A stretch of DNA of 64,000 bases, from contig NZ_JADLZT010000001.1 in assembly GCF_015453285.1 (NCBI RefSeq), positions 1 through 64,000 of the forward strand, read 5' to 3'. Both the position numbers and the translations under genes were made by a program. The stretch's first letter is position 1. Each line of letters opens with the position of its first letter. The notes below the pieces were generated by a model. The model was not told where the DNA came from. It searched no databases and saw only the letters and a list, made by a program, of their open reading frames with translations. The DNA is from Lysobacter niastensis. Lineage in GTDB: Bacteria > Pseudomonadota > Gammaproteobacteria > Xanthomonadales > Xanthomonadaceae. Positions 1 to 64,000 of this stretch are shown here, one piece after another.

Positions 1-151
1 CGACCAGCGCCGCATCCAGCGCCTGCGTCAGCGTGAAGCTGCCCAGTTGCCGCCCCTGATCATCGTGGATCGTCGTCGTGCCGCTGAGAATGTTGGACCG
101 GTCGATCAGCAGGACCAGGACGTAGTCCGTCAGAGTCGCGCATCGACGCGA
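1..151 (-). other. Open frame at window edge without a start codon (possible gene remnant)
   Basis: On the minus strand a frame is open from a TAG at 154-152 to the window edge. It reads like real protein (for example TDYVLVLLIDRSN, then GTTTIHDDQGRQLGSFTL), but it holds no ATG, GTG or TTG. An ATG at 161 and a second at 143 lie in another frame, which closes at 60. This would fit a gene whose first codons have been frameshifted, a CTG start, or a chance shadow frame. It follows the 3' end of rpiA. No family recognised. Confidence 0.25.
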
Positions 152-192
152 CTATCGCCATGTCGGTTAGGCAGCTCCGGAGACCGGGTTGC

Positions 193-219
193 AGGCCGTC
201 CTCACGGGTGGGACGGCCT
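193..219 (-). terminator. Hairpin downstream of rpiA
   Basis: A perfect 9-bp inverted repeat (193-201 pairing with 211-219) with a 9-nt loop starts 14 bp beyond the rpiA stop. No run of U follows on the minus strand, so it is a terminator-like hairpin or 3'-end stabiliser rather than a textbook intrinsic terminator. Confidence 0.4.
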
Positions 220-232
220 TCTGAGCGGCACC

Positions 233-895
233 TTAGAGGAGGATCGGCGGTTCGCCGCCGACGATCACGACGTCCGCCGGGCGGCGCGCAAACAGGCCGA
301 CGCTGACCACGCCCGGGATCTGGTTGATCGCCTGCTCCATGGCCACCGGGTCGACGATGGCCAGGCCATGGATGTCGAGGATGACGTTTCCATTGTCGGT
401 GACGACGCCCTGGCCATCGGCGTTCTGTCGCCACACGGGCTGCCCACGCGTCAATGCCTGGATCTCGCGGGCGACGAGGCTGCGTGCCATCGGGATGACT
501 TCGACCGGCAACGGGAACTTGCCCAGTACGTCGACGCGCTTGCTCGGGTCGATGATGCAGACGAACTTCTCGCTGGCCTCGGCGATGATCTTCTCTCGCG
601 TCAGCGCCGCGCCGCCGCCCTTGATCAGGCGCTTGTGCGGGTCGCACTCGTCGGCGCCATCGACATACAGCGAAAGCGGGCCGGTGGCGTTGAGGTCCAG
701 CACTTCCATGCCGTGCGAGCGCAGGCGCTGCGTGCTTTGGTCGGAGCTCGACACCACGCCCTTGATGCGGTCCTGGATACGTGCCAGGGCATCGATGAAG
801 AATGCGACGGTGGAACCGGTGCCGACGCCGACGATCATGCCGTCTTCGACGTATTCGATAGCTTTTTCGCCAGCCAGGCGTTTGGCTTCGCTCAT
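233..895 (-). CDS. rpiA: Ribose-5-phosphate isomerase A
   Basis: Interconverts ribose 5-phosphate and ribulose 5-phosphate in the non-oxidative pentose phosphate pathway; cytosolic. At 220 residues it matches the family size. Visible RpiA motifs are GVGTGST at 23-29 (phosphate binding), SSDQST near 49-54, DGADE at 79-83 and [12 protein letters not shown] from 92, which carries the catalytic Glu of the family (here E101) and the substrate Lys. The ATG at 895 gives the canonical N-terminus ([12 protein letters not shown]); the frame stays open upstream but overlaps the EVE gene. The next gene upstream stops 13 bp away, so rpiA is probably the last gene of the EVE / cyclo-ligase unit. Transketolase, another gene of the same pathway, is at 55.6 kb. 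Confidence 0.97.
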
Positions 896-908
896 AGGGG
901 TGCCCGTG

Positions 909-1379
909 TTATTCGAGGGAGAGCAGGTATTTCCACTGCGCGGCCGACACCGGGAACACCGACAGACGATTGCCGCGCCGGACCAGTGCGAACTCCTCGC
1001 CGAGTTCGGTGGCGTGCTGCTTGATTTCGTCCAGCGAGATCGTGCGGCCCAGCTTGCGATCGAACGCGACGTCAACCAGAAACCAGCGCGGTTCTTCGCG
1101 CGTGCTCTTGGCGTCGTAGTAGTCCGACTTGGGATCGAACTGCGTGTCGTCCGGATACGCCTTGCTGGCCACGGTCGCGGTGCCGACGATGCCGGGCACG
1201 TCGGTGTTGGAGTGGTAGAACAGAATGCCGTCACCGATCTGCATGCCGTCCCGCATGAAGTTGCGCGCCTGGTAGTTGCGAACGCCGTTCCACGGTTCAG
1301 TGCCGACGCGCTGCAGGTCGTCGATCGAGAATGCGTCGGGTTCGGACTTCATCAGCCAGTAGCGGCGACGTGCGCTCAT
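909..1379 (-). CDS. EVE-domain protein
   Basis: A 156-residue single-domain EVE protein (PUA-like superfamily). Recognisable features are WLMKSEP at 8-14, W30[10 protein letters not shown] with the family's conserved aromatics and Arg, FYHSN near 54-58, and KYLLSLE at the C-terminus. EVE domains are thought to bind modified bases in RNA or DNA; the ligand of these stand-alone proteins is unproven. An in-frame ATG at 1409 would add ten residues (MARPQSDEAR) and overlap the end of the cyclo-ligase gene, so the start is uncertain. It lies between 5-formyl-THF cyclo-ligase and rpiA with gaps of about 10 bp, consistent with one transcript. Confidence 0.9.
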
Positions 1380-1389
1380 GCGGGCTTCA

Positions 1390-1977
1390 TCAGATTGCGG
1401 GCGTGCCATTGTAGGTCGCCGAGTCGGTGCAGATCGCATCCAGGGCAACGTCCCAGTCCGCCCGAAGCAGCGAATCGATTCGCTGCACGTCGAATGCGGC
1501 GCCGGCCAGCCAGGGCGGTGCGGCGTCGCGCTGACGAAAGGCGAACGTGCGGTCGTACCAGCCGCCACCCATGCCCAGGCGATGGCAGGACCGATCGAAC
1601 CCGACGAGCGGGACGACCACCAGGCTCATCTGCGAAGCGTCCAGCAGGCTATCGGGAGACAGGTCCGGCTCGGGAATGCCGTGGCGATTGCTTACCAGCG
1701 GGTCGCCTGGACGCCAGGGCGCGAAGCGCAGATGGCCGTCCTCGTGCAGAACCGGCAGGCAGTACACGCATTCATCGGGCAGGCGCAGCTGCCACATGTG
1801 CAGCGCAATCTCGCCGTCCATGGCCCAGTAGCCGGCGACATAACCCGAAGTGGGAGCAAAGGGGAGCGCCAGCAATCGCTGGGCCAGCCGTTCTGCACCG
1901 GCGATGCGTTCGCCCGGCGGCAGGGCGCGGCGGCGGTCGCGGAGTTCGCGGCGCAATGCCGCGCGGTCAGCCGTCAT
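1390..1977 (-). CDS. ygfA: 5-formyltetrahydrofolate cyclo-ligase
   Basis: Converts 5-formyl-THF to 5,10-methenyl-THF using ATP, returning folate to the one-carbon pool. The 195-residue protein has the family signature GMGGGWYDRTF at 135-145 (glycine-rich phosphate loop) and the preceding VVPLVGFD. The ATG at 1977 gives a typical N-terminus (MTADRAALRRELR). In many proteobacteria this gene lies directly downstream of 6S RNA, and the same order is seen here. A U-rich intrinsic terminator sits between the two, so expression probably depends on readthrough or on a separate promoter. Confidence 0.95.
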   Translation of the reverse strand: MTADRAALRRELRDRRRALPPGERIAGAERLAQRLLALPFAPTSGYVAGYWAMDGEIALHMWQLRLPDECVYCLPVLHEDGHLRFAPWRPGDPLVSNRHGIPEPDLSPDSLLDASQMSLVVVPLVGFDRSCHRLGMGGGWYDRTFAFRQRDAAPPWLAGAAFDVQRIDSLLRADWDVALDAICTDSATYNGTPAI

Positions 1978-2022
1978 GCGGCGCGGTTCCCTAATGTTCG
2001 CCGGCCATCGCCGCTGCGTGGA

Positions 2023-2050
2023 CAAAAAAGAACAGGCGCGAAGCCGCGCC
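2023..2050 (-). terminator. Intrinsic terminator between 6S RNA and the cyclo-ligase gene
   Basis: On the minus strand a stem ggcgcg/cgcgcc (2045-2050 with 2035-2040) closed by the tetraloop gctt is followed by tgttc and six U (2029-2024). A second inverted repeat, gggacc/ggtccc, lies just upstream at about 2063-2085. This is a good Rho-independent terminator for the 6S transcript, 46 bp before the cyclo-ligase start. Confidence 0.8.
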
Positions 2051-2095
2051 CGATCTGGATTGGGGACCCCATGCAATGAGGTCCCGGAATGAAAA

Positions 2096-2279
2096 GTCCT
2101 CCGCCAATGGCGATGCTTGCGAAACGACCTTGAACCCGGGGTTCAAGTGGGGACGCTTGGATGCCTTCGGGCTTCCCGCTACAAGGCGGACTTGCACTCC
2201 GGGCCTCCGCCGCGCCCCCGTGGTCGTCATTAAGGGACAAGGCGAATGTTTGCGCACGCTGTCGCGCACAGCAGAGGAC
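2096..2279 (-). ncRNA. ssrS: 6S RNA
   Basis: A 184-nt RNA gene that binds sigma-70 RNA polymerase holoenzyme and damps transcription in stationary phase. The closing stem is gtcctc (2279-2274) with gaggac (2101-2096). The internal palindrome CTTGAACCCCGGGTTCAAG (minus strand, about 2147-2129) matches the strongly conserved CCTTGAACC-x-GGGTTCAAGG block of gammaproteobacterial 6S RNA. Other 6S-like parts are the CAAACATTCGCCTTGTCCC strand and the TCGCAAGCATCGCC return strand. The context is diagnostic: zapA upstream and 5-formyl-THF cyclo-ligase downstream, as in E. coli. It accounts for most of the gene-free stretch 1978-2372. The product RNA (pRNA) start in the central bubble cannot be fixed by reading alone. 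Confidence 0.93.
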
Positions 2280-2280
2280 G

Positions 2281-2316
2281 TGAGCGAAGTATAGCGCGGG
2301 AGTCCGGGTGAGCGCG
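2281..2316 (-). promoter_or_regulatory. 6S RNA promoter
   Basis: A TATACT -10 box on the minus strand (2293-2288) ends 8 bp before the predicted 6S 5' end at 2279. The -35 position near 2316-2311 (cgcgct) is poor, so the promoter rests mainly on the -10 box and position. Confidence 0.55.
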
Positions 2317-2372
2317 TCCGCTCGTCGGCACGGCCAAGGCGAGGTTCAGCGGTGCGCGCGTCGGGCGCGCAA

Positions 2373-2678
2373 TCAGCGCGCAGTGGCGTCGAACAGATCG
2401 TCGAGGCGGCGATGCAACTCGTTGAGCGTGCGCGAGAGCTCACGGTCGCGGCCTTCGCTTTCGCCCTTGATCTGCTGCAGTTCGTGCGCGAGGTTGAGCG
2501 CGGCGAGAACGGCGATACGATCGATCGCCGCCATGCGGTTGCTGCCGCGGATGTCGCGCATGCGCTGGTCGAGCAGCTTGGCCGCGGCGAGCAGGCTGTC
2601 GCGTTCGTCCGGCTCGCAACCCACCGTGTATTCACGGTCGAGCAGGCGGATGTTGACCGGTTCGCTGGCGGAACTCAT
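2373..2678 (-). CDS. zapA: Cell division protein ZapA
   Basis: A 101-residue FtsZ-ring stabiliser; ZapA tetramers crosslink FtsZ filaments at midcell. The N-terminal globular part contains VNIRLLDREYTVGCEPDERDSL, of which the stretch around DREYTVGC (residues 14-21) is typical, followed by LAAAKLLDQRMRDIR and a long C-terminal helix ending in a basic coiled-coil tail. The length equals the family norm. It is 10 bp downstream of a small coiled-coil gene and upstream of 6S RNA, an order conserved in gammaproteobacteria. Confidence 0.95.
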   Translation of the reverse strand: MSSASEPVNIRLLDREYTVGCEPDERDSLLAAAKLLDQRMRDIRGSNRMAAIDRIAVLAALNLAHELQQIKGESEGRDRELSRTLNELHRRLDDLFDATAR

Positions 2679-2688
2679 GGCGAAGGAC

Positions 2689-2910
2689 TCACGTGTGCTG
2701 CTCCAGCGATTTCAGCCTGGCGATCATCGCCTCCACGCGCGTGCGTGCCTGCTCGTTCTTGGCCAGCAATGCCGAACGCTCGCCGATCAGTTGTTCCTGC
2801 TGCTGGCGCAAGCTCCGGTTCTCGTCGCCGAGGCGGCGTGCGCGCTCGGCCACCTCTTCGAGGCGGGCGGTCAGCGACTGCAACTCGGCGATCAGTTCGG
2901 CGCGATCCAT
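2689..2910 (-). CDS. Small coiled-coil protein, TIGR02449 family (ZapB-like)
   Basis: A 73-residue protein that is almost entirely heptad-like helix: LQSLTARLEEVAERARRL at 11-28, then ENRSLRQQQEQLIGERSALL, then ARTRVEAMIARLKSLE. No membrane segment or signal peptide. In Xanthomonadales and Pseudomonas a protein of this size and type is encoded just upstream of zapA (the TIGR02449 family, from memory). The position suggests a divisome role comparable to ZapB, which also is a pure coiled coil; this is inference. ATG at 2910; zapA follows after 10 bp. Confidence 0.8.
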   Translation of the reverse strand: MDRAELIAELQSLTARLEEVAERARRLGDENRSLRQQQEQLIGERSALLAKNEQARTRVEAMIARLKSLEQHT

Positions 2911-2977
2911 GGCGGCACGATAGCAGGGCCACTGGGCCGGTCAAGGCGCGCCAGAGCGGGGCGTCGTAGACCGGCTC

Positions 2978-5900
2978 TCAGGGGACCGCGCCCACCGTGC
3001 TGAGCGCACTAGGGGTCCAGGTCCGGATGAAGGCGAAGCAGTGCTGGGCTTCCAGCGGGCGCGCCAGCCAGTAGCCCTGGATCTCATCGCAACCGTGCTC
3101 ACGCAGGAAGCGCATCTGGTCGACGGTCTCCACGCCTTCGGCGACGACGGTCAGGCCAAGCGAGCGCGCCATCGTGATGACGGTGCTGGTGATGGCCTCG
3201 TCTTCCGGATCGTGGGTCAGGTCACCGATGAACTCCTTGTCGATCTTGAGCGTGTTGATCGGCAGGCGCTTGAGGTAGGCGAGCGAGGAATAGCCGGTGC
3301 CGAAGTCGTCGATCGCCAGGCCGACGCCGATCGAGCGCAGTGCCTGCAACGTCGCCGAGGTCTGCTCGGCGTTCGCCATGATCACGCTTTCAGTCAGTTC
3401 GAGCTGCAACTGCTCGGCGGGCACGCCGCTCTCGATGAGCGTGCGGGCAACGGTCCTGGGCAGGCTGCCGCGCAGCAGCTGCAGCGCCGAGACGTTGACC
3501 GCCATCGTCAGCTGGTCGAGGCCATTGTGGCGCCAGCGCTTGAGCGTGCTGCAAGCCTCGCGCAGCGCCCATTCGCCGATGTCGAGGATCAGGCCGCTTT
3601 CCTCGGCCAGCGGGATGAACTGCGCCGGCGATATCTCGCCGTGCTCCGGACTGTTCCAGCGCAGCAGCGCCTCCACGCCCGTGATCTGCGACGTCGCGAG
3701 CGAAAGCTTGGGCTGGAACACCAGGCGCAGCTCGCCGCGGTCGAGCACCTTGCGCAATGCCGCCGAGATCGTGGCGCGGCGCCGGATCTCAACGTCCATG
3801 ACCTCGTTGTAGCGCATGTAGGTACGCCGGCCGGCTGCCTTGGCCTGGTACATCGCGGTGTCGGCGTGTTTGAGCAGGTCCGTCGGCACCTGCGCATGCT
3901 CGGGGTACAGGCTGATGCCGATCGACGGCGATATCGATACGTCCTGGCGCTCGTCGATTTCCAGCGGATCCTCGAACGCCTGCAAGAGGTCGCGTGCGAT
4001 CCGCTCCGCTTCGTCCGGACTCTTCAGGTTTTCCAGCACGACGGTGAACTCGTCGCCGCCCAGGCGCGCGACGGTGTGTTCGTTGCCGACTGCGTTGAGC
4101 AGGCGTGCGGCGGTGGCGCGCAGGATGCGGTCGCCGGCGGCGTGGCCGAGCGAGTCGTTGATGTCCTTGAACCGGTCGAGGTCGAGGAACAGCACCGCGA
4201 TGTGCGTGCCCTGCCGGCGCGCGCGCACGATCGCGCGCGAGAGGCGCTCGGACAGCAGCGTGCGGTTGGGCAGGCTGGTCAGCGTGTCGTAGTTGGCCAG
4301 GTAGCGCAGCTCCTGCTCGGCACGCTTCTGGTCGGTGATGTCCGTCAGCACGGCCACGTAGTGGCTGCGCTGGCCGCTGGCATCCTGCACCGCGCTGCCC
4401 TGCAGCCAGCACAGGAACTCGTTGCCGTCCTTGCGCTGCTGCCAGATCTCGCCCGACCAGCGGCCTGTGCGCTCGAGCTCGCTGCGCATGTGCCGGTAGA
4501 ACTCCGGGTCGTGCTGCATGCTGTCGATCAGGCTGGACGATCTGCCGATGACTTCGGCATCGCTGTAGCCGGTCATGCGCGTGAAGGCGGGATTGACCGA
4601 GACGAACATGAAATCGCGGTCGACCACCGCGACCGCCTCGGCCATGCTGCGCAGCACTTCGCTGGAGATGCGACGCTCGCGCTCCGCGCTGCGGCTTGCC
4701 GTGACGTCGCGGGCGGTGCCCGCCACGCGCAGCGCCCGGCCGTTGTCGCCGCGGTCGACCACGCGGCCACGCGCACGCACCCAGCTCCAGCTGCCGCTGG
4801 CGTTGCGGACGCGATGCTCCGACAGGAACAGGGCGGAGTCGCCACGCAGGTGCTGGCGCAGGAGTTCGCGCACCCGGGGCAGGTCGTCGGGGTGGATCTC
4901 GTGCTCTTCCTCGATGTAGGTCTGCACGCCGATGTCCGGAGCGAGACCGCCCTCCTCGTGGACGCGCATCCGGTGCAGTTCGCCACGCGCCAGGTCGTAA
5001 TCCCAGAATTGCTCGCCGGACGCCCACAGAGCCAGCTTCAGGCGCTCCTCGCGTTCGCGGATCTGATCGAAGTAGCCGCGCTCGCGTTCGCGACGCTGGT
5101 GCCAGCGCCAGCTCAGGGTGGCGCCCAGCGCCAGCAGCATCAGTGCGGCGGCGGTGAGTGCCAGCGGATGGCGCCACAGCGGCGGCGCGACGAACACCGG
5201 GATCTGCAGTTCCTGCGGATTCCACACGCCATCGCGATTGGTGGCCTGCGCGCGGAACAGGTAGCGACCAGGCGGCAGGCCGGTGTAGGAGATGTCCTGC
5301 TGCATGCCGTTATCGACCCAGCCCTGGTCGAAACCGTCCATGCGGTACCGGTAGCGGATGTTGGCCGCTGGCGCGAAGTCGAGTGCACCGATGCGCAGGC
5401 GTAGCAGGTCTGCGCCGTCTGGCACGTCGAGGCGCGCCGGATCCCAGAGCACGCCACCGTCGAGCGAGTCGTCCGCACCGACGCGCGCCGACAGCAGCCG
5501 CACTGGGGGTGTGTAGCGCGAATCGGCCATGCGGCGCGGATCGAACAGGTTGATGCCGCGCACGCCGCCCAGCAGCACGCGTCCGTCGCTCAGATAGGCG
5601 ACGGCGCCGCCGTTGAACTCCAGGTCCTGCAGGCCGTCGGCGAGGCCGTAGGCGCGCGCCTGGTCGTTGTCGGTATCGAAGCGCAGGATGCCGGCGTCGG
5701 TGCCGAGCCAAAGGCGTCCGCTCGGCGCCTCGGCGATGGAGAACACCACCGGGACCGGACGCCCGCGCAGCGCTTCGCTCAGCGGGTGGGCAAAGTGGAT
5801 GGGCTCGCCCGGTACCTCGATCACGCGGCTCAGGCCTGCGTGCGTGCCCACCCAGATCGCGCCGTCGCTGGCGATGTGCACGGCCCGCACGCGGTTGCCG

Positions 5901-7519
5901 GCGAGGCTGTCGGCGGCATCGCTGCGGTGGCGGAAGTGGCGCAGCATGCCGGTGGCCGGGTCGAGCAGGTCGAGGCCGTCGCTCGTGCCCATCCAGATCC
6001 GGCCGCGGCGGTCCTGCGCGATCGCATGCACGGTCGGATGGCTGAGTCCGCTGGGCTGCCCCTCGCGGTATGCATAGCGCACGACGCGGCCGCTGCGCGG
6101 GTCGTAGCGCAGGGCGCCGAGGTTCGTGGTGCCCAGCCACAGCGAGCCGTCGCGATCCTTGCTAATCGTGCGCAGGCTGGCGTTGCTGTACTCGCCCAGG
6201 TCGAGCGGACGGGTATGGCGGGAATGCGTATTCAGGCGCACCAGTCCGCGCGTGGTGGCGACCCACAATTCGCCGTCGCCGGCCGGCACGAATCCGACGG
6301 CACGGTGCTGCGGCAGCATCGGCAGCGCCGCGCTGTCGTCATCGAACCGATCCTCGTCGAGCCGGTAGTGCAGCAGGCGGCCGTTGTCCGTGCCCACCCA
6401 AAGTGCACCCTCGTCGTCCTGGATGGCGGCGCGGACGCTGTCGTCGGCTGCCGCGTTGCGCGAGCGCCCGCTGTCGAGGTCGAAGACGTAGCGGAAACGG
6501 CTGCCGCGCGGGTCGGTGATGGAGACGCCGCGGAAGCCCCCGCCGACCCACAGCATGCCGCCGCGATCGACCAGCAGGCTGCTGACCGACTCGTCTGGCA
6601 GGGTGGCGTCGACGCCTGCTTCCTCGCGGACGGCTTCACTCCGTCCGCTCACCGGGTCATAACGCAGCAGGCCTTCGCCCGGAATGCCCAGCCACAGGCG
6701 GCCATCGGGCGCTTCGGCAATGGATCGCACGTCATGGATGCCGGCGTCGCGCTCCGTCGGCCAAGTCCGGATCAGGGTGCGGCCATCGCTGTGCAGCCGG
6801 TAGAGGCCGTCGTGGCGGCCGATCCACAGTTGGCCGCGATGGTCCTGCCCGAGGCTGCCTGCCGGTTCCGCGGGGCCGACCCGGTCCACCGCACCACTGA
6901 CCGCGATACGGTACAAGCCGGCGTTGCTGGCGAACCATACCGAGCCGTCACGCGTCGCCAACAGGTTCTGCCAGGGCGCTTCGCGGGTCGTCTGGGAGTT
7001 GAGGCGCACCACCAGCGTGCGGCGGCCGCTGGCGGCGTCCAGTCGCTCCAGGCCGGCGACCGTGCCCACCCAAAGCGAGCCGCGCGCCGGCAGCAGGGCC
7101 ATCACCTGGCGGTTGGCGTGTTCACCGTCGGTGATCTGGTAGCGGCGGATCTTGCCGGTGCCCAGATCCAGCCGAGCCACGTATTCGGAATAGGTGCCGA
7201 TCCACAGCGCCTCGCGGCCCTCGACGGCGAGCGCCGTCACGAAGCTGTCCGGGAGCGTTCCGGGATCGCGCGGATCATGGCGGAAGGCGACGTAGCGCTT
7301 GCCGTCGTAGCGATGCAGGCCGCCCTGAGTGCCGACCCAGACAAAGCCCTGGCGGTCCTGGGCCAAAGCGGTGACCGTGTTCTGGGTGAGCCCGCGATCG
7401 CTGCCCAGGCGCGTGAAGTAGAAATCGCGCGTGGCGGCGTGCGCCGGCGGACCGATGCCCGCAGCGATCAGTATCAGGCCGAGCAGGCCGACGGAGAGGG
7501 CAGGGACGGAGGGACGCAC
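2978..7519 (-). CDS. Hybrid periplasmic-propeller sensor with PAS, GGDEF and EAL domains
   Basis: A 1513-residue inner-membrane c-di-GMP enzyme. Order: signal peptide (about 1-28, ending AHA); about 14 propeller repeats carrying motifs such as GFVWVGTQGGLHRYD and GRLWLG (about 30-700); a Y_Y_Y-type domain (about 700-775, RYRMDGFDQGW); one transmembrane helix (about 785-805); two PAS domains (about 830-1070); GGDEF intact at 1154-1158; EAL intact near 1283. The extracytoplasmic part resembles the ligand sensors of hybrid two-component systems (Reg_prop), so an external ligand may tune cyclase or phosphodiesterase activity. Both output motifs are complete, so the net activity cannot be read from sequence. 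The start is a GTG with no Shine-Dalgarno and a -10-like TACACT only 8 bp upstream, which suggests a leaderless mRNA. It is monocistronic. Confidence 0.93.
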   Translation of the reverse strand: MRPSVPALSVGLLGLILIAAGIGPPAHAATRDFYFTRLGSDRGLTQNTVTALAQDRQGFVWVGTQGGLHRYDGKRYVAFRHDPRDPGTLPDSFVTALAVEGREALWIGTYSEYVARLDLGTGKIRRYQITDGEHANRQVMALLPARGSLWVGTVAGLERLDAASGRRTLVVRLNSQTTREAPWQNLLATRDGSVWFASNAGLYRIAVSGAVDRVGPAEPAGSLGQDHRGQLWIGRHDGLYRLHSDGRTLIRTWPTERDAGIHDVRSIAEAPDGRLWLGIPGEGLLRYDPVSGRSEAVREEAGVDATLPDESVSSLLVDRGGMLWVGGGFRGVSITDPRGSRFRYVFDLDSGRSRNAAADDSVRAAIQDDEGALWVGTDNGRLLHYRLDEDRFDDDSAALPMLPQHRAVGFVPAGDGELWVATTRGLVRLNTHSRHTRPLDLGEYSNASLRTISKDRDGSLWLGTTNLGALRYDPRSGRVVRYAYREGQPSGLSHPTVHAIAQDRRGRIWMGTSDGLDLLDPATGMLRHFRHRSDAADSLAGNRVRAVHIASDGAIWVGTHAGLSRVIEVPGEPIHFAHPLSEALRGRPVPVVFSIAEAPSGRLWLGTDAGILRFDTDNDQARAYGLADGLQDLEFNGGAVAYLSDGRVLLGGVRGINLFDPRRMADSRYTPPVRLLSARVGADDSLDGGVLWDPARLDVPDGADLLRLRIGALDFAPAANIRYRYRMDGFDQGWVDNGMQQDISYTGLPPGRYLFRAQATNRDGVWNPQELQIPVFVAPPLWRHPLALTAAALMLLALGATLSWRWHQRRERERGYFDQIREREERLKLALWASGEQFWDYDLARGELHRMRVHEEGGLAPDIGVQTYIEEEHEIHPDDLPRVRELLRQHLRGDSALFLSEHRVRNASGSWSWVRARGRVVDRGDNGRALRVAGTARDVTASRSAERERRISSEVLRSMAEAVAVVDRDFMFVSVNPAFTRMTGYSDAEVIGRSSSLIDSMQHDPEFYRHMRSELERTGRWSGEIWQQRKDGNEFLCWLQGSAVQDASGQRSHYVAVLTDITDQKRAEQELRYLANYDTLTSLPNRTLLSERLSRAIVRARRQGTHIAVLFLDLDRFKDINDSLGHAAGDRILRATAARLLNAVGNEHTVARLGGDEFTVVLENLKSPDEAERIARDLLQAFEDPLEIDERQDVSISPSIGISLYPEHAQVPTDLLKHADTAMYQAKAAGRRTYMRYNEVMDVEIRRRATISAALRKVLDRGELRLVFQPKLSLATSQITGVEALLRWNSPEHGEISPAQFIPLAEESGLILDIGEWALREACSTLKRWRHNGLDQLTMAVNVSALQLLRGSLPRTVARTLIESGVPAEQLQLELTESVIMANAEQTSATLQALRSIGVGLAIDDFGTGYSSLAYLKRLPINTLKIDKEFIGDLTHDPEDEAITSTVITMARSLGLTVVAEGVETVDQMRFLREHGCDEIQGYWLARPLEAQHCFAFIRTWTPSALSTVGAVP

Positions 7520-7526
7520 GGTACTC

Positions 7527-7583
7527 AGTGTAGGCAGTGGCTTGCATCGGCAACAAGCTGGAACCGCATGCCATTGCTACACT
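7527..7583. promoter_or_regulatory. Divergent promoter region, GGDEF/EAL sensor and ygfB
   Basis: Two outward-facing TACACT -10-like hexamers occur in this short gap: minus strand 7532-7527, with TTGTTG 18 bp upstream, for the sensor; and plus strand 7578-7583 for ygfB, with no clear -35. The first would start transcription at or next to the sensor GTG at 7519. Confidence 0.45.
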
Positions 7584-7620
7584 GCCAACTTCCCCACAAT
7601 CGTCGTTTGCCTCCCGTTCC

Positions 7621-8184
7621 GTGTCCAAGACCGACCCCAACCCTGCCGAACTGCCCGCGGTCTCCGCGATCGAAGCCGAAAGCCGGCGCCTGGAACTGGC
7701 GGCAACGCCCTTCGAGCTTCACGGTTCGCTGTGCGGCTGGCTCGCTGGCGGCGGCGCGTCGGTACGTGAATGGCCGGCCAAGGTGCTGGCCGACGATGCC
7801 ATCCCGGCGCCGCCCGAGGGCAGTCCGCTGGATGAACTGAGGCTGGCCAGCGCTTCGCAGCTGGACGATCGCAGCTTCGATTTCGACCTGCTGCTGCCGG
7901 AAGCCGACGCCTCGCTGGCCGAGCGCAGCGGCGCACTATTCGAGTGGTGCCGCGGTTTCCTGGGCGCATTCGGCCTGGCCGCCGGCGCTAGCCCGCGGTT
8001 GTCCGAGGAAGGGCAGGAGGCCCTCGCGGACCTCGCCCGCCTGGCCGGGGCGCAGGCGCAGGAAGATGGCGACGAGGATGACGAAGAGGCGCTGGTGGAG
8101 ATCGAGGAGTTCGTGCGCGTGGCCGTGCTGTTGCTGCACGGCGACTGCGTGCTCGCCGCGCAGCATCGCCAGCGCCTCAACTGA
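7621..8184 (+). CDS. ygfB: UPF0149 family protein YgfB
   Basis: A 187-residue acidic protein of the UPF0149/YecA-like family. The N-terminal helix with ELHGSLCGWLAGG (about 38-50), the central LFEWCRGFLGAFGLA, and the C-terminal acidic linker (DGDEDDEEALVEIEEF) before VLLLHGD are family features. No SEC-type C-terminal metal motif is present. In Pseudomonas aeruginosa YgfB modulates ampDh3 expression and beta-lactam resistance; here the role is unknown. The GTG at 7621 was chosen because it gives the usual MSKTD-like N-terminus and lies about 30 bp after the likely transcription start; an upstream TTG at 7537 would lie before it. pepP follows 5 bp later, as in E. coli. Confidence 0.88.
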   Translation: MSKTDPNPAELPAVSAIEAESRRLELAATPFELHGSLCGWLAGGGASVREWPAKVLADDAIPAPPEGSPLDELRLASASQLDDRSFDFDLLLPEADASLAERSGALFEWCRGFLGAFGLAAGASPRLSEEGQEALADLARLAGAQAQEDGDEDDEEALVEIEEFVRVAVLLLHGDCVLAAQHRQRLN

Positions 8185-8189
8185 CCGGC

Positions 8190-9524
8190 ATGGCCAAGCC
8201 GATCACGACTCCCGCCAAGGCCTACGCCCGCCGGCGCAGGCAGCTCATGCGCATGGCCGGCGACGACGCCATCCTGGTGCTGCCGGCCGCGCCCGAGCGC
8301 ATCCGCAGCCGCGATACCCACTACCCGTACCGGCAGGACTCCGACTTGCTGTACCTCACCGGGTTTCCCGAGCCTGAGGCGGTCCTCGTGCTGGTGCCGG
8401 GGCGCAAGCACGGTGAAGTGATCCTGTTCTGCCGAGAGCGCGACCTCGAACGCGAGGGCTGGGACGGTCCGCGTTACGGTCCGGAAGGTGCGGTCGAGAC
8501 GTTCGGCCTCGACGATGCGTATCCGATCACCGACCTCGACGACATCCTGCCGGGCCTGCTCGAAGGCCGGTCGCGCGTGTATTACCACTTCGGACGCGAC
8601 CAGGAGTTCGACCTCAAGCTGATCGGCTGGCTCAACCGCGTGCGCGCGATGGTGCGCCAGGGCGCGCAGCCGCCGCACGAGTTCCTCGAACTCGGCCACC
8701 TGCTCGACGAACTGCGTCTGTTCAAGGATCGCGACGAGATCCGGTTGATGCAGCGCGCCGCCGACATCAGCGTGCTCGCTCACCAGGCTGCGATGCGTGC
8801 GGTGCGGCCGGGCATGCACGAATACGAGTTGCAGGCGGAGCTGGAACGCGTCTTCCGCCAGCACGATGCCGAGCCGGCCTACAGCAGCATCGTGGGCGCA
8901 GGCACCAATGCCTGCGTGCTGCATTACCGCGCCAATCGCGCGCCGGCGATGGACGGCGACCTGGTGCTGGTCGATGCCGGTGCCGAGTATCGCGGCTATG
9001 CCGCCGACATCACGCGCACGTTCCCGGTCAACGGCCGCTTCAGCAAGGAGCAGCGTGCACTGCACGATCTGGTCGGCGCGGCGCAGGCGGCTGCGCTCGC
9101 GCAGGCGCAAGCCGGAGTCGCCTACGAGGCCGGCCACGTTGCTGCGGTGGAAACGCTGACCGAAGGGCTGCTCAAGCTGGGACTGCTCAAGGGGCGCCTG
9201 GAGAAGAACATCGCCGATGGCAGCTACAAGCGCTTCTATCGCCACAAGACCGGCCACTGGCTGGGCCTCGACGTTCACGACGTCGGCGAATACCGCTTCG
9301 ATGGCGAATCGCGCCTGCTCGAGCCCGGCATGGTGTTCACGATCGAGCCCGGCCTCTATGTATCGGCCGATGACACCAGCGTCGACGCGAAGTGGCGCGG
9401 CATCGGCATCCGCACCGAAGACGACGTGCTGGTGACGCGCGACGGCGCCGAAGTGCTGACCGGCAAGCTTGCGCGCAGTGCGGACGAGATCGAGGCCTTC
9501 ATGGCCGACGTGCGAGTGGCCTGA
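8190..9524 (+). CDS. pepP: Xaa-Pro aminopeptidase (PepP)
   Basis: A cytosolic dinuclear-metal M24B peptidase that removes N-terminal residues preceding proline. 444 residues, close to the E. coli enzyme. An N-terminal aminopeptidase P domain (residues 1-175, with SDLLYLTGFPEPEA) precedes the pita-bread catalytic domain. The five metal ligands are all present: D262 and D273 (DAG...DITRTF), H356 (GHWLGLDVHDVG), E386 (TIEPGLY) and E410 (RTEDDVL). It is coupled to ygfB by a 5-bp gap. In E. coli ubiH follows, but here the operon ends and pepQ converges from the other strand. Confidence 0.97.
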   Translation: MAKPITTPAKAYARRRRQLMRMAGDDAILVLPAAPERIRSRDTHYPYRQDSDLLYLTGFPEPEAVLVLVPGRKHGEVILFCRERDLEREGWDGPRYGPEGAVETFGLDDAYPITDLDDILPGLLEGRSRVYYHFGRDQEFDLKLIGWLNRVRAMVRQGAQPPHEFLELGHLLDELRLFKDRDEIRLMQRAADISVLAHQAAMRAVRPGMHEYELQAELERVFRQHDAEPAYSSIVGAGTNACVLHYRANRAPAMDGDLVLVDAGAEYRGYAADITRTFPVNGRFSKEQRALHDLVGAAQAAALAQAQAGVAYEAGHVAAVETLTEGLLKLGLLKGRLEKNIADGSYKRFYRHKTGHWLGLDVHDVGEYRFDGESRLLEPGMVFTIEPGLYVSADDTSVDAKWRGIGIRTEDDVLVTRDGAEVLTGKLARSADEIEAFMADVRVA

Positions 9525-9578
9525 GACTCGCTGCTGGCTGCAGCGGCGGTGAGCTTCGCATCCGCCGCAGCCGGTGCC

Positions 9579-9604
9579 GCGCGCCGCACCGATGTGCGGC
9601 GCGC
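9579..9604. terminator. Shared hairpin between convergent pepP and pepQ
   Basis: A perfect 11-bp stem (9579-9589 with 9594-9604) with a 4-nt loop lies between two convergent stop codons. Neither flank is U-rich, so it may act as a bidirectional terminator or 3'-end stabiliser. Confidence 0.55.
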
Positions 9605-9612
9605 ATGGTTGA

Positions 9613-10944
9613 TCACCCGACCTCGGCGAAGCCTTCGCGGGTCAGGTTCAGCGGCGCCGCTTCGGTGCACACCACGTCATCCTCGATGCGGATCCCGCCG
9701 AACGGCTTGAACGCCTCGACGCGGGCCCAGTCGACGCTGGCGCCGTGGCCGTTCTTCTTAACCTCGTCGAGCAGCATGTCGATGAAGTAGATGCCCGGCT
9801 CGATCGTGACCGCCATGCCCGGCTCCAGCATGCGCGTCATGCGCAGGTATGGATGGCCTTCCGGCTTGGCGATCGTGCCGCCTTCGTCCGAAGCGGCGAA
9901 CCCGGCTACGTCGTGCACCTGCAAGCCGATGCCATGGCCGATGCCGTGCGGGAAGAAGGCGCTGCTGACGCCGGTGGCGAGTGCGGTTTCCGGCGAGACC
10001 TTGATCACGCCGAAGTTCCACAGGATGCCGGCCAGCGCCAGGTGCGCGTCGACGTGGATCTGCTTGTAGTCGACGCCCGCGCGGACCTGGTCGCACATGC
10101 GCAGCTGGGCGGCGTCGACGGCGTCGATCATGGCCTGGAACTCGTGGCCGGTATCGAGCGCGTAGCTGCGCGTGATGTCGCAGGCGTAGCCGTGGTGACT
10201 GGCGCCGGCGTCGATCAGGAAGCTGCGCACCGGCTTCGGCGGAACCAGGTCGCGCTCGGTGTAGTGCAGGACCGCGCCGTGCTCGTTGAGCGCGACGATG
10301 TTGTTGTAGGGCAGGTCGCCCGCGTCCTGGCCGGCAGCCTGGCAGTACACCAGGTGGATGCCGAACTCGCTCGCGCCGGCGCGGAACGCGCGCTCGGCGG
10401 CCCGATGGGCACGCACGCCGCGACGCGTCGCCTCGCGCATCATCGCGACTTCATAGGGCGTCTTGAAGGCGCGGTGGTACTCGAGGTAGTTGACGACCGC
10501 CGCCGGATTGTTCGGCGCGAACGCGCCCAGGGCGCTTTGCGGCTCGCCGAGGATGGCGCAGCGTCCGGCATGCGCCGGCAGGTGCTGCAGCGCCTCTTCG
10601 GGGCGACGGATCACGACGATGTCGAAATGCTCGACCCAGTAGCCGCTCGGCGCCGACGGCACCACATGCCAGTAGTCGAATGGCTGCAGGAAGATCAGCT
10701 TGGGCCTCTGGCCCGGCGTGGCGACCAGCCAGCTGCCGGGTGCCTTGGTCAGCGGCAGCCAGGCCTTGAACTGCGGGTTCACCGCATAGGGATAGTCGCG
10801 GTCGTCGAAGACCTGGTAGTGCAGCGTGCCGCTGGGCACGACCAGGTGGTCGAAGCCGCCACGCTCCAGCGCCACGGCCGTGCGGCGCTGCAGTTCGTCG
10901 ATGTGGTGGGAGTAGAGCGAGGAAGCGGCGGGGGCTGGGGTCAT
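9613..10944 (-). CDS. pepQ: Xaa-Pro dipeptidase (PepQ)
   Basis: M24 metallopeptidase that hydrolyses Xaa-Pro dipeptides (prolidase). The 443 residues equal the E. coli PepQ length. The N-terminal domain has SHHIDELQRRTAVALE (12-27) and HYQVFDDRDYPYAVNP, a PepQ signature that separates it from PepP. The catalytic domain has LIDAGASHHGYACDITRSY, HGIGHGIGLQVHD, MAVTIEPGIYF and GGIRIEDDV, which together supply the two-metal Asp, Asp, His, Glu, Glu set. The start at 10944 gives the expected N-terminus. It is convergent with pepP; the two share proline-peptide turnover but are transcribed apart. Confidence 0.96.
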   Translation of the reverse strand: MTPAPAASSLYSHHIDELQRRTAVALERGGFDHLVVPSGTLHYQVFDDRDYPYAVNPQFKAWLPLTKAPGSWLVATPGQRPKLIFLQPFDYWHVVPSAPSGYWVEHFDIVVIRRPEEALQHLPAHAGRCAILGEPQSALGAFAPNNPAAVVNYLEYHRAFKTPYEVAMMREATRRGVRAHRAAERAFRAGASEFGIHLVYCQAAGQDAGDLPYNNIVALNEHGAVLHYTERDLVPPKPVRSFLIDAGASHHGYACDITRSYALDTGHEFQAMIDAVDAAQLRMCDQVRAGVDYKQIHVDAHLALAGILWNFGVIKVSPETALATGVSSAFFPHGIGHGIGLQVHDVAGFAASDEGGTIAKPEGHPYLRMTRMLEPGMAVTIEPGIYFIDMLLDEVKKNGHGASVDWARVEAFKPFGGIRIEDDVVCTEAAPLNLTREGFAEVG

Positions 10945-11025
10945 TGCGTCGGCGGCCTGGCGGAATCAGCCGCATTTTGCCGCAAATCGCCCGGCGCGAT
11001 TTTGCGCCAGCCAGTCTTGCTTCAG

Positions 11026-11376
11026 CTATTCGTAGACCGCGCCGGGGGCGTCCAGCCATTGCCGCAGTTGCAGCATCTGGCTTTCCAGCATCGTGATGAA
11101 CCGGAATCCGGTCCAGGTCTGGCCTGCCGCGCTGGCGCCATCCTGCCAGAGCAGGTGCGCGCCGACTTCGATCGGCAGGGCGCGGTCGGGCGCCTGGTAC
11201 AGGTTGAAACGGAACTGGTATAGCCCGTCGTCGACCAGGGGCGCGCTCGCGATCAGCAGCATGCCGGTTTCGGAGAGGTTGCCCAGGTGGCCGACCACGT
11301 TGTCGGTCATCGTGTCGACGACCGGAATCGTCTCCGGCACCTTGCGACGGCGGACGCGGCGGAACTCATCCATCAT
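11026..11376 (-). CDS. PilZ-domain c-di-GMP-binding protein
   Basis: A 116-residue stand-alone PilZ domain. The two c-di-GMP contacts expected of the family are visible: the basic N-terminal box RRVRRRK (6-12, RxxxR type) and NLSETGMLL (about 33-41, the D/NxSxxG motif). It probably acts as a cytoplasmic c-di-GMP receptor. The ATG at 11376 overlaps the stop codon of the upstream DUF1631 gene (ATGA), so the two are translationally coupled. An intact GGDEF/EAL enzyme is encoded 4 kb away, but a direct link is only a guess. Confidence 0.9.
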   Translation of the reverse strand: MMDEFRRVRRRKVPETIPVVDTMTDNVVGHLGNLSETGMLLIASAPLVDDGLYQFRFNLYQAPDRALPIEVGAHLLWQDGASAAGQTWTGFRFITMLESQMLQLRQWLDAPGAVYE

Positions 11377-13691
11377 GCGGTGGTCTCCTCGACCGGACCC
11401 AGGCCGGCAAAACTGCGCAGGGCGTTGAGCGCGGCATGCCAGGCACGGTCGACCAGGCGGCCCTTGTCGGCGGTGACGATGCGGGTCTGGCCGGCGGCCA
11501 GCATGCGCGCCAGGCTGTCCAGCGACTGCTCGCCGACGCGCTGGCCGCGCTGGTTGACGAACAGGGCGTTGTCGGTGACCGGGCTGTACCACGACAGGCG
11601 ACGGCGCACGACATCGCCCTGCTGGTTGGTGACGAACTCGAACCACGTCCCGAACGGCAGCGCGCGCAACTGGTCGTAGCACTGCTGCTCATGCGCGCTG
11701 CGCGGCGGCGGCGGCTTGGGCTTGGCGGGACCGCTGTCCTCGCCCAAGCGGCCACGTGCCTTGAGCTTCATCGCCAGTTCGGTGCGCGATGCCGGATCGT
11801 CCTCGTCGCCGACCCCGGTGGTCAGGCGGCGTGCGATCGCGTTGGCCTCGTCGGCGTGGTAGCCGACCAGTCCCAATGCATGTTCGACCTTGGCGCCCAG
11901 GCCTGCGGGGACTTTGCTACCGCCCCGGCCGAGCGTCGCCAGAACGATCTGGCGCGTCATTTCCTGGTGCTGCTGCCACTCCGACGACTCCTCGCCGTGG
12001 CGCAGCAGGATCAGTGTCAGTACATCGGCCCAGGCCTGGCTCAGCAGCGAGCGCACGAAGCGCGGTACCTGCTGGCCCTGGGTCGCCGAATCGATTTCCT
12101 CGGCGGCGCGATGCTTGGCGAGCTCGAGCTTCTCCTTGCCGCGTGCCGCCTCGACATGGCGCCGCTCGGTGACTTCGGCCTTGCGCGCCATCGCCCGCAG
12201 GTGCTGCTGCAAGCGCTGGTTGGCGGCATCGAAGACGGTCGAATCGCCGTGGTAGTGCTCGACCACATGGTCGACGGCCCGGCGCAGGTGCTCGTCGAGC
12301 TGCGGATCGCTCTCGTCCTCGGACATCCAGCTCGCGCCGGATTCGGCCACGGTATTGAGCAACTGGCGGGCCGGGTGACGCTGCTGGACGAAGAAAGTGC
12401 GGTCCAGCAATGCGGCGCGCAGCAGCGGCACCTGCAGGCGATTGAGCAGGACCGAAGCCGTGCTGTCCTCGCGCAGCTCGTGCTGGATCGCGTTGTACAG
12501 CATTCCCAGCAGCTCGAAGGTGTCGCTGTCCTCGCGCGACAGCGCGGCTTCCTCGCCATGCTTCTTGTGGCTCTGGGTCAGCAGCGCCTGGCGCAGGTCG
12601 GAAAGATTGCGTGCCGACGACACGCCGCTGTTGGCGGCATCGCCCTGGAACGTGCCCAGCGTGGCGATGACCTCGGCGGTCGGAATCGCCTTGGGGTTCT
12701 CGGCGCGCCGGCCGGAGCGCAGCTTACCCAGCAGGTCCCGGCGCCCCGACAACAACTGTTGCAGCAACGCCACCGCAGCCGCTTCGTCGGACTCGCTGAC
12801 TCGGTCGCTCTGTCCCTGCCAGGCGGTGTGCGGCCGCGGTCCGATGCGGGCCGGACCGGCCGGGGCGTCTGCAGGGAGCTCGGGGCGCTCTTCGCGGCGA
12901 TGGCGCGCGGCCTCGAGCTGTGCCTGGGTGGTGGGGCGGGTACGGATCGGAACGAAGGCCAGGCTGGGCAGCACGTTCTCGCGCGCGAGCAGGGCATTCA
13001 TCGTGTCGACCAGCTGGGCATAGCCGTTCAGGACATGGCGGTCGAAGGTCCGGAACAGCAGCAGTCGCGGTTCCAGCCCGATCTGCAGCGTCTGCCCGGC
13101 TTCGCCGAGGATCCGGCACAGCGAATACGGCCCCACCGGCAGGCGATCGGCGTCGAACGCCGGTGCGCCGCCGAGCACGCCGAAGCGCTGGCCGAGCAGG
13201 TGCAGGCCGAGGTTGGCGCGGGAGGAGTGGCGCGCGGCGATGCCCCGCAGCACGGCGCCCTCATCCAGCTCCGAATCCTCGACCAGGCGCAGGTCGCGGA
13301 ACGTGGGCAGCGTGCGCGAGTCGTACTGCTCCGGCATCGACAGCGGCTCGCGGACGCGCGTCAGCGCGGCCTCCAGGCCCATCAGGTAATGCGGCACGAG
13401 GTCGGCGCGGTTCAGGCGCACGATCCGCAGCGTCTCGAAGTGCAGCGACTGCTGCGCGGGGTTGCGGGCGTGGTCGGCCTGGCGGAACAACTGCTGCTCG
13501 AACTCACCGAGCATGCGCTCGAGCTGGCGCGCCATCTCGTCCGAGACCAGCGCATACAGATGTTCCAGCACGCGCCGGACCCGCCGCGGCATCGCCGCCG
13601 TTGCGAGCGTGGGCCGAACGACGGTGGAACCGAGGGGTTCGAACATGTGGACGATGGCCTGCGCGGGACCTTTTGGCGGCGATCTAACCAT
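11373..13691 (-). CDS. DUF1631 family protein
   Basis: A 772-residue mainly helical protein of the DUF1631 family, function unknown. Seen: an N-terminal region with RRVRRVLEHLYALVSDEMARQ, a long central helical stretch including QHELREDSTASVLLNRLQVP, and a C-terminal domain around PFGTWFEFVTNQQGDVVRRRLSWYS, followed by NALFVNQRGQRVGEQS, which is typical of the family. No signal peptide or transmembrane segment. It overlaps the PilZ gene by 4 bp, so a role in c-di-GMP signalling with the PilZ protein is a reasonable inference. The start is not certain: the ATG at 13691 has a weak ribosome site and an in-frame ATG lies 15 codons further in. Confidence 0.85.
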   Translation of the reverse strand: MVRSPPKGPAQAIVHMFEPLGSTVVRPTLATAAMPRRVRRVLEHLYALVSDEMARQLERMLGEFEQQLFRQADHARNPAQQSLHFETLRIVRLNRADLVPHYLMGLEAALTRVREPLSMPEQYDSRTLPTFRDLRLVEDSELDEGAVLRGIAARHSSRANLGLHLLGQRFGVLGGAPAFDADRLPVGPYSLCRILGEAGQTLQIGLEPRLLLFRTFDRHVLNGYAQLVDTMNALLARENVLPSLAFVPIRTRPTTQAQLEAARHRREERPELPADAPAGPARIGPRPHTAWQGQSDRVSESDEAAAVALLQQLLSGRRDLLGKLRSGRRAENPKAIPTAEVIATLGTFQGDAANSGVSSARNLSDLRQALLTQSHKKHGEEAALSREDSDTFELLGMLYNAIQHELREDSTASVLLNRLQVPLLRAALLDRTFFVQQRHPARQLLNTVAESGASWMSEDESDPQLDEHLRRAVDHVVEHYHGDSTVFDAANQRLQQHLRAMARKAEVTERRHVEAARGKEKLELAKHRAAEEIDSATQGQQVPRFVRSLLSQAWADVLTLILLRHGEESSEWQQHQEMTRQIVLATLGRGGSKVPAGLGAKVEHALGLVGYHADEANAIARRLTTGVGDEDDPASRTELAMKLKARGRLGEDSGPAKPKPPPPRSAHEQQCYDQLRALPFGTWFEFVTNQQGDVVRRRLSWYSPVTDNALFVNQRGQRVGEQSLDSLARMLAAGQTRIVTADKGRLVDRAWHAALNALRSFAGLGPVEETTA

Positions 13692-13787
13692 GCCTGACAG
13701 CGGTCTGCCAGACCTGCCGGGGGTGCCGGCCTACCGGTAAGAGCGGAGGAAGGCCCCGGAACCGGCCATATTCAGGTGGCTTCGGGC

Positions 13788-14948
13788 CTATGAATCAAGG
13801 AACAACGCCACGGCGTCGTTGGTGAAACGCCGGCCCAGATCGGTCGGCCGGACGCGACCGGCGGCATCCTCGACCAGCCAGCCGGTGTCGATGGCCTGCC
13901 GCAACTGCGGTTCGATCACGCCCCGGTCGAGCCCGGTGCGCGCCTCGAACTCGCCCAGTGTGAAGCCGTCGACCAGCCGCAGGGCGTTGAGCATGTATTC
14001 GAACGGGCGCCGCTCCGGCTCGATCCGGTCGTCGCCGCCGATCGCCCCTGCATGGCCGGCCTGGACCAGGTACTGGGTGGGATGCTTGATCTTCCATCGC
14101 CGCAGCACGGCCTGCTCGGCACCCAGCGTCAGCTTGCCGTGGGCACCGGCACCTATGCCCAGGTAGTCGCCATAGCGCCAGTAATTGAGGTTGTGTGCGC
14201 ACTGTCGGCCCGGGCGCGCGTAGGCACTGACTTCGTACTGCGCGTAGCCGGCCTGCGCCAGCAACGCCTGGCAGTGCTCCTGCATGTCCCAGCTGGCGTC
14301 GTCGTCAGGAATGCCGGCCGGCGGCTTCGCGGCGAACATCGTGTTCGGCTCCAGCGTGAGCTGGTAATGGCTGATGTGCGCCGGCTGCAGGGCGAAGGCG
14401 CGCTCAAGGTCCTGTTCCGCCATGGCCAGCGTCTGCTGCGGAAGGGCGTACATGAGGTCGAGATTGACGTTGTCGAAGCCGGCGTCCTGCGCCATTTTGA
14501 CCGCGGCCTCCGCCTCGCCGCTGTCGTGGATGCGGCCCAGGCGCTGCAGGCAGCCGTCGTCGAAACTCTGGATGCCGAAGCTCAGCCGGTTCACGCCGGC
14601 GCTTCGGTAAAGCTCGAAACGGCCGTGTTCGGCCGTGCCGGGGTTGGTCTCCATCGTGATCTCGCAGCCGGGCGCGAATCGCAGGCGCGCGCTGGCGCCC
14701 TGCAGGATGCGGTCGATGAACTCGGGCGGGAACAGGCTGGGCGTGCCGCCGCCGAAGAACACCGAGTGCACGGTGCGGCCCCAGGCCAGCGGCAGGTCGT
14801 GGTCGAGATCGGCCAGCAGCGCGTCCACGTAGGTGTCGAACGGCAACGCGCCCTTTCCCTCATGCGAGTTGAAATCGCAGTACGGGCATTTGCGCACGCA
14901 CCAGGGCAGGTGCACGTAGAGCGACAACGGCGGCGTGGTGAGGGGCAC
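13788..14948 (-). CDS. hemW: Radical SAM heme chaperone HemW
   Basis: A 386-residue radical SAM protein. The [4Fe-4S] motif CxxxCxxC is at C17, C21 and C24 (WCVRKCPYCDF), with GGGTPSLF further on and the HemW C-terminal domain at about 300-380. HemW binds heme and is proposed to deliver it to respiratory enzymes; it was long misnamed as an oxygen-independent coproporphyrinogen oxidase. The lack of the extra N-terminal segment of true HemN supports HemW. In many proteobacteria hemW follows rdgB, and here only one small gene intervenes. Confidence 0.94.
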   Translation of the reverse strand: MPLTTPPLSLYVHLPWCVRKCPYCDFNSHEGKGALPFDTYVDALLADLDHDLPLAWGRTVHSVFFGGGTPSLFPPEFIDRILQGASARLRFAPGCEITMETNPGTAEHGRFELYRSAGVNRLSFGIQSFDDGCLQRLGRIHDSGEAEAAVKMAQDAGFDNVNLDLMYALPQQTLAMAEQDLERAFALQPAHISHYQLTLEPNTMFAAKPPAGIPDDDASWDMQEHCQALLAQAGYAQYEVSAYARPGRQCAHNLNYWRYGDYLGIGAGAHGKLTLGAEQAVLRRWKIKHPTQYLVQAGHAGAIGGDDRIEPERRPFEYMLNALRLVDGFTLGEFEARTGLDRGVIEPQLRQAIDTGWLVEDAAGRVRPTDLGRRFTNDAVALFLDS

Positions 14949-14957
14949 GGTAGATCG

Positions 14958-15263
14958 TCAGGAGTCGTCGGCGACGGTGAACGTGCCGATGTGGCGTTCC
15001 GACAGCGTCAGTTCGTCGCCCAGGGCATCGATTCCCGCGTAGCGCGGGTCGTGGCGTTGCTGGAACGCAGTGTAGTCCTGCTCGCTGCGCCAGCGGTCGA
15101 TGGTGAGGTAGTGGCCAGGGCGATGGCCACGCATCAATTCGGTGCCGAGGTAGCCGGGCTGCTCGCGGAACAGCGCCACCCAGGCGCCCTGGCTGCCATA
15201 GAGCGCCTCGAACGCGGATTCCACGCCCGGTCGCACTTCGTATTCCCAGACGGTCGCGAACAT
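14958..15263 (-). CDS. Antibiotic biosynthesis monooxygenase-fold protein
   Basis: A 101-residue ferredoxin-like dimeric alpha-beta barrel protein of the ABM type: MFATVWEYEVRPGVESAFEALY at the N-terminus (a beta strand then a helix), REQPGYLGTELMRG, and HYLTIDRWRSEQDY. Such proteins range from small monooxygenases to heme-degrading or structural members; there is no way to choose here. The ATG at 15263 is preferred over a TTG three codons earlier that overlaps the rdgB stop. It sits tightly between rdgB and hemW (9-bp gap), so it is co-transcribed with them. Confidence 0.8.
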   Translation of the reverse strand: MFATVWEYEVRPGVESAFEALYGSQGAWVALFREQPGYLGTELMRGHRPGHYLTIDRWRSEQDYTAFQQRHDPRYAGIDALGDELTLSERHIGTFTVADDS

Positions 15264-15268
15264 GGCGA

Positions 15269-15874
15269 TCAAGCCGATTCCTGCAACCTGGCGCGCAGCG
15301 CCGCCAGCGCGCGGCCGCGATGGCTGATGCGGTTCTTGCGTTCCGCGTCGAGTTCCGCGGCCGAAACGCCCAGCTCCGGGTCGAAGAACACCGGGTCGTA
15401 GCCGAAGCCGCCATCACCGCGACGCGCGTGCAGGATGCTGCCGGACCACACGCCTTCGGCGATCAGCGGCTGCGGATCATCGGCATGGCGCAACAGCACG
15501 ATCACGGCATAGAAATGCGCCGTGCGCTGAGCGTCCGGCACGTCCTTCAGCACATCGAGCAGCTTGTCGATGTTGGCCTGCGCATCGCCATGCACGCCGG
15601 AATAGCGCGCCGAATACAGACCCGGCGCGCCGCCGAGAACATCCACGCAGAGCCCCGAGTCGTCACCCAATGCCGGCATGCCGGTTTCGCGCGCTGCCTT
15701 GCGCGCCTTGATCAGCGCGTTCTCGACGAAGGTCAGGCCGGTCTCGTCGGCGTCGTCGACGCCGAGTTCGCCCTGCGTCACGAACTCGATGCCGCTGCCG
15801 CCGAGCATCTCGCGGAACTCGCCCAGCTTGCCGGCGTTGCTGCTGGCGATCACCCATTTCATTGGCAGGCTCAT
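15269..15874 (-). CDS. rdgB: dITP/XTP pyrophosphatase (RdgB/HAM1)
   Basis: Hydrolyses dITP, ITP and XTP to monophosphates, cleaning the nucleotide pool. 201 residues. HAM1 motifs present: ASSNAGKLGEF (10-20), ETGLTFVENALIKAR, GDDSGLCVDVLGGAPGLYSAR, GFGYDPVFF and SHRGRAL near the C-terminus. The start at 15874 overlaps the stop of the VOC-fold gene (ATGA); a second Met at residue 5 would also serve. It forms part of an rph - VOC - rdgB - ABM - hemW run on the minus strand. Confidence 0.97.
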   Translation of the reverse strand: MSLPMKWVIASSNAGKLGEFREMLGGSGIEFVTQGELGVDDADETGLTFVENALIKARKAARETGMPALGDDSGLCVDVLGGAPGLYSARYSGVHGDAQANIDKLLDVLKDVPDAQRTAHFYAVIVLLRHADDPQPLIAEGVWSGSILHARRGDGGFGYDPVFFDPELGVSAAELDAERKNRISHRGRALAALRARLQESA

Positions 15875-16275
15875 GCGGCCGGCCCTCGTGCGGCAGGCTC
15901 CAGGAGGTCCCAGCGGTTGCCGTACAGGTCCTCGAACACGGCCACGGTGCCGTAAGCCTCATGGCGCGGCGTCTCGAGGAAGTTCACGCCATGCGCCGCC
16001 ATGCGGGCATGGTCGCGGGCGAAATCGTCGGTATGCAGGAAGAAGCCGACGCGCCCGCCGCACTGGTTGCCGACGCTCGCGCGCTGCTTGTCGCCATCGG
16101 CTTGCGCGAGCAGCAGCGCGGTTTCCGCGCCCTGCGGAGCGACGCGCACCCAGCGCTTGCCATCACCGAGGTCGGTGTCTTCCAGCAGCGCGAAACCCAG
16201 GGCGCCGGTGTAGAACGCGATCGCCTCGTCGTAGTCGCGCACCACCAGGGTGATGTTGGCGATGGCCTGTCTCAT
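15871..16275 (-). CDS. VOC-fold (glyoxalase/bleomycin resistance superfamily) protein
   Basis: A 134-residue protein with two beta-alpha-beta-beta-beta modules: ITLVVRDYDEAIAFYTGALGF (8-28, the classic VOC opening), then VGFFLHTDDFARDHARMAAHG and YGTVAVFEDLYGNRWDLLEP at the C-terminus. The usual metal-binding pattern is incomplete: the first strand lacks the typical His (ITLVV) and the third has FFLHTDD, so it may be a non-glyoxalase member. The substrate is unknown. It overlaps rdgB by 4 bp and lies 12 bp after rph, so it shares their transcript. Confidence 0.87.
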   Translation of the reverse strand: MRQAIANITLVVRDYDEAIAFYTGALGFALLEDTDLGDGKRWVRVAPQGAETALLLAQADGDKQRASVGNQCGGRVGFFLHTDDFARDHARMAAHGVNFLETPRHEAYGTVAVFEDLYGNRWDLLEPAARGPAA

Positions 16276-16287
16276 CGTTGCGCCGCT

Positions 16288-17055
16288 TCAGCCTGCAAGG
16301 GCTTCACGCTGCTTTGCGATCAGTTCGGCGATGCCGGCTTCGGCCAGCGACGTCAGTGCCTCCAGTTCGTCGCGCCGGAATGCATGGCCCTCGGCTGTAC
16401 CCTGCAGTTCGATGAAGCCGCCGCCGTCGTTCATGACGACGTTCATGTCGGTGTCGCAGTCGCTGTCCTCGGCATAGTCGAGGTCCAGCACGGGCACGCC
16501 GCGATAGACGCCCACCGACACCGCCGCGACCGCGCCGAAGATCGGGTCGCGCGTGATTTCCCTGCGCGCCTGCAGCCAGCGCACGGCGTCGACCAGGGCG
16601 ACATAGGCGCCGGTGATGGCCGCGGTGCGCGTGCCGCCGTCGGCCTGCAGGACGTCGCAGTCGAGCGTGATCGTGCGTTCGCCGAGCAGTTTGCGGTCGA
16701 TGCAGGCGCGCAGCGAGCGGCCGATCAGGCGCTGGATCTCCAGTGTGCGGCCGCCCTGCTTGCCGCGAGCGGCCTCGCGGTCGGAGCGCGAATGCGTGGC
16801 GCGGGGCAGCATGCCGTACTCGGCCGTGACCCAGCCTTCGCCCTTGCCGCGCAGGAATGCGGGCACCTTGTTGTCGACGCTGGCGGTGCACAGCACGCGG
16901 GTCTCGCCGAAGCTGACCAGCACGGAACCCTCGGCGTGGCGGGTGTAGCCGCGCTCGATGCGGACCTCGCGCATCTGGGCCGGGGCACGGCCGCTCGGCC
17001 GGGCAATGGCGCCCGTCGCGGAGCCGGCGGAGGGAGCTGCGGGAGTGCCGGTCAT
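16288..17055 (-). CDS. rph: Ribonuclease PH
   Basis: Phosphorolytic 3'-5' exoribonuclease that trims tRNA 3' ends. The core is canonical: [59 protein letters not shown] with the phosphate-binding Arg, and [16 protein letters not shown]. The ATG at 17055 yields 255 residues, about 17 more than most homologs, with a low-complexity leader ([14 protein letters not shown]) before RPSGRAP. In-frame ATG at 17061 and an earlier GTG or TTG are also possible. It is divergent from yicC, another ribonuclease gene, across 67 bp. Confidence 0.94.
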
Positions 17056-17122
17056 GGCCATGGGTACCGTTCGGAGGGCGCGCGAGTTTACCATTCGCTC
17101 CCTGTCGGCTTAGGAATTCCCG

Positions 17123-17983
17123 ATGATCCGCAGCATGACCGCCTTCGCCAATGGCGAGCGAGTTACCCCGTGGGGCACGCTCGGCTGCGAGCTGCGTTCG
17201 GTCAACCACCGCTTCCTCGAGGTAGGCGTACGCCTGCCAGAGGAGCTGCGCGTGCTCGAACCGGTGCTGCGTGAGCGCATCGCCGCACGCGTGTCGCGCG
17301 GCAAGCTCGACCTGACCTTGCGCCTGCGCGCGCCGGAAGGCGAGGGCGCCCTGCAGCTCAACCCGTCCCGGCTGCGCGAGCTGAGTGAACTGGCGCAGGA
17401 CCTCGAGGCCCGCTTCCCGCGTCTGCGCACCGACTTCACCGAGCTGCTGCAGTTTCCCGGAGTGCTGCAGGCCCCGTCGGCCGATCCGGCCGAGCTGCAG
17501 GCGCAGGCGCTGGCGCTGCTTGATCAGGTGATCGACGAGTTCGTCGTTTCGCGCGAACGCGAAGGCGCGAAGCTCGCCGCCGTGATCAACGAGCGCGTGG
17601 ACGGCATCGCCGCGATTGCCGCCGAAGTGCGGACGTTCATGCCAGCCATCCGCGCCGGCCAGCGTCTCAAGCTGGAAACGCGACTCGCTGATCTGGCACA
17701 GCCGCTGGATCCGGGCCGTCTCGAACAGGAACTCGTGCTGTCGCTGCAGAAGCTCGACGTCGAGGAAGAGCTCGACCGCCTCGACGCGCATGTCGGCGAA
17801 GCACGGCGCGTGCTCAAGCTGCGCGAGGCCGTCGGCCGCCGGCTCGACTTCCTGCTGCAGGAGTTCAACCGCGAGGCGAACACCCTGGGTTCCAAGTCGG
17901 TCGACGCTCGCAGTTCCGCCGCCGCGGTGGAACTCAAGGTGCTGATCGACCAGGTCCGCGAGCAGATCCAGAACATCGAATAA
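17123..17983 (+). CDS. yicC: YicC family endoribonuclease
   Basis: A 286-residue YicC/YloC protein. The start MIRSMTAFANGE, the N-terminal SVNHRFLEVGVRLPEELR and the C-terminal DUF1732 block FLLQEFNREANTLGSKSVD, followed by ELKVLIDQVREQIQNIE, are all diagnostic. E. coli YicC has been reported as an endoribonuclease that promotes decay of the small RNA RyhB. The ATG at 17123 follows taggaatt at a usual ribosome-site distance. Divergent from rph; gmk follows after 60 bp, as in many proteobacteria. Confidence 0.95.
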   Translation: MIRSMTAFANGERVTPWGTLGCELRSVNHRFLEVGVRLPEELRVLEPVLRERIAARVSRGKLDLTLRLRAPEGEGALQLNPSRLRELSELAQDLEARFPRLRTDFTELLQFPGVLQAPSADPAELQAQALALLDQVIDEFVVSREREGAKLAAVINERVDGIAAIAAEVRTFMPAIRAGQRLKLETRLADLAQPLDPGRLEQELVLSLQKLDVEEELDRLDAHVGEARRVLKLREAVGRRLDFLLQEFNREANTLGSKSVDARSSAAAVELKVLIDQVREQIQNIE

Positions 17984-18043
17984 CGACTGGCCGCGCGCGT
18001 CCACAGGCGTCGGCGCGGGAACAGACACACGACAGGAAACGTG

Positions 18044-18661
18044 ATGCGCGGAACCCTTTTCATCGTCGCGGCCCCTTCGGGCGCCGGCAAGTCCAGCATC
18101 GTCAATGCGGTGCTCGCACGCGATCCGAACATCTGCCTGTCGATCTCGTTCACCTCGCGCCAGCCGCGTCCGGGTGAGCGCCACGCCGAGCACTACCACT
18201 TCGTCAGCGCGACGGAGTTCGAGCAGATGGTCGAGGTCGGCGACTTCTTCGAGCATGCGCGCGTGCATGGCGACTGGAAGGGCACGGCTCGGCAGTCGGT
18301 CGAGCCGCAACTCGCTTCGGGCAAGGATGTGCTGCTGGAAATCGACTGGCAGGGTGCGCGCCAGGTGCGCAGCAAGGTGCCCGACGCGGTCAGCGTGTTC
18401 ATCCTGCCGCCATCGCGCGAGGCCCTCGAGCAGCGCATGCGAAGCCGCGGCCAGGACAGCGAGGATGTCATCGCCCAGCGCCTGGATGCCGCACGCGAAG
18501 AGATGTCGCACTACGGCGAGTTCGACTACGTCATCGTCAACGAGCACTTTCCGATTGCCGTCGACGAGATGTGCGCGATCTTCACCGCCAGCCGCGTCCG
18601 CCGCGACCAGCAGGTCGCCCGCCATTCGCGGCTGATCACCGCGCTGCTGGTCGACGATTGA
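18044..18661 (+). CDS. gmk: Guanylate kinase
   Basis: Phosphorylates GMP to GDP with ATP; essential for GTP and (p)ppGpp supply. 205 residues. P-loop APSGAGKSS at 10-18, GMP-binding SFTSRQPRPGE, HYHFVSATEF and LLEIDWQGARQV are intact. The ATG at 18044 lies 7 bp after AGGA; the GTG one codon earlier is less well placed. It opens the gmk-rpoZ-spoT order conserved in gammaproteobacteria, although a separate promoter precedes rpoZ. Confidence 0.97.
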   Translation: MRGTLFIVAAPSGAGKSSIVNAVLARDPNICLSISFTSRQPRPGERHAEHYHFVSATEFEQMVEVGDFFEHARVHGDWKGTARQSVEPQLASGKDVLLEIDWQGARQVRSKVPDAVSVFILPPSREALEQRMRSRGQDSEDVIAQRLDAAREEMSHYGEFDYVIVNEHFPIAVDEMCAIFTASRVRRDQQVARHSRLITALLVDD

Positions 18662-18735
18662 CCTGGGTAGTCGCCCTGTTCAGGTGGCTGGGGTGCCGGG
18701 ATTTCAAGCTAACTTCCTGATTCGTAAGGCGGGGC

Positions 18736-18764
18736 TTGCTCCTGTGGATATCTGCCGCTAACAT
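18736..18764 (+). promoter_or_regulatory. rpoZ promoter
   Basis: TTGCTC (18736-18741), a 17-bp spacer and TAACAT (18759-18764) form a sigma-70-type promoter between gmk and rpoZ, giving a leader of about 42 nt with a small g/c-rich inverted repeat in it. Confidence 0.6.
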
Positions 18765-18813
18765 TTCCGGTCCCTCAAGCCTGCATGACGGCCTTCCGGC
18801 CGCCAGGAGCCCC

Positions 18814-19113
18814 ATGGCCCGCATCACCGTTGAAGATTGCCTGGAAGTGGTCAACAACCGCTTCGAACTCGTCATGATGGCCGCCAAGCGCGCCCGCCAG
18901 CTCGCCAACGGCGTCGAGCCGCAGCTGGACAACAGCGAAGCCAATGACAAGCCGACGGTCCTCGCGCTGCGCGAGATCGCCGCGCGCCAGATCAATCCGG
19001 ATTACATCGATGCGGTCGAGAAGGCCGAGCGCGAGCGCAAGGAGCGCGAGGCGCTGGAGTGGGCCGCGGCCGAAGTCGTGGCCGACGAAGACATGTCCAA
19101 GGGCGACGACTGA
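18814..19113 (+). CDS. rpoZ: RNA polymerase omega subunit
   Basis: 99 residues. [20 protein letters not shown] at the N-terminus and [11 protein letters not shown] are canonical; omega helps fold the beta-prime subunit and forms part of the (p)ppGpp site 1 on polymerase. The acidic, helical C-terminal tail ([14 protein letters not shown]) is typical of Xanthomonadales. The ATG at 18814 follows CAGGAGC. It is next to spoT, which makes and degrades the alarmone that omega helps sense. Confidence 0.97.
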
Positions 19114-19171
19114 TACGCCCACGCGGCGGGCCGTTCACGCGGCCTCGCCCCCGGCTCAGCGCCGGCACACG

Positions 19172-19203
19172 ACGGCCCCGCCCCTGCGGGGCCGTTTGCG
19201 TTT
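19172..19203 (+). terminator. Intrinsic terminator after rpoZ
   Basis: A perfect 10-bp stem (19172-19181 with 19186-19195), tetraloop ccct, then ttgcgttt. It lies 58 bp after the rpoZ stop and 104 bp before spoT, so spoT must rely on readthrough or its own promoter in 19204-19306. Confidence 0.75.
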
Positions 19204-19306
19204 GGGCGTCCCGCAATGCGCACGCCATCGCAGACGTTAAAAATGTGATTGCTGGCCCCCATGTTCCGCATTGCGCCCCGCGCCGTTGCGCGCGTAGATT
19301 CCGGAT

Positions 19307-21490
19307 ATGACCCCCGTTGCGTCAGCACTGAGCCTGCCTGCCATTCCCGCCTTCGACGAGGCGGAGCTGCCGGATTACGTGCGCGAGTTCGAGCGCACCG
19401 CCGAATACCTGCCCGAGCCGCAGCGCCATTTGCTGCGCCGCGCCTGGGCGATCGGCGCGGCGGCGCACGCCGGCCAGACCCGCAAGTCCGGCGAGCCCTA
19501 CATTACCCATCCCGTGGCCGTGGCCCGAGTGTTGGCCGAACAAGGCCTGGACGTGGAGACGCTGGTCGCGGCGATCCTGCACGACACGATCGAGGACACG
19601 CCGCTGACTCGCGAGGCGCTGGCCGGCGAGTTCGGCGCCACTGTGTCGGAGCTGGTCGACGGCGTTACCAAGCTAGACAAACTGCAGTTCCGCGATCGCC
19701 AGGAAGCCACGGCGGAGAGCTTCCGCAAGATGCTGCTGGCGATGTCGCGCGACCTGCGCGTCATCCTGATCAAGCTCGCCGACCGCCTCCACAACATGCG
19801 CACGCTCGGCGCGCAGAGCGTGGAAGCGCGCCACCGCATCGCCCGCGAGACGCTGGAGATCTACGCGCCGATCGCCCAGCGCCTCGGCATGAACCTGATC
19901 AAGGCCGAGTTGCAGGACCTGGGATTCCGCGCGCTGCATCCGTGGCGCCATGCAGTCATTTCCAAGCGCATCCGCACGCAGCCGGTGGTGCGGCGCGAGT
20001 CGCTGGTGCAGATCGAGGCGCACCTCGCGCAGCGGCTGGCCAAGGAAAAGCTGATGCACCGGCTGGTGAGCCGGGTGAAATCGCCCTGGAGCATCTACAC
20101 CAAGATGCGCGGCGAACATAAGAGCTTCGCCCAGGTGATGGACGTGTTCGGCTTCCGCGTCGTCGTGCGCAGCGTGCCGGACTGCTACCACGCGCTCGGC
20201 GTCGTGCATGCGGCCTACAAGCCGCTGGATTCCCGCTTCCGCGACTTCATTGCCATTCCCAAGGCCAACGGCTACCAGTCGCTGCACACGGTGCTGTTCG
20301 GGCCTTACGGCTCTCCGGTCGAGGTGCAGATACGCACCGAGGAGATGGACCTGATCGCCGAGCGCGGCATCGCCGCGCACTGGTCGTACAAGCACGGCGG
20401 CGATGGCCCCAACAGCGCGCAGAGCCGCGCACACAGCTGGATCGCCGGCCTGGTCGAATCGCAGCGTTCCACGGGCTCGTCGCTGGAGTTCCTCGAGAAC
20501 GTCAAGGTCGATCTGTTCCCGGACGAGGTTTACCTGTTCACGCCCAAGGGCGACATCATGGCGTTGCCGCGCAACTCGACGGCGCTGGATTTCGCCTATG
20601 CGGTGCACACCGACGTCGGCAACCGCGCGGTGGCCGCGCGTGTCGACGGCAAGCTGGTGCCGCTGCGTACCAAGCTGGCCAGCGGCCAGCGCGTGGAGAT
20701 CATCACCGCCAAGTCGTCGACGCCGAAGCCGCAATGGCTGGAGTTCGTCGTGTCCGGCAAGGCACGCACGTCGATCCGCCAGCAGCTCAAGCAGCTCGAG
20801 CACGAGGACGCGGTGCAGCTCGGTCACCGCATGATCGACCGTGCGCTGGAGGCGCTGGGCATTTCGCTGGACCGCATTCCGGCGGTGCGGTTGGAGGCTT
20901 ATCTCAACGAGTTCCGCTACCCGCGGCTGGAAGCGCTGCTGGCCGACATCGCGCTCGGCAACCGAATGCCGCAGCAGGTGGCGCAGGCGCTGGCGCGGGA
21001 AGCGCCGGGCAAGCGCGGCGCACGTCCCGTCGAGCCGGCGCCGATGTCGCAGGACAAGATCCTGATCACCGGTTCCGAGCGCGGCGTGATCAGCTTTGCC
21101 AACTGCTGCCTGCCGATCCCGGGCGACGAGATCATGGGCTACCACACGGCCGGCAAGGGCATCGTGGTGCACCGGCTGGATTGCCCGAACGTCGCCGATT
21201 ACCGCAAGTCGCCGGACCGTTGGGTGCCGATCGGCTGGGACCGCGAGGTCGCAGGCGATTTCGCCGCGGCGCTGCGCATCGAGGTCGACAACCGGCCCGG
21301 TTCGCTGGCGCAGGTCGCGGCTGCCATTGCCGAGGCTGAATCCAACATCGACCGCGTCGAATACCTCGACCGCGACGCCAACGTGGCCGTGATGCGCTTC
21401 GCCATCGAAGTGAGCGACCGCCGCCATCTGGCAGACGTGATGCGGCGCGTGCGCCGGCTCAACGTCGTGCTCGGCGTGCAGAGGATGTAA
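19307..21490 (+). CDS. spoT: Bifunctional (p)ppGpp synthetase/hydrolase SpoT
   Basis: A 727-residue RelA/SpoT homolog. The N-terminal HD hydrolase domain is intact (THPVAVARVL, then H92-D93 in LHDTIEDT; KLADRLHNMRTL), as is the synthetase domain (DVFGFRVVV; KANGYQSLHTVLFGP from about residue 320; VEVQIRTEEMD). A TGS domain (about 405-465, KGDIMALPRNSTALDFAYAV) and a C-terminal ACT domain (about 655-727) follow. All catalytic motifs look functional, so it should both make and degrade the alarmone. The enzyme responds to nutrient limitation in the cytosol. Gene order after gmk and rpoZ supports spoT rather than relA. Confidence 0.97.
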   Translation: MTPVASALSLPAIPAFDEAELPDYVREFERTAEYLPEPQRHLLRRAWAIGAAAHAGQTRKSGEPYITHPVAVARVLAEQGLDVETLVAAILHDTIEDTPLTREALAGEFGATVSELVDGVTKLDKLQFRDRQEATAESFRKMLLAMSRDLRVILIKLADRLHNMRTLGAQSVEARHRIARETLEIYAPIAQRLGMNLIKAELQDLGFRALHPWRHAVISKRIRTQPVVRRESLVQIEAHLAQRLAKEKLMHRLVSRVKSPWSIYTKMRGEHKSFAQVMDVFGFRVVVRSVPDCYHALGVVHAAYKPLDSRFRDFIAIPKANGYQSLHTVLFGPYGSPVEVQIRTEEMDLIAERGIAAHWSYKHGGDGPNSAQSRAHSWIAGLVESQRSTGSSLEFLENVKVDLFPDEVYLFTPKGDIMALPRNSTALDFAYAVHTDVGNRAVAARVDGKLVPLRTKLASGQRVEIITAKSSTPKPQWLEFVVSGKARTSIRQQLKQLEHEDAVQLGHRMIDRALEALGISLDRIPAVRLEAYLNEFRYPRLEALLADIALGNRMPQQVAQALAREAPGKRGARPVEPAPMSQDKILITGSERGVISFANCCLPIPGDEIMGYHTAGKGIVVHRLDCPNVADYRKSPDRWVPIGWDREVAGDFAAALRIEVDNRPGSLAQVAAAIAEAESNIDRVEYLDRDANVAVMRFAIEVSDRRHLADVMRRVRRLNVVLGVQRM

Positions 21491-21541
21491 GGCCGGCTGC
21501 CGGCTTCGCTAAACTGCGCTCCTTTGAATCCGGAGCGCCCC

Positions 21542-21925
21542 ATGTCCCGTCAGATCATCCACACCGACAAGGCGCCTGCCGCGATCGGTCCGTACTCGCA
21601 GGCCGTGCGCGCCGGCGGCACCGTGTTCCTCTCGGGCCAGATCCCGCTCGACCCGGCTACCGGCCTGATCGTCGAGGGCGACATCTCGATGCAGACGCGT
21701 CGCGCGTTCGACAACCTCAAGGCGGTCTGCGAAGCCGCCGGTGGCTCGCTGGGCCAGGTAGTGCGGCTGGGCCTGTACGTCACCGACCTGGGCAACTTCG
21801 CCGCGGTCAATGCGGTGATGGGCGAGTATTTCCAGGCACCGTTCCCGGCGCGCTCGACGATCGAGGTGTCCGGCCTGCCGCGCGGCGCCGGGTTCGAGGT
21901 CGACGCCATCATGGTGCTCGACTGA
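21542..21925 (+). CDS. ridA: RidA family enamine/imine deaminase
   Basis: A 127-residue YjgF/YER057c/UK114 protein that hydrolyses reactive enamine and imine intermediates such as 2-aminoacrylate. Typical features: [17 protein letters not shown] (6-22), [14 protein letters not shown], the conserved Arg in [14 protein letters not shown], and C-terminal [16 protein letters not shown] carrying the active-site Arg. The ATG at 21542 has GGAG 6 bp before it. It lies 51 bp after spoT, possibly on the same transcript. Confidence 0.96.
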
Positions 21926-21950
21926 GTTTGAGGCGCTGAGGCTACTGCCC

Positions 21951-22072
21951 CGCTCATCCTTCGACTCCGGCGCTTTGCGCCTACGCTCAGGACGAACGGT
22001 GCGAGTATCGCTGTGGTCTCAAACCCCGTTCGTCCCGAGCGTAGGCCGCAGGCCGGAGTCGAAGGATGGGCG
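21951..22072. repeat. Large inverted palindromic repeat (REP-like pair)
   Basis: Two arms of about 45 bp, 21954-21999 (from catccttcgactccgg to gacgaacgg) and 22025-22068 (its near-perfect reverse complement), face each other across about 26 bp. The differences lie at the arm centres (cgctttgcgc against cctgcggc), which are themselves small hairpins. The motif resembles the CCTTCGACTCCGG/GGACGAACGG intergenic repeats seen many times in Xanthomonadales genomes. It separates convergent ridA and the AraC-type gene and could terminate both. Confidence 0.8.
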
Positions 22073-22090
22073 GGAGAGAGTTGATCCGTG

Positions 22091-23128
22091 TCACCCCTGC
22101 GAGCGCATCTCCCGCGGTGCCACGCCGGTCCAGCGCTTGAAGGCGCGGCGGAACTCGCGGGCGTCGCGGAACCCCACCGCGGCGCCGACGTGGGCGATGC
22201 TGAGGCTGTGATCGGCGAGCAGCGCGCGCGCCGATTCGGTGCGCACGCGGTCGTGCAGCTCGGTGAAGCTGGTCTGCGCGGCACGCAACTGACGGCGCAG
22301 CGTGCGTTCGGTCAGGTGCAGGTTGTCGGCGATGTCGACCAGGCGCGGGTTGTCGGCCAGGTGCATGCGCAACAGGCGTTCGACCACGGCCACTATCTCG
22401 CTGCGCGATTCGTCCGCCGGCATCTGTTCGTCGCACAGCGCCAGCACCTGCTGCGCGCTGGCGGAGTTGTGGGCCGGCATCGGCGAGCGCAGCCATGAGG
22501 CATCGATGACGACGCGATTGCGCGCACAGGCGAAGCGCACCGCGCAATCGAACAGCGCGGCATAGTCGTCCGCGTAATCCGGCGCCGGGTAGGCAAGTTC
22601 GACTACCCGCGGCCGGAATTCCGGGCCCAGCAGGCCGCGGCACAGCATCAGCGAACTGGCGAACAGTTCCTCGCACAGGAACGGTTCCAGCTCGGCATCC
22701 GGGCTGCGCATGAACGCAATGAAGCCGACGCCGCCGTCCCCGGCATCGTCGAGGTCCAGTTCCATCATGGCCCCGGTGATCGGCGCGTACTGCACGCCCA
22801 GGCGCAGCGCCTGACCGAAATCGGGGGCGGTCAGCATCGCCAGCCCGAGCAGGCCGAAGTGGCCGATGTTCTGGCGCACGCCCAGCGCCAGCCCCGACCC
22901 TTGGATCGGCAGGCTGCGCATGGCACGGCGGATGATCTGGCAGGCTTGGCGGTAGGACAGGTAGGCGGCGTTGTCGCCGCTGAACTCGGCCGGGCCCAGC
23001 CGCAGCCCGGCGAACCAAGGCTCGCAAGGCACGCCGGTCTCGCCGGCCATCGCCACCAGCCCGGCGATCATGCCGCTCTTGATGTTGGCGGTGCTCAGGC
23101 GGGGGTCGTCGTTGTCGATGGCTTGCAT
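22091..23128 (-). CDS. AraC-family transcriptional regulator (OruR/arabinose-binding-like domain)
   Basis: A 345-residue regulator. The N-terminal two thirds are the arabinose-binding-like domain of the OruR/ArgR-type AraC group: SYRQACQIIRRAMR, LGVRQNIGHFGLLGLAML, a typical early-domain pattern. The C-terminal HTH-AraC domain occupies about 245-340: LVDIADNLHLTERTLRRQLR (first HTH) and IAHVGAAVGFRDAREFRRAFKRWTG (second). The ATG at 23128 gives MQAIDNDDPRL; the frame is open further upstream without a better start. It is divergent from the beta-helix/diheme/TonB cluster across 174 bp, which makes it the likely local regulator. The inducer is unknown. Confidence 0.9.
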   Translation of the reverse strand: MQAIDNDDPRLSTANIKSGMIAGLVAMAGETGVPCEPWFAGLRLGPAEFSGDNAAYLSYRQACQIIRRAMRSLPIQGSGLALGVRQNIGHFGLLGLAMLTAPDFGQALRLGVQYAPITGAMMELDLDDAGDGGVGFIAFMRSPDAELEPFLCEELFASSLMLCRGLLGPEFRPRVVELAYPAPDYADDYAALFDCAVRFACARNRVVIDASWLRSPMPAHNSASAQQVLALCDEQMPADESRSEIVAVVERLLRMHLADNPRLVDIADNLHLTERTLRRQLRAAQTSFTELHDRVRTESARALLADHSLSIAHVGAAVGFRDAREFRRAFKRWTGVAPREMRSQG

Positions 23129-23302
23129 GCGTGGCGTAGCTTGTCCGGTTTCCCCCCCTGAGTATGCCGCCTTTGCCCTCCACGCACGCCGCCCGGTCGT
23201 CACAGACTGGCGATTGGGGCCAGGGGACCGTCCAACCGCACAGAAGCGGGTGGCGATACCTGGCATGGGCGGCCGCAGGCCGCGCTGACAGGATGGAGTC
23301 GG

Positions 23303-24550
23303 ATGAAGCGGATCATTCTCGCCACGGCGATCACGGGCTGCGTGGCGCTGGCGGCCTGCCAGAAGCAGGAACCGGCGGCGGCTGCCGACACCAGCTATCA
23401 GAAGGTGCTGATCGAGCGCCTGCTCGACGCCAAGCCGGGCGACGTCATCGAGATTCCGGCCGGCCGATTCGCGTTCGACCGCAGCCTCAACCTGCGCGTG
23501 GACGGCGTGACCATCCGCGGCGCGGGCATGGAAAAGACCATCCTCAGCTTCAAGGGGCAGAAGACTGGCGCCGAGGGGCTGTTGGTCAATGCCGGCAACT
23601 TCACGCTCGAGAACCTCGCCATCGAGGACAGCAAGGGCGACGGTCTCAAGGTCAACGAAGGCGAGAACATCACCATCCGTGGCGTGCGCGTGGAATGGAC
23701 CGGCGGCCCGAAGACGACCAACGGCGCCTACGGCATCTATCCGGTGCAGACCACCAACGTCCTGATCGAGGACTCGGTGGCGATCGCCGCCTCCGATGCC
23801 GGCATCTACGTCGGCCAGTCGAAGAACGTGGTGGTGCGACGCAACCGCGCCGAGTACAACGTCGCCGGCATCGAGATCGAGAACAGCATCGGCGCCGACG
23901 TATACGACAACGTGGCGACGAACAACACCGGCGGCATCCTGGTGTTCAACATGCCCAACCTGCCGCAGCCGGGCCACACCACGCGTGTCTATCGCAACAA
24001 GGTCGTCGCCAACAACACTGGCAACTTCGCGGCGAAGGGCGCGGCGGTGGCCAGCGTGCCGGCAGGCTCCGGCGTGGTCATCAACTCCAACGACCGCGTC
24101 GAGATCTTTGACAACGACATCGCCGACAACCAGACCGCCAACGTCATCGTCTCCAGCTACTACTCGACGGGCTACATGAACGAGAGCGGCGTGGCCAAGG
24201 CTTTCGATCCGTACCCGGAAGAGATCCACATCCACGGCAACCGCTTCAAGGGTGGTGGCGACAAGCCCGACGGCCTCGACCTGAAGGCATTGAAGGTGGC
24301 GATGTTCGGCCTCAACGGACGTCTGCCCGACGTGCTGTGGGACGGCTACTACAACACCAAGCGCGCCGGTGGCCCGCAGATGTGCGTCGACAACGGCACC
24401 GCGGCCACGCTCAACGCCGATGGCCCGGAGAAGTACAAGAACCCGCGCATGGTGACCGACGAAGTGCGCTGCAAGCTGCCGGCATTGCCGACCGTTACCC
24501 TTCCCGGCGACAGCGCGGCGACGGCCGCGAAGGCAGCGCCGGCGGCATGA
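23303..24550 (+). CDS. Parallel beta-helix repeat lipoprotein
   Basis: A 415-residue exported protein. Signal peptide with lipobox LAAC (Cys19), then a right-handed parallel beta-helix: GDVIEIPAGRFAF, TIRGAGMEKTILSF, and repeated NITIRGVRVEW / NVLIEDSVAI / NVVVRRNRAEYN / DVYDNVATNNTGG rungs (NosD/pectate-lyase-like stacking) to about residue 300. The C-terminal part (about 330-415) has three Cys. From memory it fits TIGR03805, a family regularly encoded beside the cytochrome-like family of the next gene. No catalytic residues could be assigned. Its stop overlaps the next start (ATGA). GGAG precedes the ATG by 5 bp. Confidence 0.88.
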   Translation: MKRIILATAITGCVALAACQKQEPAAAADTSYQKVLIERLLDAKPGDVIEIPAGRFAFDRSLNLRVDGVTIRGAGMEKTILSFKGQKTGAEGLLVNAGNFTLENLAIEDSKGDGLKVNEGENITIRGVRVEWTGGPKTTNGAYGIYPVQTTNVLIEDSVAIAASDAGIYVGQSKNVVVRRNRAEYNVAGIEIENSIGADVYDNVATNNTGGILVFNMPNLPQPGHTTRVYRNKVVANNTGNFAAKGAAVASVPAGSGVVINSNDRVEIFDNDIADNQTANVIVSSYYSTGYMNESGVAKAFDPYPEEIHIHGNRFKGGGDKPDGLDLKALKVAMFGLNGRLPDVLWDGYYNTKRAGGPQMCVDNGTAATLNADGPEKYKNPRMVTDEVRCKLPALPTVTLPGDSAATAAKAAPAA

Positions 24551-25713
24551 AGGGCAGTTCGATGTGGCGGTGTCTTTCCCTTGCAATCGTGCTGGCGGCG
24601 CTCGGACTGGGCGGTTGCGAGCGCGCTGGCGCACCGGTGGAGTTCCATGCGCAGGGCCAGCCGCAGAAGCTCGATGACTGGCACGTGTTCCAGATCGAGG
24701 ACGGGCGCCTGCGGTTCAACGAGGGCGTCGAGCCCTATGCATTGAACACCGCGCTCTTCAGCGATTACGCGCACAAGCTGCGCACGGTGTGGATGCCGCC
24801 GGGCGCGCATGCGAAGTACGACGGCCAGGAGGCGTTCGACCTCCCGGTCGGGACCATCATCAGCAAGACGTTCTATTACCCGCGCGCACCGGGCGGCACC
24901 GATGACGTGCTGCGCGTGGCCGAGACGCCGGAGGAAACGCGCGACGGCCTGGACCTGGCCAAGGTGCGGCTGATAGAAACGCGCCTGCTGGTGCGCCGCG
25001 AGCAGGGCTGGATCGCACTGCCGTACGTGTGGAACGTCGAGCAGACCGAAGCCACGCTGGCCCGCGCCGGCGATGCGATCCCGCTGGAGCTGCGCAAAGC
25101 GCACACCGGCACGACGCAGTCGTTCACCTACATCGTGCCGGACGAGAACCAGTGCGCCGGTTGCCACGCCAGCAACAACACGACGCGCGCGCTGCATCCG
25201 ATCGGTTTGAAGGCGCGCCACATCAACCGCGACGATCCATGGCACGCCGGCCAGAACCAGCTCGACCGGATGGTCTCGCTGGGCCGCCTGCAGGGCCTGC
25301 CGCAGGCGAACGTCCCGCGCAACGCGCGCTATGACGATGGCAGCGCGAAGGTCGAAGACCGCGCGCGTGCCTATCTCGACATCAACTGCGGCCACTGCCA
25401 CAACCCGAAGGGACCGGCCGACACCTCCGGCCTCTGGCTCGACGCCGCCACCAAGGAGCCGCGCCGCCTCGGCCTGTGCAAGCCGCCGGTCGCGGCCGGG
25501 CAGGGCACCGGCGATCATCTGTTCGACATCGTGCCGGGCCAGCCCGACGCGTCGATCCTGGTCTATCGCATGAACAGTCTCGATCCGGGCGCGATGATGC
25601 CCGAGCTCGGACGCAGCACCGTGCATGAAGAAGGCGTCGCCCTGGTCCGCGACTGGATCCGGGCGTGGCTGGGCAGTTGCCGTACTGAGGGAACGGAAGT
25701 CGCGTCGCAGTAG
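24547..25713 (+). CDS. SO2930-family diheme c-type cytochrome lipoprotein
   Basis: A 388-residue lipoprotein: signal peptide with lipobox LGGC, then an all-new domain (DWHVFQIEDGRLRFNEGVEPYALNTALFSDYA region, residues about 40-75) and two CxxCH heme c sites, C203AGCH and C281GHCH. GTIISKTFYYP and NPKGPADTSGLWLD are further family-type features (TIGR03806, recalled as the partner of the preceding beta-helix family). Single Mets such as MMPEL near the C-terminus may give axial ligands. It probably sits on the periplasmic face of a membrane as an electron-transfer protein; substrate and partner are unknown. The start ATG at 24547 overlaps the upstream stop, so the pair is translationally coupled. 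Confidence 0.87.
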   Translation: MKGSSMWRCLSLAIVLAALGLGGCERAGAPVEFHAQGQPQKLDDWHVFQIEDGRLRFNEGVEPYALNTALFSDYAHKLRTVWMPPGAHAKYDGQEAFDLPVGTIISKTFYYPRAPGGTDDVLRVAETPEETRDGLDLAKVRLIETRLLVRREQGWIALPYVWNVEQTEATLARAGDAIPLELRKAHTGTTQSFTYIVPDENQCAGCHASNNTTRALHPIGLKARHINRDDPWHAGQNQLDRMVSLGRLQGLPQANVPRNARYDDGSAKVEDRARAYLDINCGHCHNPKGPADTSGLWLDAATKEPRRLGLCKPPVAAGQGTGDHLFDIVPGQPDASILVYRMNSLDPGAMMPELGRSTVHEEGVALVRDWIRAWLGSCRTEGTEVASQ

Positions 25714-25732
25714 TCCACGCACCGCAGGCGAA

Positions 25733-25750
25733 CGCCTGCGATAACTAAAA
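25733..25750 (+). other. Hairpin between diheme gene and TonB receptor gene
   Basis: Perfect 8-bp stem (25733-25740 with 25743-25750) and a 2-base spacer, followed by A-rich rather than T-rich DNA. It may pause transcription or protect mRNA ends; it does not look like a full terminator, so the receptor may be co-transcribed with the pair. Confidence 0.4.
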
Positions 25751-25776
25751 GAAAAGCCATTGGGAGGGGAGTTCCG

Positions 25777-28203
25777 ATGTCGCCACGCAAGAAACGGCTC
25801 GCTGTATGCATGCAGCGGGCGTTGTCCGGCTGTCTCGTGTTCACCGCGGCCATGCCGCTCGCCTACGCGCAGCAGGCCGAGTCCGCAACGCCGCAGATGA
25901 CGGCGAAGCAGCTCGACACCATCACCGTCACCGCGCAGAGCCGCGAGCAGGAACTGCAGGACGTTCCGATCGCGTTGCAGGTGGTCACCGAGCAGTTGCT
26001 CGACGACATCGCCGCGGAAGACCTGGGCGACATCGACAGCTTCGTCCCGGGCCTGAAGGTCAACAGCCTGCAGCCGACCCAGCCGAGCTTCGAACTGCGC
26101 GGCATCAGCACGGACGACTTCGGCATCGGCACCGACCCGGCGGTCGGCGTGTATGTCGATGGCGTCTACGCCGGCCGTGGCGGCGGCGTGCTGCTGCCGT
26201 TCACCGACGTGCAGCGCATCGAGGTACTGAAGGGCCCGCAGGGCACGCTGTTCGGCCGCAACACCGCGGCGGGTGCGATTTCGATCATCACCAGCCGGCC
26301 GGAAAACGAGAACGCGGCCAGCGGCAAGCTGCGCCTGGGCAATGACAACAAGACGTACTTCGAGGGCATGGCGAACGTCGCCGTGACCGAGGACTCGGCG
26401 TTCCGTTTCAACGGCCTGTTCAACCACAGCGACGGCTGGCTGCACGACTCCGTCACGGGCGAGGAGTTGAATCCCGAGAACAACTGGGCCACGCGTGCCG
26501 CGTTCCAGACCCGCTTCGGCGACAACACTCGCGCGTGGATCACCTGGGACCACGAGAGTCTGGACCAGAACGGCCAGGCCACCACCGGCGTCGTGCCGAT
26601 CCCGGCATTGCCGGCGCTGCCGGCGGCGCCCGCCGATCCGGACTCGTTCCTCGATCCGCTGCACATTCCGACGGCATCCGATGCCGTCAATGGCGAAACC
26701 CGCGAGTTCGACGGTGCGACCCTGATCGTCGACCACAACTTCGGCTGGGGCAGCCTGACCTCGACCACCGCGTGGCACCAGTACGACTCGATGAACCGCG
26801 TCGAGGAGGACGGCACCAACCTCAGTTACCTGTACGTCGACTCGACCAACACCGAGAGTAACGAGAACTTCTACCAGGAGTTCAAGCTCAACGGCAGCAC
26901 CGATCGCATCGACTGGATCGCCGGCGTCAGCTACTTCCAGGAAGACGCCGACCAGACCAGCGAGGTCAACGTGCTGACCGACTCGGTCGATACGCTCGCG
27001 CAGAACCTGGGCCTGGCGCCTCCGGGTGGCCTGTTCGGGCCGATCAGCGATGCCGCCAACATGTTCGGCATTCCGGTGAACCTGCACGGCCTGCCGTGGA
27101 ACGAGAAGTTCGTCAACACGCTCGATACCAAGGCCTACGCTGCGTTCGGCGACGTGATCTGGCGCGTCAGCGACAAGCTCAATCTGACCGCCGGCCTGCG
27201 CTACACGCGGGATGAGAAGGAGTTCACCTGGTTCAACGACCTGCGTAGCGCGCCGGAACTCGATGCCCAGTTGAACCTGCTGGATGCGATCGGCTTCCTC
27301 GACGCGATCGGCATCCCCAAGGAAGCGCTGGTCTTCGACGTCGCCTTCGTGGACCCGCCCGCCGTGATGAACAAGGGCGTGCTCAACCGCGCCAAGAAGT
27401 CGTGGGACGACTGGAGCCCGCGCTTCGTCGTCGACTACCACTTCCAGGACAACCTGATGGGCTTCGCCTCGCTGGCGAAGGGCTACAAGGCCGGTGGCTT
27501 CAACGCGCTGCAGATCGGCAGCGAGTTCGAGAACGAGGACGTCTGGAACTTCGAGACCGGCATCAAGCACACGCTGCCGGACTACCGTCTGTCCTACAAC
27601 GCGTCGGTGTTCTACTACGCCTACGACAACCGCCAGGCGGTCACGCTGGACATGACGACGGACATTCCGCGCTTCGTCGTCAACACCTCCGACCAGGAAG
27701 CCTGGGGCGTGGACTTCGACCTGCGCTGGCAGGCCACCGACGGCCTCGGTTTCGACTTCAACGCCGAGTACCTGGATTCGACCTACAAGAGCTACGTCAA
27801 TCCGCAGGGCGTCGACCTCGGCGGCCAGCCGACCGGCGCGCCGGAGTGGTCGATGGCCGCGGGCGTGAACTACGTCTGGCGCCTGGCCGACATGGGCGAC
27901 GTGCGTGCAGCGATGCGTTACGCCTACGTCGGCAAATGCCGCAGCAACGACGAGTCGGTGAGCGTGCTGGGCTGCGGCCGGTTTGGTGCCGTCGAGGCGG
28001 GCGAGGCACAGGAAACGCTCGATGCGCGCATCGGCTGGACCGCGCCGAACGGCAACTGGGGCGTCGCCGTGTACGGCAACAACCTCCTCGACAACCAGTA
28101 CGTCAATACGTTTGGCACCTATGGCATGACGGTGCTCGGTACGGTCGGTGCCCGCATGACCGAACCGCGCACCTACGGCGTGGAACTCAGCGCCCGGTTC
28201 TGA
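25777..28203 (+). CDS. TonB-dependent outer-membrane receptor
   Basis: An 808-residue receptor. Signal peptide (about 1-34, ending AYAQQ), TonB-box-like LDTITVTAQSREQ, plug domain (about 50-165: VPIALQVVTEQLL; RIEVLKGPQGTLFGRNTAAGAI), then a 22-strand barrel with typical DNFNPRFVVDYHF-like and KGYKAGGFN strands, ending in the outer-membrane signature LSARF. The closing architecture is of the FecA/FepA-like class used for siderophores, vitamins, sugars or hydrophobic compounds. A strong GGGAGGGG precedes the ATG. It lies 63 bp after the diheme gene, ahead of a strong terminator, so it is likely the last gene of the AraC-controlled cluster. The ligand is unknown. Confidence 0.93.
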   Translation: MSPRKKRLAVCMQRALSGCLVFTAAMPLAYAQQAESATPQMTAKQLDTITVTAQSREQELQDVPIALQVVTEQLLDDIAAEDLGDIDSFVPGLKVNSLQPTQPSFELRGISTDDFGIGTDPAVGVYVDGVYAGRGGGVLLPFTDVQRIEVLKGPQGTLFGRNTAAGAISIITSRPENENAASGKLRLGNDNKTYFEGMANVAVTEDSAFRFNGLFNHSDGWLHDSVTGEELNPENNWATRAAFQTRFGDNTRAWITWDHESLDQNGQATTGVVPIPALPALPAAPADPDSFLDPLHIPTASDAVNGETREFDGATLIVDHNFGWGSLTSTTAWHQYDSMNRVEEDGTNLSYLYVDSTNTESNENFYQEFKLNGSTDRIDWIAGVSYFQEDADQTSEVNVLTDSVDTLAQNLGLAPPGGLFGPISDAANMFGIPVNLHGLPWNEKFVNTLDTKAYAAFGDVIWRVSDKLNLTAGLRYTRDEKEFTWFNDLRSAPELDAQLNLLDAIGFLDAIGIPKEALVFDVAFVDPPAVMNKGVLNRAKKSWDDWSPRFVVDYHFQDNLMGFASLAKGYKAGGFNALQIGSEFENEDVWNFETGIKHTLPDYRLSYNASVFYYAYDNRQAVTLDMTTDIPRFVVNTSDQEAWGVDFDLRWQATDGLGFDFNAEYLDSTYKSYVNPQGVDLGGQPTGAPEWSMAAGVNYVWRLADMGDVRAAMRYAYVGKCRSNDESVSVLGCGRFGAVEAGEAQETLDARIGWTAPNGNWGVAVYGNNLLDNQYVNTFGTYGMTVLGTVGARMTEPRTYGVELSARF

Positions 28204-28284
28204 CCGGGCGCACCACGCCCCACAGCGCGTGTGGCTCAAGGCGGTACTCCGGGGCGTCAGACCCCGGGTGCTTCCGATTTCCCG

Positions 28285-28317
28285 ACCCCGGCGAGGTACG
28301 CGCCGGGGTTTTTTTTT
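28285..28317 (+). terminator. Strong intrinsic terminator after the TonB receptor gene
   Basis: Perfect 9-bp stem accccggcg/cgccggggt (28285-28293 with 28301-28309), 7-nt loop, and a run of nine T (28309-28317). It closes the transcription unit before recG. Confidence 0.93.
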
Positions 28318-28344
28318 CGCCGCCGATCCCGGCATGCTGTTGCG

Positions 28345-30462
28345 ATGCCGACGCGCAAGGACGGGGTCACCGTCGACCTCCACACGCAACCGATCACCTG
28401 CCTGCCCGGGGTGGGTCCGCGCGTGGCCGAGAAGCTCGCGGCGCGTGGATTGTCGACCTTGCAGGATCTGTGGCTGCAACTGCCCAGGCAATACGAGGAC
28501 CGCACCGCGATCGTGCCGATCCGGCTGTTGCAGCCCGGCGTGGCGGTGCAGGTGGAAGGGCGGGTGGAGGCGGTCGAGCGCGGCTTCCGTTACCGGCCGA
28601 TGCTGCGCGTGGCCGTGAGCGACGACTCGCACGGGACGCTCGTGCTGCGTTTCTTTCATTTCCGCGCCGCGCAGGTGGCGCAGTTCCGGCCGGGCGTCCG
28701 TGTGCGCTGCTATGGAACCCCGCGACCGGGGCAGCACGGGCTGGAAATCGTGCATCCCAGCTACCGCGTGCTCGACGACGGTGCCGATGCCGCGCTTGGC
28801 GAAAGCCTGGATCCGGTGTATCCAGCCATCGAGGGAATCGGGCCGGCGTCGCTGCGGCGCCTGATCGGACTCGCGCTGGATCGCCTGCCGGACGAAGCGT
28901 CGCTGGAACTGCTCCCACGCGAACTGCGTGACGGCTTTCAACTGCCTTCCCTGCGCGAAGCCTTGCTGACCGTGCACCGTCCACCGCAGGACGCCGATGT
29001 CGCCGCGCTGCTGACCGGGCGCCATCCTGCGCAGCGGCGGCTCGCGCTCGAGGAGCTGCTGGCACACCACCTGAGCCTGCGCCGCCAGCGCATCGCGCAG
29101 CAGGCGCATGCGGCCCCTGTGCTTGAAAAACCGGCGCTGGCGAAGCGGCTGGAGAAAAACCTGCCGTTCGCACTGACCGGCGCGCAGCAACGCGTGTTCG
29201 CGCAGGTCCGTTCGGACCTGGCCAGGCCGCATCCGATGCTGCGCCTGGTGCAAGGCGATGTCGGCAGCGGCAAGACCGTCGTGGCGGCGATGTCGGCGAT
29301 GCTGGCCGTGGCGTCGGGCCAGCAGGCTGCGCTGATGGCGCCGACCGAGCTGCTCGCCGAGCAGCATCTCAACAACCTGCGGGGTTGGCTGGAGCCGCTG
29401 GGCGTACGCGTGGCCTGGCTGGCCGGAAAAGTCACCGGCAAGGCGCGCGCGAAAGTGCTGGAGGAAGTTGCCAGCGGGCATGCGCAGGTCGTAGTCGGCA
29501 CGCACGCACTGATGCAGGAGGGCGTCGCTTTCCACGACCTGGCGCTGGCGATCGTCGACGAACAGCATCGCTTCGGCGTGCACCAGCGCCTGGCGCTGCG
29601 CGACAAGGGCACCGGCGGCAGCGGCAATGGCGATGCCATCGTTCCGCACCAGTTGGTGATGACCGCCACGCCGATTCCGCGAACGCTGGCGATGGCGGCG
29701 TACGCCGACCTCGACGTTTCCGCGATCGACGAACTGCCGCCGGGCCGCACCCCGGTGCAGACGGTGGCGTTGAGTGCGGAACGCCGTCCCGAACTGGTCG
29801 AGCGCATCCGCAAGGCCTGCGCCGAAGGGCGCCAGGCCTACTGGGTGTGCACGCTGATCGACGACAGCGACGAGGTCATCGCGCAGGCCGCACAGAGTAC
29901 GTTCGAAGACCTGTCCAAACGCCTGCCGGAACTGCGCGTCGGGCTGGTGCACGGTCGCATGAAAGCGGCCGACAAGCAGTCGACGATGCGTGCCTTCAAG
30001 GACGGCGCCATCGACCTCCTCGTTGCGACGACGGTCATCGAGGTCGGTGTCGATGTCCCCAATGCGTCGCTGATGATCATCGAGAACGCCGAACGGCTCG
30101 GCCTCGCCCAATTGCACCAGCTGCGCGGGCGGGTCGGCCGCGGCAGTGCGGCGTCGAGCTGCGTGCTGCTGTACCAGTCGCCGTTGTCGCAGATGGCGCG
30201 GCAGCGGCTGGAGACGATGCGCGAAACCAATGATGGCTTCGTCATCGCCGAGAAGGACCTGGAGCTGCGCGGCCCAGGTGAACTGCTTGGCACCCGCCAG
30301 ACCGGCCTTGCCAGTTTCCGCGTCGCCGACCTGGCACGGGATGCCGACCTGTTGCCGCAGGTCCAGCGCATCGGCGAACAGTTGCTGGAGCAATCTCCGG
30401 AGCTGGCGGAACGGATCGTCGCCCGCTGGGTAGGCGGCGCGATGCGCTATGCCTCCGCCTGA
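28345..30462 (+). CDS. recG: ATP-dependent DNA helicase RecG
   Basis: A 705-residue branch-migration helicase that reverses stalled forks and processes recombination intermediates. An N-terminal wedge/OB domain (GVAVQVEGRVEAVE, about 65-78) precedes the helicase core: Walker A GDVGSGKT (305-312), DEQH box (405-408, VDEQHRFGV), TATPIPRTLAM, VGVDVPNASLMIIENAERLGLAQLHQLRGRVGRG with the TRG motif, and the C-terminal TRQTGL. The ATG at 28345 gives a normal N-terminus (MPTRKDGVTVDLH, then LPGVGPRVAEKL); the open frame upstream would run through the terminator. It is separated from spoT here by ridA and the AraC/TonB cluster. Confidence 0.97.
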   Translation: MPTRKDGVTVDLHTQPITCLPGVGPRVAEKLAARGLSTLQDLWLQLPRQYEDRTAIVPIRLLQPGVAVQVEGRVEAVERGFRYRPMLRVAVSDDSHGTLVLRFFHFRAAQVAQFRPGVRVRCYGTPRPGQHGLEIVHPSYRVLDDGADAALGESLDPVYPAIEGIGPASLRRLIGLALDRLPDEASLELLPRELRDGFQLPSLREALLTVHRPPQDADVAALLTGRHPAQRRLALEELLAHHLSLRRQRIAQQAHAAPVLEKPALAKRLEKNLPFALTGAQQRVFAQVRSDLARPHPMLRLVQGDVGSGKTVVAAMSAMLAVASGQQAALMAPTELLAEQHLNNLRGWLEPLGVRVAWLAGKVTGKARAKVLEEVASGHAQVVVGTHALMQEGVAFHDLALAIVDEQHRFGVHQRLALRDKGTGGSGNGDAIVPHQLVMTATPIPRTLAMAAYADLDVSAIDELPPGRTPVQTVALSAERRPELVERIRKACAEGRQAYWVCTLIDDSDEVIAQAAQSTFEDLSKRLPELRVGLVHGRMKAADKQSTMRAFKDGAIDLLVATTVIEVGVDVPNASLMIIENAERLGLAQLHQLRGRVGRGSAASSCVLLYQSPLSQMARQRLETMRETNDGFVIAEKDLELRGPGELLGTRQTGLASFRVADLARDADLLPQVQRIGEQLLEQSPELAERIVARWVGGAMRYASA

Positions 30463-30698
30463 CGCTCTGGGCGAACATCGGCCTGTTCATCGATACAAAG
30501 TCGCGCCGTTTGGTGAATAATCGGCCCTCCGCGAACTCCCCCCAGCGGTTTTTCATGCACGACGCAAGTGAAGGACAGGCTGCCCTGGCTCCGACAGGCG
30601 GTCCGGATGGCGGGAGCCCACGACCTCAGTTCGACATCGGGAGTGGGCATCATGCGCCTCCAGCCTCCGATGCCTCGTCTCCCCCGAAGCTTGCCGTG

Positions 30699-31739
30699 AT
30701 GCCTGATTCGATTCGTTCCCGCGCCGGCCTGAGCCTCGGGCAGCCGTTCATTGCCGCCGATGTCGGTGGCACCTTCGCGCGCCTGGGCCTGGTTCAGATG
30801 GGCGAGGATGGCAAGGTGGCCGTCCTCGAATACCGCCGCTATGCCTGCGCGAGCCATCCGAGCCTGGCTTCGATCCTGCGCGACTTCGCCGAAGCCGTGC
30901 CTGCGCAGGCTGACTCGGTGCAGGCCGAGCACGCCGTGGTCGCGATCGCCGGGCGGCTGGAAGGCGACACGCTGATCAACAGCAACCTGCCCTGGCCGGT
31001 CTCGCTGGAGCGCACGCGCTGGGAGGCCGGCATCGGGCACATCGGCCTGCTCAACGATTTCGAAGCGGTCGCCTGTGCGATGCCATACATCGAGCCCTCC
31101 GCGATGTCGCGCGTCTGCGGTCCCGAAGATGGTGCGGCGGAGCGCGCGGGGCCGGCGCTGGTGCTCGGGCCCGGCACCGGCTTCGGCGCATCGCTGTACC
31201 TGCCGCGGAACCTGCAACCGGGATCGCGGCCGAGCGTGCTGGCCAGCGAAGCCGGCCACGCATCGCTGGCCGCAGGCAACGATCGTGAGCTGCAACTCGT
31301 AAGGCACCTGCTCAAGCGCTGGTCGCACGTCGACAACGAGCGCGTGCTGTCGGGTCCGGGCCTGCTCAACATGTATCGCGCGCTGTGCGAGATCGACGGC
31401 CGCGCGCCCGAGCTGGATTCGCCGGTGATGATCACCGCCGCCGCCTACGAGCGCAGCGATGCGCACGCGGTCGAAGCGGTGGGCATGTTCTGCGGCCTGC
31501 TCGGCAGCCTCGCTGGCGACCTTGCAGTCACTTTCGGTGCGGCTTCCGTTTACCTGGCCGGCGGCATTCCGGCGCAGATCAGCGCGCTGCTGATGGAGAG
31601 CGACTTCGCCGCGCGCTTCCGCAACAAGGGCGTGCTGGGCGAGGTGCTCGCACGCGTGCCTGTGTGGCTGGTCGATCATGGCCAGCTCGGCCTGGTCGGT
31701 GCGGCCGCGTGGTACTTCGAGCGCAACGGCGATCGCTGA
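30699..31739 (+). CDS. glk: Glucokinase
   Basis: ATP-dependent phosphorylation of glucose to glucose 6-phosphate. The GlcK/ROK-like phosphate-1 motif FIAADVGGTFARLGL comes at about 18-32; further motifs are INSNLPW, LLNDFEAVACA with the catalytic Asp, LGPGTGFGASL, SEAGHASLA and VYLAGGIPAQ. The ATG at 30699 gives 346 residues, near the usual 320-340. An in-frame ATG at 30555 would add 48 residues rich in Gly, Pro and Ser with no homology apparent; neither start has a good ribosome site, so the start is uncertain. The 30463-30698 interval otherwise holds no recognised gene. An asparaginase-like gene follows after 55 bp. Confidence 0.92.
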   Translation: MPDSIRSRAGLSLGQPFIAADVGGTFARLGLVQMGEDGKVAVLEYRRYACASHPSLASILRDFAEAVPAQADSVQAEHAVVAIAGRLEGDTLINSNLPWPVSLERTRWEAGIGHIGLLNDFEAVACAMPYIEPSAMSRVCGPEDGAAERAGPALVLGPGTGFGASLYLPRNLQPGSRPSVLASEAGHASLAAGNDRELQLVRHLLKRWSHVDNERVLSGPGLLNMYRALCEIDGRAPELDSPVMITAAAYERSDAHAVEAVGMFCGLLGSLAGDLAVTFGAASVYLAGGIPAQISALLMESDFAARFRNKGVLGEVLARVPVWLVDHGQLGLVGAAAWYFERNGDR

Positions 31740-31794
31740 CCCGGCGCGGCCGGATGTCGAGCGACCTAGCCCCCAAGCCCTGGACCCCTCGAGC

Positions 31795-32808
31795 ATGAGC
31801 AGCCGGCGTCAGTTCCTTCAGTCCTCCCTGATGGCCGCCGGTGCGCTTGCGCTGCCCGGAGGACAGGCCGCCCCCATCGCGGCAGCTTCCGGCGCACGCG
31901 TGGTATCGACGTGGGATTTTGGCGTCGGCGCCAACCGCGCGGCATGGACTGTGCTTGCCGGGGGCGGCAGCGCGCTGGATGCGGTCGAAGCCGGCGCGCG
32001 CTGGGCCGAGGCGGACCTGTGCAACCCCACCGTGGGCCGCTGCGGCAATCCCGACCGCGACGGTGTGCTCACGCTCGACGCGAGCATCATGGCGGGCGAC
32101 GGCCGTTGTGGCGCGGTCGCGGCGCTGGAGGACATCGCGCATCCGGTTTCGGTGGCGCGGGCGGTGATGGAAAAGACCCCGCACGTGATGCTGGTCGGGC
32201 AGGGTGCCCAGCAGTTCGCCGTCGAACAGGGCTTCGAGAAGACGCCGCTGCTGACCGACGAGGCGCGGGCGGCCTGGCGCGAATGGCTCAAGACCGCGAA
32301 GTACGAACCGCAGATCAATGCCGAGCGCAGGCAGCGTCCCGGCGATGCCAGCAACCACGACACGCTCGGCATCCTCGCGCTCGATGCGCAGGGACGCCTG
32401 GCCGGTGCGTGCACTACCAGCGGCATGGCCTGGAAACTGCACGGACGTGTCGGCGACAGCCCGATCGTCGGCGCCGGCCTGTACGTCGACAATGAGGTGG
32501 GCGCCGCGACGGCGTCGGGCGTCGGCGAGGAAATGGTCCGGAACGCAGCAAGCTTCCTCGTCGTAGAACTGATGCGGCAAGGACGTTCGCCGGCGCAGGC
32601 CTGCCGGGAGGCGATCGATCGCGTCGTGCGCAAGCGCCCGGAAGCGAGCAAGCGGATGCAGGTGTGCTTCCTCGCCATGAACAAGCACGGCGAGACCGGC
32701 GCGTTCGCGCTGCACAAGGGCTTCGTCTATGCGATGCAGGACGGCGGCCCGGGCCCGCACGACCGTCTCCATGACGCCGCTTCGGTGTACACCACGGAAC
32801 AAGAATGA
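31795..32808 (+). CDS. N4-(beta-N-acetylglucosaminyl)-L-asparaginase (Ntn hydrolase), Tat-exported
   Basis: A 337-residue glycosylasparaginase-type enzyme. The family cleaves the GlcNAc-Asn bond of glycoasparagines after autoproteolysis. Seen: a twin-arginine signal (SSRRQFLQSSLMAAGALAL, residues 2-20); GGSALDAVEAGARWAE; NPDRDGVLTLDASIMAGD; the autocleavage and nucleophile site NHD-T190 with LGILALD; and WKLHGRVGDSPIVGAGLYVDN, which holds the substrate-binding Arg and Asp. The enzyme probably works in the periplasm. The ATG at 31795 lies 55 bp after glk, and its stop is 10 bp before cutC, so this looks like a glk-asparaginase-cutC-nucleoside hydrolase run. Confidence 0.92.
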   Translation: MSSRRQFLQSSLMAAGALALPGGQAAPIAAASGARVVSTWDFGVGANRAAWTVLAGGGSALDAVEAGARWAEADLCNPTVGRCGNPDRDGVLTLDASIMAGDGRCGAVAALEDIAHPVSVARAVMEKTPHVMLVGQGAQQFAVEQGFEKTPLLTDEARAAWREWLKTAKYEPQINAERRQRPGDASNHDTLGILALDAQGRLAGACTTSGMAWKLHGRVGDSPIVGAGLYVDNEVGAATASGVGEEMVRNAASFLVVELMRQGRSPAQACREAIDRVVRKRPEASKRMQVCFLAMNKHGETGAFALHKGFVYAMQDGGPGPHDRLHDAASVYTTEQE

Positions 32809-32818
32809 GCACGCCGCA

Positions 32819-33568
32819 ATGAGCATGCCGCTGCTCGAGATCGCCGCGAACTCGCTGGGTTCCGCGCTGGCGGCCCAGGACGGCGGCGCCGATCGCATCG
32901 AGCTGTGCGAGAACCTTGGCGAAGGCGGTTGCACGCCATCCTACGGGACGCTGGCGCGCACGCGGGACTGCATGCGGATCCCGTTGTACGTGCTGATCCG
33001 TCCGCGACCCGGCGATTTCTACTACGACGAGTTCGAGCGCGATGTCATGTTGCGCGACATCGAGGTTTGCGCGCGCCTGGGCTGCGATGGCGTGGTGATT
33101 GGCGCGCTCGACACCGACGGTCACGTCGACATGGCGACGTGCCGCGAGCTGGTCGTCGTGGCAGGATTCATGGGCATCACGTTCCATCGCGCAATCGACG
33201 CGGCGCGGGATCCAGCCCAGGCACTCGAAGCGGCCATCACGCTGGGTTGCCATCGCGTCCTGACATCGGGGGCGAGCACGACCGCGCTCGAAGGCGCGGA
33301 TGCGATCGCATCGATGGTGCAGCAGGCCGAGCACCGGATCCGGGTGATGGCGGGCGCCGGCCTCAACGCCGGCAATGTTCGCGAAGTCGCAGCGCGCACG
33401 CAGGCGCGCGAGTTCCACGCTTCAGCCAAGGCGGTGCGCGTGTCGGCGATGCGCCACCGCAATGCGCAACTGGCCGGGCTCGACAGCAATTGGCAGCAGA
33501 CCGATCGCGACGCCGTCCGTGCGCTACGTCGGGCGCTCGACACGCCCGGCACTCCGCCGCCGCAGTAG
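32819..33568 (+). CDS. cutC: Copper homeostasis protein CutC
   Basis: A 249-residue TIM-barrel protein of the CutC family. LLEIAANSLGSALAAQDGGADRIELC (N-terminal; first 20 residues already diagnostic), LGEGGCTPSYG, RIPLYVLIRPRPGDFYYD, GADGVVIGALDTDG-like DGVVIGALDTDG, TFHRAIDAARDP, GCHRVLTSG and FHASAKAV match the family. A direct role in copper handling is disputed in bacteria. In other genomes it lies near N-acetylglucosamine or asparaginase-type genes, as here. A Met two codons downstream is an alternative start. Confidence 0.94.
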   Translation: MSMPLLEIAANSLGSALAAQDGGADRIELCENLGEGGCTPSYGTLARTRDCMRIPLYVLIRPRPGDFYYDEFERDVMLRDIEVCARLGCDGVVIGALDTDGHVDMATCRELVVVAGFMGITFHRAIDAARDPAQALEAAITLGCHRVLTSGASTTALEGADAIASMVQQAEHRIRVMAGAGLNAGNVREVAARTQAREFHASAKAVRVSAMRHRNAQLAGLDSNWQQTDRDAVRALRRALDTPGTPPPQ

Positions 33569-33607
33569 GCATGGCCGCGCGGCGGCGCGAGCGGCCATAA
33601 TCGACCG

Positions 33608-34540
33608 ATGACCAGAATCCCCCTCCTGATCGATACCGACCCGGGCGTCGACGACGCGCTGGCGCTGCTGATGGCGTTCAACGATACGCGCCACGAGGTC
33701 GTAGGCCTGACCATTGCCGCCGGCAATGTCGGACTGCGCCATACCGTCGCCAATGCATTGAAGCTGTGCGAGGTATGTAACGTCGACGTGCCGGTTTTCG
33801 CCGGCTGCTCGGGCCCGCTGCTACACCCGGCGCCCGATGCCGGGTATGTGCATGGCCAGGACGGTTTCGGCGATGTCGGCTACGAGCCGGCGAAGCGCCA
33901 GGCCGAAGCGGAGCATGCCGCACAGGCAATCCTGCGCTTGTCGCACGAACATGCCGGCCGCCTGATGCTCGTGGCACTCGGTCCGCTGACCAACATCGCA
34001 CTCGCGCTGAAGCTCGACCCCACGCTGCCGGAACGCGTGGCCCGGTTCGTGGTGATGGGCGGCGCGGTGACGGCGCACGGCAACATCACGCCGGCGGCGG
34101 AGTTCAACATCTACTTCGACCCCGAAGCCGCGCATATCGTTTTCACCGCCTTCGCACAGATCGAACTGGCCGATTGGGAAGCGACGCTCGCGCACGGGCT
34201 GCTGCACCAGAAGGTGGTCGGCTGGCTGCAGGCGGATTCGCCGCGCGCGCGCTTCTACGAGCGCATCTCGAAGAAGACCCGCGAATGGTCCGAAGACCGC
34301 CGGGGCGATCACTGGCATTCCGCCGATGGCCTGGCGATGGCGTACGCGCTCGAGCCGGAAGGAGCGCTGGAGCAGGTGGCGCGGCCGCTGGCGGTCGAAT
34401 TGGCGGGCCATCACGGCCGCGGCGCTACGGTCGTCGACTGGCAGCGTCATTCTGGCCGCCCGGACCACGTGATGATCCTGCAACGCTACGATCAGGCTCG
34501 CTTCGAGCGCCTGATCGAGGCCGCCCTGGCGGCCGGTTGA
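33608..34540 (+). CDS. Inosine-uridine-preferring nucleoside hydrolase family protein
   Basis: A 310-residue N-ribohydrolase that cleaves the glycosidic bond of nucleosides, yielding base and ribose. The calcium-binding cluster DTDPGVDDALAL sits at residues 9-20, with NVGLRHTVANAL, VFAGCSGPLL, LVALGPLTNIALAL, VMGGAV and AEFNIYFDPEAA as further family motifs. The C-terminal catalytic His region reads WHSADGLAMAYAL. No signal peptide, so cytosolic salvage. It starts 39 bp after cutC. Confidence 0.94.
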   Translation: MTRIPLLIDTDPGVDDALALLMAFNDTRHEVVGLTIAAGNVGLRHTVANALKLCEVCNVDVPVFAGCSGPLLHPAPDAGYVHGQDGFGDVGYEPAKRQAEAEHAAQAILRLSHEHAGRLMLVALGPLTNIALALKLDPTLPERVARFVVMGGAVTAHGNITPAAEFNIYFDPEAAHIVFTAFAQIELADWEATLAHGLLHQKVVGWLQADSPRARFYERISKKTREWSEDRRGDHWHSADGLAMAYALEPEGALEQVARPLAVELAGHHGRGATVVDWQRHSGRPDHVMILQRYDQARFERLIEAALAAG

Positions 34541-34571
34541 GTCGCCCCCGGAAATCCTTTGAGGTTTGGGG

Positions 34572-34601
34572 TTGCCTGAGGCGGATGGAGGCCTGTATAC
34601 T
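34572..34601 (+). promoter_or_regulatory. rpmE2 promoter
   Basis: TTGCCT (34572-34577), an 18-bp spacer and TATACT (34596-34601) form a good sigma-70 promoter; the predicted start leaves about 27 nt before the ATG at 34635. Confidence 0.7.
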
Positions 34602-34634
34602 GCCGCGCTTTCCCCGAATGAATTGGTGAGTGCC

Positions 34635-34880
34635 ATGAAGGCCGGCATCCATCCCGACTACCGCGAAGTCGTCTTCCAGGACGTCACCACGGATTTCTCG
34701 TTCCTGACCCGCTCGACCCTTGGCAGCAAGGAGAAGATCAAGTGGGAAGACGGTAACGAATACCCGTTGATCAAAGTCGACATCAGCTCGGCGTCGCACC
34801 CGTTCTACACGGGCAAGCACAAGATCGTCGACACCAGCGGTCGCGTGGACAAGTTCCGCAAGCGTTACGCGCAGAAGTAA
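34635..34880 (+). CDS. rpmE2: Ribosomal protein bL31, type B
   Basis: An 81-residue large-subunit protein. [16 protein letters not shown] at the N-terminus, [18 protein letters not shown] and the C-terminal [21 protein letters not shown] are characteristic. It lacks the CxxC pairs of the zinc-binding type A paralog, so this is the zinc-independent form. In several bacteria type B is induced on zinc starvation under Zur; no Zur box is evident here, and a plain sigma-70 promoter precedes it. If no type A copy exists elsewhere it would be the only L31. Confidence 0.96.
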
Positions 34881-34915
34881 TCTGCACCTGACGTCCGACC
34901 GAAAGGTCGCGTATG

Positions 34916-34948
34916 ACGGCTGCCCTCCGGGGCGGCCGTTTGCGTTTG
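34916..34948 (+). terminator. Intrinsic terminator after rpmE2
   Basis: A 10-bp stem with one G-U-type pair (34916-34925 with 34930-34939), tetraloop tccg and ttgcgtttg. The gap 34949-35173 up to gltA holds a GATAAT -10-like box (35084-35089) but no other feature I can support. Confidence 0.8.
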
Positions 34949-35173
34949 TGGGCCGGTCGCCGCAATGGACCGGTTTTACCGTGTCTGGCGGTCGGCGCCG
35001 CCGTCACGTTCGTGCAACGGTCCGGTGCGGCACCGGCACGGCGCACAGACCAAAGTCCGAGCCTCGGCTCCAGGGTGTTGTGCGATAATTCAGTGTTCGC
35101 GGCCTCCGCGACCCTGTTTTCCCCACTTCGTGCCGCGGCCGTCCCTGCGGCATGCAGACCCGAGGAGTGTTTT

Positions 35174-36478
35174 GTGTCCGATTCCAACAAGGCCGGTCTC
35201 GACCAGGTCACCCTGACCGCCGGCGACAAGAACGTCACCCTGCCGGTCCAGCACCCGGTGCTCGGCGCCCCGTGCATCGACATCGCCAAGCTGCCGAAGG
35301 AAACCGGCTGCTTCACCTACGACCCGGGTTTTGGCGCCACCGCGAGCTGCAAGTCCGCGATCACCTACATCGACGGCGACGCCGGCGTGCTGCTGTACCG
35401 CGGCTACCCGATCGAGCAGTTGGCCGAGAAGTCGAGCTTCCTCGAGGTCGCCTACCTGCTGATGAATGGCGAACTGCCGAACAAGGAGGAGTTCTCCGCG
35501 TTCGAGCACGAGGTCACGCATCACACGATGATGCACGAGGCGTTCCGTACGTTCCTCTACGGCTTCCGCCACGATGCGCATCCGATGGCCATGCTCACCG
35601 GCATGCTCGGTTCGCTGGCGAGCTTCTACCACAACGATCTCGACCTCGAAGATCCGGAGCAGCGCCGCCTGGCCGCGATCCGCCTGATCGCCAAGGTCCC
35701 GACGATCGCCGCCGCCTGCTACCGCTATTCGATCGGCTGGCCGATCCGCTATCCGCGCAACAACCTCGAGTACACCACGCGCTTCCTGCACATGCTGAAG
35801 GAAGTGCCGAGCGAGCCGCTGGAGCTCAGCCCGGTCGCCGCCAAGGCGATGGACCTGCTGTTCATCCTGCACGCCGACCACGAGCAGAACGCGTCGACCT
35901 CGACCGTGCGCCTGGTCGGTTCCACCGGTGCCAACCCTTACGTCAGCGTCGCCGCCGGCGTCGCGGCGCTGTGGGGACCGGCGCACGGCGGCGCCAACGA
36001 GGCGGTGCTGAAGATGCTGGAAGAGATCGGCCGCCCCGAGAACGTCGGTTCGGCGATCGCCAAGGCCAAGGACAAGGAATCGGGCTTCCGCCTGATGGGC
36101 TTCGGTCACCGCGTCTACAAGAACTTCGATCCGCGCGCCAAGATCATCCGCGAGATGACCCACAAGGTCCTCGGCGAACTCGGCATCAACGATCCGCTGC
36201 TGGATGTGGCGATGCGCCTGGAAGAGGCCGCGCTGAAGGACGACTACTTCGTGCAGCGCAAGCTGTACCCGAACGTCGACTTCTACTCCGGCATCATCTA
36301 CAAGGCGCTGGGCATTCCGGTGGAGATGTTCACCGTCATGTTCGCCATCGCCCGCACCGCCGGCTGGGTCTCGCACTGGCTGGAACAGCAGAACGATCCG
36401 GAAGCCCGCATCGGCCGTCCGCGCCAGATCTACACCGGCTCGGCTCAGCGCGACTACGCCGGCATCGACAAGCGCTGA
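35174..36478 (+). CDS. gltA: Citrate synthase (type II, GltA)
   Basis: Condenses oxaloacetate and acetyl-CoA to citrate, the first step of the TCA cycle. 434 residues, the size of hexameric, NADH-sensitive proteobacterial GltA. Catalytic residues are visible: H271 in [12 protein letters not shown]312 in [14 protein letters not shown], and D369 in YPNVDFYSG. The GTG at 35174 preceded by GAGGAG gives [14 protein letters not shown]; an earlier in-frame start would extend through the promoter region. Its transcription terminator lies inside the start of the next reading frame. Confidence 0.97.
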
Positions 36479-36498
36479 TCCGCAAGGCGCGGTTCCGC

Positions 36499-37128
36499 AT
36501 GGCCGGCACTCGCGCACAACCGGCAACGAAGCCGCGGTCACACCGCGGCTTCGTCGTTTTCAGGTGGCTGGTTTACGCGCTGCTGGCGTGCGACGTCGTG
36601 CTCTACGCGCGGTTCGGCCGTGCCACCGAGTTCCTGGACACGGCGGCGTGGTTTGTCCTGCTGCTGCTGTTCGAATGGGAGACCGGCGGCTGGACGTTGC
36701 CGTCGCGCTGGCGTCCGGCATTGCATGCGGTGCGCGCGGTGGCGGCACTGGCAGTGGTCGCCGCCTGCGTGGGCTATGCGCTCGAACAGGTCTGGCTCGA
36801 CTTCGCCAACGAAATGGTCTGGCTCGGCGTGATCGCATTGCTCGAGCTGGAAGTTCGCCTGCCGCAAGAGGCGGCCGGCTGGCATCGCCTGCGGCGCGCG
36901 GTCGCCGCGCTGCTGTACCTGGCGCTGATCGGCTTCATGCTGACCTGGGCCGCCATGGGCGTGGGCGGCGCGGATGCCGACAGTGCCAGCATGCGCGCGG
37001 CCTGGCTGGACGCCTGGGATGCGCTGCTGTGGCTCGTCGCGTTCGTCGCGATCGAGCTCAATGTGTTCGGGCTGGCGCCGGCGCGGCCGCGTCGTGTGCT
37101 CGAACGTCAGCCGTCGCCGCGCTCGTAG
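36499..37128 (+). CDS. Hypothetical multi-pass membrane protein
   Basis: A 209-residue integral membrane protein with about five or six hydrophobic segments: near 25-41, 47-62, 76-96, 105-118, 133-157 and 173-193. A basic N-terminus (AGTRAQPATKPRSHR) precedes the first helix; the loops carry ELEVRLPQEAAGW and RWRPALHA. No family recognised; similar small ion-channel-like proteins occur next to gltA in related genomes, from memory. The ATG at 36499 is 20 bp after gltA but the gltA terminator hairpin lies within codons 10-21, so expression likely needs readthrough or a later start. The 3' end overlaps the convergent gene by 22 bp. Confidence 0.6.
   Translation: MAGTRAQPATKPRSHRGFVVFRWLVYALLACDVVLYARFGRATEFLDTAAWFVLLLLFEWETGGWTLPSRWRPALHAVRAVAALAVVAACVGYALEQVWLDFANEMVWLGVIALLELEVRLPQEAAGWHRLRRAVAALLYLALIGFMLTWAAMGVGGADADSASMRAAWLDAWDALLWLVAFVAIELNVFGLAPARPRRVLERQPSPRS
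36528..36560 (+). terminator. Intrinsic terminator of gltA inside the next ORF
   Basis: Perfect 10-bp stem gaagccgcgg/ccgcggcttc (36528-36537 with 36543-36552), 5-nt loop, then gtcgtttt. It starts 50 bp after the gltA stop and falls at codons 10-21 of the following membrane-protein frame. Confidence 0.85.
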
Positions 37129-37766
37129 CCCTCGATCTCGTCGTCGGCGAGCAACTGCCGCAACTGACTCGCCGAGGCGCGGCGCATTGGCTTCTCCTCC
37201 AGGCTCGACAATGGTGCCTGGCGCAGCACGTCGAGCGGCAGCACGGTGATGTCGAAGGCGATGTCCTCGGCGCTGAACACCCACACCGGGAAGTCACCGA
37301 TGCGCTCGCGGTCCAGGCGCAGGCGCCGGCTGCGGGCTTCGGCTGGAATCCCGTGCTGGTCGAGGAATCGCGGGGCCGCGTCCGGGTCGTCGCTGTACAG
37401 GTGCAGGGTGACCGGGCTGCGGCCGTCGGCGGTGCCTTCCAGTACCGGACCGACTAGGCGCGGCTCGAAGGCGCGGAAGAATTCCAATGCGCGCAATGCC
37501 GCTTCGCGGCGCGCGCGCACGGCGACGACGTTGTCGCGCTGGAACAGGCGCTGGTACTCGCGCAGTGCGTCCTCGATCTCGCGGTTACGCGGCAGCGAGG
37601 CGTCGTCGAAAATGCCGAGCCGCTCGGCTGCTTTCAGCTTGGCCTGGTGGTAATCGCGGATGCCGCCTTCGGCCATCAGGCGCGCGGCTTCATGCGCGAG
37701 CTGGTGACGGCGCTCGCGTGTTCGTGTCTGCTGGTGCAGGTGGGCGTGCTGTCTGGCGTGGGGCAT
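37107..37766 (-). CDS. Uncharacterised protein, nucleotidyltransferase-like
   Basis: A 219-residue cytosolic protein. The N-terminal half is helical and basic (RRHQLAHEAARLMAEGGIRDYHQAKLKAAERLGI region, residues about 20-50; the stretch LGIFDDASLPRN follows), then REIEDALREYQRLFQ; the C-terminal half is alpha/beta with FFRAFEPRLVGPVLEGTADG, VTLHLYSDDP and FDITVLPLDVLRQAP. The VGPVLEGTADG-SPVTLHLYSDD pattern recalls a nucleotidyltransferase fold, but no GS-x9-DxD signature is complete, so function is open. The ATG at 37766 has GGAGG 5 bp upstream and was preferred to a GTG seven codons earlier. Its 3' end overlaps the membrane protein gene on the other strand. Confidence 0.7.
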   Translation of the reverse strand: MPHARQHAHLHQQTRTRERRHQLAHEAARLMAEGGIRDYHQAKLKAAERLGIFDDASLPRNREIEDALREYQRLFQRDNVVAVRARREAALRALEFFRAFEPRLVGPVLEGTADGRSPVTLHLYSDDPDAAPRFLDQHGIPAEARSRRLRLDRERIGDFPVWVFSAEDIAFDITVLPLDVLRQAPLSSLEEKPMRRASASQLRQLLADDEIEGYERGDG

Positions 37767-37834
37767 GACGACCTCCGCGGCTGGCACGACAAGGGCGAGG
37801 GCGCTCGCCGCGGCCGGCCACGGAGGACCGGCAC

Positions 37835-40327
37835 TCAGAAGATATCAAACGATTCTTCTGCCGGCGTGGTTTCTTCCGGCCCGTAGTCGACGTACGCCTG
37901 CATCCGTTCAAGATCCTCGTGCTTGACCCATTCGAGGATCCCGCCCGTATCCGACGGCACCAATGCGCCGTTGGCGCCGACGGCGACCTTGACCATGCCC
38001 TGCGGCGGATCGTTGGCGGCGATCGGTTGGTCCTTCAGCGCCACGCGCATGTAGTCGATCCAGATCGGGAGCGCGGCCTTGCCGCCGTATTCGCGATAGC
38101 CCAGCGACTCGAATCCATCGCGTCCCACCCACACGGTGGTGGCGAGAGGGCCGCCGAAGCCGGAGAACCACGCATCGCGGTGGTCGTTGGTCGAACCGGT
38201 CTTGCCGCCGACGTCCTCGCGGCCGAGCACCTTGGCCGCGGTGCCGGTGCCGCGCAGCACGACGTCGCGGAGCATCGAGACGATCTGGTAGGCGGTGCGG
38301 TCGTCGATTGCGCGCGGCGCCAGCAGCATGTCGGCGATGTTGGCCGGCGGCACGGTGTTCGGCCGGGACTTGTCCTCGCTCTTCTCGACGGCAGGCGCGG
38401 TGGTGCCACCGGCGGGGCCGAGGTCGAAGCCGTCGACCACGCTCGAGGCCGGCGTCGCCACGGTGCCGTTGGCGCGCGGCGCGCATTCGCGGCAGGCCAC
38501 GGCCGGCTTTTCCTTGAACACGACGGCGCCGTCGCGGTCCTTCACCTCATCGATGAACCAGGGCGTGACGCGGAAGCCGCCATTGGCGAACACGGCATAG
38601 CCGCGCGCGACCGCCAGCGGCGTCAGCGATGCGGTGCCGAGCGACATCGACAGGTTCGGCGGCAGCTGTTCCTGCTCGAAGCCGAACTGGCTGATGTACT
38701 TGCGCGCGAAGTCGACGCCGATGGCATCGAGCAGGCGCACCGACACCAGGTTGCGCGACTGCACCATCGCCTCGCGCAGGCGCATCGGGCCGGCGAAGTT
38801 GCCCGTGTCGTTCTGCGGACGCCACAAGTGGCCGCGGCGATCCTTGAAGACCACGGGCGCGTCCAGCACGATCGAAGCCGGGTTGTAGCCGCGTTCGAAG
38901 GCGGCCGCGTAGACGAACGGCTTGAAGCTCGAACCCGGCTGGCGGCGAGCCTGCGTGGCGCGGTTGAACTTGTTGCCGGCGAAGCTGTAGCCGCCGGACA
39001 GGGCACGCAGTGCACCCGTGTTGGCATCCAGCGACACCAGTGCCGATTGCGCGCGCGGCAGCTGTTCGAGCTTGTAGCCGGCCGCAACGGGCGGCTGGCC
39101 CGCAGTCGCGGCGGCGGCCACGCGCTGCACGCGCACCAGGTCGCCGCGCTTCACCAGCTTGGCAGGGGCGTTGCCGTTCCAGCCCTGGTCCGCGCCCAGT
39201 TCGATCTCCGTGCCGTCGCCCAGCGCCAGCCGCACCTGCGAGCCGCTGACGCCGAGCACCACGGCGGGCATCAGCCCAGCCTGCGGCGGGATGTTGGCCA
39301 GGCGGGTGCGGGCGGTACCGGCATCGTCCCCGGCGTCCAGTTCGAAGTGCTTCTCGACGCCATGCCAGCCATGGCGGCGGTCGTACACGGCCAGGCCGTC
39401 GCGGATGGCTTGGTCGGCCGCGGTCTGGAGCGCCGGGTCGATAGTGGTGGTGACGTGGTAGCCCTTGGTCAGGGCTTCGTTGCCGAAGCGGGCGACCATT
39501 TCCTGGCGGACCATCTCGGCGACGTAAGGCGCGTACACCTCGACCGGCCGCTCGTGCGGGGTGGCGTGCATCGCCACCGCCTTGGCCTGGGCGGCCTCCG
39601 CCGGGCTGACGAAGCGCAGCTCGGCCATGCGGTCGAGGATGTAGTCGCGGCGCTGCTTGGCACGCTCGGGATTGCTCAACGGGTTGCCGCTGGAGGGGAA
39701 CTTGGGGATACCCGCCAGCGAGGCCATCTCGTCCAGGCTCAGCTGGTCCAGCTTCTTGCCGTAGTAGAACTCGGCCGCCGCCGCCACGCCGTAGGCGCGG
39801 TTGCCGAAGAAACTCTTGTTCAGATAGAGCTCGAAGATCTCGTCCTTGCTCAGCTCGCGCTCCATGCGCATGGCCAGCAGCATCTCGGCGAGCTTGCGGG
39901 TGTAGCTGTACTCGGAGCTCAGGAAGAACTGGCGGGCGACCTGCTGGGTGATCGTCGAGCCGCCCGGGACCCGCTTGTTGTCGGTGGTGGCCAGCAGCCA
40001 GACCGCGCGGCCGATGCCTTTGAGGTCGACGCCGTGGTGCTGGTAGAAGCGGGCGTCCTCGATCGCGATGAAGGCCTTCTTGAGCCGGTCCGGGACGGTT
40101 TCGATGGCGATCGGGTAGCGGCGGGTCTCGCCGAACAGCCCCATCAGGCGGCCGTCACGCGCATAGACGTACATAGGCTCCTGCATCTCGACGCTGCGGA
40201 GCGTCTCGACATCGGGAAGCTTGGGGGCCACCAGGTAGTACAGGACGCCCAGGGCGACCATGCCAATCAGGAAGACGCCGGCGAACGCGAGGAGCGCCCA
40301 GCGCAACAAACGGCCAAGACGGGGCAT
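37835..40327 (-). CDS. mrcA: Penicillin-binding protein 1A (bifunctional transglycosylase/transpeptidase)
   Basis: An 830-residue class A PBP that polymerises and crosslinks peptidoglycan. A short cytoplasmic tail and one transmembrane helix (about 7-32) precede the GT51 domain ([15 protein letters not shown] near 88-102, [38 protein letters not shown]) and an OB-like insertion. The transpeptidase domain has SSFK with S466 ([12 protein letters not shown]), the SRN triad (QSRNLVSVR) and KTG near 708 (GGKTGSTND). The ATG at 40327 gives the natural [13 protein letters not shown] start; the upstream 26 codons of open frame look non-native. Divergent from pilMNOPQ, an arrangement common in proteobacteria and meaningful because PilQ assembly needs peptidoglycan remodelling. 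Confidence 0.96.
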
Positions 40328-40363
40328 CAAGCGGATTTCCGATTGCGGGTGTCGTGGCCGTGG

Positions 40364-40369
40364 AGTATA
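40364..40369 (-). promoter_or_regulatory. mrcA -10 box
   Basis: TATACT on the minus strand (40369-40364), about 37 bp before the mrcA ATG. The expected -35 is weak, so support is partial. Confidence 0.4.
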
Positions 40370-40485
40370 GAGGAGCGGAAGTCGGGGGCTTGGGGATACG
40401 GTCACGGGTGCGGCGTCCGGTTATGGGGCCGCAACCCGTTTTCGCGGTGAAATGGGGTTCTGTTGGCGCTACTTGAAAGAAGTGG

Positions 40486-40547
40486 TTGCCAGTCTGCGCA
40501 AAGTCCGTTATTTAAGGCGGGGCCACATAAAGTGCTCGTAAGCACTT
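40486..40547 (+). promoter_or_regulatory. pilM promoter and leader hairpin
   Basis: TTGCCA (40486-40491), a 17-bp spacer and TATTTA (40509-40514) precede the pil operon. In the leader a perfect 7-bp hairpin (40530-40536 with 40541-40547, loop cgta) lies just before the ribosome site AAGGGGAG (40553-40560). The hairpin could affect start-site access or mRNA stability. Confidence 0.5.
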
Positions 40548-40566
40548 GTGGCAAGGGGAGAAAATC

Positions 40567-41625
40567 GTGGGGATCGTCACAAAAGGCCAGCCGGCACTGG
40601 TTGGCGTGGATATCAGCTCCACTGCGGTCAAGCTGTTGCAGCTCTCCAAGGCCGGCAACCGCTACCGCGTCGAGCATTACGCGGTCGAACCGCTGCCGCC
40701 TAACGCGGTGGTCGAAAAGAACATTGTCGAGGTCGAAGCTGTCGGTGAGGCGATCAAACGCGCCGTCGCCCGGTCCGGAACGCGTGCCCGCTTCGCGGCG
40801 GCCGCGGTCGCGGGCTCGGCGGTCATCACCAAGCTGATCTCGATGCCGTCCGACCTCGATGGGGTCGACCTCGAGAGCGAGGTCGAGCTGGAGGCCGTCA
40901 ACTACGTCCCGTACCCGATCGAGGAAGTGAACCTCGACTTCGAGGTGCTCGGGCCGACGCCAGGCAATCCGGACATGGTGCAGGTGCTGCTGGCCGCATC
41001 GCGCTCGGAGAACGTCGAGGTCCGCGCCTCAGCGCTGGAGATCGGCGGCCTGACGCCCAAGGTGATGGACGTCGAAGCCTTCGCGATCGAAAACGCCTTC
41101 GCGCTGATCGCCGACAACCTGAGCAGCCCGCGGGACGGGATCATCGCGCTGATCGACTCCGGCGCCACGATGACCACGCTCAACGTGCTGCGCAACGGAC
41201 GCAGCCTCTACAGCCGGGAACAGGTCTTCGGCGGCAAGCAGCTCACTGACGAAGTGATGCGCCGCTACGGCCTCAGCTACGAGGAAGCCGGTCTGGCCAA
41301 GCGCCAGGGCGGCCTGCCGGAAAGCTACGACGCGGAGGTGCTGGAGCCGTTCAAGGAGGCGATGGTCCAGCAGGTCAGCCGACTGCTGCAGTTCTTCTAC
41401 GCCGGCAGCGAGTTCAACCGCGTCGACCAGATCGTGATCGCCGGCGGCTGCGCCGCGATCCAGGGCATCGCCCAGATGGTCGAGGAGCAGCTCGGCGTGC
41501 CGACCATCATCGCCAACCCGCTTGCCCACATGACGCTCGGTCCCCGTGTCCAGGCCCACGCGCTTGCGCAGGACGCGCCGGCCCTGATGATCGCCTGCGG
41601 CCTCGCCCTGAGGAGCTTCGACTGA
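40567..41625 (+). CDS. pilM: Type IV pilus inner-membrane platform protein PilM
   Basis: A 352-residue actin-like ATP-binding protein at the cytoplasmic face; it binds the PilN N-terminus and links it to the PilO/PilP alignment complex. Features: LVGVDISSTAVKLLQLSK (11-28; phosphate-1-like loop), KLISMPSDLDGVDLESEVELEAVNYVPYP is typical of PilM (first 20 positions near 87-106), then VDVEAFAIENA-like MDVEAFAIENAFAL and IDSGATMTTLNVL, and VIAGGCAAIQGI (adenosine motif). The GTG at 40567 sits 6 bp after GGGGAG; an earlier TTG lacks a site and lies in the leader hairpin. Confidence 0.95.
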   Translation: MGIVTKGQPALVGVDISSTAVKLLQLSKAGNRYRVEHYAVEPLPPNAVVEKNIVEVEAVGEAIKRAVARSGTRARFAAAAVAGSAVITKLISMPSDLDGVDLESEVELEAVNYVPYPIEEVNLDFEVLGPTPGNPDMVQVLLAASRSENVEVRASALEIGGLTPKVMDVEAFAIENAFALIADNLSSPRDGIIALIDSGATMTTLNVLRNGRSLYSREQVFGGKQLTDEVMRRYGLSYEEAGLAKRQGGLPESYDAEVLEPFKEAMVQQVSRLLQFFYAGSEFNRVDQIVIAGGCAAIQGIAQMVEEQLGVPTIIANPLAHMTLGPRVQAHALAQDAPALMIACGLALRSFD

Positions 41626-42329
41626 TGGCACGGATCAATCTCCTACCGTGGCGTGAGGAACGGCGCAAACAGCGTCAGAAAGAATTCGGGGTGATGCTGG
41701 CCGGCTCGGCGCTGGGCGCCGTGCTGCTGGCCTTCCTGATCGTCAGTTTCTACAAGGGCCAGATCAGCGGCCAGAACGAGCGCAATACCTACCTGCGCGA
41801 CCGCATCACCGAGGTCGACACGCAGATCAAGGAAATCGAGGAGCTGGACAAGAAGAAATCCAAGCTCCTGGCGCGCAAGGAAGTGATCGAGCAACTGCAG
41901 GCCAACCGCTCGCAGATGGTCCACCTGTTCGATTCGCTGGTGCGCACGATTCCCGACGGCGCCGTGCTGACCTCGATCAAGCAGGACGAGCAGACCCTGA
42001 CGCTGCAGGGACGCGCGCAATCGAATGCCCGCGTCAGTACCTACCTGCGCAACCTCGAGGGCTCGGGCTGGATGACCAATCCGGACCTGTCGATCATCGA
42101 GGCCAAGGGCAACGACAAGGGCCTGCCGTACGAGTTCAGCCTGCAGGTCAAGCTCGCCAACCCGAACGCGCCGAAGGACGAGGACGGCGACGGCAAGCCT
42201 GATGCGCCGGCCGCTCCGCCCGCGAACACGCCCGCCGCCGTGGCGCCGACCGCCGCTCCCGCGGCACCGGCATCGCAGCCGGCCACCACGCCCGCCGCGG
42301 CACCGGCCAACGGAGGAGCTGCGTCGTGA
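41625..42329 (+). CDS. pilN: Type IV pilus assembly protein PilN
   Basis: A 234-residue bitopic membrane protein of the alignment complex. INLLPWREERRKQRQKEF (4-21) is the PilM-binding motif, then one transmembrane helix (about 22-45, GVMLAGSALGAVLLAFLIVS), a periplasmic coiled coil (about 55-95) and a ferredoxin-like domain. The C-terminal about 45 residues are a Pro/Ala-rich tail (APAAPPANTPAA and repeats), longer than in E. coli homologs. The start overlaps the pilM stop by one base. Confidence 0.95.
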   Translation: MARINLLPWREERRKQRQKEFGVMLAGSALGAVLLAFLIVSFYKGQISGQNERNTYLRDRITEVDTQIKEIEELDKKKSKLLARKEVIEQLQANRSQMVHLFDSLVRTIPDGAVLTSIKQDEQTLTLQGRAQSNARVSTYLRNLEGSGWMTNPDLSIIEAKGNDKGLPYEFSLQVKLANPNAPKDEDGDGKPDAPAAPPANTPAAVAPTAAPAAPASQPATTPAAAPANGGAAS

Positions 42330-43000
42330 GCCAGAAGAAAGTCAGCCTGAAAGACCTCGACTTCAACAACATCGGCGGCTGGCCGCAGCAGGCCAAGATC
42401 GTCTTCTGCGTGCTTGTCGGCCTGCTGATCGTCGGCCTGGCATGGTGGCTGTTCGTGCGCGACCAGCGCGAGGAACTGGCCGGCCTGGAACGCCAGGAAG
42501 CCGATCTGCGCAGCGAGTTCGAAACCAAGCAGGGCCGTGCCGCCAACCTGGAGCCGCTCAAGCAGCAGCTCGCACAGATGGAGCAGCAGTTGCAGCAGAT
42601 GCTGCGCCAGTTGCCAAGCAAGACCGAGATGCCCGACCTGATCGTGGACATCTCGCAGACGGCGCTGGCCACCGGCATCACCAACGAGCTGTTCCAGCCA
42701 GGCCCGGAAGTGCCGAAGGAGTTCTACGCCGAGAAGCCGATCGCGCTGCGCATGGTGGGCACGTACCACCAGTTCGGCGGCTTCGTCAGCGGCGTGGCTT
42801 CACTGCCGCGCGTGGTGATCATGACCATGCACGACATCTCGCTGCAGCCGCGTTCGAGGAACAAGGATGCGGTGATCACGCCGAACAGCCCACTGGAGCT
42901 GGCCGGCACGGTCAAGACCTATCGTTATCTCGACGAAGAGGAAGTGGCCGATCAGCAGAAGACGGCCGGTACCGCCAAGGGCGGCCAGGGGGGAACCTGA
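42326..43000 (+). CDS. pilO: Type IV pilus assembly protein PilO
   Basis: A 224-residue bitopic protein that pairs with PilN to form the periplasmic bridge to PilP and PilQ. MSQKKVSLKDLDFNNIGGW is the short cytoplasmic part, followed by a transmembrane helix (about 26-47, VFCVLVGLLIVGLAWWLFV), a coiled coil (about 50-95) and a C-terminal domain with FYAEKPIALRMVGTYHQFGGF. The GTG at 42326 overlaps the pilN stop (GTGA). Confidence 0.95.
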   Translation: MSQKKVSLKDLDFNNIGGWPQQAKIVFCVLVGLLIVGLAWWLFVRDQREELAGLERQEADLRSEFETKQGRAANLEPLKQQLAQMEQQLQQMLRQLPSKTEMPDLIVDISQTALATGITNELFQPGPEVPKEFYAEKPIALRMVGTYHQFGGFVSGVASLPRVVIMTMHDISLQPRSRNKDAVITPNSPLELAGTVKTYRYLDEEEVADQQKTAGTAKGGQGGT

Positions 43001-43001
43001 G

Positions 43002-43556
43002 ATGCGCGTGAATGACGTCCGCACCGGACTGCGTCCCGGTTCGCTGGGCCTCGCCCTGCTGCTCGCGCTTGGACTGGCCGGCTGCTCGCGCGGTATCACC
43101 AGCACGCCTGGCGAAGCACCGAACCTCGAGAAGTGGGTCGCCGAAGTCAAGGCGCGTCCGGCACCGCCGCTGGATCCGCTGCCGGTGATGCAGCAGTTCG
43201 AAACCTTCGAGTACGCAGCGCAGGCGCTGCGCGACCCCTTCAGCAGTGCCTTCACCGACGAAGGCAACGGCAATGGTCCGCGGCCGGATGCGGATCGTCG
43301 CAAGGAAACACTCGAGCAGTTCCCGCTCGACAGCCTCGACATGGTCGGCACGCTCGGCCGTGGCGGTGGCGTCATCGCGCTGGTCATGGCGCCTGACAAG
43401 GTGACGTATCGCGTGCGGCCCGGTTCGTACATGGGGCAAAGCGACGGTCGTGTGACCGCCGTCTTCGAAGATCGAATCGAGCTGGTGGAACTTGTGCCGG
43501 ATGGCGCGGGTGGTTGGCTGGAGCGTCCAGCCACGGTCGCGTTGGAAGATCAATGA
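43002..43556 (+). CDS. pilP: Type IV pilus lipoprotein PilP
   Basis: A 184-residue lipoprotein that joins the PilNO complex to the N0 domain of the PilQ secretin. Signal peptide with lipobox LAGC (Cys28), then FETFEYAAQALRDPFS (about 66-81) and the HR domain with LDSLDMVGTLGRGGGVIALV and VRPGSYMGQSDGRVTAV, all family-typical. The start is one base after the pilO stop. pilQ begins 16 bp later. Confidence 0.95.
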   Translation: MRVNDVRTGLRPGSLGLALLLALGLAGCSRGITSTPGEAPNLEKWVAEVKARPAPPLDPLPVMQQFETFEYAAQALRDPFSSAFTDEGNGNGPRPDADRRKETLEQFPLDSLDMVGTLGRGGGVIALVMAPDKVTYRVRPGSYMGQSDGRVTAVFEDRIELVELVPDGAGGWLERPATVALEDQ

Positions 43557-43572
43557 TTGGGGGAGAGTCACG

Positions 43573-45510
43573 ATGACCGTAGTCAACGCCAAACGCTCGC
43601 GGCCTGTCCGGCGCCCCATGCTGCATAGCGGGGTCGGCCTGCTGGTAGGCGCGATCGCCGCCTTCGGTGCGGTCCATGCGGCTCCGCAGAGCACGGCGAC
43701 GCCGACCAGCGTCGCACCGATGCCGAGCCGCGACCCGGCCAAGCAGTTGCCGGGCACCATCGCGGTATCAAACATCGACTTCAAGCGCGGGGACGGCGGC
43801 GCAGGCCGCCTGATCCTGCGCTTCGATGGCGACGGTGCCGCGCCGGACCTGCGCAGCACCGGTTCGACCGTCACCATCAACGTCGGCAACGCCAAGCTGC
43901 CGGCGAACCTGCAGAAGCCGATCAACGTCAGCGACTTCGCCACGCCGGTGCAGCGCATCGATGCGCGGCCTGCCGGTGAGGGTGCGCAGCTGGTGCTGAA
44001 CACCAGCGGCAACTACGAATCGATGGCCTACCAGACGGGTCGCGAGTACATCGTCGAGATCGTCCCGCGCGCTTCCACTGCGACCGCGTCGCGTGGCAAG
44101 GGCACGGGCCAGGCGATGGGTGCGACTACCTCGGGTGCTTCAACCCGCGCCTACAGCGGCCGACCGGTGACGTTCAACTTCCAGGACGTGCCGGTCCGGA
44201 CGGTACTGCAGCTGATCGCCGAAGAGTCGGGTCTGAATGTCGTCGCGGCCGACACGGTACAGGGCAACGTCACCCTGCGCCTGGTCAACGTGCCGTGGGA
44301 CCAGGCGCTCGACCTCGTGCTGCAGGCCAAGGGCCTGGACAAGCGTCGCAGCGGCAACGTGGTATGGGTCGCGCCCCAGTCCGAGATCGCCAAGTACGAG
44401 CAGGACAGGGAAGACGCGCGCATCGCGCTCGACAACCGCGTCGACCTGGTCACCGAGTACATCCAGATCAACTACCACAATGCCGCGCAGATCTTCAAAG
44501 CGCTGACCGAGGCCAAGGGCGTCGGCGGCGGTGGCGCTGGCGCTGGCGGCTCCAACCAGGACAGCGGCTTCTTGTCGCCGCGCGGTCGTCTGGTCGCCGA
44601 CGAGCGCACTAACACGCTGATGGTCAGCGACATCCCGAAGAAGATCGCCCAGATGAAGGAGCTGATCCGGGTCATCGACCGCCCGGTCGATCAGGTCGTC
44701 ATCGAGGCGCGCGTGGTCATCGCCACGGAGACGTTCTCGCGCGAGCTCGGCGCCAAGTTCGGCATCAGCGGTGCCAGCGGCACGCCGGGTGACCGCAGCT
44801 CGGTCGGCTTCGGCGGCAGCACCGACGCTTCGTCGGCCAACGCCATCGACCGTGGCAACAACGTCAGCCCGACCAATCCGCGCGGTCTGGGCACGATCAC
44901 GCAGGGCCTGATGACCAACCTGCCGGTCACCACGCCGGCCGGTGCGGTCGCGCTGTCGATCCTCAATGCCGGCTATCTGCTCGACGTCGAGCTGTCGGCC
45001 ATGCAACAGGAAGGCCGCGGCGAGGTCATCTCCAACCCGCGCGTCGTCACCAGCAACCAGCGCGAAGCCATCATCAGCCAGGGCCAGGAAGTCGGCTACG
45101 TGACGATCTCGCCGCAGCAGGGTGGCAACGACATCCCGATCCCGAACGTGCAGTTCAAGGACGTGCTGCTGCAGATGAAGGTCACGCCGACGATCACCAA
45201 CGACGGCCGCGTCTTCCTCAACATGGCCGTCAAGAAGGATGAAGTCGAAGGCTTCGTCGACACCTCGATCGGCCAGGTTCCGCAGATCAGCAAGCGCGAA
45301 GTCAACACCGCGGTGCTGGTCGAGGACGGCCAGACGGTCGTGATCGGCGGTGTCTACGAGTTCCGCGACCGCAGCGACATCACCAAGGTTCCGTTCCTCG
45401 GCGATGTCCCGTTCCTGGGCAACCTGTTCAAGAAGAAGGGCCGCAACCGCGAGAAGGCGGAGCTGCTGATCTTCGTGACGCCGAAGGTGCTCCAGGTCAC
45501 CCAGCGCTGA
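43573..45510 (+). CDS. pilQ: Type IV pilus secretin PilQ
   Basis: A 645-residue outer-membrane secretin through which the pilus passes. Signal peptide (about 1-37), one AMIN domain (about 55-150; AVSNIDFKRGDGGAGRLILRF), N0 (about 190-260, VTFNFQDVPVRTVLQLIAEES), N1/KH-like domain, and the secretin core with VVIEARVVIATE and the C-terminal GGVYEFRDRS, VPFLGDVPFLGNLFKKK. Only one AMIN domain is recognisable, whereas P. aeruginosa PilQ has two. A Gly-rich loop at about 319-327 (GGGGAGAGG) breaks the N1-secretin linker. The ATG at 43573 follows GGGGGAGAG. Confidence 0.96.
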   Translation: MTVVNAKRSRPVRRPMLHSGVGLLVGAIAAFGAVHAAPQSTATPTSVAPMPSRDPAKQLPGTIAVSNIDFKRGDGGAGRLILRFDGDGAAPDLRSTGSTVTINVGNAKLPANLQKPINVSDFATPVQRIDARPAGEGAQLVLNTSGNYESMAYQTGREYIVEIVPRASTATASRGKGTGQAMGATTSGASTRAYSGRPVTFNFQDVPVRTVLQLIAEESGLNVVAADTVQGNVTLRLVNVPWDQALDLVLQAKGLDKRRSGNVVWVAPQSEIAKYEQDREDARIALDNRVDLVTEYIQINYHNAAQIFKALTEAKGVGGGGAGAGGSNQDSGFLSPRGRLVADERTNTLMVSDIPKKIAQMKELIRVIDRPVDQVVIEARVVIATETFSRELGAKFGISGASGTPGDRSSVGFGGSTDASSANAIDRGNNVSPTNPRGLGTITQGLMTNLPVTTPAGAVALSILNAGYLLDVELSAMQQEGRGEVISNPRVVTSNQREAIISQGQEVGYVTISPQQGGNDIPIPNVQFKDVLLQMKVTPTITNDGRVFLNMAVKKDEVEGFVDTSIGQVPQISKREVNTAVLVEDGQTVVIGGVYEFRDRSDITKVPFLGDVPFLGNLFKKKGRNREKAELLIFVTPKVLQVTQR

Positions 45511-45533
45511 CCGCTGCGGCACGGATGGACACG

Positions 45534-45563
45534 GAAAGGGCCTTCGGGCCCTTTCTGCTTTTT
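45534..45563 (+). terminator. Intrinsic terminator of pilMNOPQ
   Basis: A stem gaaagggcc/ggccctttc (45534-45542 with 45547-45555), loop ttcg, then tgctttttg. The 45564-45667 gap before moxR has no clear promoter. Confidence 0.88.
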
Positions 45564-45667
45564 GGGCTTCGTCGACGCGACGGGGGCTGAACGCGGACAG
45601 GAAGTGATGAACCTTGCACGCAGGCTTGGGTCAAAATCGACCCTGGTAACTGCCTTCCGAGAGCGCG

Positions 45668-46678
45668 ATGGACCTCATGCCCACCGACCTGCGACCGCGC
45701 AGCGAGACCGCCCGGCTGCACGACGCATTCCGCGCCCTGCGGGATGCACTGGCGACCGAGATCGTCGGCCAGGCGGCATTGATCGAGCGCCTGCTGATAG
45801 CGCTGCTGGCGGACGGACACCTGCTGGTCGAAGGGGCGCCCGGCCTCGCCAAGACCAGCGCGATCCGCGCGCTGGCGGCGCGCCTGGAAGCCGACTTCGC
45901 GCGTATCCAGTTCACCCCGGACCTGCTGCCGGCGGACCTGACCGGCACCGAGGTATGGCGGCCGCAGGAGGGGCGCTTCGAGTTCCAGGCGGGGCCGGTA
46001 TTCCATCCGATCCTGCTGGCCGACGAGATCAATCGCGCCCCGGCCAAGGTGCAGTCCGCACTGCTCGAAGCGATGGGCGAGCGCCAGGTCACCGTGGGGC
46101 GCGCCACGTATGCCCTGCCGCGGCTGTTCCTGGTCATGGCGACGCAGAATCCGATCGAGCAGGAGGGCACTTTCCCGCTGCCGGAGGCGCAGCTGGATCG
46201 ATTCCTGATGTACGTGTGCATCGGCTATCCCGAGGCGGCGGCCGAGGCCGAGATCCTGCGCCTGGCGCGCTCGCATGCGCGCGAGGCGATGCAGGCATCG
46301 TCCGTTCCCGTGGAACGCATGCCGCTCGCCGATGTGTTCGCCGCGCGCGAGGCCGTGCTCGACCTGCACCTGGCGCCACCGGTGGAACGCTATCTGGTGG
46401 AGCTGGTGCTGGCCTCCCGCGATGCTGCCCGTTACGACGCCGCGCTGGCGCGGCGCATCGCCTGGGGTGCGAGTCCGCGTGGATCGATCGCGCTGGAGCG
46501 CTGTGCGCGTGCGCACGCGTGGCTGGCTGGACGCGACTTCGTCACCCCGGACGACGTGCGCGCGGTGGCGCCGGATGTGCTCAGGCATCGCATCCTTCCC
46601 AGCTACGAGGCGACCGCCGAAGGCTGGGACGGCGAGCGTCTTGTGCGCGAATTGCTGCAACGGGTGCCGCTGCCCTGA
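45668..46678 (+). CDS. MoxR-family AAA+ ATPase
   Basis: A 336-residue AAA+ ATPase of the MoxR group. Walker A GAPGLAKTS at 56-64, Walker B LLADEINRAP, sensor 1 ATQNPIEQEGTFPLPEAQLDRF and the C-terminal lid (PDDVRAVAPDVLRHRI) are intact. MoxR proteins act with VWA-domain partners, often as chaperones for enzyme complexes or envelope stress. The five genes that follow are the usual partners, so this operon resembles the BatABD-type aerotolerance locus. Confidence 0.94.
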   Translation: MDLMPTDLRPRSETARLHDAFRALRDALATEIVGQAALIERLLIALLADGHLLVEGAPGLAKTSAIRALAARLEADFARIQFTPDLLPADLTGTEVWRPQEGRFEFQAGPVFHPILLADEINRAPAKVQSALLEAMGERQVTVGRATYALPRLFLVMATQNPIEQEGTFPLPEAQLDRFLMYVCIGYPEAAAEAEILRLARSHAREAMQASSVPVERMPLADVFAAREAVLDLHLAPPVERYLVELVLASRDAARYDAALARRIAWGASPRGSIALERCARAHAWLAGRDFVTPDDVRAVAPDVLRHRILPSYEATAEGWDGERLVRELLQRVPLP

Positions 46679-46682
46679 GTCG

Positions 46683-47615
46683 ATGACGATGCAGCTCTCT
46701 CACTCCACTCCTGGCCCGGAGGGCGACGGCATCGTCCCGCGCCTGTCCGAACTCGTTGCGCTGCGCGCGGCGGCAGGCGGACGGCGCCATGCGCCGAAGG
46801 GCCGCTTCGGCGTGAGCGGGCATGCGCTGTCGCCGTTGCGGGGCAGGGGCATGGAATACGCCGAGTCGCGCGAGTACTCCATCGGTGATGACGCACGCCA
46901 CATCGACTGGCGCCTGACCGCGCGCACCGGGCGTGCCCACACCAAGTTGTTCCAGGCGGAACGCGAGCGGCTGAGCCTGATCGTCGCCGATACCGCGGCA
47001 TCGCTCTACTTCGGAACGCGCGTGCGCTTCAAGTCGGTGCAGGCGGCGCGCGCGGGTGCCGTGGCGGCCTGGGCGGCCGTGCGCGATGGCGACCGGATCG
47101 CGGCGCTGCGCGGGAGCCTGCGCGAGGCGCCGGTGACGCCCGCTGGCGGCGCACGCGGCGCGCTGCGCGTGCTCGATGCCCTGGTGCGCTGGTACGCGCA
47201 GCCACCGGCCGACGACGCCGGGCTGGAGGTCGCGCTCGACCATGCCGCGCGCCTGCTGCGGCCGGGATCCCGTCTGGTCCTGCTGGCCGATCCACGCAGC
47301 ATCGCGGCGGTGCCGCCACAACGCTGGCCCGGTCTTGCGCAGCACCACGAGGTGATCGTGCTGCTGCTCAGCGATCCGCTCGAAATGCGCCCGCCGAAAG
47401 CGATGCTGCCGTTCTCCAGCGGCGGCCATCGCGTCGAGGTGGACCTGGCTGCGCCGACGCCGCGACAGCGCTGGCGCGAGGAGTTCTCCGCGCCTATCGA
47501 AGAGGCGCTGCAACGGTTGCCGGCCCGCGGCGTGCGTGTGCAGGTGTTGTCCAGCAGCGACGACAGCGAATCGTGGTTGCCGCTGCTGGGTCGTTCACGG
47601 CCGCTGGTGGCGTGA
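46683..47615 (+). CDS. DUF58 domain-containing protein
   Basis: A 310-residue protein with the DUF58 signature REYSIGDDARHIDWRLTA (about residues 62-79), preceded by RGMEYAESREY. DUF58 is a VWA-like fold, and this gene normally follows moxR. The C-terminal part has RLVLLADP and LLLSDPLEMRPP. The start is 4 bp after the moxR stop. The precise role in MoxR complexes is unknown. Confidence 0.92.
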   Translation: MTMQLSHSTPGPEGDGIVPRLSELVALRAAAGGRRHAPKGRFGVSGHALSPLRGRGMEYAESREYSIGDDARHIDWRLTARTGRAHTKLFQAERERLSLIVADTAASLYFGTRVRFKSVQAARAGAVAAWAAVRDGDRIAALRGSLREAPVTPAGGARGALRVLDALVRWYAQPPADDAGLEVALDHAARLLRPGSRLVLLADPRSIAAVPPQRWPGLAQHHEVIVLLLSDPLEMRPPKAMLPFSSGGHRVEVDLAAPTPRQRWREEFSAPIEEALQRLPARGVRVQVLSSSDDSESWLPLLGRSRPLVA

Positions 47616-47622
47616 GGGCGCG

Positions 47623-48099
47623 ATGACCGGCATCGTGCTTCGCGACATCCATCAGCCGCCCGCGCCGTCGTGGTGGCCGCCCGCGCCAGGCTGGTGGCTG
47701 CTCGTCATCGCGCTCCTTACCCTCGCCGTGGCGTGGTGGTGGTGGCGCGGCAGGCGCGATCGCCGGCGCCGCGAGATCGCGGCGCTGTTCGACCGGGCCG
47801 TCGACGCCGCGGAAACGCCGGCGGGCCAGGTCGCCGCCATGTCGGAAATGCTGCGCCGCGCTGCGCGTAAGCGCGATGCGTCGGCGGATCGACTGCAGGG
47901 AGAAGCCTGGCTCGAGTTCCTGGATGCGCCTGTAGACCGCGCAAAGCGCCGGCGCAACATGCCGGCGCCGGTGTTCGTGCAGGGAGCCGGGCGCCTGCTG
48001 CTGGATGGAGGCTACCGCCGCGACGTAGACGCCGCCGAGGCCAACGCATTGCGCGTGCTGGCGCGCCGGCGCTTCCTGCAATGGATGGGCGCGGCATGA
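47623..48099 (+). CDS. DUF4381 domain-containing membrane protein
   Basis: A 158-residue membrane-anchored protein. LRDIHQPPAPSWWPPAPGWW (6-25) is the DUF4381 hallmark, followed by one transmembrane helix (about 25-42) and a cytoplasmic domain with MSEMLRRAARKRD and GEAWLEFLD. It probably is a subunit of the MoxR/VWA apparatus. Its stop overlaps the next start (ATGA). Confidence 0.9.
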   Translation: MTGIVLRDIHQPPAPSWWPPAPGWWLLVIALLTLAVAWWWWRGRRDRRRREIAALFDRAVDAAETPAGQVAAMSEMLRRAARKRDASADRLQGEAWLEFLDAPVDRAKRRRNMPAPVFVQGAGRLLLDGGYRRDVDAAEANALRVLARRRFLQWMGAA

Positions 48100-49115
48100 T
48101 CGATTCCATCATGGCGTCGCTGCAGTCGCTGATGGACCAGTTCGCGTGGCCGTGGTGGTTGCTCGCCTTGCCGTTGCCGTTGTTCGCGCGCTGGCTGCTG
48201 CCGCCGCTACGCGGCGGTTCCACTGCATTGAAAGTGCCGTACGGCCATCGCCTCGACGCGGTCGCCAAAGGCGGCGCACGTGCCGTGCTGGCCGGTGGTA
48301 TCGGCCTGCTGCCGTGGCTGGCGTGGATCCTGTTGTGCGTGGCGGCCGCGCGGCCGCAGCAACTGGGCGAGGCGATCGAGCCGCCGCAGGAAGGGCGCGA
48401 CCTGATGCTGGCGCTCGACCTGTCGGGCAGCATGAGCGAGCCCGACATGGAACTCGGCAACCATCCGGTCGACCGGCTCACGGCGGCCAAGGCCGTGCTG
48501 GCCGACTTCCTGGATCGTCGCGGCGGCGACCGCGTCGGATTGATCGTGTTTGGCCGGCGCGCCTATGCGTTGACGCCGCTCACGCGGGACCTCACTTCGG
48601 TTCGCGACCAGCTGCACGATGCGGTGATCGGCCTGGCCGGGCAGGAGACCGCGATCGGCGATGCGATCGGGCTCGCGGTGAAGCGTCTGCAATCGCAGCC
48701 GGCCGAACAGCGCGTGCTGATCCTGTTGACCGACGGCGTCAACACCGCCGGTTCGCTCGATCCGAAAAAGGCCACCGAACTGGCGCGCGATTCCGGCGTG
48801 CGCATCCATACCGTGGCTTTCGGCGGCGACGGATCGATGTCGGTGTTCGGATTCCGCCTGCCGATGCCCGGCGGCGGAGACGAGATCGACGAGCGGGCGC
48901 TGCGCGACATCGCCAAGCAGACGGGTGGCCGGTTCTTCCGCGCACGCGACACAGCGCAACTCGCCGGCATCTATGCCGAGATTGACCGCCTCGAACCGAT
49001 CCGCCATCCCGGTCCGGCGTTGCGTCCCCGCATCGAGCGCTATCCCTGGCCGTTGGCGGCGGCCTGCGCGTTGGCTTTGCTCGCCTTCGCGCGTCCGCGG
49101 CGGAGGCTCGCATGA
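48096..49115 (+). CDS. VWA-domain protein (BatA-like)
   Basis: A 339-residue protein with transmembrane segments near 18-40 and 65-86 and at the C-terminus (about 318-335), and a VWA domain between. The metal-binding MIDAS motif is complete: D108-LSGS in LALDLSGSMSE, and TDGVNTAGS as the fourth loop. The domain should bind divalent metal and contact partner proteins in the periplasm. Overlaps DUF4381 by 4 bp and the next VWA gene by 4 bp. Confidence 0.93.
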   Translation: MIDSIMASLQSLMDQFAWPWWLLALPLPLFARWLLPPLRGGSTALKVPYGHRLDAVAKGGARAVLAGGIGLLPWLAWILLCVAAARPQQLGEAIEPPQEGRDLMLALDLSGSMSEPDMELGNHPVDRLTAAKAVLADFLDRRGGDRVGLIVFGRRAYALTPLTRDLTSVRDQLHDAVIGLAGQETAIGDAIGLAVKRLQSQPAEQRVLILLTDGVNTAGSLDPKKATELARDSGVRIHTVAFGGDGSMSVFGFRLPMPGGGDEIDERALRDIAKQTGGRFFRARDTAQLAGIYAEIDRLEPIRHPGPALRPRIERYPWPLAAACALALLAFARPRRRLA

Positions 49116-50827
49116 GCATCGACTTCGCCGCGCTGCACCTGTTGCGTCCGCAATGGCTCTGGGCCCTGCTGGCGCTGCCGCTGCTCGCATGGTGGTGGCG
49201 CCGCCGCCGTCGTCGCGACGGCGTCTGGCAGTCGCTGGTCGACCCGCACCTGCTGCCGCACCTGCTGGAAACCAAAGCGGATACGCGCAGCCGCATGGCC
49301 GCCGGTATCGCAATGTTGGCGGGCGTGCTCGCGATCGTCGCGCTCGCGGGGCCGAGCTGGCGGCAGAGCGAGCAACCGCTGTGGCAGTCGCACACGCCGC
49401 TGGTGATCGTGCTGGACCTGTCGGGTGCCGCCCTGGCGCCGGACCTTCCGCCTTCGCGCCTCGCGCAGGCGCGCGCCAAGATCGCCACGTTGCTGCGCGA
49501 ACGGCAGGGCGGGCAGGTTGGGCTGGTGGCCTACGCGGGGGATGCCTTCACGGTGGCGCCGCTGACCGACGATGCTGCCAACGTCGCGTTGTTCCTCGAC
49601 GCGCTCGCGCCGGAAGTGATGCCGGTCGACGGCCAGCGTGTCGATCGCGCCATTGAGTGGTCGTCGCAGCTGCTGCGGCAGGCGGGGTTCTCCAGCGGAC
49701 AGATCCTGCTGATGACCGACCAGGCCGATGACGCTGCGCGTGCGGCGGCGGCCGAAGCGTCGCGCGGCGGCTACCGCGTGTCCGTGATCGGCCTGGGCCG
49801 CGCCGAAGGGGCGTCGTACCGGCGCATGGACGGCAGCATCGCCATGGCCCGCCTCGACGAATCGTCGCTGCGTTCACTCGCCAGCAGCGGCAACGGTAGC
49901 TATTCGGCACTGACGCCGGACGATGCCGACCTGCGTGCGCTGGGCGTGCTCGAGCCGGGTCTCGGCGACGCCGATGCGAAGGGCGGAGCAAAAGGGCACG
50001 CGTGGCGCGATGAAGGCTATTGGCTGCTGCCGCCGCTGTTGCTGCTGGCATTGCTCTCGTTCCGCCGCCAGGGCGCGGCGGCGTTGTTGCTGCTGTGCGC
50101 GATCGTGCCGTGGCAGCCGGCACGCGCGGTGGAATGGTGGCAGCGTGCCGACCAGAAAGCGCATGCACGCATGGAGCAGGGCGCGCGGTCCTACCGGCAG
50201 GGCGATTTCGCCGGGGCAGCGCAGGCATACCAGGCTGCCGACAGCGCCGATGCGCACTACAACCGCGGCAATGCGCTCGCCAAGTCCGGCGAGTATCCGC
50301 AGGCGATCAGCGCCTACGACGAGGCATTGAAGCGCGAGCCAGGCATGGCCGATGCCATCGCCAACAAGCGCGCCGTGGAAGCGGCGATGAAGCGCAAGCC
50401 GCCGCAGGGCGGATCGGGCCAGGATCAGCAACAATCGCGGGGCAAGCAGAAGAGCCAGCCTTCGCAGGGACAGGGCGCGCAGCCGAAACCGCAGCAACAG
50501 AGTAGCCAGCAGGATCCGTCGCAAGCCCAGCAGTCACGCCAGGAACAGGCACAGGAGCGTGCGAAGCCGGCCGATTCGCAGAGCCAGCAGGCCGCCGATG
50601 CCGCGCAGCGCGAGCGGATGCGCCGCGCGCTGGAGCAGGGCAAGGCGCAACCCGGGCAGCAGCGCGAGCAGGCGCGGCCCGCCAATGAGACGCCGCAGCA
50701 GCGCGAACGCCGCCTCGCCAACGAGGCGTGGCTGCGCCGCGTGCCGGACGATCCGGGCAGCCTGCTGCGCGAGAAATTCCGGCTCGAACATGAGCGCAGA
50801 CAATCGCAGGACACGCCGGGAGAATGA
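49112..50827 (+). CDS. VWA/TPR protein (BatB/BatC fusion-like)
   Basis: A 571-residue inner-membrane protein combining what Bacteroides encodes as separate BatB and BatC. Transmembrane helices near 14-28, 65-82, 307-324 and 326-344; a VWA domain at about 95-285; a TPR region (about 358-430, with HYNRGNALAKSGEYPQAISAYDEAL, of which the NALAKSGEYPQA core is diagnostic); then a Gln/Ser/Lys-rich tail (about 432-540). The MIDAS motif is degenerate: D102-LSGA in place of DxSxS, and MTDQAD at the later loop. It may not bind metal. Overlaps the previous and following genes by 4 bp. Confidence 0.91.
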   Translation: MSIDFAALHLLRPQWLWALLALPLLAWWWRRRRRRDGVWQSLVDPHLLPHLLETKADTRSRMAAGIAMLAGVLAIVALAGPSWRQSEQPLWQSHTPLVIVLDLSGAALAPDLPPSRLAQARAKIATLLRERQGGQVGLVAYAGDAFTVAPLTDDAANVALFLDALAPEVMPVDGQRVDRAIEWSSQLLRQAGFSSGQILLMTDQADDAARAAAAEASRGGYRVSVIGLGRAEGASYRRMDGSIAMARLDESSLRSLASSGNGSYSALTPDDADLRALGVLEPGLGDADAKGGAKGHAWRDEGYWLLPPLLLLALLSFRRQGAAALLLLCAIVPWQPARAVEWWQRADQKAHARMEQGARSYRQGDFAGAAQAYQAADSADAHYNRGNALAKSGEYPQAISAYDEALKREPGMADAIANKRAVEAAMKRKPPQGGSGQDQQQSRGKQKSQPSQGQGAQPKPQQQSSQQDPSQAQQSRQEQAQERAKPADSQSQQAADAAQRERMRRALEQGKAQPGQQREQARPANETPQQRERRLANEAWLRRVPDDPGSLLREKFRLEHERRQSQDTPGE

Positions 50828-52533
50828 TCAGGAACATGATCGGGAGCATGGGCACGATGCGTCGAATGTCGTGGAACCTGCGCGCGTGGCTGGTGGGTGC
50901 ATGGCTGATGCTGTCGATGATCAGCCTGGACGCATCGGCGCAGGCGCGGGCGTGGCTCGACCGGGACAGCATCGGTGCCGGTGAGACCGTCACCCTCAAC
51001 ATCCAGACGACGTCGGCGAACTCATCCGCGCCGGATTACGCGCCGCTGCAGCGCGACTTCTTCCTGACCGGCCACACCAGCCGGCGCGAGTTCGAACTGG
51101 TCAATGGCCGCAGCCGCACGCGCACGCTCTACGCCGTGGCATTGCAGCCACGACGAGACGGCCTGCTGACGATTCCGCCGCTGGACGTCGGCGGCGAGCG
51201 CACGCAGTCGCTGACGCTGCAGGTCGCCGCGTCGAGTGCGCGCATGCCGGCGCGTGCCGGCGATGACGTGTTCATCGAGAGCGGGGCAGACGACGAGTCG
51301 CCGTACCTGCAGCAGGCGGTGGGCTGGGTGGTGCGCCTGTACTCGGCCGCGCCGCTGGTATCCGGCCAGCTCGACCAGGCCGCGCCGGAAGGCGCATCGC
51401 TGCAGCGCATCGGCGATGACGCGCAATACGTGCGCGACATTGCCGGGCGCCGTTACAGCGTCGTCGAGCGCCGCTTCCTGCTGGTGCCGGAGCGCAGCGG
51501 CACGCTGACCATTCCCGGTGCGACATTCGAAGGGCGCGGCACCGGCGGATTCTTCGATGACCTGTTTGGCAGCCGCGGCGCGGAGCTGCACGCCAACGCG
51601 CCGCCACGTTTCCTGCAGGTGCGCCCGGCGCCGGCCAATGCACCGCAGCCCTGGCTGCCCTTGCACGATCTGCAACTGCGCTACCAGTCCACGCCGCAGG
51701 AGTTGCGCGCAGGCAGCGCCGCCACGTTGACGGTCGAGGCGGTCGCCGACGGCGCCACGGCCACGCAGATGCCGGAACTGCAACTGCCCGCGATCGACGG
51801 CGTGCAGGTGTTCCCCGAACCGGTGCAGGCCGACGAACGCTTCGTCGACGGACGGCCGCGCGTGAAGTTGACGCGTCGCTTCTCGCTGGTGCCCGCGCGT
51901 GCCGGTGCCGCGCAGCTGGCCGGCATGCGCATGGCCTGGTGGGACGTCGGCGCCGGCGCGGTCCGCACCGCCAGCTTGCCCCCGCTGTCGTGGAGCATCG
52001 CCCCCGGCGCCGCGACGCAGAGCAGCATGGCGGCGCCTGCCGCGACCACTGCCCCGGCGCCTGCTGCCGGCCCGGATAATTCACCCTGGCAGGCGGTGCA
52101 GGGCGCCAACCGCGTCTGGGTCCTTGCGGCATTGCTGTTCGCAGCGCTGTGGCTGTTCACCCTGGTCTGGGGGCTTCACCGCCACGCGCCGGCCGCCGCG
52201 CCGCCCAACCTTCCGGACCAGGCCGGAAAAACCCCCGGACGCACCCGCGCCGACCTGAAGCGCGCGCTGGACCATGCCGACTTTGGCGAAGTCGCCCAGA
52301 CGCTGTGCGCGCTCGCGCACCCGCCTGCCAGGGGCGTCGACGAACTGCTGGCGCGCCTGGACGATGCGCGCCAGCGCGAAGCGGTGCAGGCGATGGAGCG
52401 GGCACGCTGGGGTGGCGGCGATGGCGCCGCTGCGCGCGGATTGCTGCGCAGTGCCTTCGCCCAGGGACCGCGCTGGAAGGCCGACACGCCGGCCCCGGCC
52501 TCGCCATTGCCGCCGCTCTACCCGGAAGGTTGA
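50824..52533 (+). CDS. BatD-like protein (oxygen tolerance)
   Basis: A 569-residue exported protein. N-terminal signal (hydrophobic stretch about 18-40, ending ASA), several Ig-like beta domains (QARAWLDRDSIGAGETVTLN and repeats to about 400), then a transmembrane helix (about 429-450) and a cytoplasmic tail. The ATG at 50824 overlaps the preceding stop; ATGs a few codons in (after IGSMGTMRR) would give a shorter signal. It closes the operon: the next gene is 66 bp away with its own ribosome site. Confidence 0.9.
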   Translation: MIRNMIGSMGTMRRMSWNLRAWLVGAWLMLSMISLDASAQARAWLDRDSIGAGETVTLNIQTTSANSSAPDYAPLQRDFFLTGHTSRREFELVNGRSRTRTLYAVALQPRRDGLLTIPPLDVGGERTQSLTLQVAASSARMPARAGDDVFIESGADDESPYLQQAVGWVVRLYSAAPLVSGQLDQAAPEGASLQRIGDDAQYVRDIAGRRYSVVERRFLLVPERSGTLTIPGATFEGRGTGGFFDDLFGSRGAELHANAPPRFLQVRPAPANAPQPWLPLHDLQLRYQSTPQELRAGSAATLTVEAVADGATATQMPELQLPAIDGVQVFPEPVQADERFVDGRPRVKLTRRFSLVPARAGAAQLAGMRMAWWDVGAGAVRTASLPPLSWSIAPGAATQSSMAAPAATTAPAPAAGPDNSPWQAVQGANRVWVLAALLFAALWLFTLVWGLHRHAPAAAPPNLPDQAGKTPGRTRADLKRALDHADFGEVAQTLCALAHPPARGVDELLARLDDARQREAVQAMERARWGGGDGAAARGLLRSAFAQGPRWKADTPAPASPLPPLYPEG

Positions 52534-52599
52534 CGCCCGCCGTCGGGCCGGGGCGCCGGCTCTGGTAATCTCGCCGGCTGCATTGCCGAGGGGAACCGA

Positions 52600-53958
52600 A
52601 TGAGCCACGCCAGCCTGCCCGAGATCAACATGCCGACCAAGGGCATGCCGTTGCACGTCAAGGTGCTGATCGGCTTCATCGCCGGCGCCTGCTTCGGCCT
52701 GTTCGCGCACTTCGTCGCCCCGGGTTCGCCGCTGGTCACAGGTCTGGTGAGCTACGTGGCGCAGCCAGTCGGGCAGGTGTTCCTCGGCCTGCTGTTCATG
52801 CTGGTGCTGCCGCTGATGTTCTCGGCGCTGGTGCTGGGCGTGGCCGAACTGGGCGACGTCGCCAGCCTCGGCCGGCTCGGCTGGCGCACGCTGATCTACA
52901 CCGCCGTGGTCACGCTGATCGCAGTGGGCATCGGCCTGCTGATGGTCAACCTGATCGGGCCCGGCCACGGCCTCGACCGCGGCATGCTCGACCAGGCGAT
53001 GGCGCAGGGCGCGCAGAAGGCCGGCGAGATCGCCGCGACCGGCCAGCAGCTCGACTTCATGAAGCTGCTGCTCGGCATCGTGCCGAAGAACGTGATCGCC
53101 GCCGCCGTCGACGACAAGCAGAAGCTGGGCGTGATGTTCTTCGCGCTGATGATCGGCATCGGCCTGGTGATGACGCCGAGCCCGGCCACGCAGGCGTTCA
53201 AGAATGCGATCCAGGGCCTGTTCGAAATCTGCATGCGCCTGATCGGCATGATCATCAAGCTGGCGCCGTACGCGGTGGCGTGCCTGATGTTCGCGCTGTG
53301 CGCCCAGTTCGGCTGGGAGCTGCTGCTGGTACTGGGCAAGTTCGCGCTGACCGTGATCGCCGCGATCGCCGTGCACATGTTCATCGTGCTGCCGTTGTGG
53401 GTGAAGTTCGCCGGTGGCATGAGCCCGCGCGCGTTCTTCCGCGGCAGCCAGGAAGCGCTGCTGACCGCTTTCGCCACCGCATCCTCGACCGGCACGCTGC
53501 CGGTCACGTTGCGCGTCGCCGAGCAGAACCTGAAGCTGCCGCGCAAGGTCTCGCGCTTCGTGCTGACCGTCGGTGCCTCGGCCAACCACCACGGCACCGC
53601 GCTGTTCGAGGGCATCACCGTGCTCTTCCTGGCGCAGGCGTTCGGCATCGAGCTGACGCTGGCGCACCAGGTCATGGTGCTGGGCCTGTGCCTGCTCGGC
53701 GGCATCGGCACGGCCGGCGTGCCGGCCGGTTCGCTGCCGGTGATCGCGATGATCTGCGCCGTGCTCGGCATCCCGCCGGAAGGCGTCGGCATCATCCTGG
53801 GTGTCGACCGTTTCCTCGACATGTGCCGCACCGCGCTCAACGTCACCGGCGACCTCGCCACCGCCGTGGTGGTCGCCAACCGCAGCGGCGAGGTCGAAGA
53901 GGCCGAGGCCGCTGCCGTCATCGGCACCGGCGACGGCGCGCCCGAAGCTGCGACCTGA
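52600..53958 (+). CDS. Dicarboxylate/amino acid:cation symporter (paralog 1)
   Basis: A 452-residue DAACS (SLC1-like) transporter with the usual eight helices and two re-entrant hairpins. HP1 reads TASSTGTLPVTLR, TM7 reads SANHHGTALFEG, HP2 [15 protein letters not shown] and TM8 [18 protein letters not shown]. The TM8 Asp and the Arg of RT-x-x-NVTGD, which bind acidic substrates in GltPh, are kept. The TM7 NMDGT motif that holds the third sodium ion is changed to NHHGT, losing the Asp. The substrate is likely glutamate, aspartate or a C4-dicarboxylate. Strong ribosome site GAGGGGAAC. A close paralog follows 175 bp later. Confidence 0.93.
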   Translation: MSHASLPEINMPTKGMPLHVKVLIGFIAGACFGLFAHFVAPGSPLVTGLVSYVAQPVGQVFLGLLFMLVLPLMFSALVLGVAELGDVASLGRLGWRTLIYTAVVTLIAVGIGLLMVNLIGPGHGLDRGMLDQAMAQGAQKAGEIAATGQQLDFMKLLLGIVPKNVIAAAVDDKQKLGVMFFALMIGIGLVMTPSPATQAFKNAIQGLFEICMRLIGMIIKLAPYAVACLMFALCAQFGWELLLVLGKFALTVIAAIAVHMFIVLPLWVKFAGGMSPRAFFRGSQEALLTAFATASSTGTLPVTLRVAEQNLKLPRKVSRFVLTVGASANHHGTALFEGITVLFLAQAFGIELTLAHQVMVLGLCLLGGIGTAGVPAGSLPVIAMICAVLGIPPEGVGIILGVDRFLDMCRTALNVTGDLATAVVVANRSGEVEEAEAAAVIGTGDGAPEAAT

Positions 53959-53967
53959 TCGCCGCAT

Positions 53968-53995
53968 CCGCCTTTCCCCGATGCGGGGAAGGCGG
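53968..53995 (+). terminator. Hairpin between the two symporter genes
   Basis: A 12-bp stem with one bulged T (53968-53980 with 53984-53995) follows the first symporter gene by 10 bp. No U-run follows. It may separate or differentially stabilise the two transcripts. Confidence 0.45.
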
Positions 53996-54133
53996 AATCC
54001 GTGGCCTGGAGTACCGCGGCATGCCGGGCGTCCGCTCCTGGCCTGAAGCTCCCGCGCCCGGTACGCATGAAGGGGCCCTCCACGCGCCCTGCTGCATGAT
54101 CCGGTGATCCCGCAGCCTGCGTGGAGCACCGCG

Positions 54134-55447
54134 ATGGCCGAGACGAGTCACCGCACCGGCAAGCCCGGATTGCCGCTGCACTGGAAGATGGCGATCGGTT
54201 TCGCCGCCGGCCTGCTGCTGGGACTGATCGTGCATTACGGTATCGGCCCGCACGCGCCGGCCGTGCAATGGTTCACCACCTGGATCACGCAGCCCGCGGG
54301 AACGCTGTTCCTGCGCCTGATCTTCATGCTGGTGATCCCGCTGCTGTTTTCGGCGCTGGTGATCGGCGTGGCCGAGATGGGGGATGTGCGCTCGTTGGGG
54401 CGCATCGGCTGGAAGACGCTGGCCCTCACCGTCATCGTGTCCGGCATCGCGGTCCTGCTCGGCCTGTTGCTGGTGAACTGGTTCAAGCCCGGTGCCGGCA
54501 TCGATCCCGCCACGGCCCAGCAACTGCTCAGCGAAAGTTCCGACCGCGCCAGCGCCATCGTCAGCAGCACACACACCCAGCCCAAGGGCCTGGACATGCT
54601 GATGGCGATCGTGCCGGACAACGTGATCAGCGCCGCCGCCGACAACGCCATCCTGGCGGTGATGTTCTTCGCGCTGATGCTCGGCATCGGTCTGGTGTTG
54701 AAGCGCAGCCCTGCCACCGAGATCCTGCAGCGCGGCATCGAGGGCCTGTTCGAGGTGTCGATGATCCTGATCGGCCTGGTGATCCGGCTGGCGCCGTATG
54801 CGGTGTTCTGCTTCATGTTCAACCTGGCCGCGCTGTTCGGGTGGGAACTGCTGGCCCGCCTGGGCGCCTATGTCGGCGTGGTCGTGCTGGCATTGGCCCT
54901 GCACATGTTCGTGGTGTACTCGCTGACGTTGAAGTTCATCGGCGGCTACTCGCCGGTGCGATTCTTCAAGGGCGTGCAGGAGGCGATGGTGATGGCCTTC
55001 TCCACGGCCTCCAGCAACGCGACGCTGCCGACGGCCCTGCGCGTGGCCGACGAGGAACTCGGCCTTCCACGACAGGTGTCGCGCTTCGTGCTGACCGTGG
55101 GCGCGACCGCGAACCAGAACGGCACCGCGTTGTTCGAGGGCGTGACCGTGCTGTTCCTCGCGCAATTCTTCGGCGTCGAACTGTCCCTGGGCCAGCAGGC
55201 CACGGTCATGTTCGTCTGCATCCTCGGCGGCATTGGCACGGCCGGCGTGCCGGCCGGCTCGCTGCCGGTGGTGGCGCTGATCTGCGGGATGGTCGGCGTG
55301 CCGCCGGAGGGCATCGGCCTGATCCTCGGCGTCGACCGCTTCCTCGACATGTGCCGGACCACGCTCAACGTCACCGGCGACCTGATGCTGGCGACCGTGG
55401 TGTCCCGGGGCGAGGGCGGGGCGCCGGATACGTCAGCCGCGGCCTGA
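54134..55447 (+). CDS. Dicarboxylate/amino acid:cation symporter (paralog 2)
   Basis: A 437-residue DAACS transporter and clear tandem paralog of the preceding gene. HP1 [16 protein letters not shown]7 [14 protein letters not shown]2 [15 protein letters not shown] and TM8 [18 protein letters not shown]. The TM7 NMDGT motif is again changed (NQNGT), so the Asp is lost in both copies though the substitution differs. The ATG at 54134 with GGAG 7 bp before was chosen over a GTG at 54104. The pair probably arose by duplication and may differ in substrate range. Confidence 0.93.
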
Positions 55448-55473
55448 CCGGTACGCCGGTTCAGGCCGGTGGG

Positions 55474-55502
55474 GCGACAGGGCGGCGTCCGGGTGGGACA
55501 AT
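55474..55502 (+). promoter_or_regulatory. Transketolase promoter
   Basis: gcgaca (55474-55479, four of six to TTGACA), a 17-bp spacer and GACAAT (55497-55502) precede tkt, giving a leader of about 105 nt. Support is moderate. Confidence 0.4.
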
Positions 55503-55613
55503 AGCCGCCGCTTTGTCCTCCCCGTTCGCGCCTGGGGAGTTGCCCGCTCGCCGATCCCCACCTTCCCGTTCCCGCCCCGCTCCCGCAGGGACCGAGACCC
55601 AAACCAGACCGCC

Positions 55614-57602
55614 ATGACGACGCCCAGCCGCCGCGACCTCGCCAACGCCATCCGATTCCTCGCCATCGACGCGGTGCAGGCCGCCAACTCCGGCCATCCC
55701 GGCATGCCCATGGGCATGGCCGACATCGCCGAGGTGCTCTGGAACGACTACCTGAGCCACAACCCGAACAACCCGAACTGGCTCAATCGCGACCGCTTCG
55801 TGCTGTCCAACGGCCACGGTTCGATGTTGCAGTACGCGCTGCTGCACCTGGCCGGCTACGACCTGGCGATCGACGAGCTGAAGAACTTCCGCCAGCTCGA
55901 ATCCAAGACGCCGGGTCACCCGGAAAACTTCATGACCTCGGGCATCGAAACCACGACCGGTCCGCTCGGTCAGGGTTTCGCCAATGCCGTCGGCATGGCA
56001 CTGGCCGAGAAGCTGCTGGCGCAGCGCTTCAACCAGTCCGGCTTCGATGTCATCGACAACCGCACCTGGGTGTTCATGGGCGATGGCTGCCTGATGGAGG
56101 GCATCTCGCACGAGGCCGCGTCGCTGGCCGGCACCTGGGGCCTGAACAAGCTGGTCGCCTTCTGGGACGACAACAAGATCTCTATCGACGGCAACACCGA
56201 CGGCTGGTTCACCGACGACACGCCGGCGCGTTTCGAGGCCTACGGCTGGAACGTCGTGCGTGGCGTCAACGGCCATGACAGCGAGGAGATCAAGACCGCG
56301 ATCGACACCGCGCTGAAGTCGGCCGACAAGCCCACGCTGATCTGCTGCCGCACCACGATTGGTTTCGGCTCGCCGGGCAAGGCCGGCAAGGAATCCAGCC
56401 ACGGCGCGCCGCTGGGCAAGGACGAGGTCGTCGCCACGCGCGAAGCGCTGAACTGGCCGCATGCGCCGTTCGAAATTCCCGAGGCGATCTACGACGGCTG
56501 GCGCGTGCGCAGCAACGGCCAGGGCCGCGAGGACCAGTGGAACCAGCTGTTCGCGTCCTACCAGCGCAAGCATCCCGAACTCGCCGCCGAACTGCTGCGC
56601 CGTGCGCGCAACGAATTGCCGGAAGGCTTCATCGCCGCCGCCGACGCCTACATCGCCAAGCTGCAGGCCGAAGGCCCGGTCGTGGCCTCGCGCAAGGCTT
56701 CGCAGATGGCGATCGAAGCGTTCGCGCCGCTGCTGCCGGAACTGATCGGCGGCTCCGCCGACCTCGCGCACTCCAACCTGACCCTGTGGAAGGGCAGCAA
56801 GTCCGTCGCCAGCGACGACCCGAACGCCAACTACGTCTACTACGGCGTGCGCGAGTTCGCGATGACCGCGATCAGCAACGGCCTGGGCCTGCACGAGTGC
56901 TTCATCCCGTACGACGCGACCTTCCTGGTGTTCAGCGACTACGCGCGCAATGCGGTGCGCATGAGCGCGCTGATGGGCGCGCACGCGATCCACGTCTACA
57001 CCCACGACTCGATCGGCCTGGGCGAGGACGGCCCGACCCACCAGCCCATCGAGCACATGGCCTCGCTGCGCTACATCCCGCACAACGACCTGTGGCGCCC
57101 GTGCGACGCGGTCGAGTCGGCGGTGTCGTGGAAGCAGGCGATCGTGCGCAATGACGGCCCGAGCTGCCTGATCTTCTCGCGCCAGAACCTCGCCCACCAG
57201 GCGCGCAGCGAGCAGCAGGTCGCCGACATCGCACGCGGCGGCTACGTGCTGAAGGACTCGGCCGGTGCGCCGGAGATCATCCTGATCGCGACCGGCTCGG
57301 AAGTCGGCCTGGCGATGCAGGCGGCCGAAAAGCTCGGCGACAAGGTCCGCGTGGTGTCGATGCCCTCGACCAATGTCTTCGACCGCCAGGACGCCGACTA
57401 CCGCGAATCGGTGCTGCCCAAGGCCTGCCGCAAGCGCGTGGCCATCGAAGCCGGTGTCACCGACTTCTGGCGCAAGTACGTCGGCCTCGACGGCGCGGTG
57501 ATCGGCATCGACAGCTTTGGCGCGTCGGCACCGGCGGAGAAGCTGTTCCCGCACTTCGGTTTCACCGTCGAGCACGTGGTCGAGGCGGCGAAGTCGCTCT
57601 GA
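55614..57602 (+). CDS. tkt: Transketolase
   Basis: A 662-residue thiamine-diphosphate enzyme that moves two-carbon units in the pentose phosphate pathway. Present: [11 protein letters not shown] (24-34), [54 protein letters not shown] (ThDP/Mg motif), [11 protein letters not shown], and [17 protein letters not shown]-like [19 protein letters not shown]; the C-terminal [14 protein letters not shown]. All active-site residues look intact. The ATG at 55614 lacks a strong ribosome site. rpiA, another pathway gene, is at the window's left end. Confidence 0.97.
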
Positions 57603-57622
57603 CCGCGCACCGGGTTGGTAAC

Positions 57623-57657
57623 AAAAGAAAAGCGGCCTGTTGGCCGCTTTTTCTTTT
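57623..57657. terminator. Bidirectional intrinsic terminator between tkt and the methyltransferase gene
   Basis: A 15-bp inverted repeat, aaaagaaaagcggcc/ggccgctttttctttt (57623-57637 with 57642-57657), loop tgtt, flanked by A and T runs on both sides. It serves both convergent genes. Confidence 0.92.
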
Positions 57658-57672
57658 GCTGTCCAGTGACGA

Positions 57673-58368
57673 TCAGGCGGCGGTCGGCCGTGGCGTCTCG
57701 TGGCGCCGGAAATAGCGGTGGTGCTGCATGTGGTCGTGCTTCTGACCGATCGTGAAGTAGGCCTTGCCGCCGCGGCGGCCGTTCTGCAGGCAGGGCAGTT
57801 CGTATTCCGCGTCCGGGTTGTTGGTGTAGTAGTGCGGAATCTTGTCGATGAAGCGTCCCAGCATGTCCGGGCCGCACTCCACTTCCTTGTACTTGTCGAA
57901 GCCGAAGCGCGGGTTGCCGATGTTGAAGTCGTCCACGCAGACCACGCCGTTCTCGATCAGCGACAGCTCGCGCTCCAGCGGCCACGCCTCGTACCAGTGC
58001 GCGTCGAGGTAGTAGAGCGGGCAGCGGAAGCGGTCGCGGAACTTGGCGATCAGTTCGGGCGAGTCGATCTTCTCCACGTGCGTGTGCGGCATGAAGCCGA
58101 CCCGGCGCTTGACCAGGTCGACGTAGCGGTCGACCACGTCGCAGGTGACGATGGTGAGGTTGGGATACGCACGCGCCAGGTACTCGGTGGTATCGCCGGC
58201 GTTGCTGCCCGTCTCGATGATGGCATCGCACTGGTAGCGCTCGATCAGGAAATCGAATTCGAGTGCCGTCGTGATGTCGAAACCGAACGGCCCGCCGCCG
58301 TCGCTGAGTTCGGCCGCACCGAGGCGTCGGGTACGGTAGAAATGGCGGTACACGTTATCGGCGGACAT
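57673..58368 (-). CDS. SAM-dependent methyltransferase-like protein
   Basis: A 231-residue class I methyltransferase-fold protein. The SAM-binding motif I is IIETGSNAGDTTEYLA (about 50-65), followed by TIVTCDVVDRYVD (motif II acid), LYYLDAHWYEA (motif with DAH near 117-127) and GVVCVDDFNIGNPRFGFDKY. The C-terminal 60 residues (GKAYFTIGQKHDHMQHHRYF) are rich in His. It resembles the CmcI/TylF-like or FkbM-type group; no close function is known. The ATG at 58368 begins MSADNVYRHF. Convergent with tkt and transcribed alone. Confidence 0.75.
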   Translation of the reverse strand: MSADNVYRHFYRTRRLGAAELSDGGGPFGFDITTALEFDFLIERYQCDAIIETGSNAGDTTEYLARAYPNLTIVTCDVVDRYVDLVKRRVGFMPHTHVEKIDSPELIAKFRDRFRCPLYYLDAHWYEAWPLERELSLIENGVVCVDDFNIGNPRFGFDKYKEVECGPDMLGRFIDKIPHYYTNNPDAEYELPCLQNGRRGGKAYFTIGQKHDHMQHHRYFRRHETPRPTAA

Positions 58369-58445
58369 CCGGCATGAACTCCCTGGCGTTGGATCGCCAG
58401 TATAGGCAATGTCCCCGCCCGAACCGGAGTACCGGACAGGCGCGC

Positions 58446-60383
58446 CTAAGCCGTCCGCTTCAGCGCCAGCCCGACCAGGCGCGCTTCGATCCGTTCGCCC
58501 AGCCCGCGCGGTTCGGCAAGCTGCATGCGCCCCAGCGCCTCGGCGTCGTCGCAGCGGCCCGCGGTCAGCGCGGCGAGCACGGCGCGCACCTTGCCCGAGC
58601 GCGTGGCCGTCCCCGTCTTGAGCCAGCCCAGGGCCTTGACCAGGCGCTGCTCCACCGTGGTGAAGTCGCTGCCCAGCGGATAGTCGGGCAGGCTTCCGGC
58701 GGTCCGGAACGGTGCCAGCGCTGTTCGCAGGTGCTCCGGCGTATTGCCGGCGGCCTCTTCCGGCACGGCGACGCCGTCGCGGAGCTTGCCATGGCGCCGG
58801 GCGGTATCAAGCAGCCCCGACTGGAAGCGCGCGTCGGCCACCGCCGCCATCGCCGCGATGCAGTCCCCGTCGCTAAGCCCCCGCACGTCGGCGATGCCGT
58901 ACTCGGTGATGTAGAAGTCGCGCAGATGGCGCGGAATCGTCGTGTGCCCGTAGTTCCACACGATGTTGGACGTAAGGCGTCCGCCTGCCTCACGCGTGGC
59001 CCGCAGCATCAGCGCCGAGCGCGCATCCGGCAGCGCATGTGCCATCGCGACGAAGTTGTACTGGCCGCCCACGCCGGAGACGACGCGGCCGTCTTCGAGC
59101 CCGTCCGATATCGCGGCGCCGAGGACGGTCGCTATCATGCAACTGTTGAAGAAGCGCGCGCGCCGGCGCTGCAGGCGTTCGAGCGCTTCGTTGCCGCCGT
59201 AGAGCTCGTTGACCGCGCTGACGCGCTTCATGCCGATGCCACGGCAGACGTCCTCCGGCAGAGTGCGCAGCCATTGGTAGAAATCCGGCGAACCCAGGTA
59301 GAACGCGCCATGCAGGTATTCGCCTTCGCGTTCGAGGCGGGCAAGGTCGTCATCGCTGGCGCGTCCTGCGTCGACACGCTGCATCAGCTCCACGTCGTCG
59401 ACGACTTTCCGCCGGATCACGCCGACCTCGACCAGTCGCCGGAAGCCCTCGTTGATCATCTCGCTGCAGCCATACAGGCCTTCGGCGAACGGCCCCAACG
59501 CCGGGTCGTCCGCACCGGTATTGAGCAACGCGCGCAGCACGCGGCGGTACTCGGCGTTGTCGGTGTGGCGCAGCACCAGCGCGTGGCACAGCGCATCGGC
59601 CAGCGCGCCGATGCCGATCTGCAGCGTGCCGCCGTCCAGGACCAGCGTGCTGGCATGGAACCCGATTGCGTAGTCGGCGTCGTTGACCGGCTGGCGCGGC
59701 AGGCCGAACAGCTTCGGGTGCGGGCCGGGCGGTGACACCACGATGTCGAAGAAATCCGCATCCACGGCGGCGCTGCCCCCGAGCCACGGCAGGCCCGGAT
59801 CGACCTCTGCCACCAGCAGCGGCCGCGGCAGGCCGCGCGCGACGATGGCGTCGATGGCATCGAAAGTCAGGTCGGTATTGCACGACAGCGACAAGCGCAT
59901 GCCATCGGCCGAGCGCGCGACTTTCTGCACGATGGCGTTGACCCCGCGGTCGCCGAGGGCGCGCGCGACATGCGTGTAGTTGAGGCTGGCGTAATGCTGC
60001 TGTGCCTGCGCGGAGCCGAGCATCGCGCCGGATTGCATGTAGAACTCCTCGACTTCGATGTGCGGCGGCAGCGCATTGCGCTTGAGTGCCTGCACATAGG
60101 CCAGTCGCGGGAAGTCGTCGCCGAAATGGCGCTGCACGAACGGCCCGAGGAAGCGGGCCTCCAGGCCCTTGCCCTTGCCGGGCGGGTCCAGCGACAGCGC
60201 GGTATACAGATGCAGCCTTCGCGACGGGTCGCGTTCGACGCGGGCATACAGCGCATTGAGTAGACGATGCGGCTTGCCCAGCCCCAGCGGAGCGCCGACA
60301 TGCAGCGGGCCACCGATGCGCGCCAGCAGCGCATCGATGGCGGCATCGAGGGAGTCGAGCATGAGCGGTGCAGGGCGGGTCAT
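58446..60383 (-). CDS. Acetyl-CoA hydrolase/transferase family protein
   Basis: A 645-residue class I CoA-transferase-fold protein: N-terminal domain about 1-200 and the AcetylCoA_hyd_C type domain at about 230-560, with LQIGIGALADALCHAL, GLYGCSEMINEGFRRLVE, where the catalytic Glu is expected, and HLRDFYITEYGIADVRGLSDGD. It is longer than typical acetyl-CoA hydrolases (about 500) by an insertion after residue 320 and a C-terminal extension. The acyl-CoA substrate cannot be read from sequence. The ATG at 60383 is used; MLDSLDAA at residue 8 is an alternative. Confidence 0.82.
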   Translation of the reverse strand: MTRPAPLMLDSLDAAIDALLARIGGPLHVGAPLGLGKPHRLLNALYARVERDPSRRLHLYTALSLDPPGKGKGLEARFLGPFVQRHFGDDFPRLAYVQALKRNALPPHIEVEEFYMQSGAMLGSAQAQQHYASLNYTHVARALGDRGVNAIVQKVARSADGMRLSLSCNTDLTFDAIDAIVARGLPRPLLVAEVDPGLPWLGGSAAVDADFFDIVVSPPGPHPKLFGLPRQPVNDADYAIGFHASTLVLDGGTLQIGIGALADALCHALVLRHTDNAEYRRVLRALLNTGADDPALGPFAEGLYGCSEMINEGFRRLVEVGVIRRKVVDDVELMQRVDAGRASDDDLARLEREGEYLHGAFYLGSPDFYQWLRTLPEDVCRGIGMKRVSAVNELYGGNEALERLQRRRARFFNSCMIATVLGAAISDGLEDGRVVSGVGGQYNFVAMAHALPDARSALMLRATREAGGRLTSNIVWNYGHTTIPRHLRDFYITEYGIADVRGLSDGDCIAAMAAVADARFQSGLLDTARRHGKLRDGVAVPEEAAGNTPEHLRTALAPFRTAGSLPDYPLGSDFTTVEQRLVKALGWLKTGTATRSGKVRAVLAALTAGRCDDAEALGRMQLAEPRGLGERIEARLVGLALKRTA

Positions 60384-60437
60384 GTCGTCAGCCTACCGGC
60401 TGCGGTGTGAGTGGGTCGCGGAGGCCCGGCGCACGGA

Positions 60438-61115
60438 CTAACGCAGAGCCACGGCATCGATCCAGCGCACCATCGCATCCAGCGCCTCGGCCATGACCTC
60501 GACGTCCTTGCGGCCGGAGCGGGCCAGGACATGAAAGGAGTGATCGGCCCCGTCGAGCCAGTGCAACTGCGCACGCGCTCCCAGTTCGTCCACCGTGGCT
60601 TGCAGCAGCGCCTGTTCGGCCAGTTCGTCACGGGTGCCCTGCAGGAACAGCATCGGGACGTCGATGTCGGCGAGGTGCGCCGCGCGCTCGACGGAGGGCT
60701 TGCCGGCGGGATGCAGCGGAAAGCCCAAAAACGCCAGGCCGCGGACACCGGGCAGCGGCGAGGCGGCCTGCGCCTGCGACGTCATGCGACCGCCAAAGGA
60801 TTTGCCGCCGGCGAACAGCGCAACGTCCGGCACCTGGCGCGCGGCCTCGGCCACCGCCGCGCGCACGGTGGCCTGCGCCAGCTTCGGCGTATCCGGGCGC
60901 CGGGAGCCTCGCTCCATGTACGGGAACTGGTATCGCAACGTCGCGATACCCCGCGCCGCGAGGCCCTCCGCAACCGCGGTCATGAACGGATGCGTCATGC
61001 CGGCGCCGGCGCCGTGCCCCAGCACGTAACAGGCGCGCGCATCCTGTGGCAGCTCCAGCAAGGCGGAGACCTGCTGCCCGTCGTCGAGCGTGACCGATAG
61101 CGCTGTCGCCTTCAT
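60438..61115 (-). CDS. Alpha/beta hydrolase of the KANL3/Tex30 type
   Basis: A 225-residue alpha/beta hydrolase. YVLGHGAGAGMTHPFM (30-45) forms the oxyanion region, the nucleophile elbow is G-K-S-F-G in LFAGGKSFGGRM (about 101-112), VPMLFLQGTRDELA holds the Asp (about 153-166), and WLDGADHSFHV carries the catalytic His (about 186-196). This matches the COG3571/Tex30-like family from memory; its natural substrate is unknown. The start overlaps the DUF72 stop (ATGA), so it is co-translated. Confidence 0.88.
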   Translation of the reverse strand: MKATALSVTLDDGQQVSALLELPQDARACYVLGHGAGAGMTHPFMTAVAEGLAARGIATLRYQFPYMERGSRRPDTPKLAQATVRAAVAEAARQVPDVALFAGGKSFGGRMTSQAQAASPLPGVRGLAFLGFPLHPAGKPSVERAAHLADIDVPMLFLQGTRDELAEQALLQATVDELGARAQLHWLDGADHSFHVLARSGRKDVEVMAEALDAMVRWIDAVALR

Positions 61116-61837
61116 GCGCTGCCTCCGACTTGACCGGACAGCCGCATCAGCGCCTGCGCATAGGCCGGAGCGGTCGGTTCGTGCATGAAGTACACGTGCA
61201 CATCCTGCCAGGACGTCTCCAGAAGACGTCGCGTCCACTGCGCGAGGTCGTCGTCGGAGTACTGCTCCAGGCGCAGGCGGACGTAGCCCCAAGGCGCGGT
61301 CTCGACCAGCGGCGGCGGGGCATCGTCCTCGCGTTCCGACAGGCACAGCGCGGCTGCGGACTGCTGCAGCAGCGAATACACGTCGTCGTCGAACCAGCTG
61401 TCGTGGCGGAACTCGAACGCAGCGCGATGATCGGCCGGCAGCAGTTTCAGGAACTCGCCCAGCCGCGGCAGGTCCTTCTTCAGGAACGGGGGCAACTGGA
61501 ACAGCACCGGCCCGCGCTTCACGCCCAGCGTATCCAGGGTCCGGTAGAGATAGACCACCGAATCGGCGGCGGCGTCGGCTTTCAGCCGGGCGTCGTGGGT
61601 GATGCGCCGCGAGGCCTTGATGGAGAAACGGAAATCGGCCGGCGTCGCCTCGGACCAGTGCTCCAGCACCGGCGGCCGGGGCATCTGGTAGAAGGTGTTG
61701 TTGATCTCGACCGTGGGCAGGTGCTGCGCATAGAAGGCCAGCATGGCATCGGGCTTGATCTTCTCGGGATAGAAGTCGCCCTTCCATTCCTTGAAGGAAT
61801 AGCCACTGGCACCGGCCCAACACCGTGGTGCAGTCAT
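61112..61837 (-). CDS. DUF72 (YecE-like) domain protein
   Basis: A 241-residue TIM-barrel-like DUF72 protein. CWAGASGYSFKEWKGDFYPE at the N-terminus (first 20 of the family's opening), FYAQHLPTVEINNTFYQMP, FSIKASRRITH, GPVLFQLPPFLKKD and AFEFRHDSWFDDDVY are diagnostic. Function unknown in bacteria. Divergent from ligD across only 23 bp, so their promoters must overlap each other's coding ends. Confidence 0.93.
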   Translation of the reverse strand: MTAPRCWAGASGYSFKEWKGDFYPEKIKPDAMLAFYAQHLPTVEINNTFYQMPRPPVLEHWSEATPADFRFSIKASRRITHDARLKADAAADSVVYLYRTLDTLGVKRGPVLFQLPPFLKKDLPRLGEFLKLLPADHRAAFEFRHDSWFDDDVYSLLQQSAAALCLSEREDDAPPPLVETAPWGYVRLRLEQYSDDDLAQWTRRLLETSWQDVHVYFMHEPTAPAYAQALMRLSGQVGGSA

Positions 61838-61860
61838 CGTCCGACTCCGCGAAGGTACGA

Positions 61861-64000
61861 ATGGCCAAGCTCAGCGAATATTCCGCCAAGCGCCGTTTCG
61901 AAGCCACCCCCGAGCCGAAGCCGGTGGTGGCCGAAGGTGGCGGCGGGCCCCTGCTGTTCGTGGTGCAGCAGCATTCGGCACGACGCCTGCACTACGACTT
62001 CCGGCTGCTGTGCGATGGCGTCCTCAAGTCCTGGGCAGTGCCGAAGGGGCCTTCGCTCGACCCCGCCGACAAGCGCATGGCGGTGCACGTCGAGGATCAT
62101 CCGTTCGACTATGGATCGTTCGAAGGCGTGATCCCGCCCGGGCAGTACGGCTCGGGCGAGGTGATCGTGTGGGATTGCGGCACGTACAGCCCCGACGAGC
62201 ACGGAACCTGGTTCCACGACCGTGCCGAAGCGGAGCGGCAGGTCCGCGAAGGCATCGAGAAAGGCAAGCTCAGCCTGCAGTTGCGCGGGGAGAAGCTGAA
62301 AGGATCGTTCGCCCTGGTGCGCACCAAGGACGCGAAGCAGTGGCTGTTGATCAAGCATCGCGACCGCTTCGTCAGCAAGGACGACATCACCGCGCGCGAT
62401 CGCTCGGTGCTTTCGGGCGTCAGCGTGGCGGAGATGAAGAGCGTGCCGGCGCATCGCATTCCGGCGGCGCAGCTCGCGCCAAGTGCGGGCGATGGAACAC
62501 CAAAGGCGATGCCCGCGACCATAGCGCCGATGCTGGCGGAGATCGGCGACGCAGCCTTCCGCCGCGAAGGCTGGATGTGGGAACCGAAGCTCGATGGTTA
62601 CCGCGTAATGGCATTCATCGACAAGGAGGGCGTGCGGCTGCGCTCGCGCCGTGGACTGGACCTGACTGCTGCCTTCCCCGCGCTGGTGAACGAGCTGTCC
62701 GGGCAGGGCGTCGATGGCATGGTGCTGGACGGCGAGATCGTCGCCTTCGATGCGAACGGCGTGCCGTCGTTCAACGCATTGCAGAACCGCGTGCAACTGA
62801 AGACACCGGCGGAGCTGACAGCCGCGGATCGTGCCGTGCCGGCGGTGTTCTTCTGTTTCGACATGCCGTACTTCGCCGGCGTCGACCTGCGCGATGTGCC
62901 GTACCGCGATCGTCGCCGCTACCTCACGCAGGCCTTGCTGCCGTCGCCGCTCGTGCAGCTCGTGCATGCCGACGAGGATGGCATCGCATTGCAGGAAGCG
63001 GCATTGACCAGCGGTTTCGAGGGCGTGGTCGGAAAGCGCCTGGACAGCCGCTACCAGTCCGGCCGGCGCTCGCCGTCGTGGCTGAAGGTCAAGCCGGTGC
63101 ACAGCGCGGAGTTCGTGATCGGCGGCTACACACGCGGCAAGGGATCGCGCGAAGCGCTGGGCGCGATCCTGGTCGGCTACTGGGAGGATGGCGAACTGCG
63201 CTTCGCTTCGCACGTGGGCTCCGGGTTCGATGCGCGCAGCCTCAAGCTGCTGCAGTCGCGGCTGGAGCCGCTCAAGCGGTCTTCCTGTCCCTTCGCCGAG
63301 AAGCCCGAGCTGCCCAATCCGACGACCTGGGTCGAGCCGGAGCTCGTCGCCGAGGTGCAGTTCCAGCAATGGACCGAGGATGCGCACCTGCGAGCCCCCG
63401 TATTCCTGCGGCTGCGCGAGGACATCGATCCGGCGCAGGTGCGGCGGAACGCCAACTCGTCATCCCCGCGAAGGCGGGGACCCAAGGACGTTGCCGTGAA
63501 AAGCGCCGGATCCGTGGGCTCCCGCCTTGGCGGCGATGGCGGGCGAACGGGGCATGACATCGAAGAAGTCCTGGCGCGGCTCGATGGTTCGAAGAACGCC
63601 TTCGAGCTGACCGTGGGCACGCACCGGATCCGGCTGACCCACCTCGACCGCGTGTACTGGCCGGCAGCGCCGGGCCTGCAGTCGCCACCCCAGACCAAGC
63701 GCGACCTGCTGCGTTACCTGGCGCAGGTATCGCCGCTGATGCTGCCGCACCTGGCCGATCGTCCGTTGACGATGATCCGCATGCCCGACGGCATCGGCGG
63801 ACAGCGTTTTTTCCAGAAGCACTGGACGCAGGAGCGGCCGGCGTTCGTCGAATCCGTCACCGTCTATTCGGGGCACAAGGACGAGGAGCACGAGTACCTG
63901 CTATGCAACAACCTGCCGACGCTGCTGTGGCTTGCGCAATCCGGGACGCTGGAGTTCCACGTCTGGCATTCGCGCGCGCGGGTCGGCCCGGATGCGGTCT
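61861..64000 (+). CDS. ligD: Multifunctional DNA ligase D (LigD), 3' end beyond the window
   Basis: The open frame runs to the window end (713 codons seen). Order is PE-LIG-POL. Phosphoesterase: QQHSARRLHYDFRLL with H38, H44 and D46, VPKGPSLDP, HPFDYGSFEG. Ligase: adenylated Lys K243 in EPKLDGYRVM, DGEIVAFD, EGVVGKRLDSRY, SWLKVKP, and an OB domain ending near 530. Polymerase/primase part from about 570 (LTHLDRVYWP, LPHLADRPLTMIRMPDG, QKHWTQERPAFVE); its catalytic Asp lies outside. With Ku, LigD performs bacterial end joining, including gap filling and 3'-end healing. Residues about 532-562 are encoded by a palindromic repeat (63456-63545). A Ku gene is not in view. The ATG at 61861 is the first of the frame. 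Confidence 0.95.
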   Translation, partial: MAKLSEYSAKRRFEATPEPKPVVAEGGGGPLLFVVQQHSARRLHYDFRLLCDGVLKSWAVPKGPSLDPADKRMAVHVEDHPFDYGSFEGVIPPGQYGSGEVIVWDCGTYSPDEHGTWFHDRAEAERQVREGIEKGKLSLQLRGEKLKGSFALVRTKDAKQWLLIKHRDRFVSKDDITARDRSVLSGVSVAEMKSVPAHRIPAAQLAPSAGDGTPKAMPATIAPMLAEIGDAAFRREGWMWEPKLDGYRVMAFIDKEGVRLRSRRGLDLTAAFPALVNELSGQGVDGMVLDGEIVAFDANGVPSFNALQNRVQLKTPAELTAADRAVPAVFFCFDMPYFAGVDLRDVPYRDRRRYLTQALLPSPLVQLVHADEDGIALQEAALTSGFEGVVGKRLDSRYQSGRRSPSWLKVKPVHSAEFVIGGYTRGKGSREALGAILVGYWEDGELRFASHVGSGFDARSLKLLQSRLEPLKRSSCPFAEKPELPNPTTWVEPELVAEVQFQQWTEDAHLRAPVFLRLREDIDPAQVRRNANSSSPRRRGPKDVAVKSAGSVGSRLGGDGGRTGHDIEEVLARLDGSKNAFELTVGTHRIRLTHLDRVYWPAAPGLQSPPQTKRDLLRYLAQVSPLMLPHLADRPLTMIRMPDGIGGQRFFQKHWTQERPAFVESVTVYSGHKDEEHEYLLCNNLPTLLWLAQSGTLEFHVWHSRARVGPDAV
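63456..63545 (+). repeat. Degenerate palindromic repeat within ligD linker
   Basis: cgtcatccccgcgaaggcgg (63458-63477), then ggacccaaggacg and, after about 30 bp, a decayed reverse complement tgggctcccgccttggcggc, then gatggcgggcg (63524-63544). This closely resembles the CGTCATCCCCGCGAAGGCGGGGA-type intergenic palindromes of Xanthomonadales. In the other frames it reads VIPAKAGTQ and HPREGGDP, peptides typical of such repeats. It is in frame with ligD and lies between the OB and polymerase domains. Confidence 0.82.

Follow-up and report, generated by a model that had tools for sequence, protein, structure and literature searches.

A propeller-sensor GGDEF-EAL protein at a conserved Lysobacter locus: a probable membrane-bound c-di-GMP phosphodiesterase with a dispensable periplasmic sensor

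In this paper we analysed a window of 64,000 nucleotides of Lysobacter niastensis DNA, in which a single gene joins a beta-propeller sensor to both a GGDEF and an EAL domain. The gene raises two questions: does its product make or break down c-di-GMP, and how far does it depend on its sensor? Our preferred answer, which we hold to be probable, is a membrane-bound c-di-GMP phosphodiesterase, gated by its propeller and possibly bifunctional, that can do without its sensor. It starts from what sequence and a structural model provide, namely the domain order, the sensor fold, the intact GGDEF and EAL motifs, the loss of RxxD, the fixed position of the gene and the existence of propeller-less orthologues.

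A preliminary description had proposed a very large propeller-PAS-GGDEF-EAL sensor, and the single open reading frame of 1513 residues bears this out (Table 1). Its Pfam domains all score far above cut-offs and chance: Reg_prop (157 bits, E 1.3e-48), Y_Y_Y (E 2.4e-17), PAS_3 (E 7e-23), PAS_9 (E 8.6e-18), GGDEF (E 4.6e-48) and EAL (E 2.1e-72). The hydropathy profile has two strong hydrophobic segments, from residue 5 (signal peptide) and from residue 786 (transmembrane helix). HisKA, HATPase_c, receiver and HTH domains gave no Pfam match in the protein at E<=0.001. Since the sensor joins GGDEF-EAL in one polypeptide without a kinase, a periplasmic signal could be coupled to c-di-GMP in one step.

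Table 1. Features of the propeller-GGDEF-EAL gene, its flanks and a second Reg_prop gene of the same genome
Feature	Position	Strand	Details
Propeller-YYY-TM-PAS-PAS-GGDEF-EAL gene	2978..7519	-	1513 codons/aa, GTG start, single ORF
Signal peptide, residues 1-28	7436..7519	-	Hydropathy segment 5-23; ends ..PPAHA; cleavage site by eye
Periplasmic sensor, residues 29-780	5180..7435	-	Pfam, AlphaFold2 model, Foldseek/VIA-align, PDB sequence match
TM helix, residues about 784-803	5111..5170	-	Hydropathy: 19-aa window from 786, mean 1.88
First PAS domain	4709..5056	-	PAS_3 best stretch 875-936; start approximate
Second PAS domain	4331..4657	-	PAS_9 961-1063
GGDEF domain, residues 1075-1232	3824..4297	-	Pfam and motif check
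EAL domain, residues 1254-1488	3056..3760	-	Pfam and motif check
UPF0149/ygfB (flank, divergent)	7621..8184	+	Start GTG 7621 inferred from homology onset
pepP, Xaa-Pro aminopeptidase (flank)	8190..9524	+	
Promoter-like TTGACC-16-TATCGT, for TIGR02449-zapA	2917..2944	-	Conserved; just past the propeller-GGDEF-EAL gene
TIGR02449 coiled-coil gene (flank)	2689..2910	-	
zapA (flank)	2373..2678	-	
6S RNA, ssrS (flank)	2094..2280	-	
fau/ygfA, 5-formyltetrahydrofolate cyclo-ligase (flank)	1390..2076	-	
Other Reg_prop hybrid histidine kinase, window's genome	L247:3510-7142; C1 about 266.5-270.1 kb		

The periplasmic part consists of tandem beta-propellers followed by a C-terminal Y_Y_Y domain. We modelled residues 28-790 with AlphaFold2 from an alignment of 39 rows (the window protein and 38 loci), which gave a mean pLDDT of 90.6 and a pTM of 0.87. 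Foldseek ranked BT4663 first (4a2m and 4a2l, TM up to 0.82), followed by BT3049 and BT4673. VIA-align covered the whole length of the sensor against 4a2l (Z 38.9, rmsd 3.7, 711 residues) and gave Z 33.9 against 3v9f; rows below the four Bacteroides sensors were single-propeller matches and were disregarded. Identity to BT4663 is about 22%, and a sequence search of the PDB matched the sensor to 4a2l with E 4.7e-71. The model thus supports a BT4663-type sensor. In the accessible text on BT4663, this heparin/heparan-sulphate sensor is a dimer with two seven-fold propellers and a Y_Y_Y domain, and its propeller entrances bind disaccharides (PMC5121618). By analogy, the ligand of the window sensor is probably a glycan, and we infer that the sensor may likewise be dimeric and bind disaccharides at the propeller entrances.

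What does the output half do with such a signal? The preliminary description had both output motifs complete and had named the loss of RxxD or DDFGTG as counting against it. GGDEF (residues 1154-1158), EALLRW (at 1283) and DDFGTG (at 1404) are indeed intact, but the RxxD site five residues before GGDEF reads GNEH (1145-1148), so that the I-site is absent. One of the two named losses is thus seen and the motifs are complete only in part, although RxxD is an inhibitory product-binding site and not a catalytic one. We compared the protein with a core set of 116 orthologues, 81 with the propeller (long), 34 without it (short) and one split, assembled from 27 distinct plus 15, 16 and 60 loci of successive searches, minus L046 (sensor part only, at a contig end) and L126 (two stops, also excluded from the tree). 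L032-L034 duplicate L043-L045 and were not counted. Thirteen EAL active-site positions (in E, R, N, ELTE, DDFGTG, KID, EGVE and Q) are invariant in all 116, and the site is complete in the window protein; a diverged relative outside the set, L256, has KIG in place of KID. The first glycine of GGDEF is replaced by Ser or Ala in 20 orthologues and intact in the other 96, including ours, while RxxD is kept in only 13/116 and missing in 103/116. The best NCBIfam models for the window protein are phosphodiesterases. The DibA equivalog NF045675 scores 640.3 bits over residues 937-1493, below its curated cut-off of 980, and none of the full-length NCBIfam phosphodiesterase models reaches its own cut-off with this protein. 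Matches of the cytoplasmic part in the PDB are 5m3c (named 'Diguanylate cyclase'), 4rnh ('Motility regulator'), which we take to be MorA, 5m1t and DosP. Because the EAL site is invariant, the GGDEF motif and I-site drift and the best models are phosphodiesterases, the constant activity of the orthologues is probably hydrolysis of c-di-GMP rather than its synthesis.

The most serious alternative is that the propeller activates a diguanylate cyclase, or that the ligand switches a bifunctional enzyme, so that binding would raise c-di-GMP, as the preliminary description implies. GGDEF motif positions 2-5 and the checked metal and GTP residues are invariant in the 116 orthologues, and the family has many proteins that join a propeller to GGDEF. 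The loss of RxxD removes feedback inhibition, which would also suit a cyclase. Changes of the first glycine can still leave cyclase activity, according to the accessible text of PMC6637768, and with the motif intact in most orthologues a cyclase or bifunctional role is therefore possible. The same alignment nevertheless has its constancy on the EAL side and its drift at the first GGDEF residue and at RxxD, and the best family models are phosphodiesterases. We regard a ligand-driven rise of c-di-GMP as rather unlikely, and continue with hydrolysis as the main activity.

We also considered whether propeller loss goes together with the change of the first glycine, which is seen in 4/81 long and 16/35 short or split orthologues. 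This link found no support in an independent-pairs test, which had few informative pairs and a median p of 1, and we do not retain it. The four long SGDEF cores (L067, L070, L071 and L072) all belong to three mixed genera that hold propeller-less forms too.

The sensor varies as well. The 34 orthologues without a propeller still have the TM-PAS-PAS-GGDEF-EAL arrangement and many of them occupy the same locus, which indicates that the propeller sensor is dispensable. On a core tree built by a quick method under LG+G4 the propeller state changes 12 times, and at least 9, 8 or 5 times when branches under 80, 90 or 95 are collapsed, although such parsimony counts alone do not distinguish gain from loss. 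The genera g3, g4 and g52 contain both forms. In g52 the DNA of the short L092 matches that of the long L067 at 79% across the start of the gene, signal peptide included, and again at 87% from just before the TM helix; between these matching stretches lie 2260 nt in L067 and 181 nt in L092. A second hydrophobic segment upstream, as expected of a leftover signal peptide, is present in 11 of the 34 short reading frames. Because the signal peptide and TM helix are kept around the g52 gap and such upstream segments persist in short forms, we read the propeller-less forms as the outcome of repeated in-frame deletion, a direction that the counts by themselves leave unproven.

Alternatively, the propeller-less form could be ancestral and the propeller inserted several times, a view on which the parsimony counts are silent. 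It would fit family f11 of the same order, where the gene beside ygfB has no propeller (L047, L250) and forms with one are found elsewhere (L035, L049). But long forms adjoin ygfB in families f3, f5 and f12 as well, and in g4 and g3 the short forms branch from within the long ones. With the g52 signal peptide and TM helix, which flank the gap, each homologous to its counterpart in the long relative, and the upstream segments described above, we find repeated insertion improbable. A non-enzymatic receptor of c-di-GMP or GTP is very unlikely indeed: GGDEF-EAL pairs are often degenerate receptors, such as LapD and FimX, but here every checked catalytic residue of both domains is present and the LapD NCBIfam model reaches only 134.6, its cut-off being 1020.

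Taking repeated deletion and hydrolysis together, we suggest the following course for the phosphodiesterase. The protein would be a dimeric enzyme of c-di-GMP turnover in the inner membrane. Binding of a ligand, probably a glycan fragment, at the propeller entrances would shift the angle of the Y_Y_Y stalks, as in BT4663. This movement would travel along the one TM helix and the helical PAS-PAS linker until it reached the GGDEF-EAL dimer, where it would gate mainly the phosphodiesterase activity. The GGDEF half, free of product inhibition, may act as a regulator that responds to GTP, or as a cyclase of low activity. The propeller would be an add-on input, with selection keeping the membrane PAS-PAS-GGDEF-EAL core, and where it has been deleted the core might continue under PAS control alone.

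How widespread are these forms? A match at E <= 1e-220 was found in 193 of 247 genomes of the family, and part of these 193 were fetched for the comparisons above. Among the best 80 of 402 relatives, our named sample, 52 are long, 27 short and one partial. In this sample long forms occur in Lysobacter, Vulcaniibacterium, Rehaibacterium, Chiayiivirga, Rudaea and Pseudomarimonas, and short ones in most Luteimonas, Pseudoxanthomonas and Arenimonas and some Lysobacter. The sorting by genus name is imperfect, since two Luteimonas (L166, L169) are long. Lysobacter arseniciresistens ZS79 (L159) is among the long forms, L. antarcticus GW1-59 (L176) among the short ones, and L. enzymogenes also has an orthologue (L133). 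The reduction can go further. Of the 54 family genomes lacking a match we sampled 15, all of which carry pepP; in 13 of these ygfB is followed by TIGR02449-zapA and the GGDEF-EAL gene is gone, while L262 is reduced to a hydrophobic segment with GGDEF-EAL and L256 to the same parts plus one PAS. In one locus, L044 (G022:C13), sensor and core are adjacent in different frames, which may be a frameshift or an assembly error; we kept it unmended as one row labelled 'split'. Outside the order, among 369 genomes of the class, the sensor-to-core match at E <= 1e-150 was found only in G549 and G756, in both of which the whole sensor precedes the core (20-21% identity, tblastn). Close relatives thus have at the same locus an enzyme with the propeller, one without it, a GGDEF-EAL stub or no gene at all, which amounts to a natural dissection. 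Such with/without pairs allow the role of the sensor to be tested, and named strains such as L. arseniciresistens ZS79 and L. antarcticus GW1-59 make the question a practical one.

The site itself is strongly conserved. The gene lies between the divergent ygfB-pepP pair and TIGR02449-zapA-6S RNA-fau on its own strand, and ygfB and zapA are found on both sides of it in 104/116 loci; in the remaining 12 one or both flanks were not found in the stretch examined, some stretches ending early. The downstream gap to TIGR02449, 67 nt in the window, is at most 100 nt in 61/75 long and 28/31 short loci. The short gap suggested co-transcription with zapA, but a conserved promoter-like site before TIGR02449 speaks against it and we do not claim an operon. 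TTGACC-N15..19-TATCGT occurs exactly within the 90 bases before TIGR02449 in 72/107 loci, and with 9 or more of the 12 positions matching in 84/107, against 111/10700 random 90-nt windows. Because this site is conserved, the TIGR02449-zapA block probably has its own start. The gene had been said to stand alone. This holds in so far as the immediate flanks contain no carbohydrate or polysaccharide-utilisation genes and a separate conserved promoter-like site lies on the zapA side, but it overlooks how strongly the position is conserved. We could speculate that the fixed site beside TIGR02449-zapA-6S RNA is functional, the enzyme reading the state of envelope polymers, for example peptidoglycan or exopolysaccharide fragments, and adjusting c-di-GMP for cell division. 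We give this idea little chance; if it were true, the repeated in-frame removal of the propeller would mark lineages in which the c-di-GMP tied to division no longer answers to the outside world.

Reg_prop and Y_Y_Y domains had been described as usually sitting on hybrid histidine kinases of polysaccharide-sensing systems. In this family a propeller feeding a c-di-GMP output is not unusual. Reg_prop proteins occur in 141 of the 149 family genomes searched, and all five in a hand-picked sample of the family's Reg_prop proteins of about 1000 residues have a GGEEF motif. The one other Reg_prop protein found in the window's genome, which has ten EAL domains, is a hybrid histidine kinase with a receiver. 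The further proposal, direct conversion of an external signal into c-di-GMP, survives in the fusion of a BT4663-type sensor to GGDEF-EAL without a kinase domain, but it needs amending, as breakdown appears likelier than synthesis and the sensor dispensable. We did not find, in the literature searched, a role for propeller/Y_Y_Y sensors that drive c-di-GMP rather than a kinase, and the function of these domains is given as unknown in the accessible text of PMC6637768. The accessible parts of two papers on Xanthomonas c-di-GMP signalling identify no orthologue by name (PMC6637768, PMC10333796). Elsewhere, YfiN is reportedly a division inhibitor.

Compared with known systems, the window protein shares two periplasmic propellers, a Y_Y_Y domain and a single TM helix with BT4663-type HTCS proteins, but where these have HisKA, HATPase_c, receiver and HTH domains its output is PAS-PAS-GGDEF-EAL. 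In Lysobacter, HtsH1-3 are described as Reg_prop/Y-Y-Y/HisKA/HATPase_c/Response_reg proteins (PMC8463545). Closer in wiring are GdpX2 and GdpX3 of the related Xanthomonas oryzae, Reg_prop/Y_Y_Y GGDEF proteins that likewise place a propeller/YYY sensor on a c-di-GMP output (PMC6637768). In the accessible part of that paper their GGDEF domain stands alone, its I-sites are conserved, and neither EAL nor PAS is listed, whereas the window protein has an EAL domain, two PAS domains and no I-site. Its PAS-GGDEF-EAL core resembles the phosphodiesterases DibA, DosP, MorA and MucR, none of which was seen with a propeller sensor in the present results. The window protein is thus real and well built, a variant of a known propeller-to-c-di-GMP theme. 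What is new and of most use is that the states of its sensor form a natural series at a single conserved locus.
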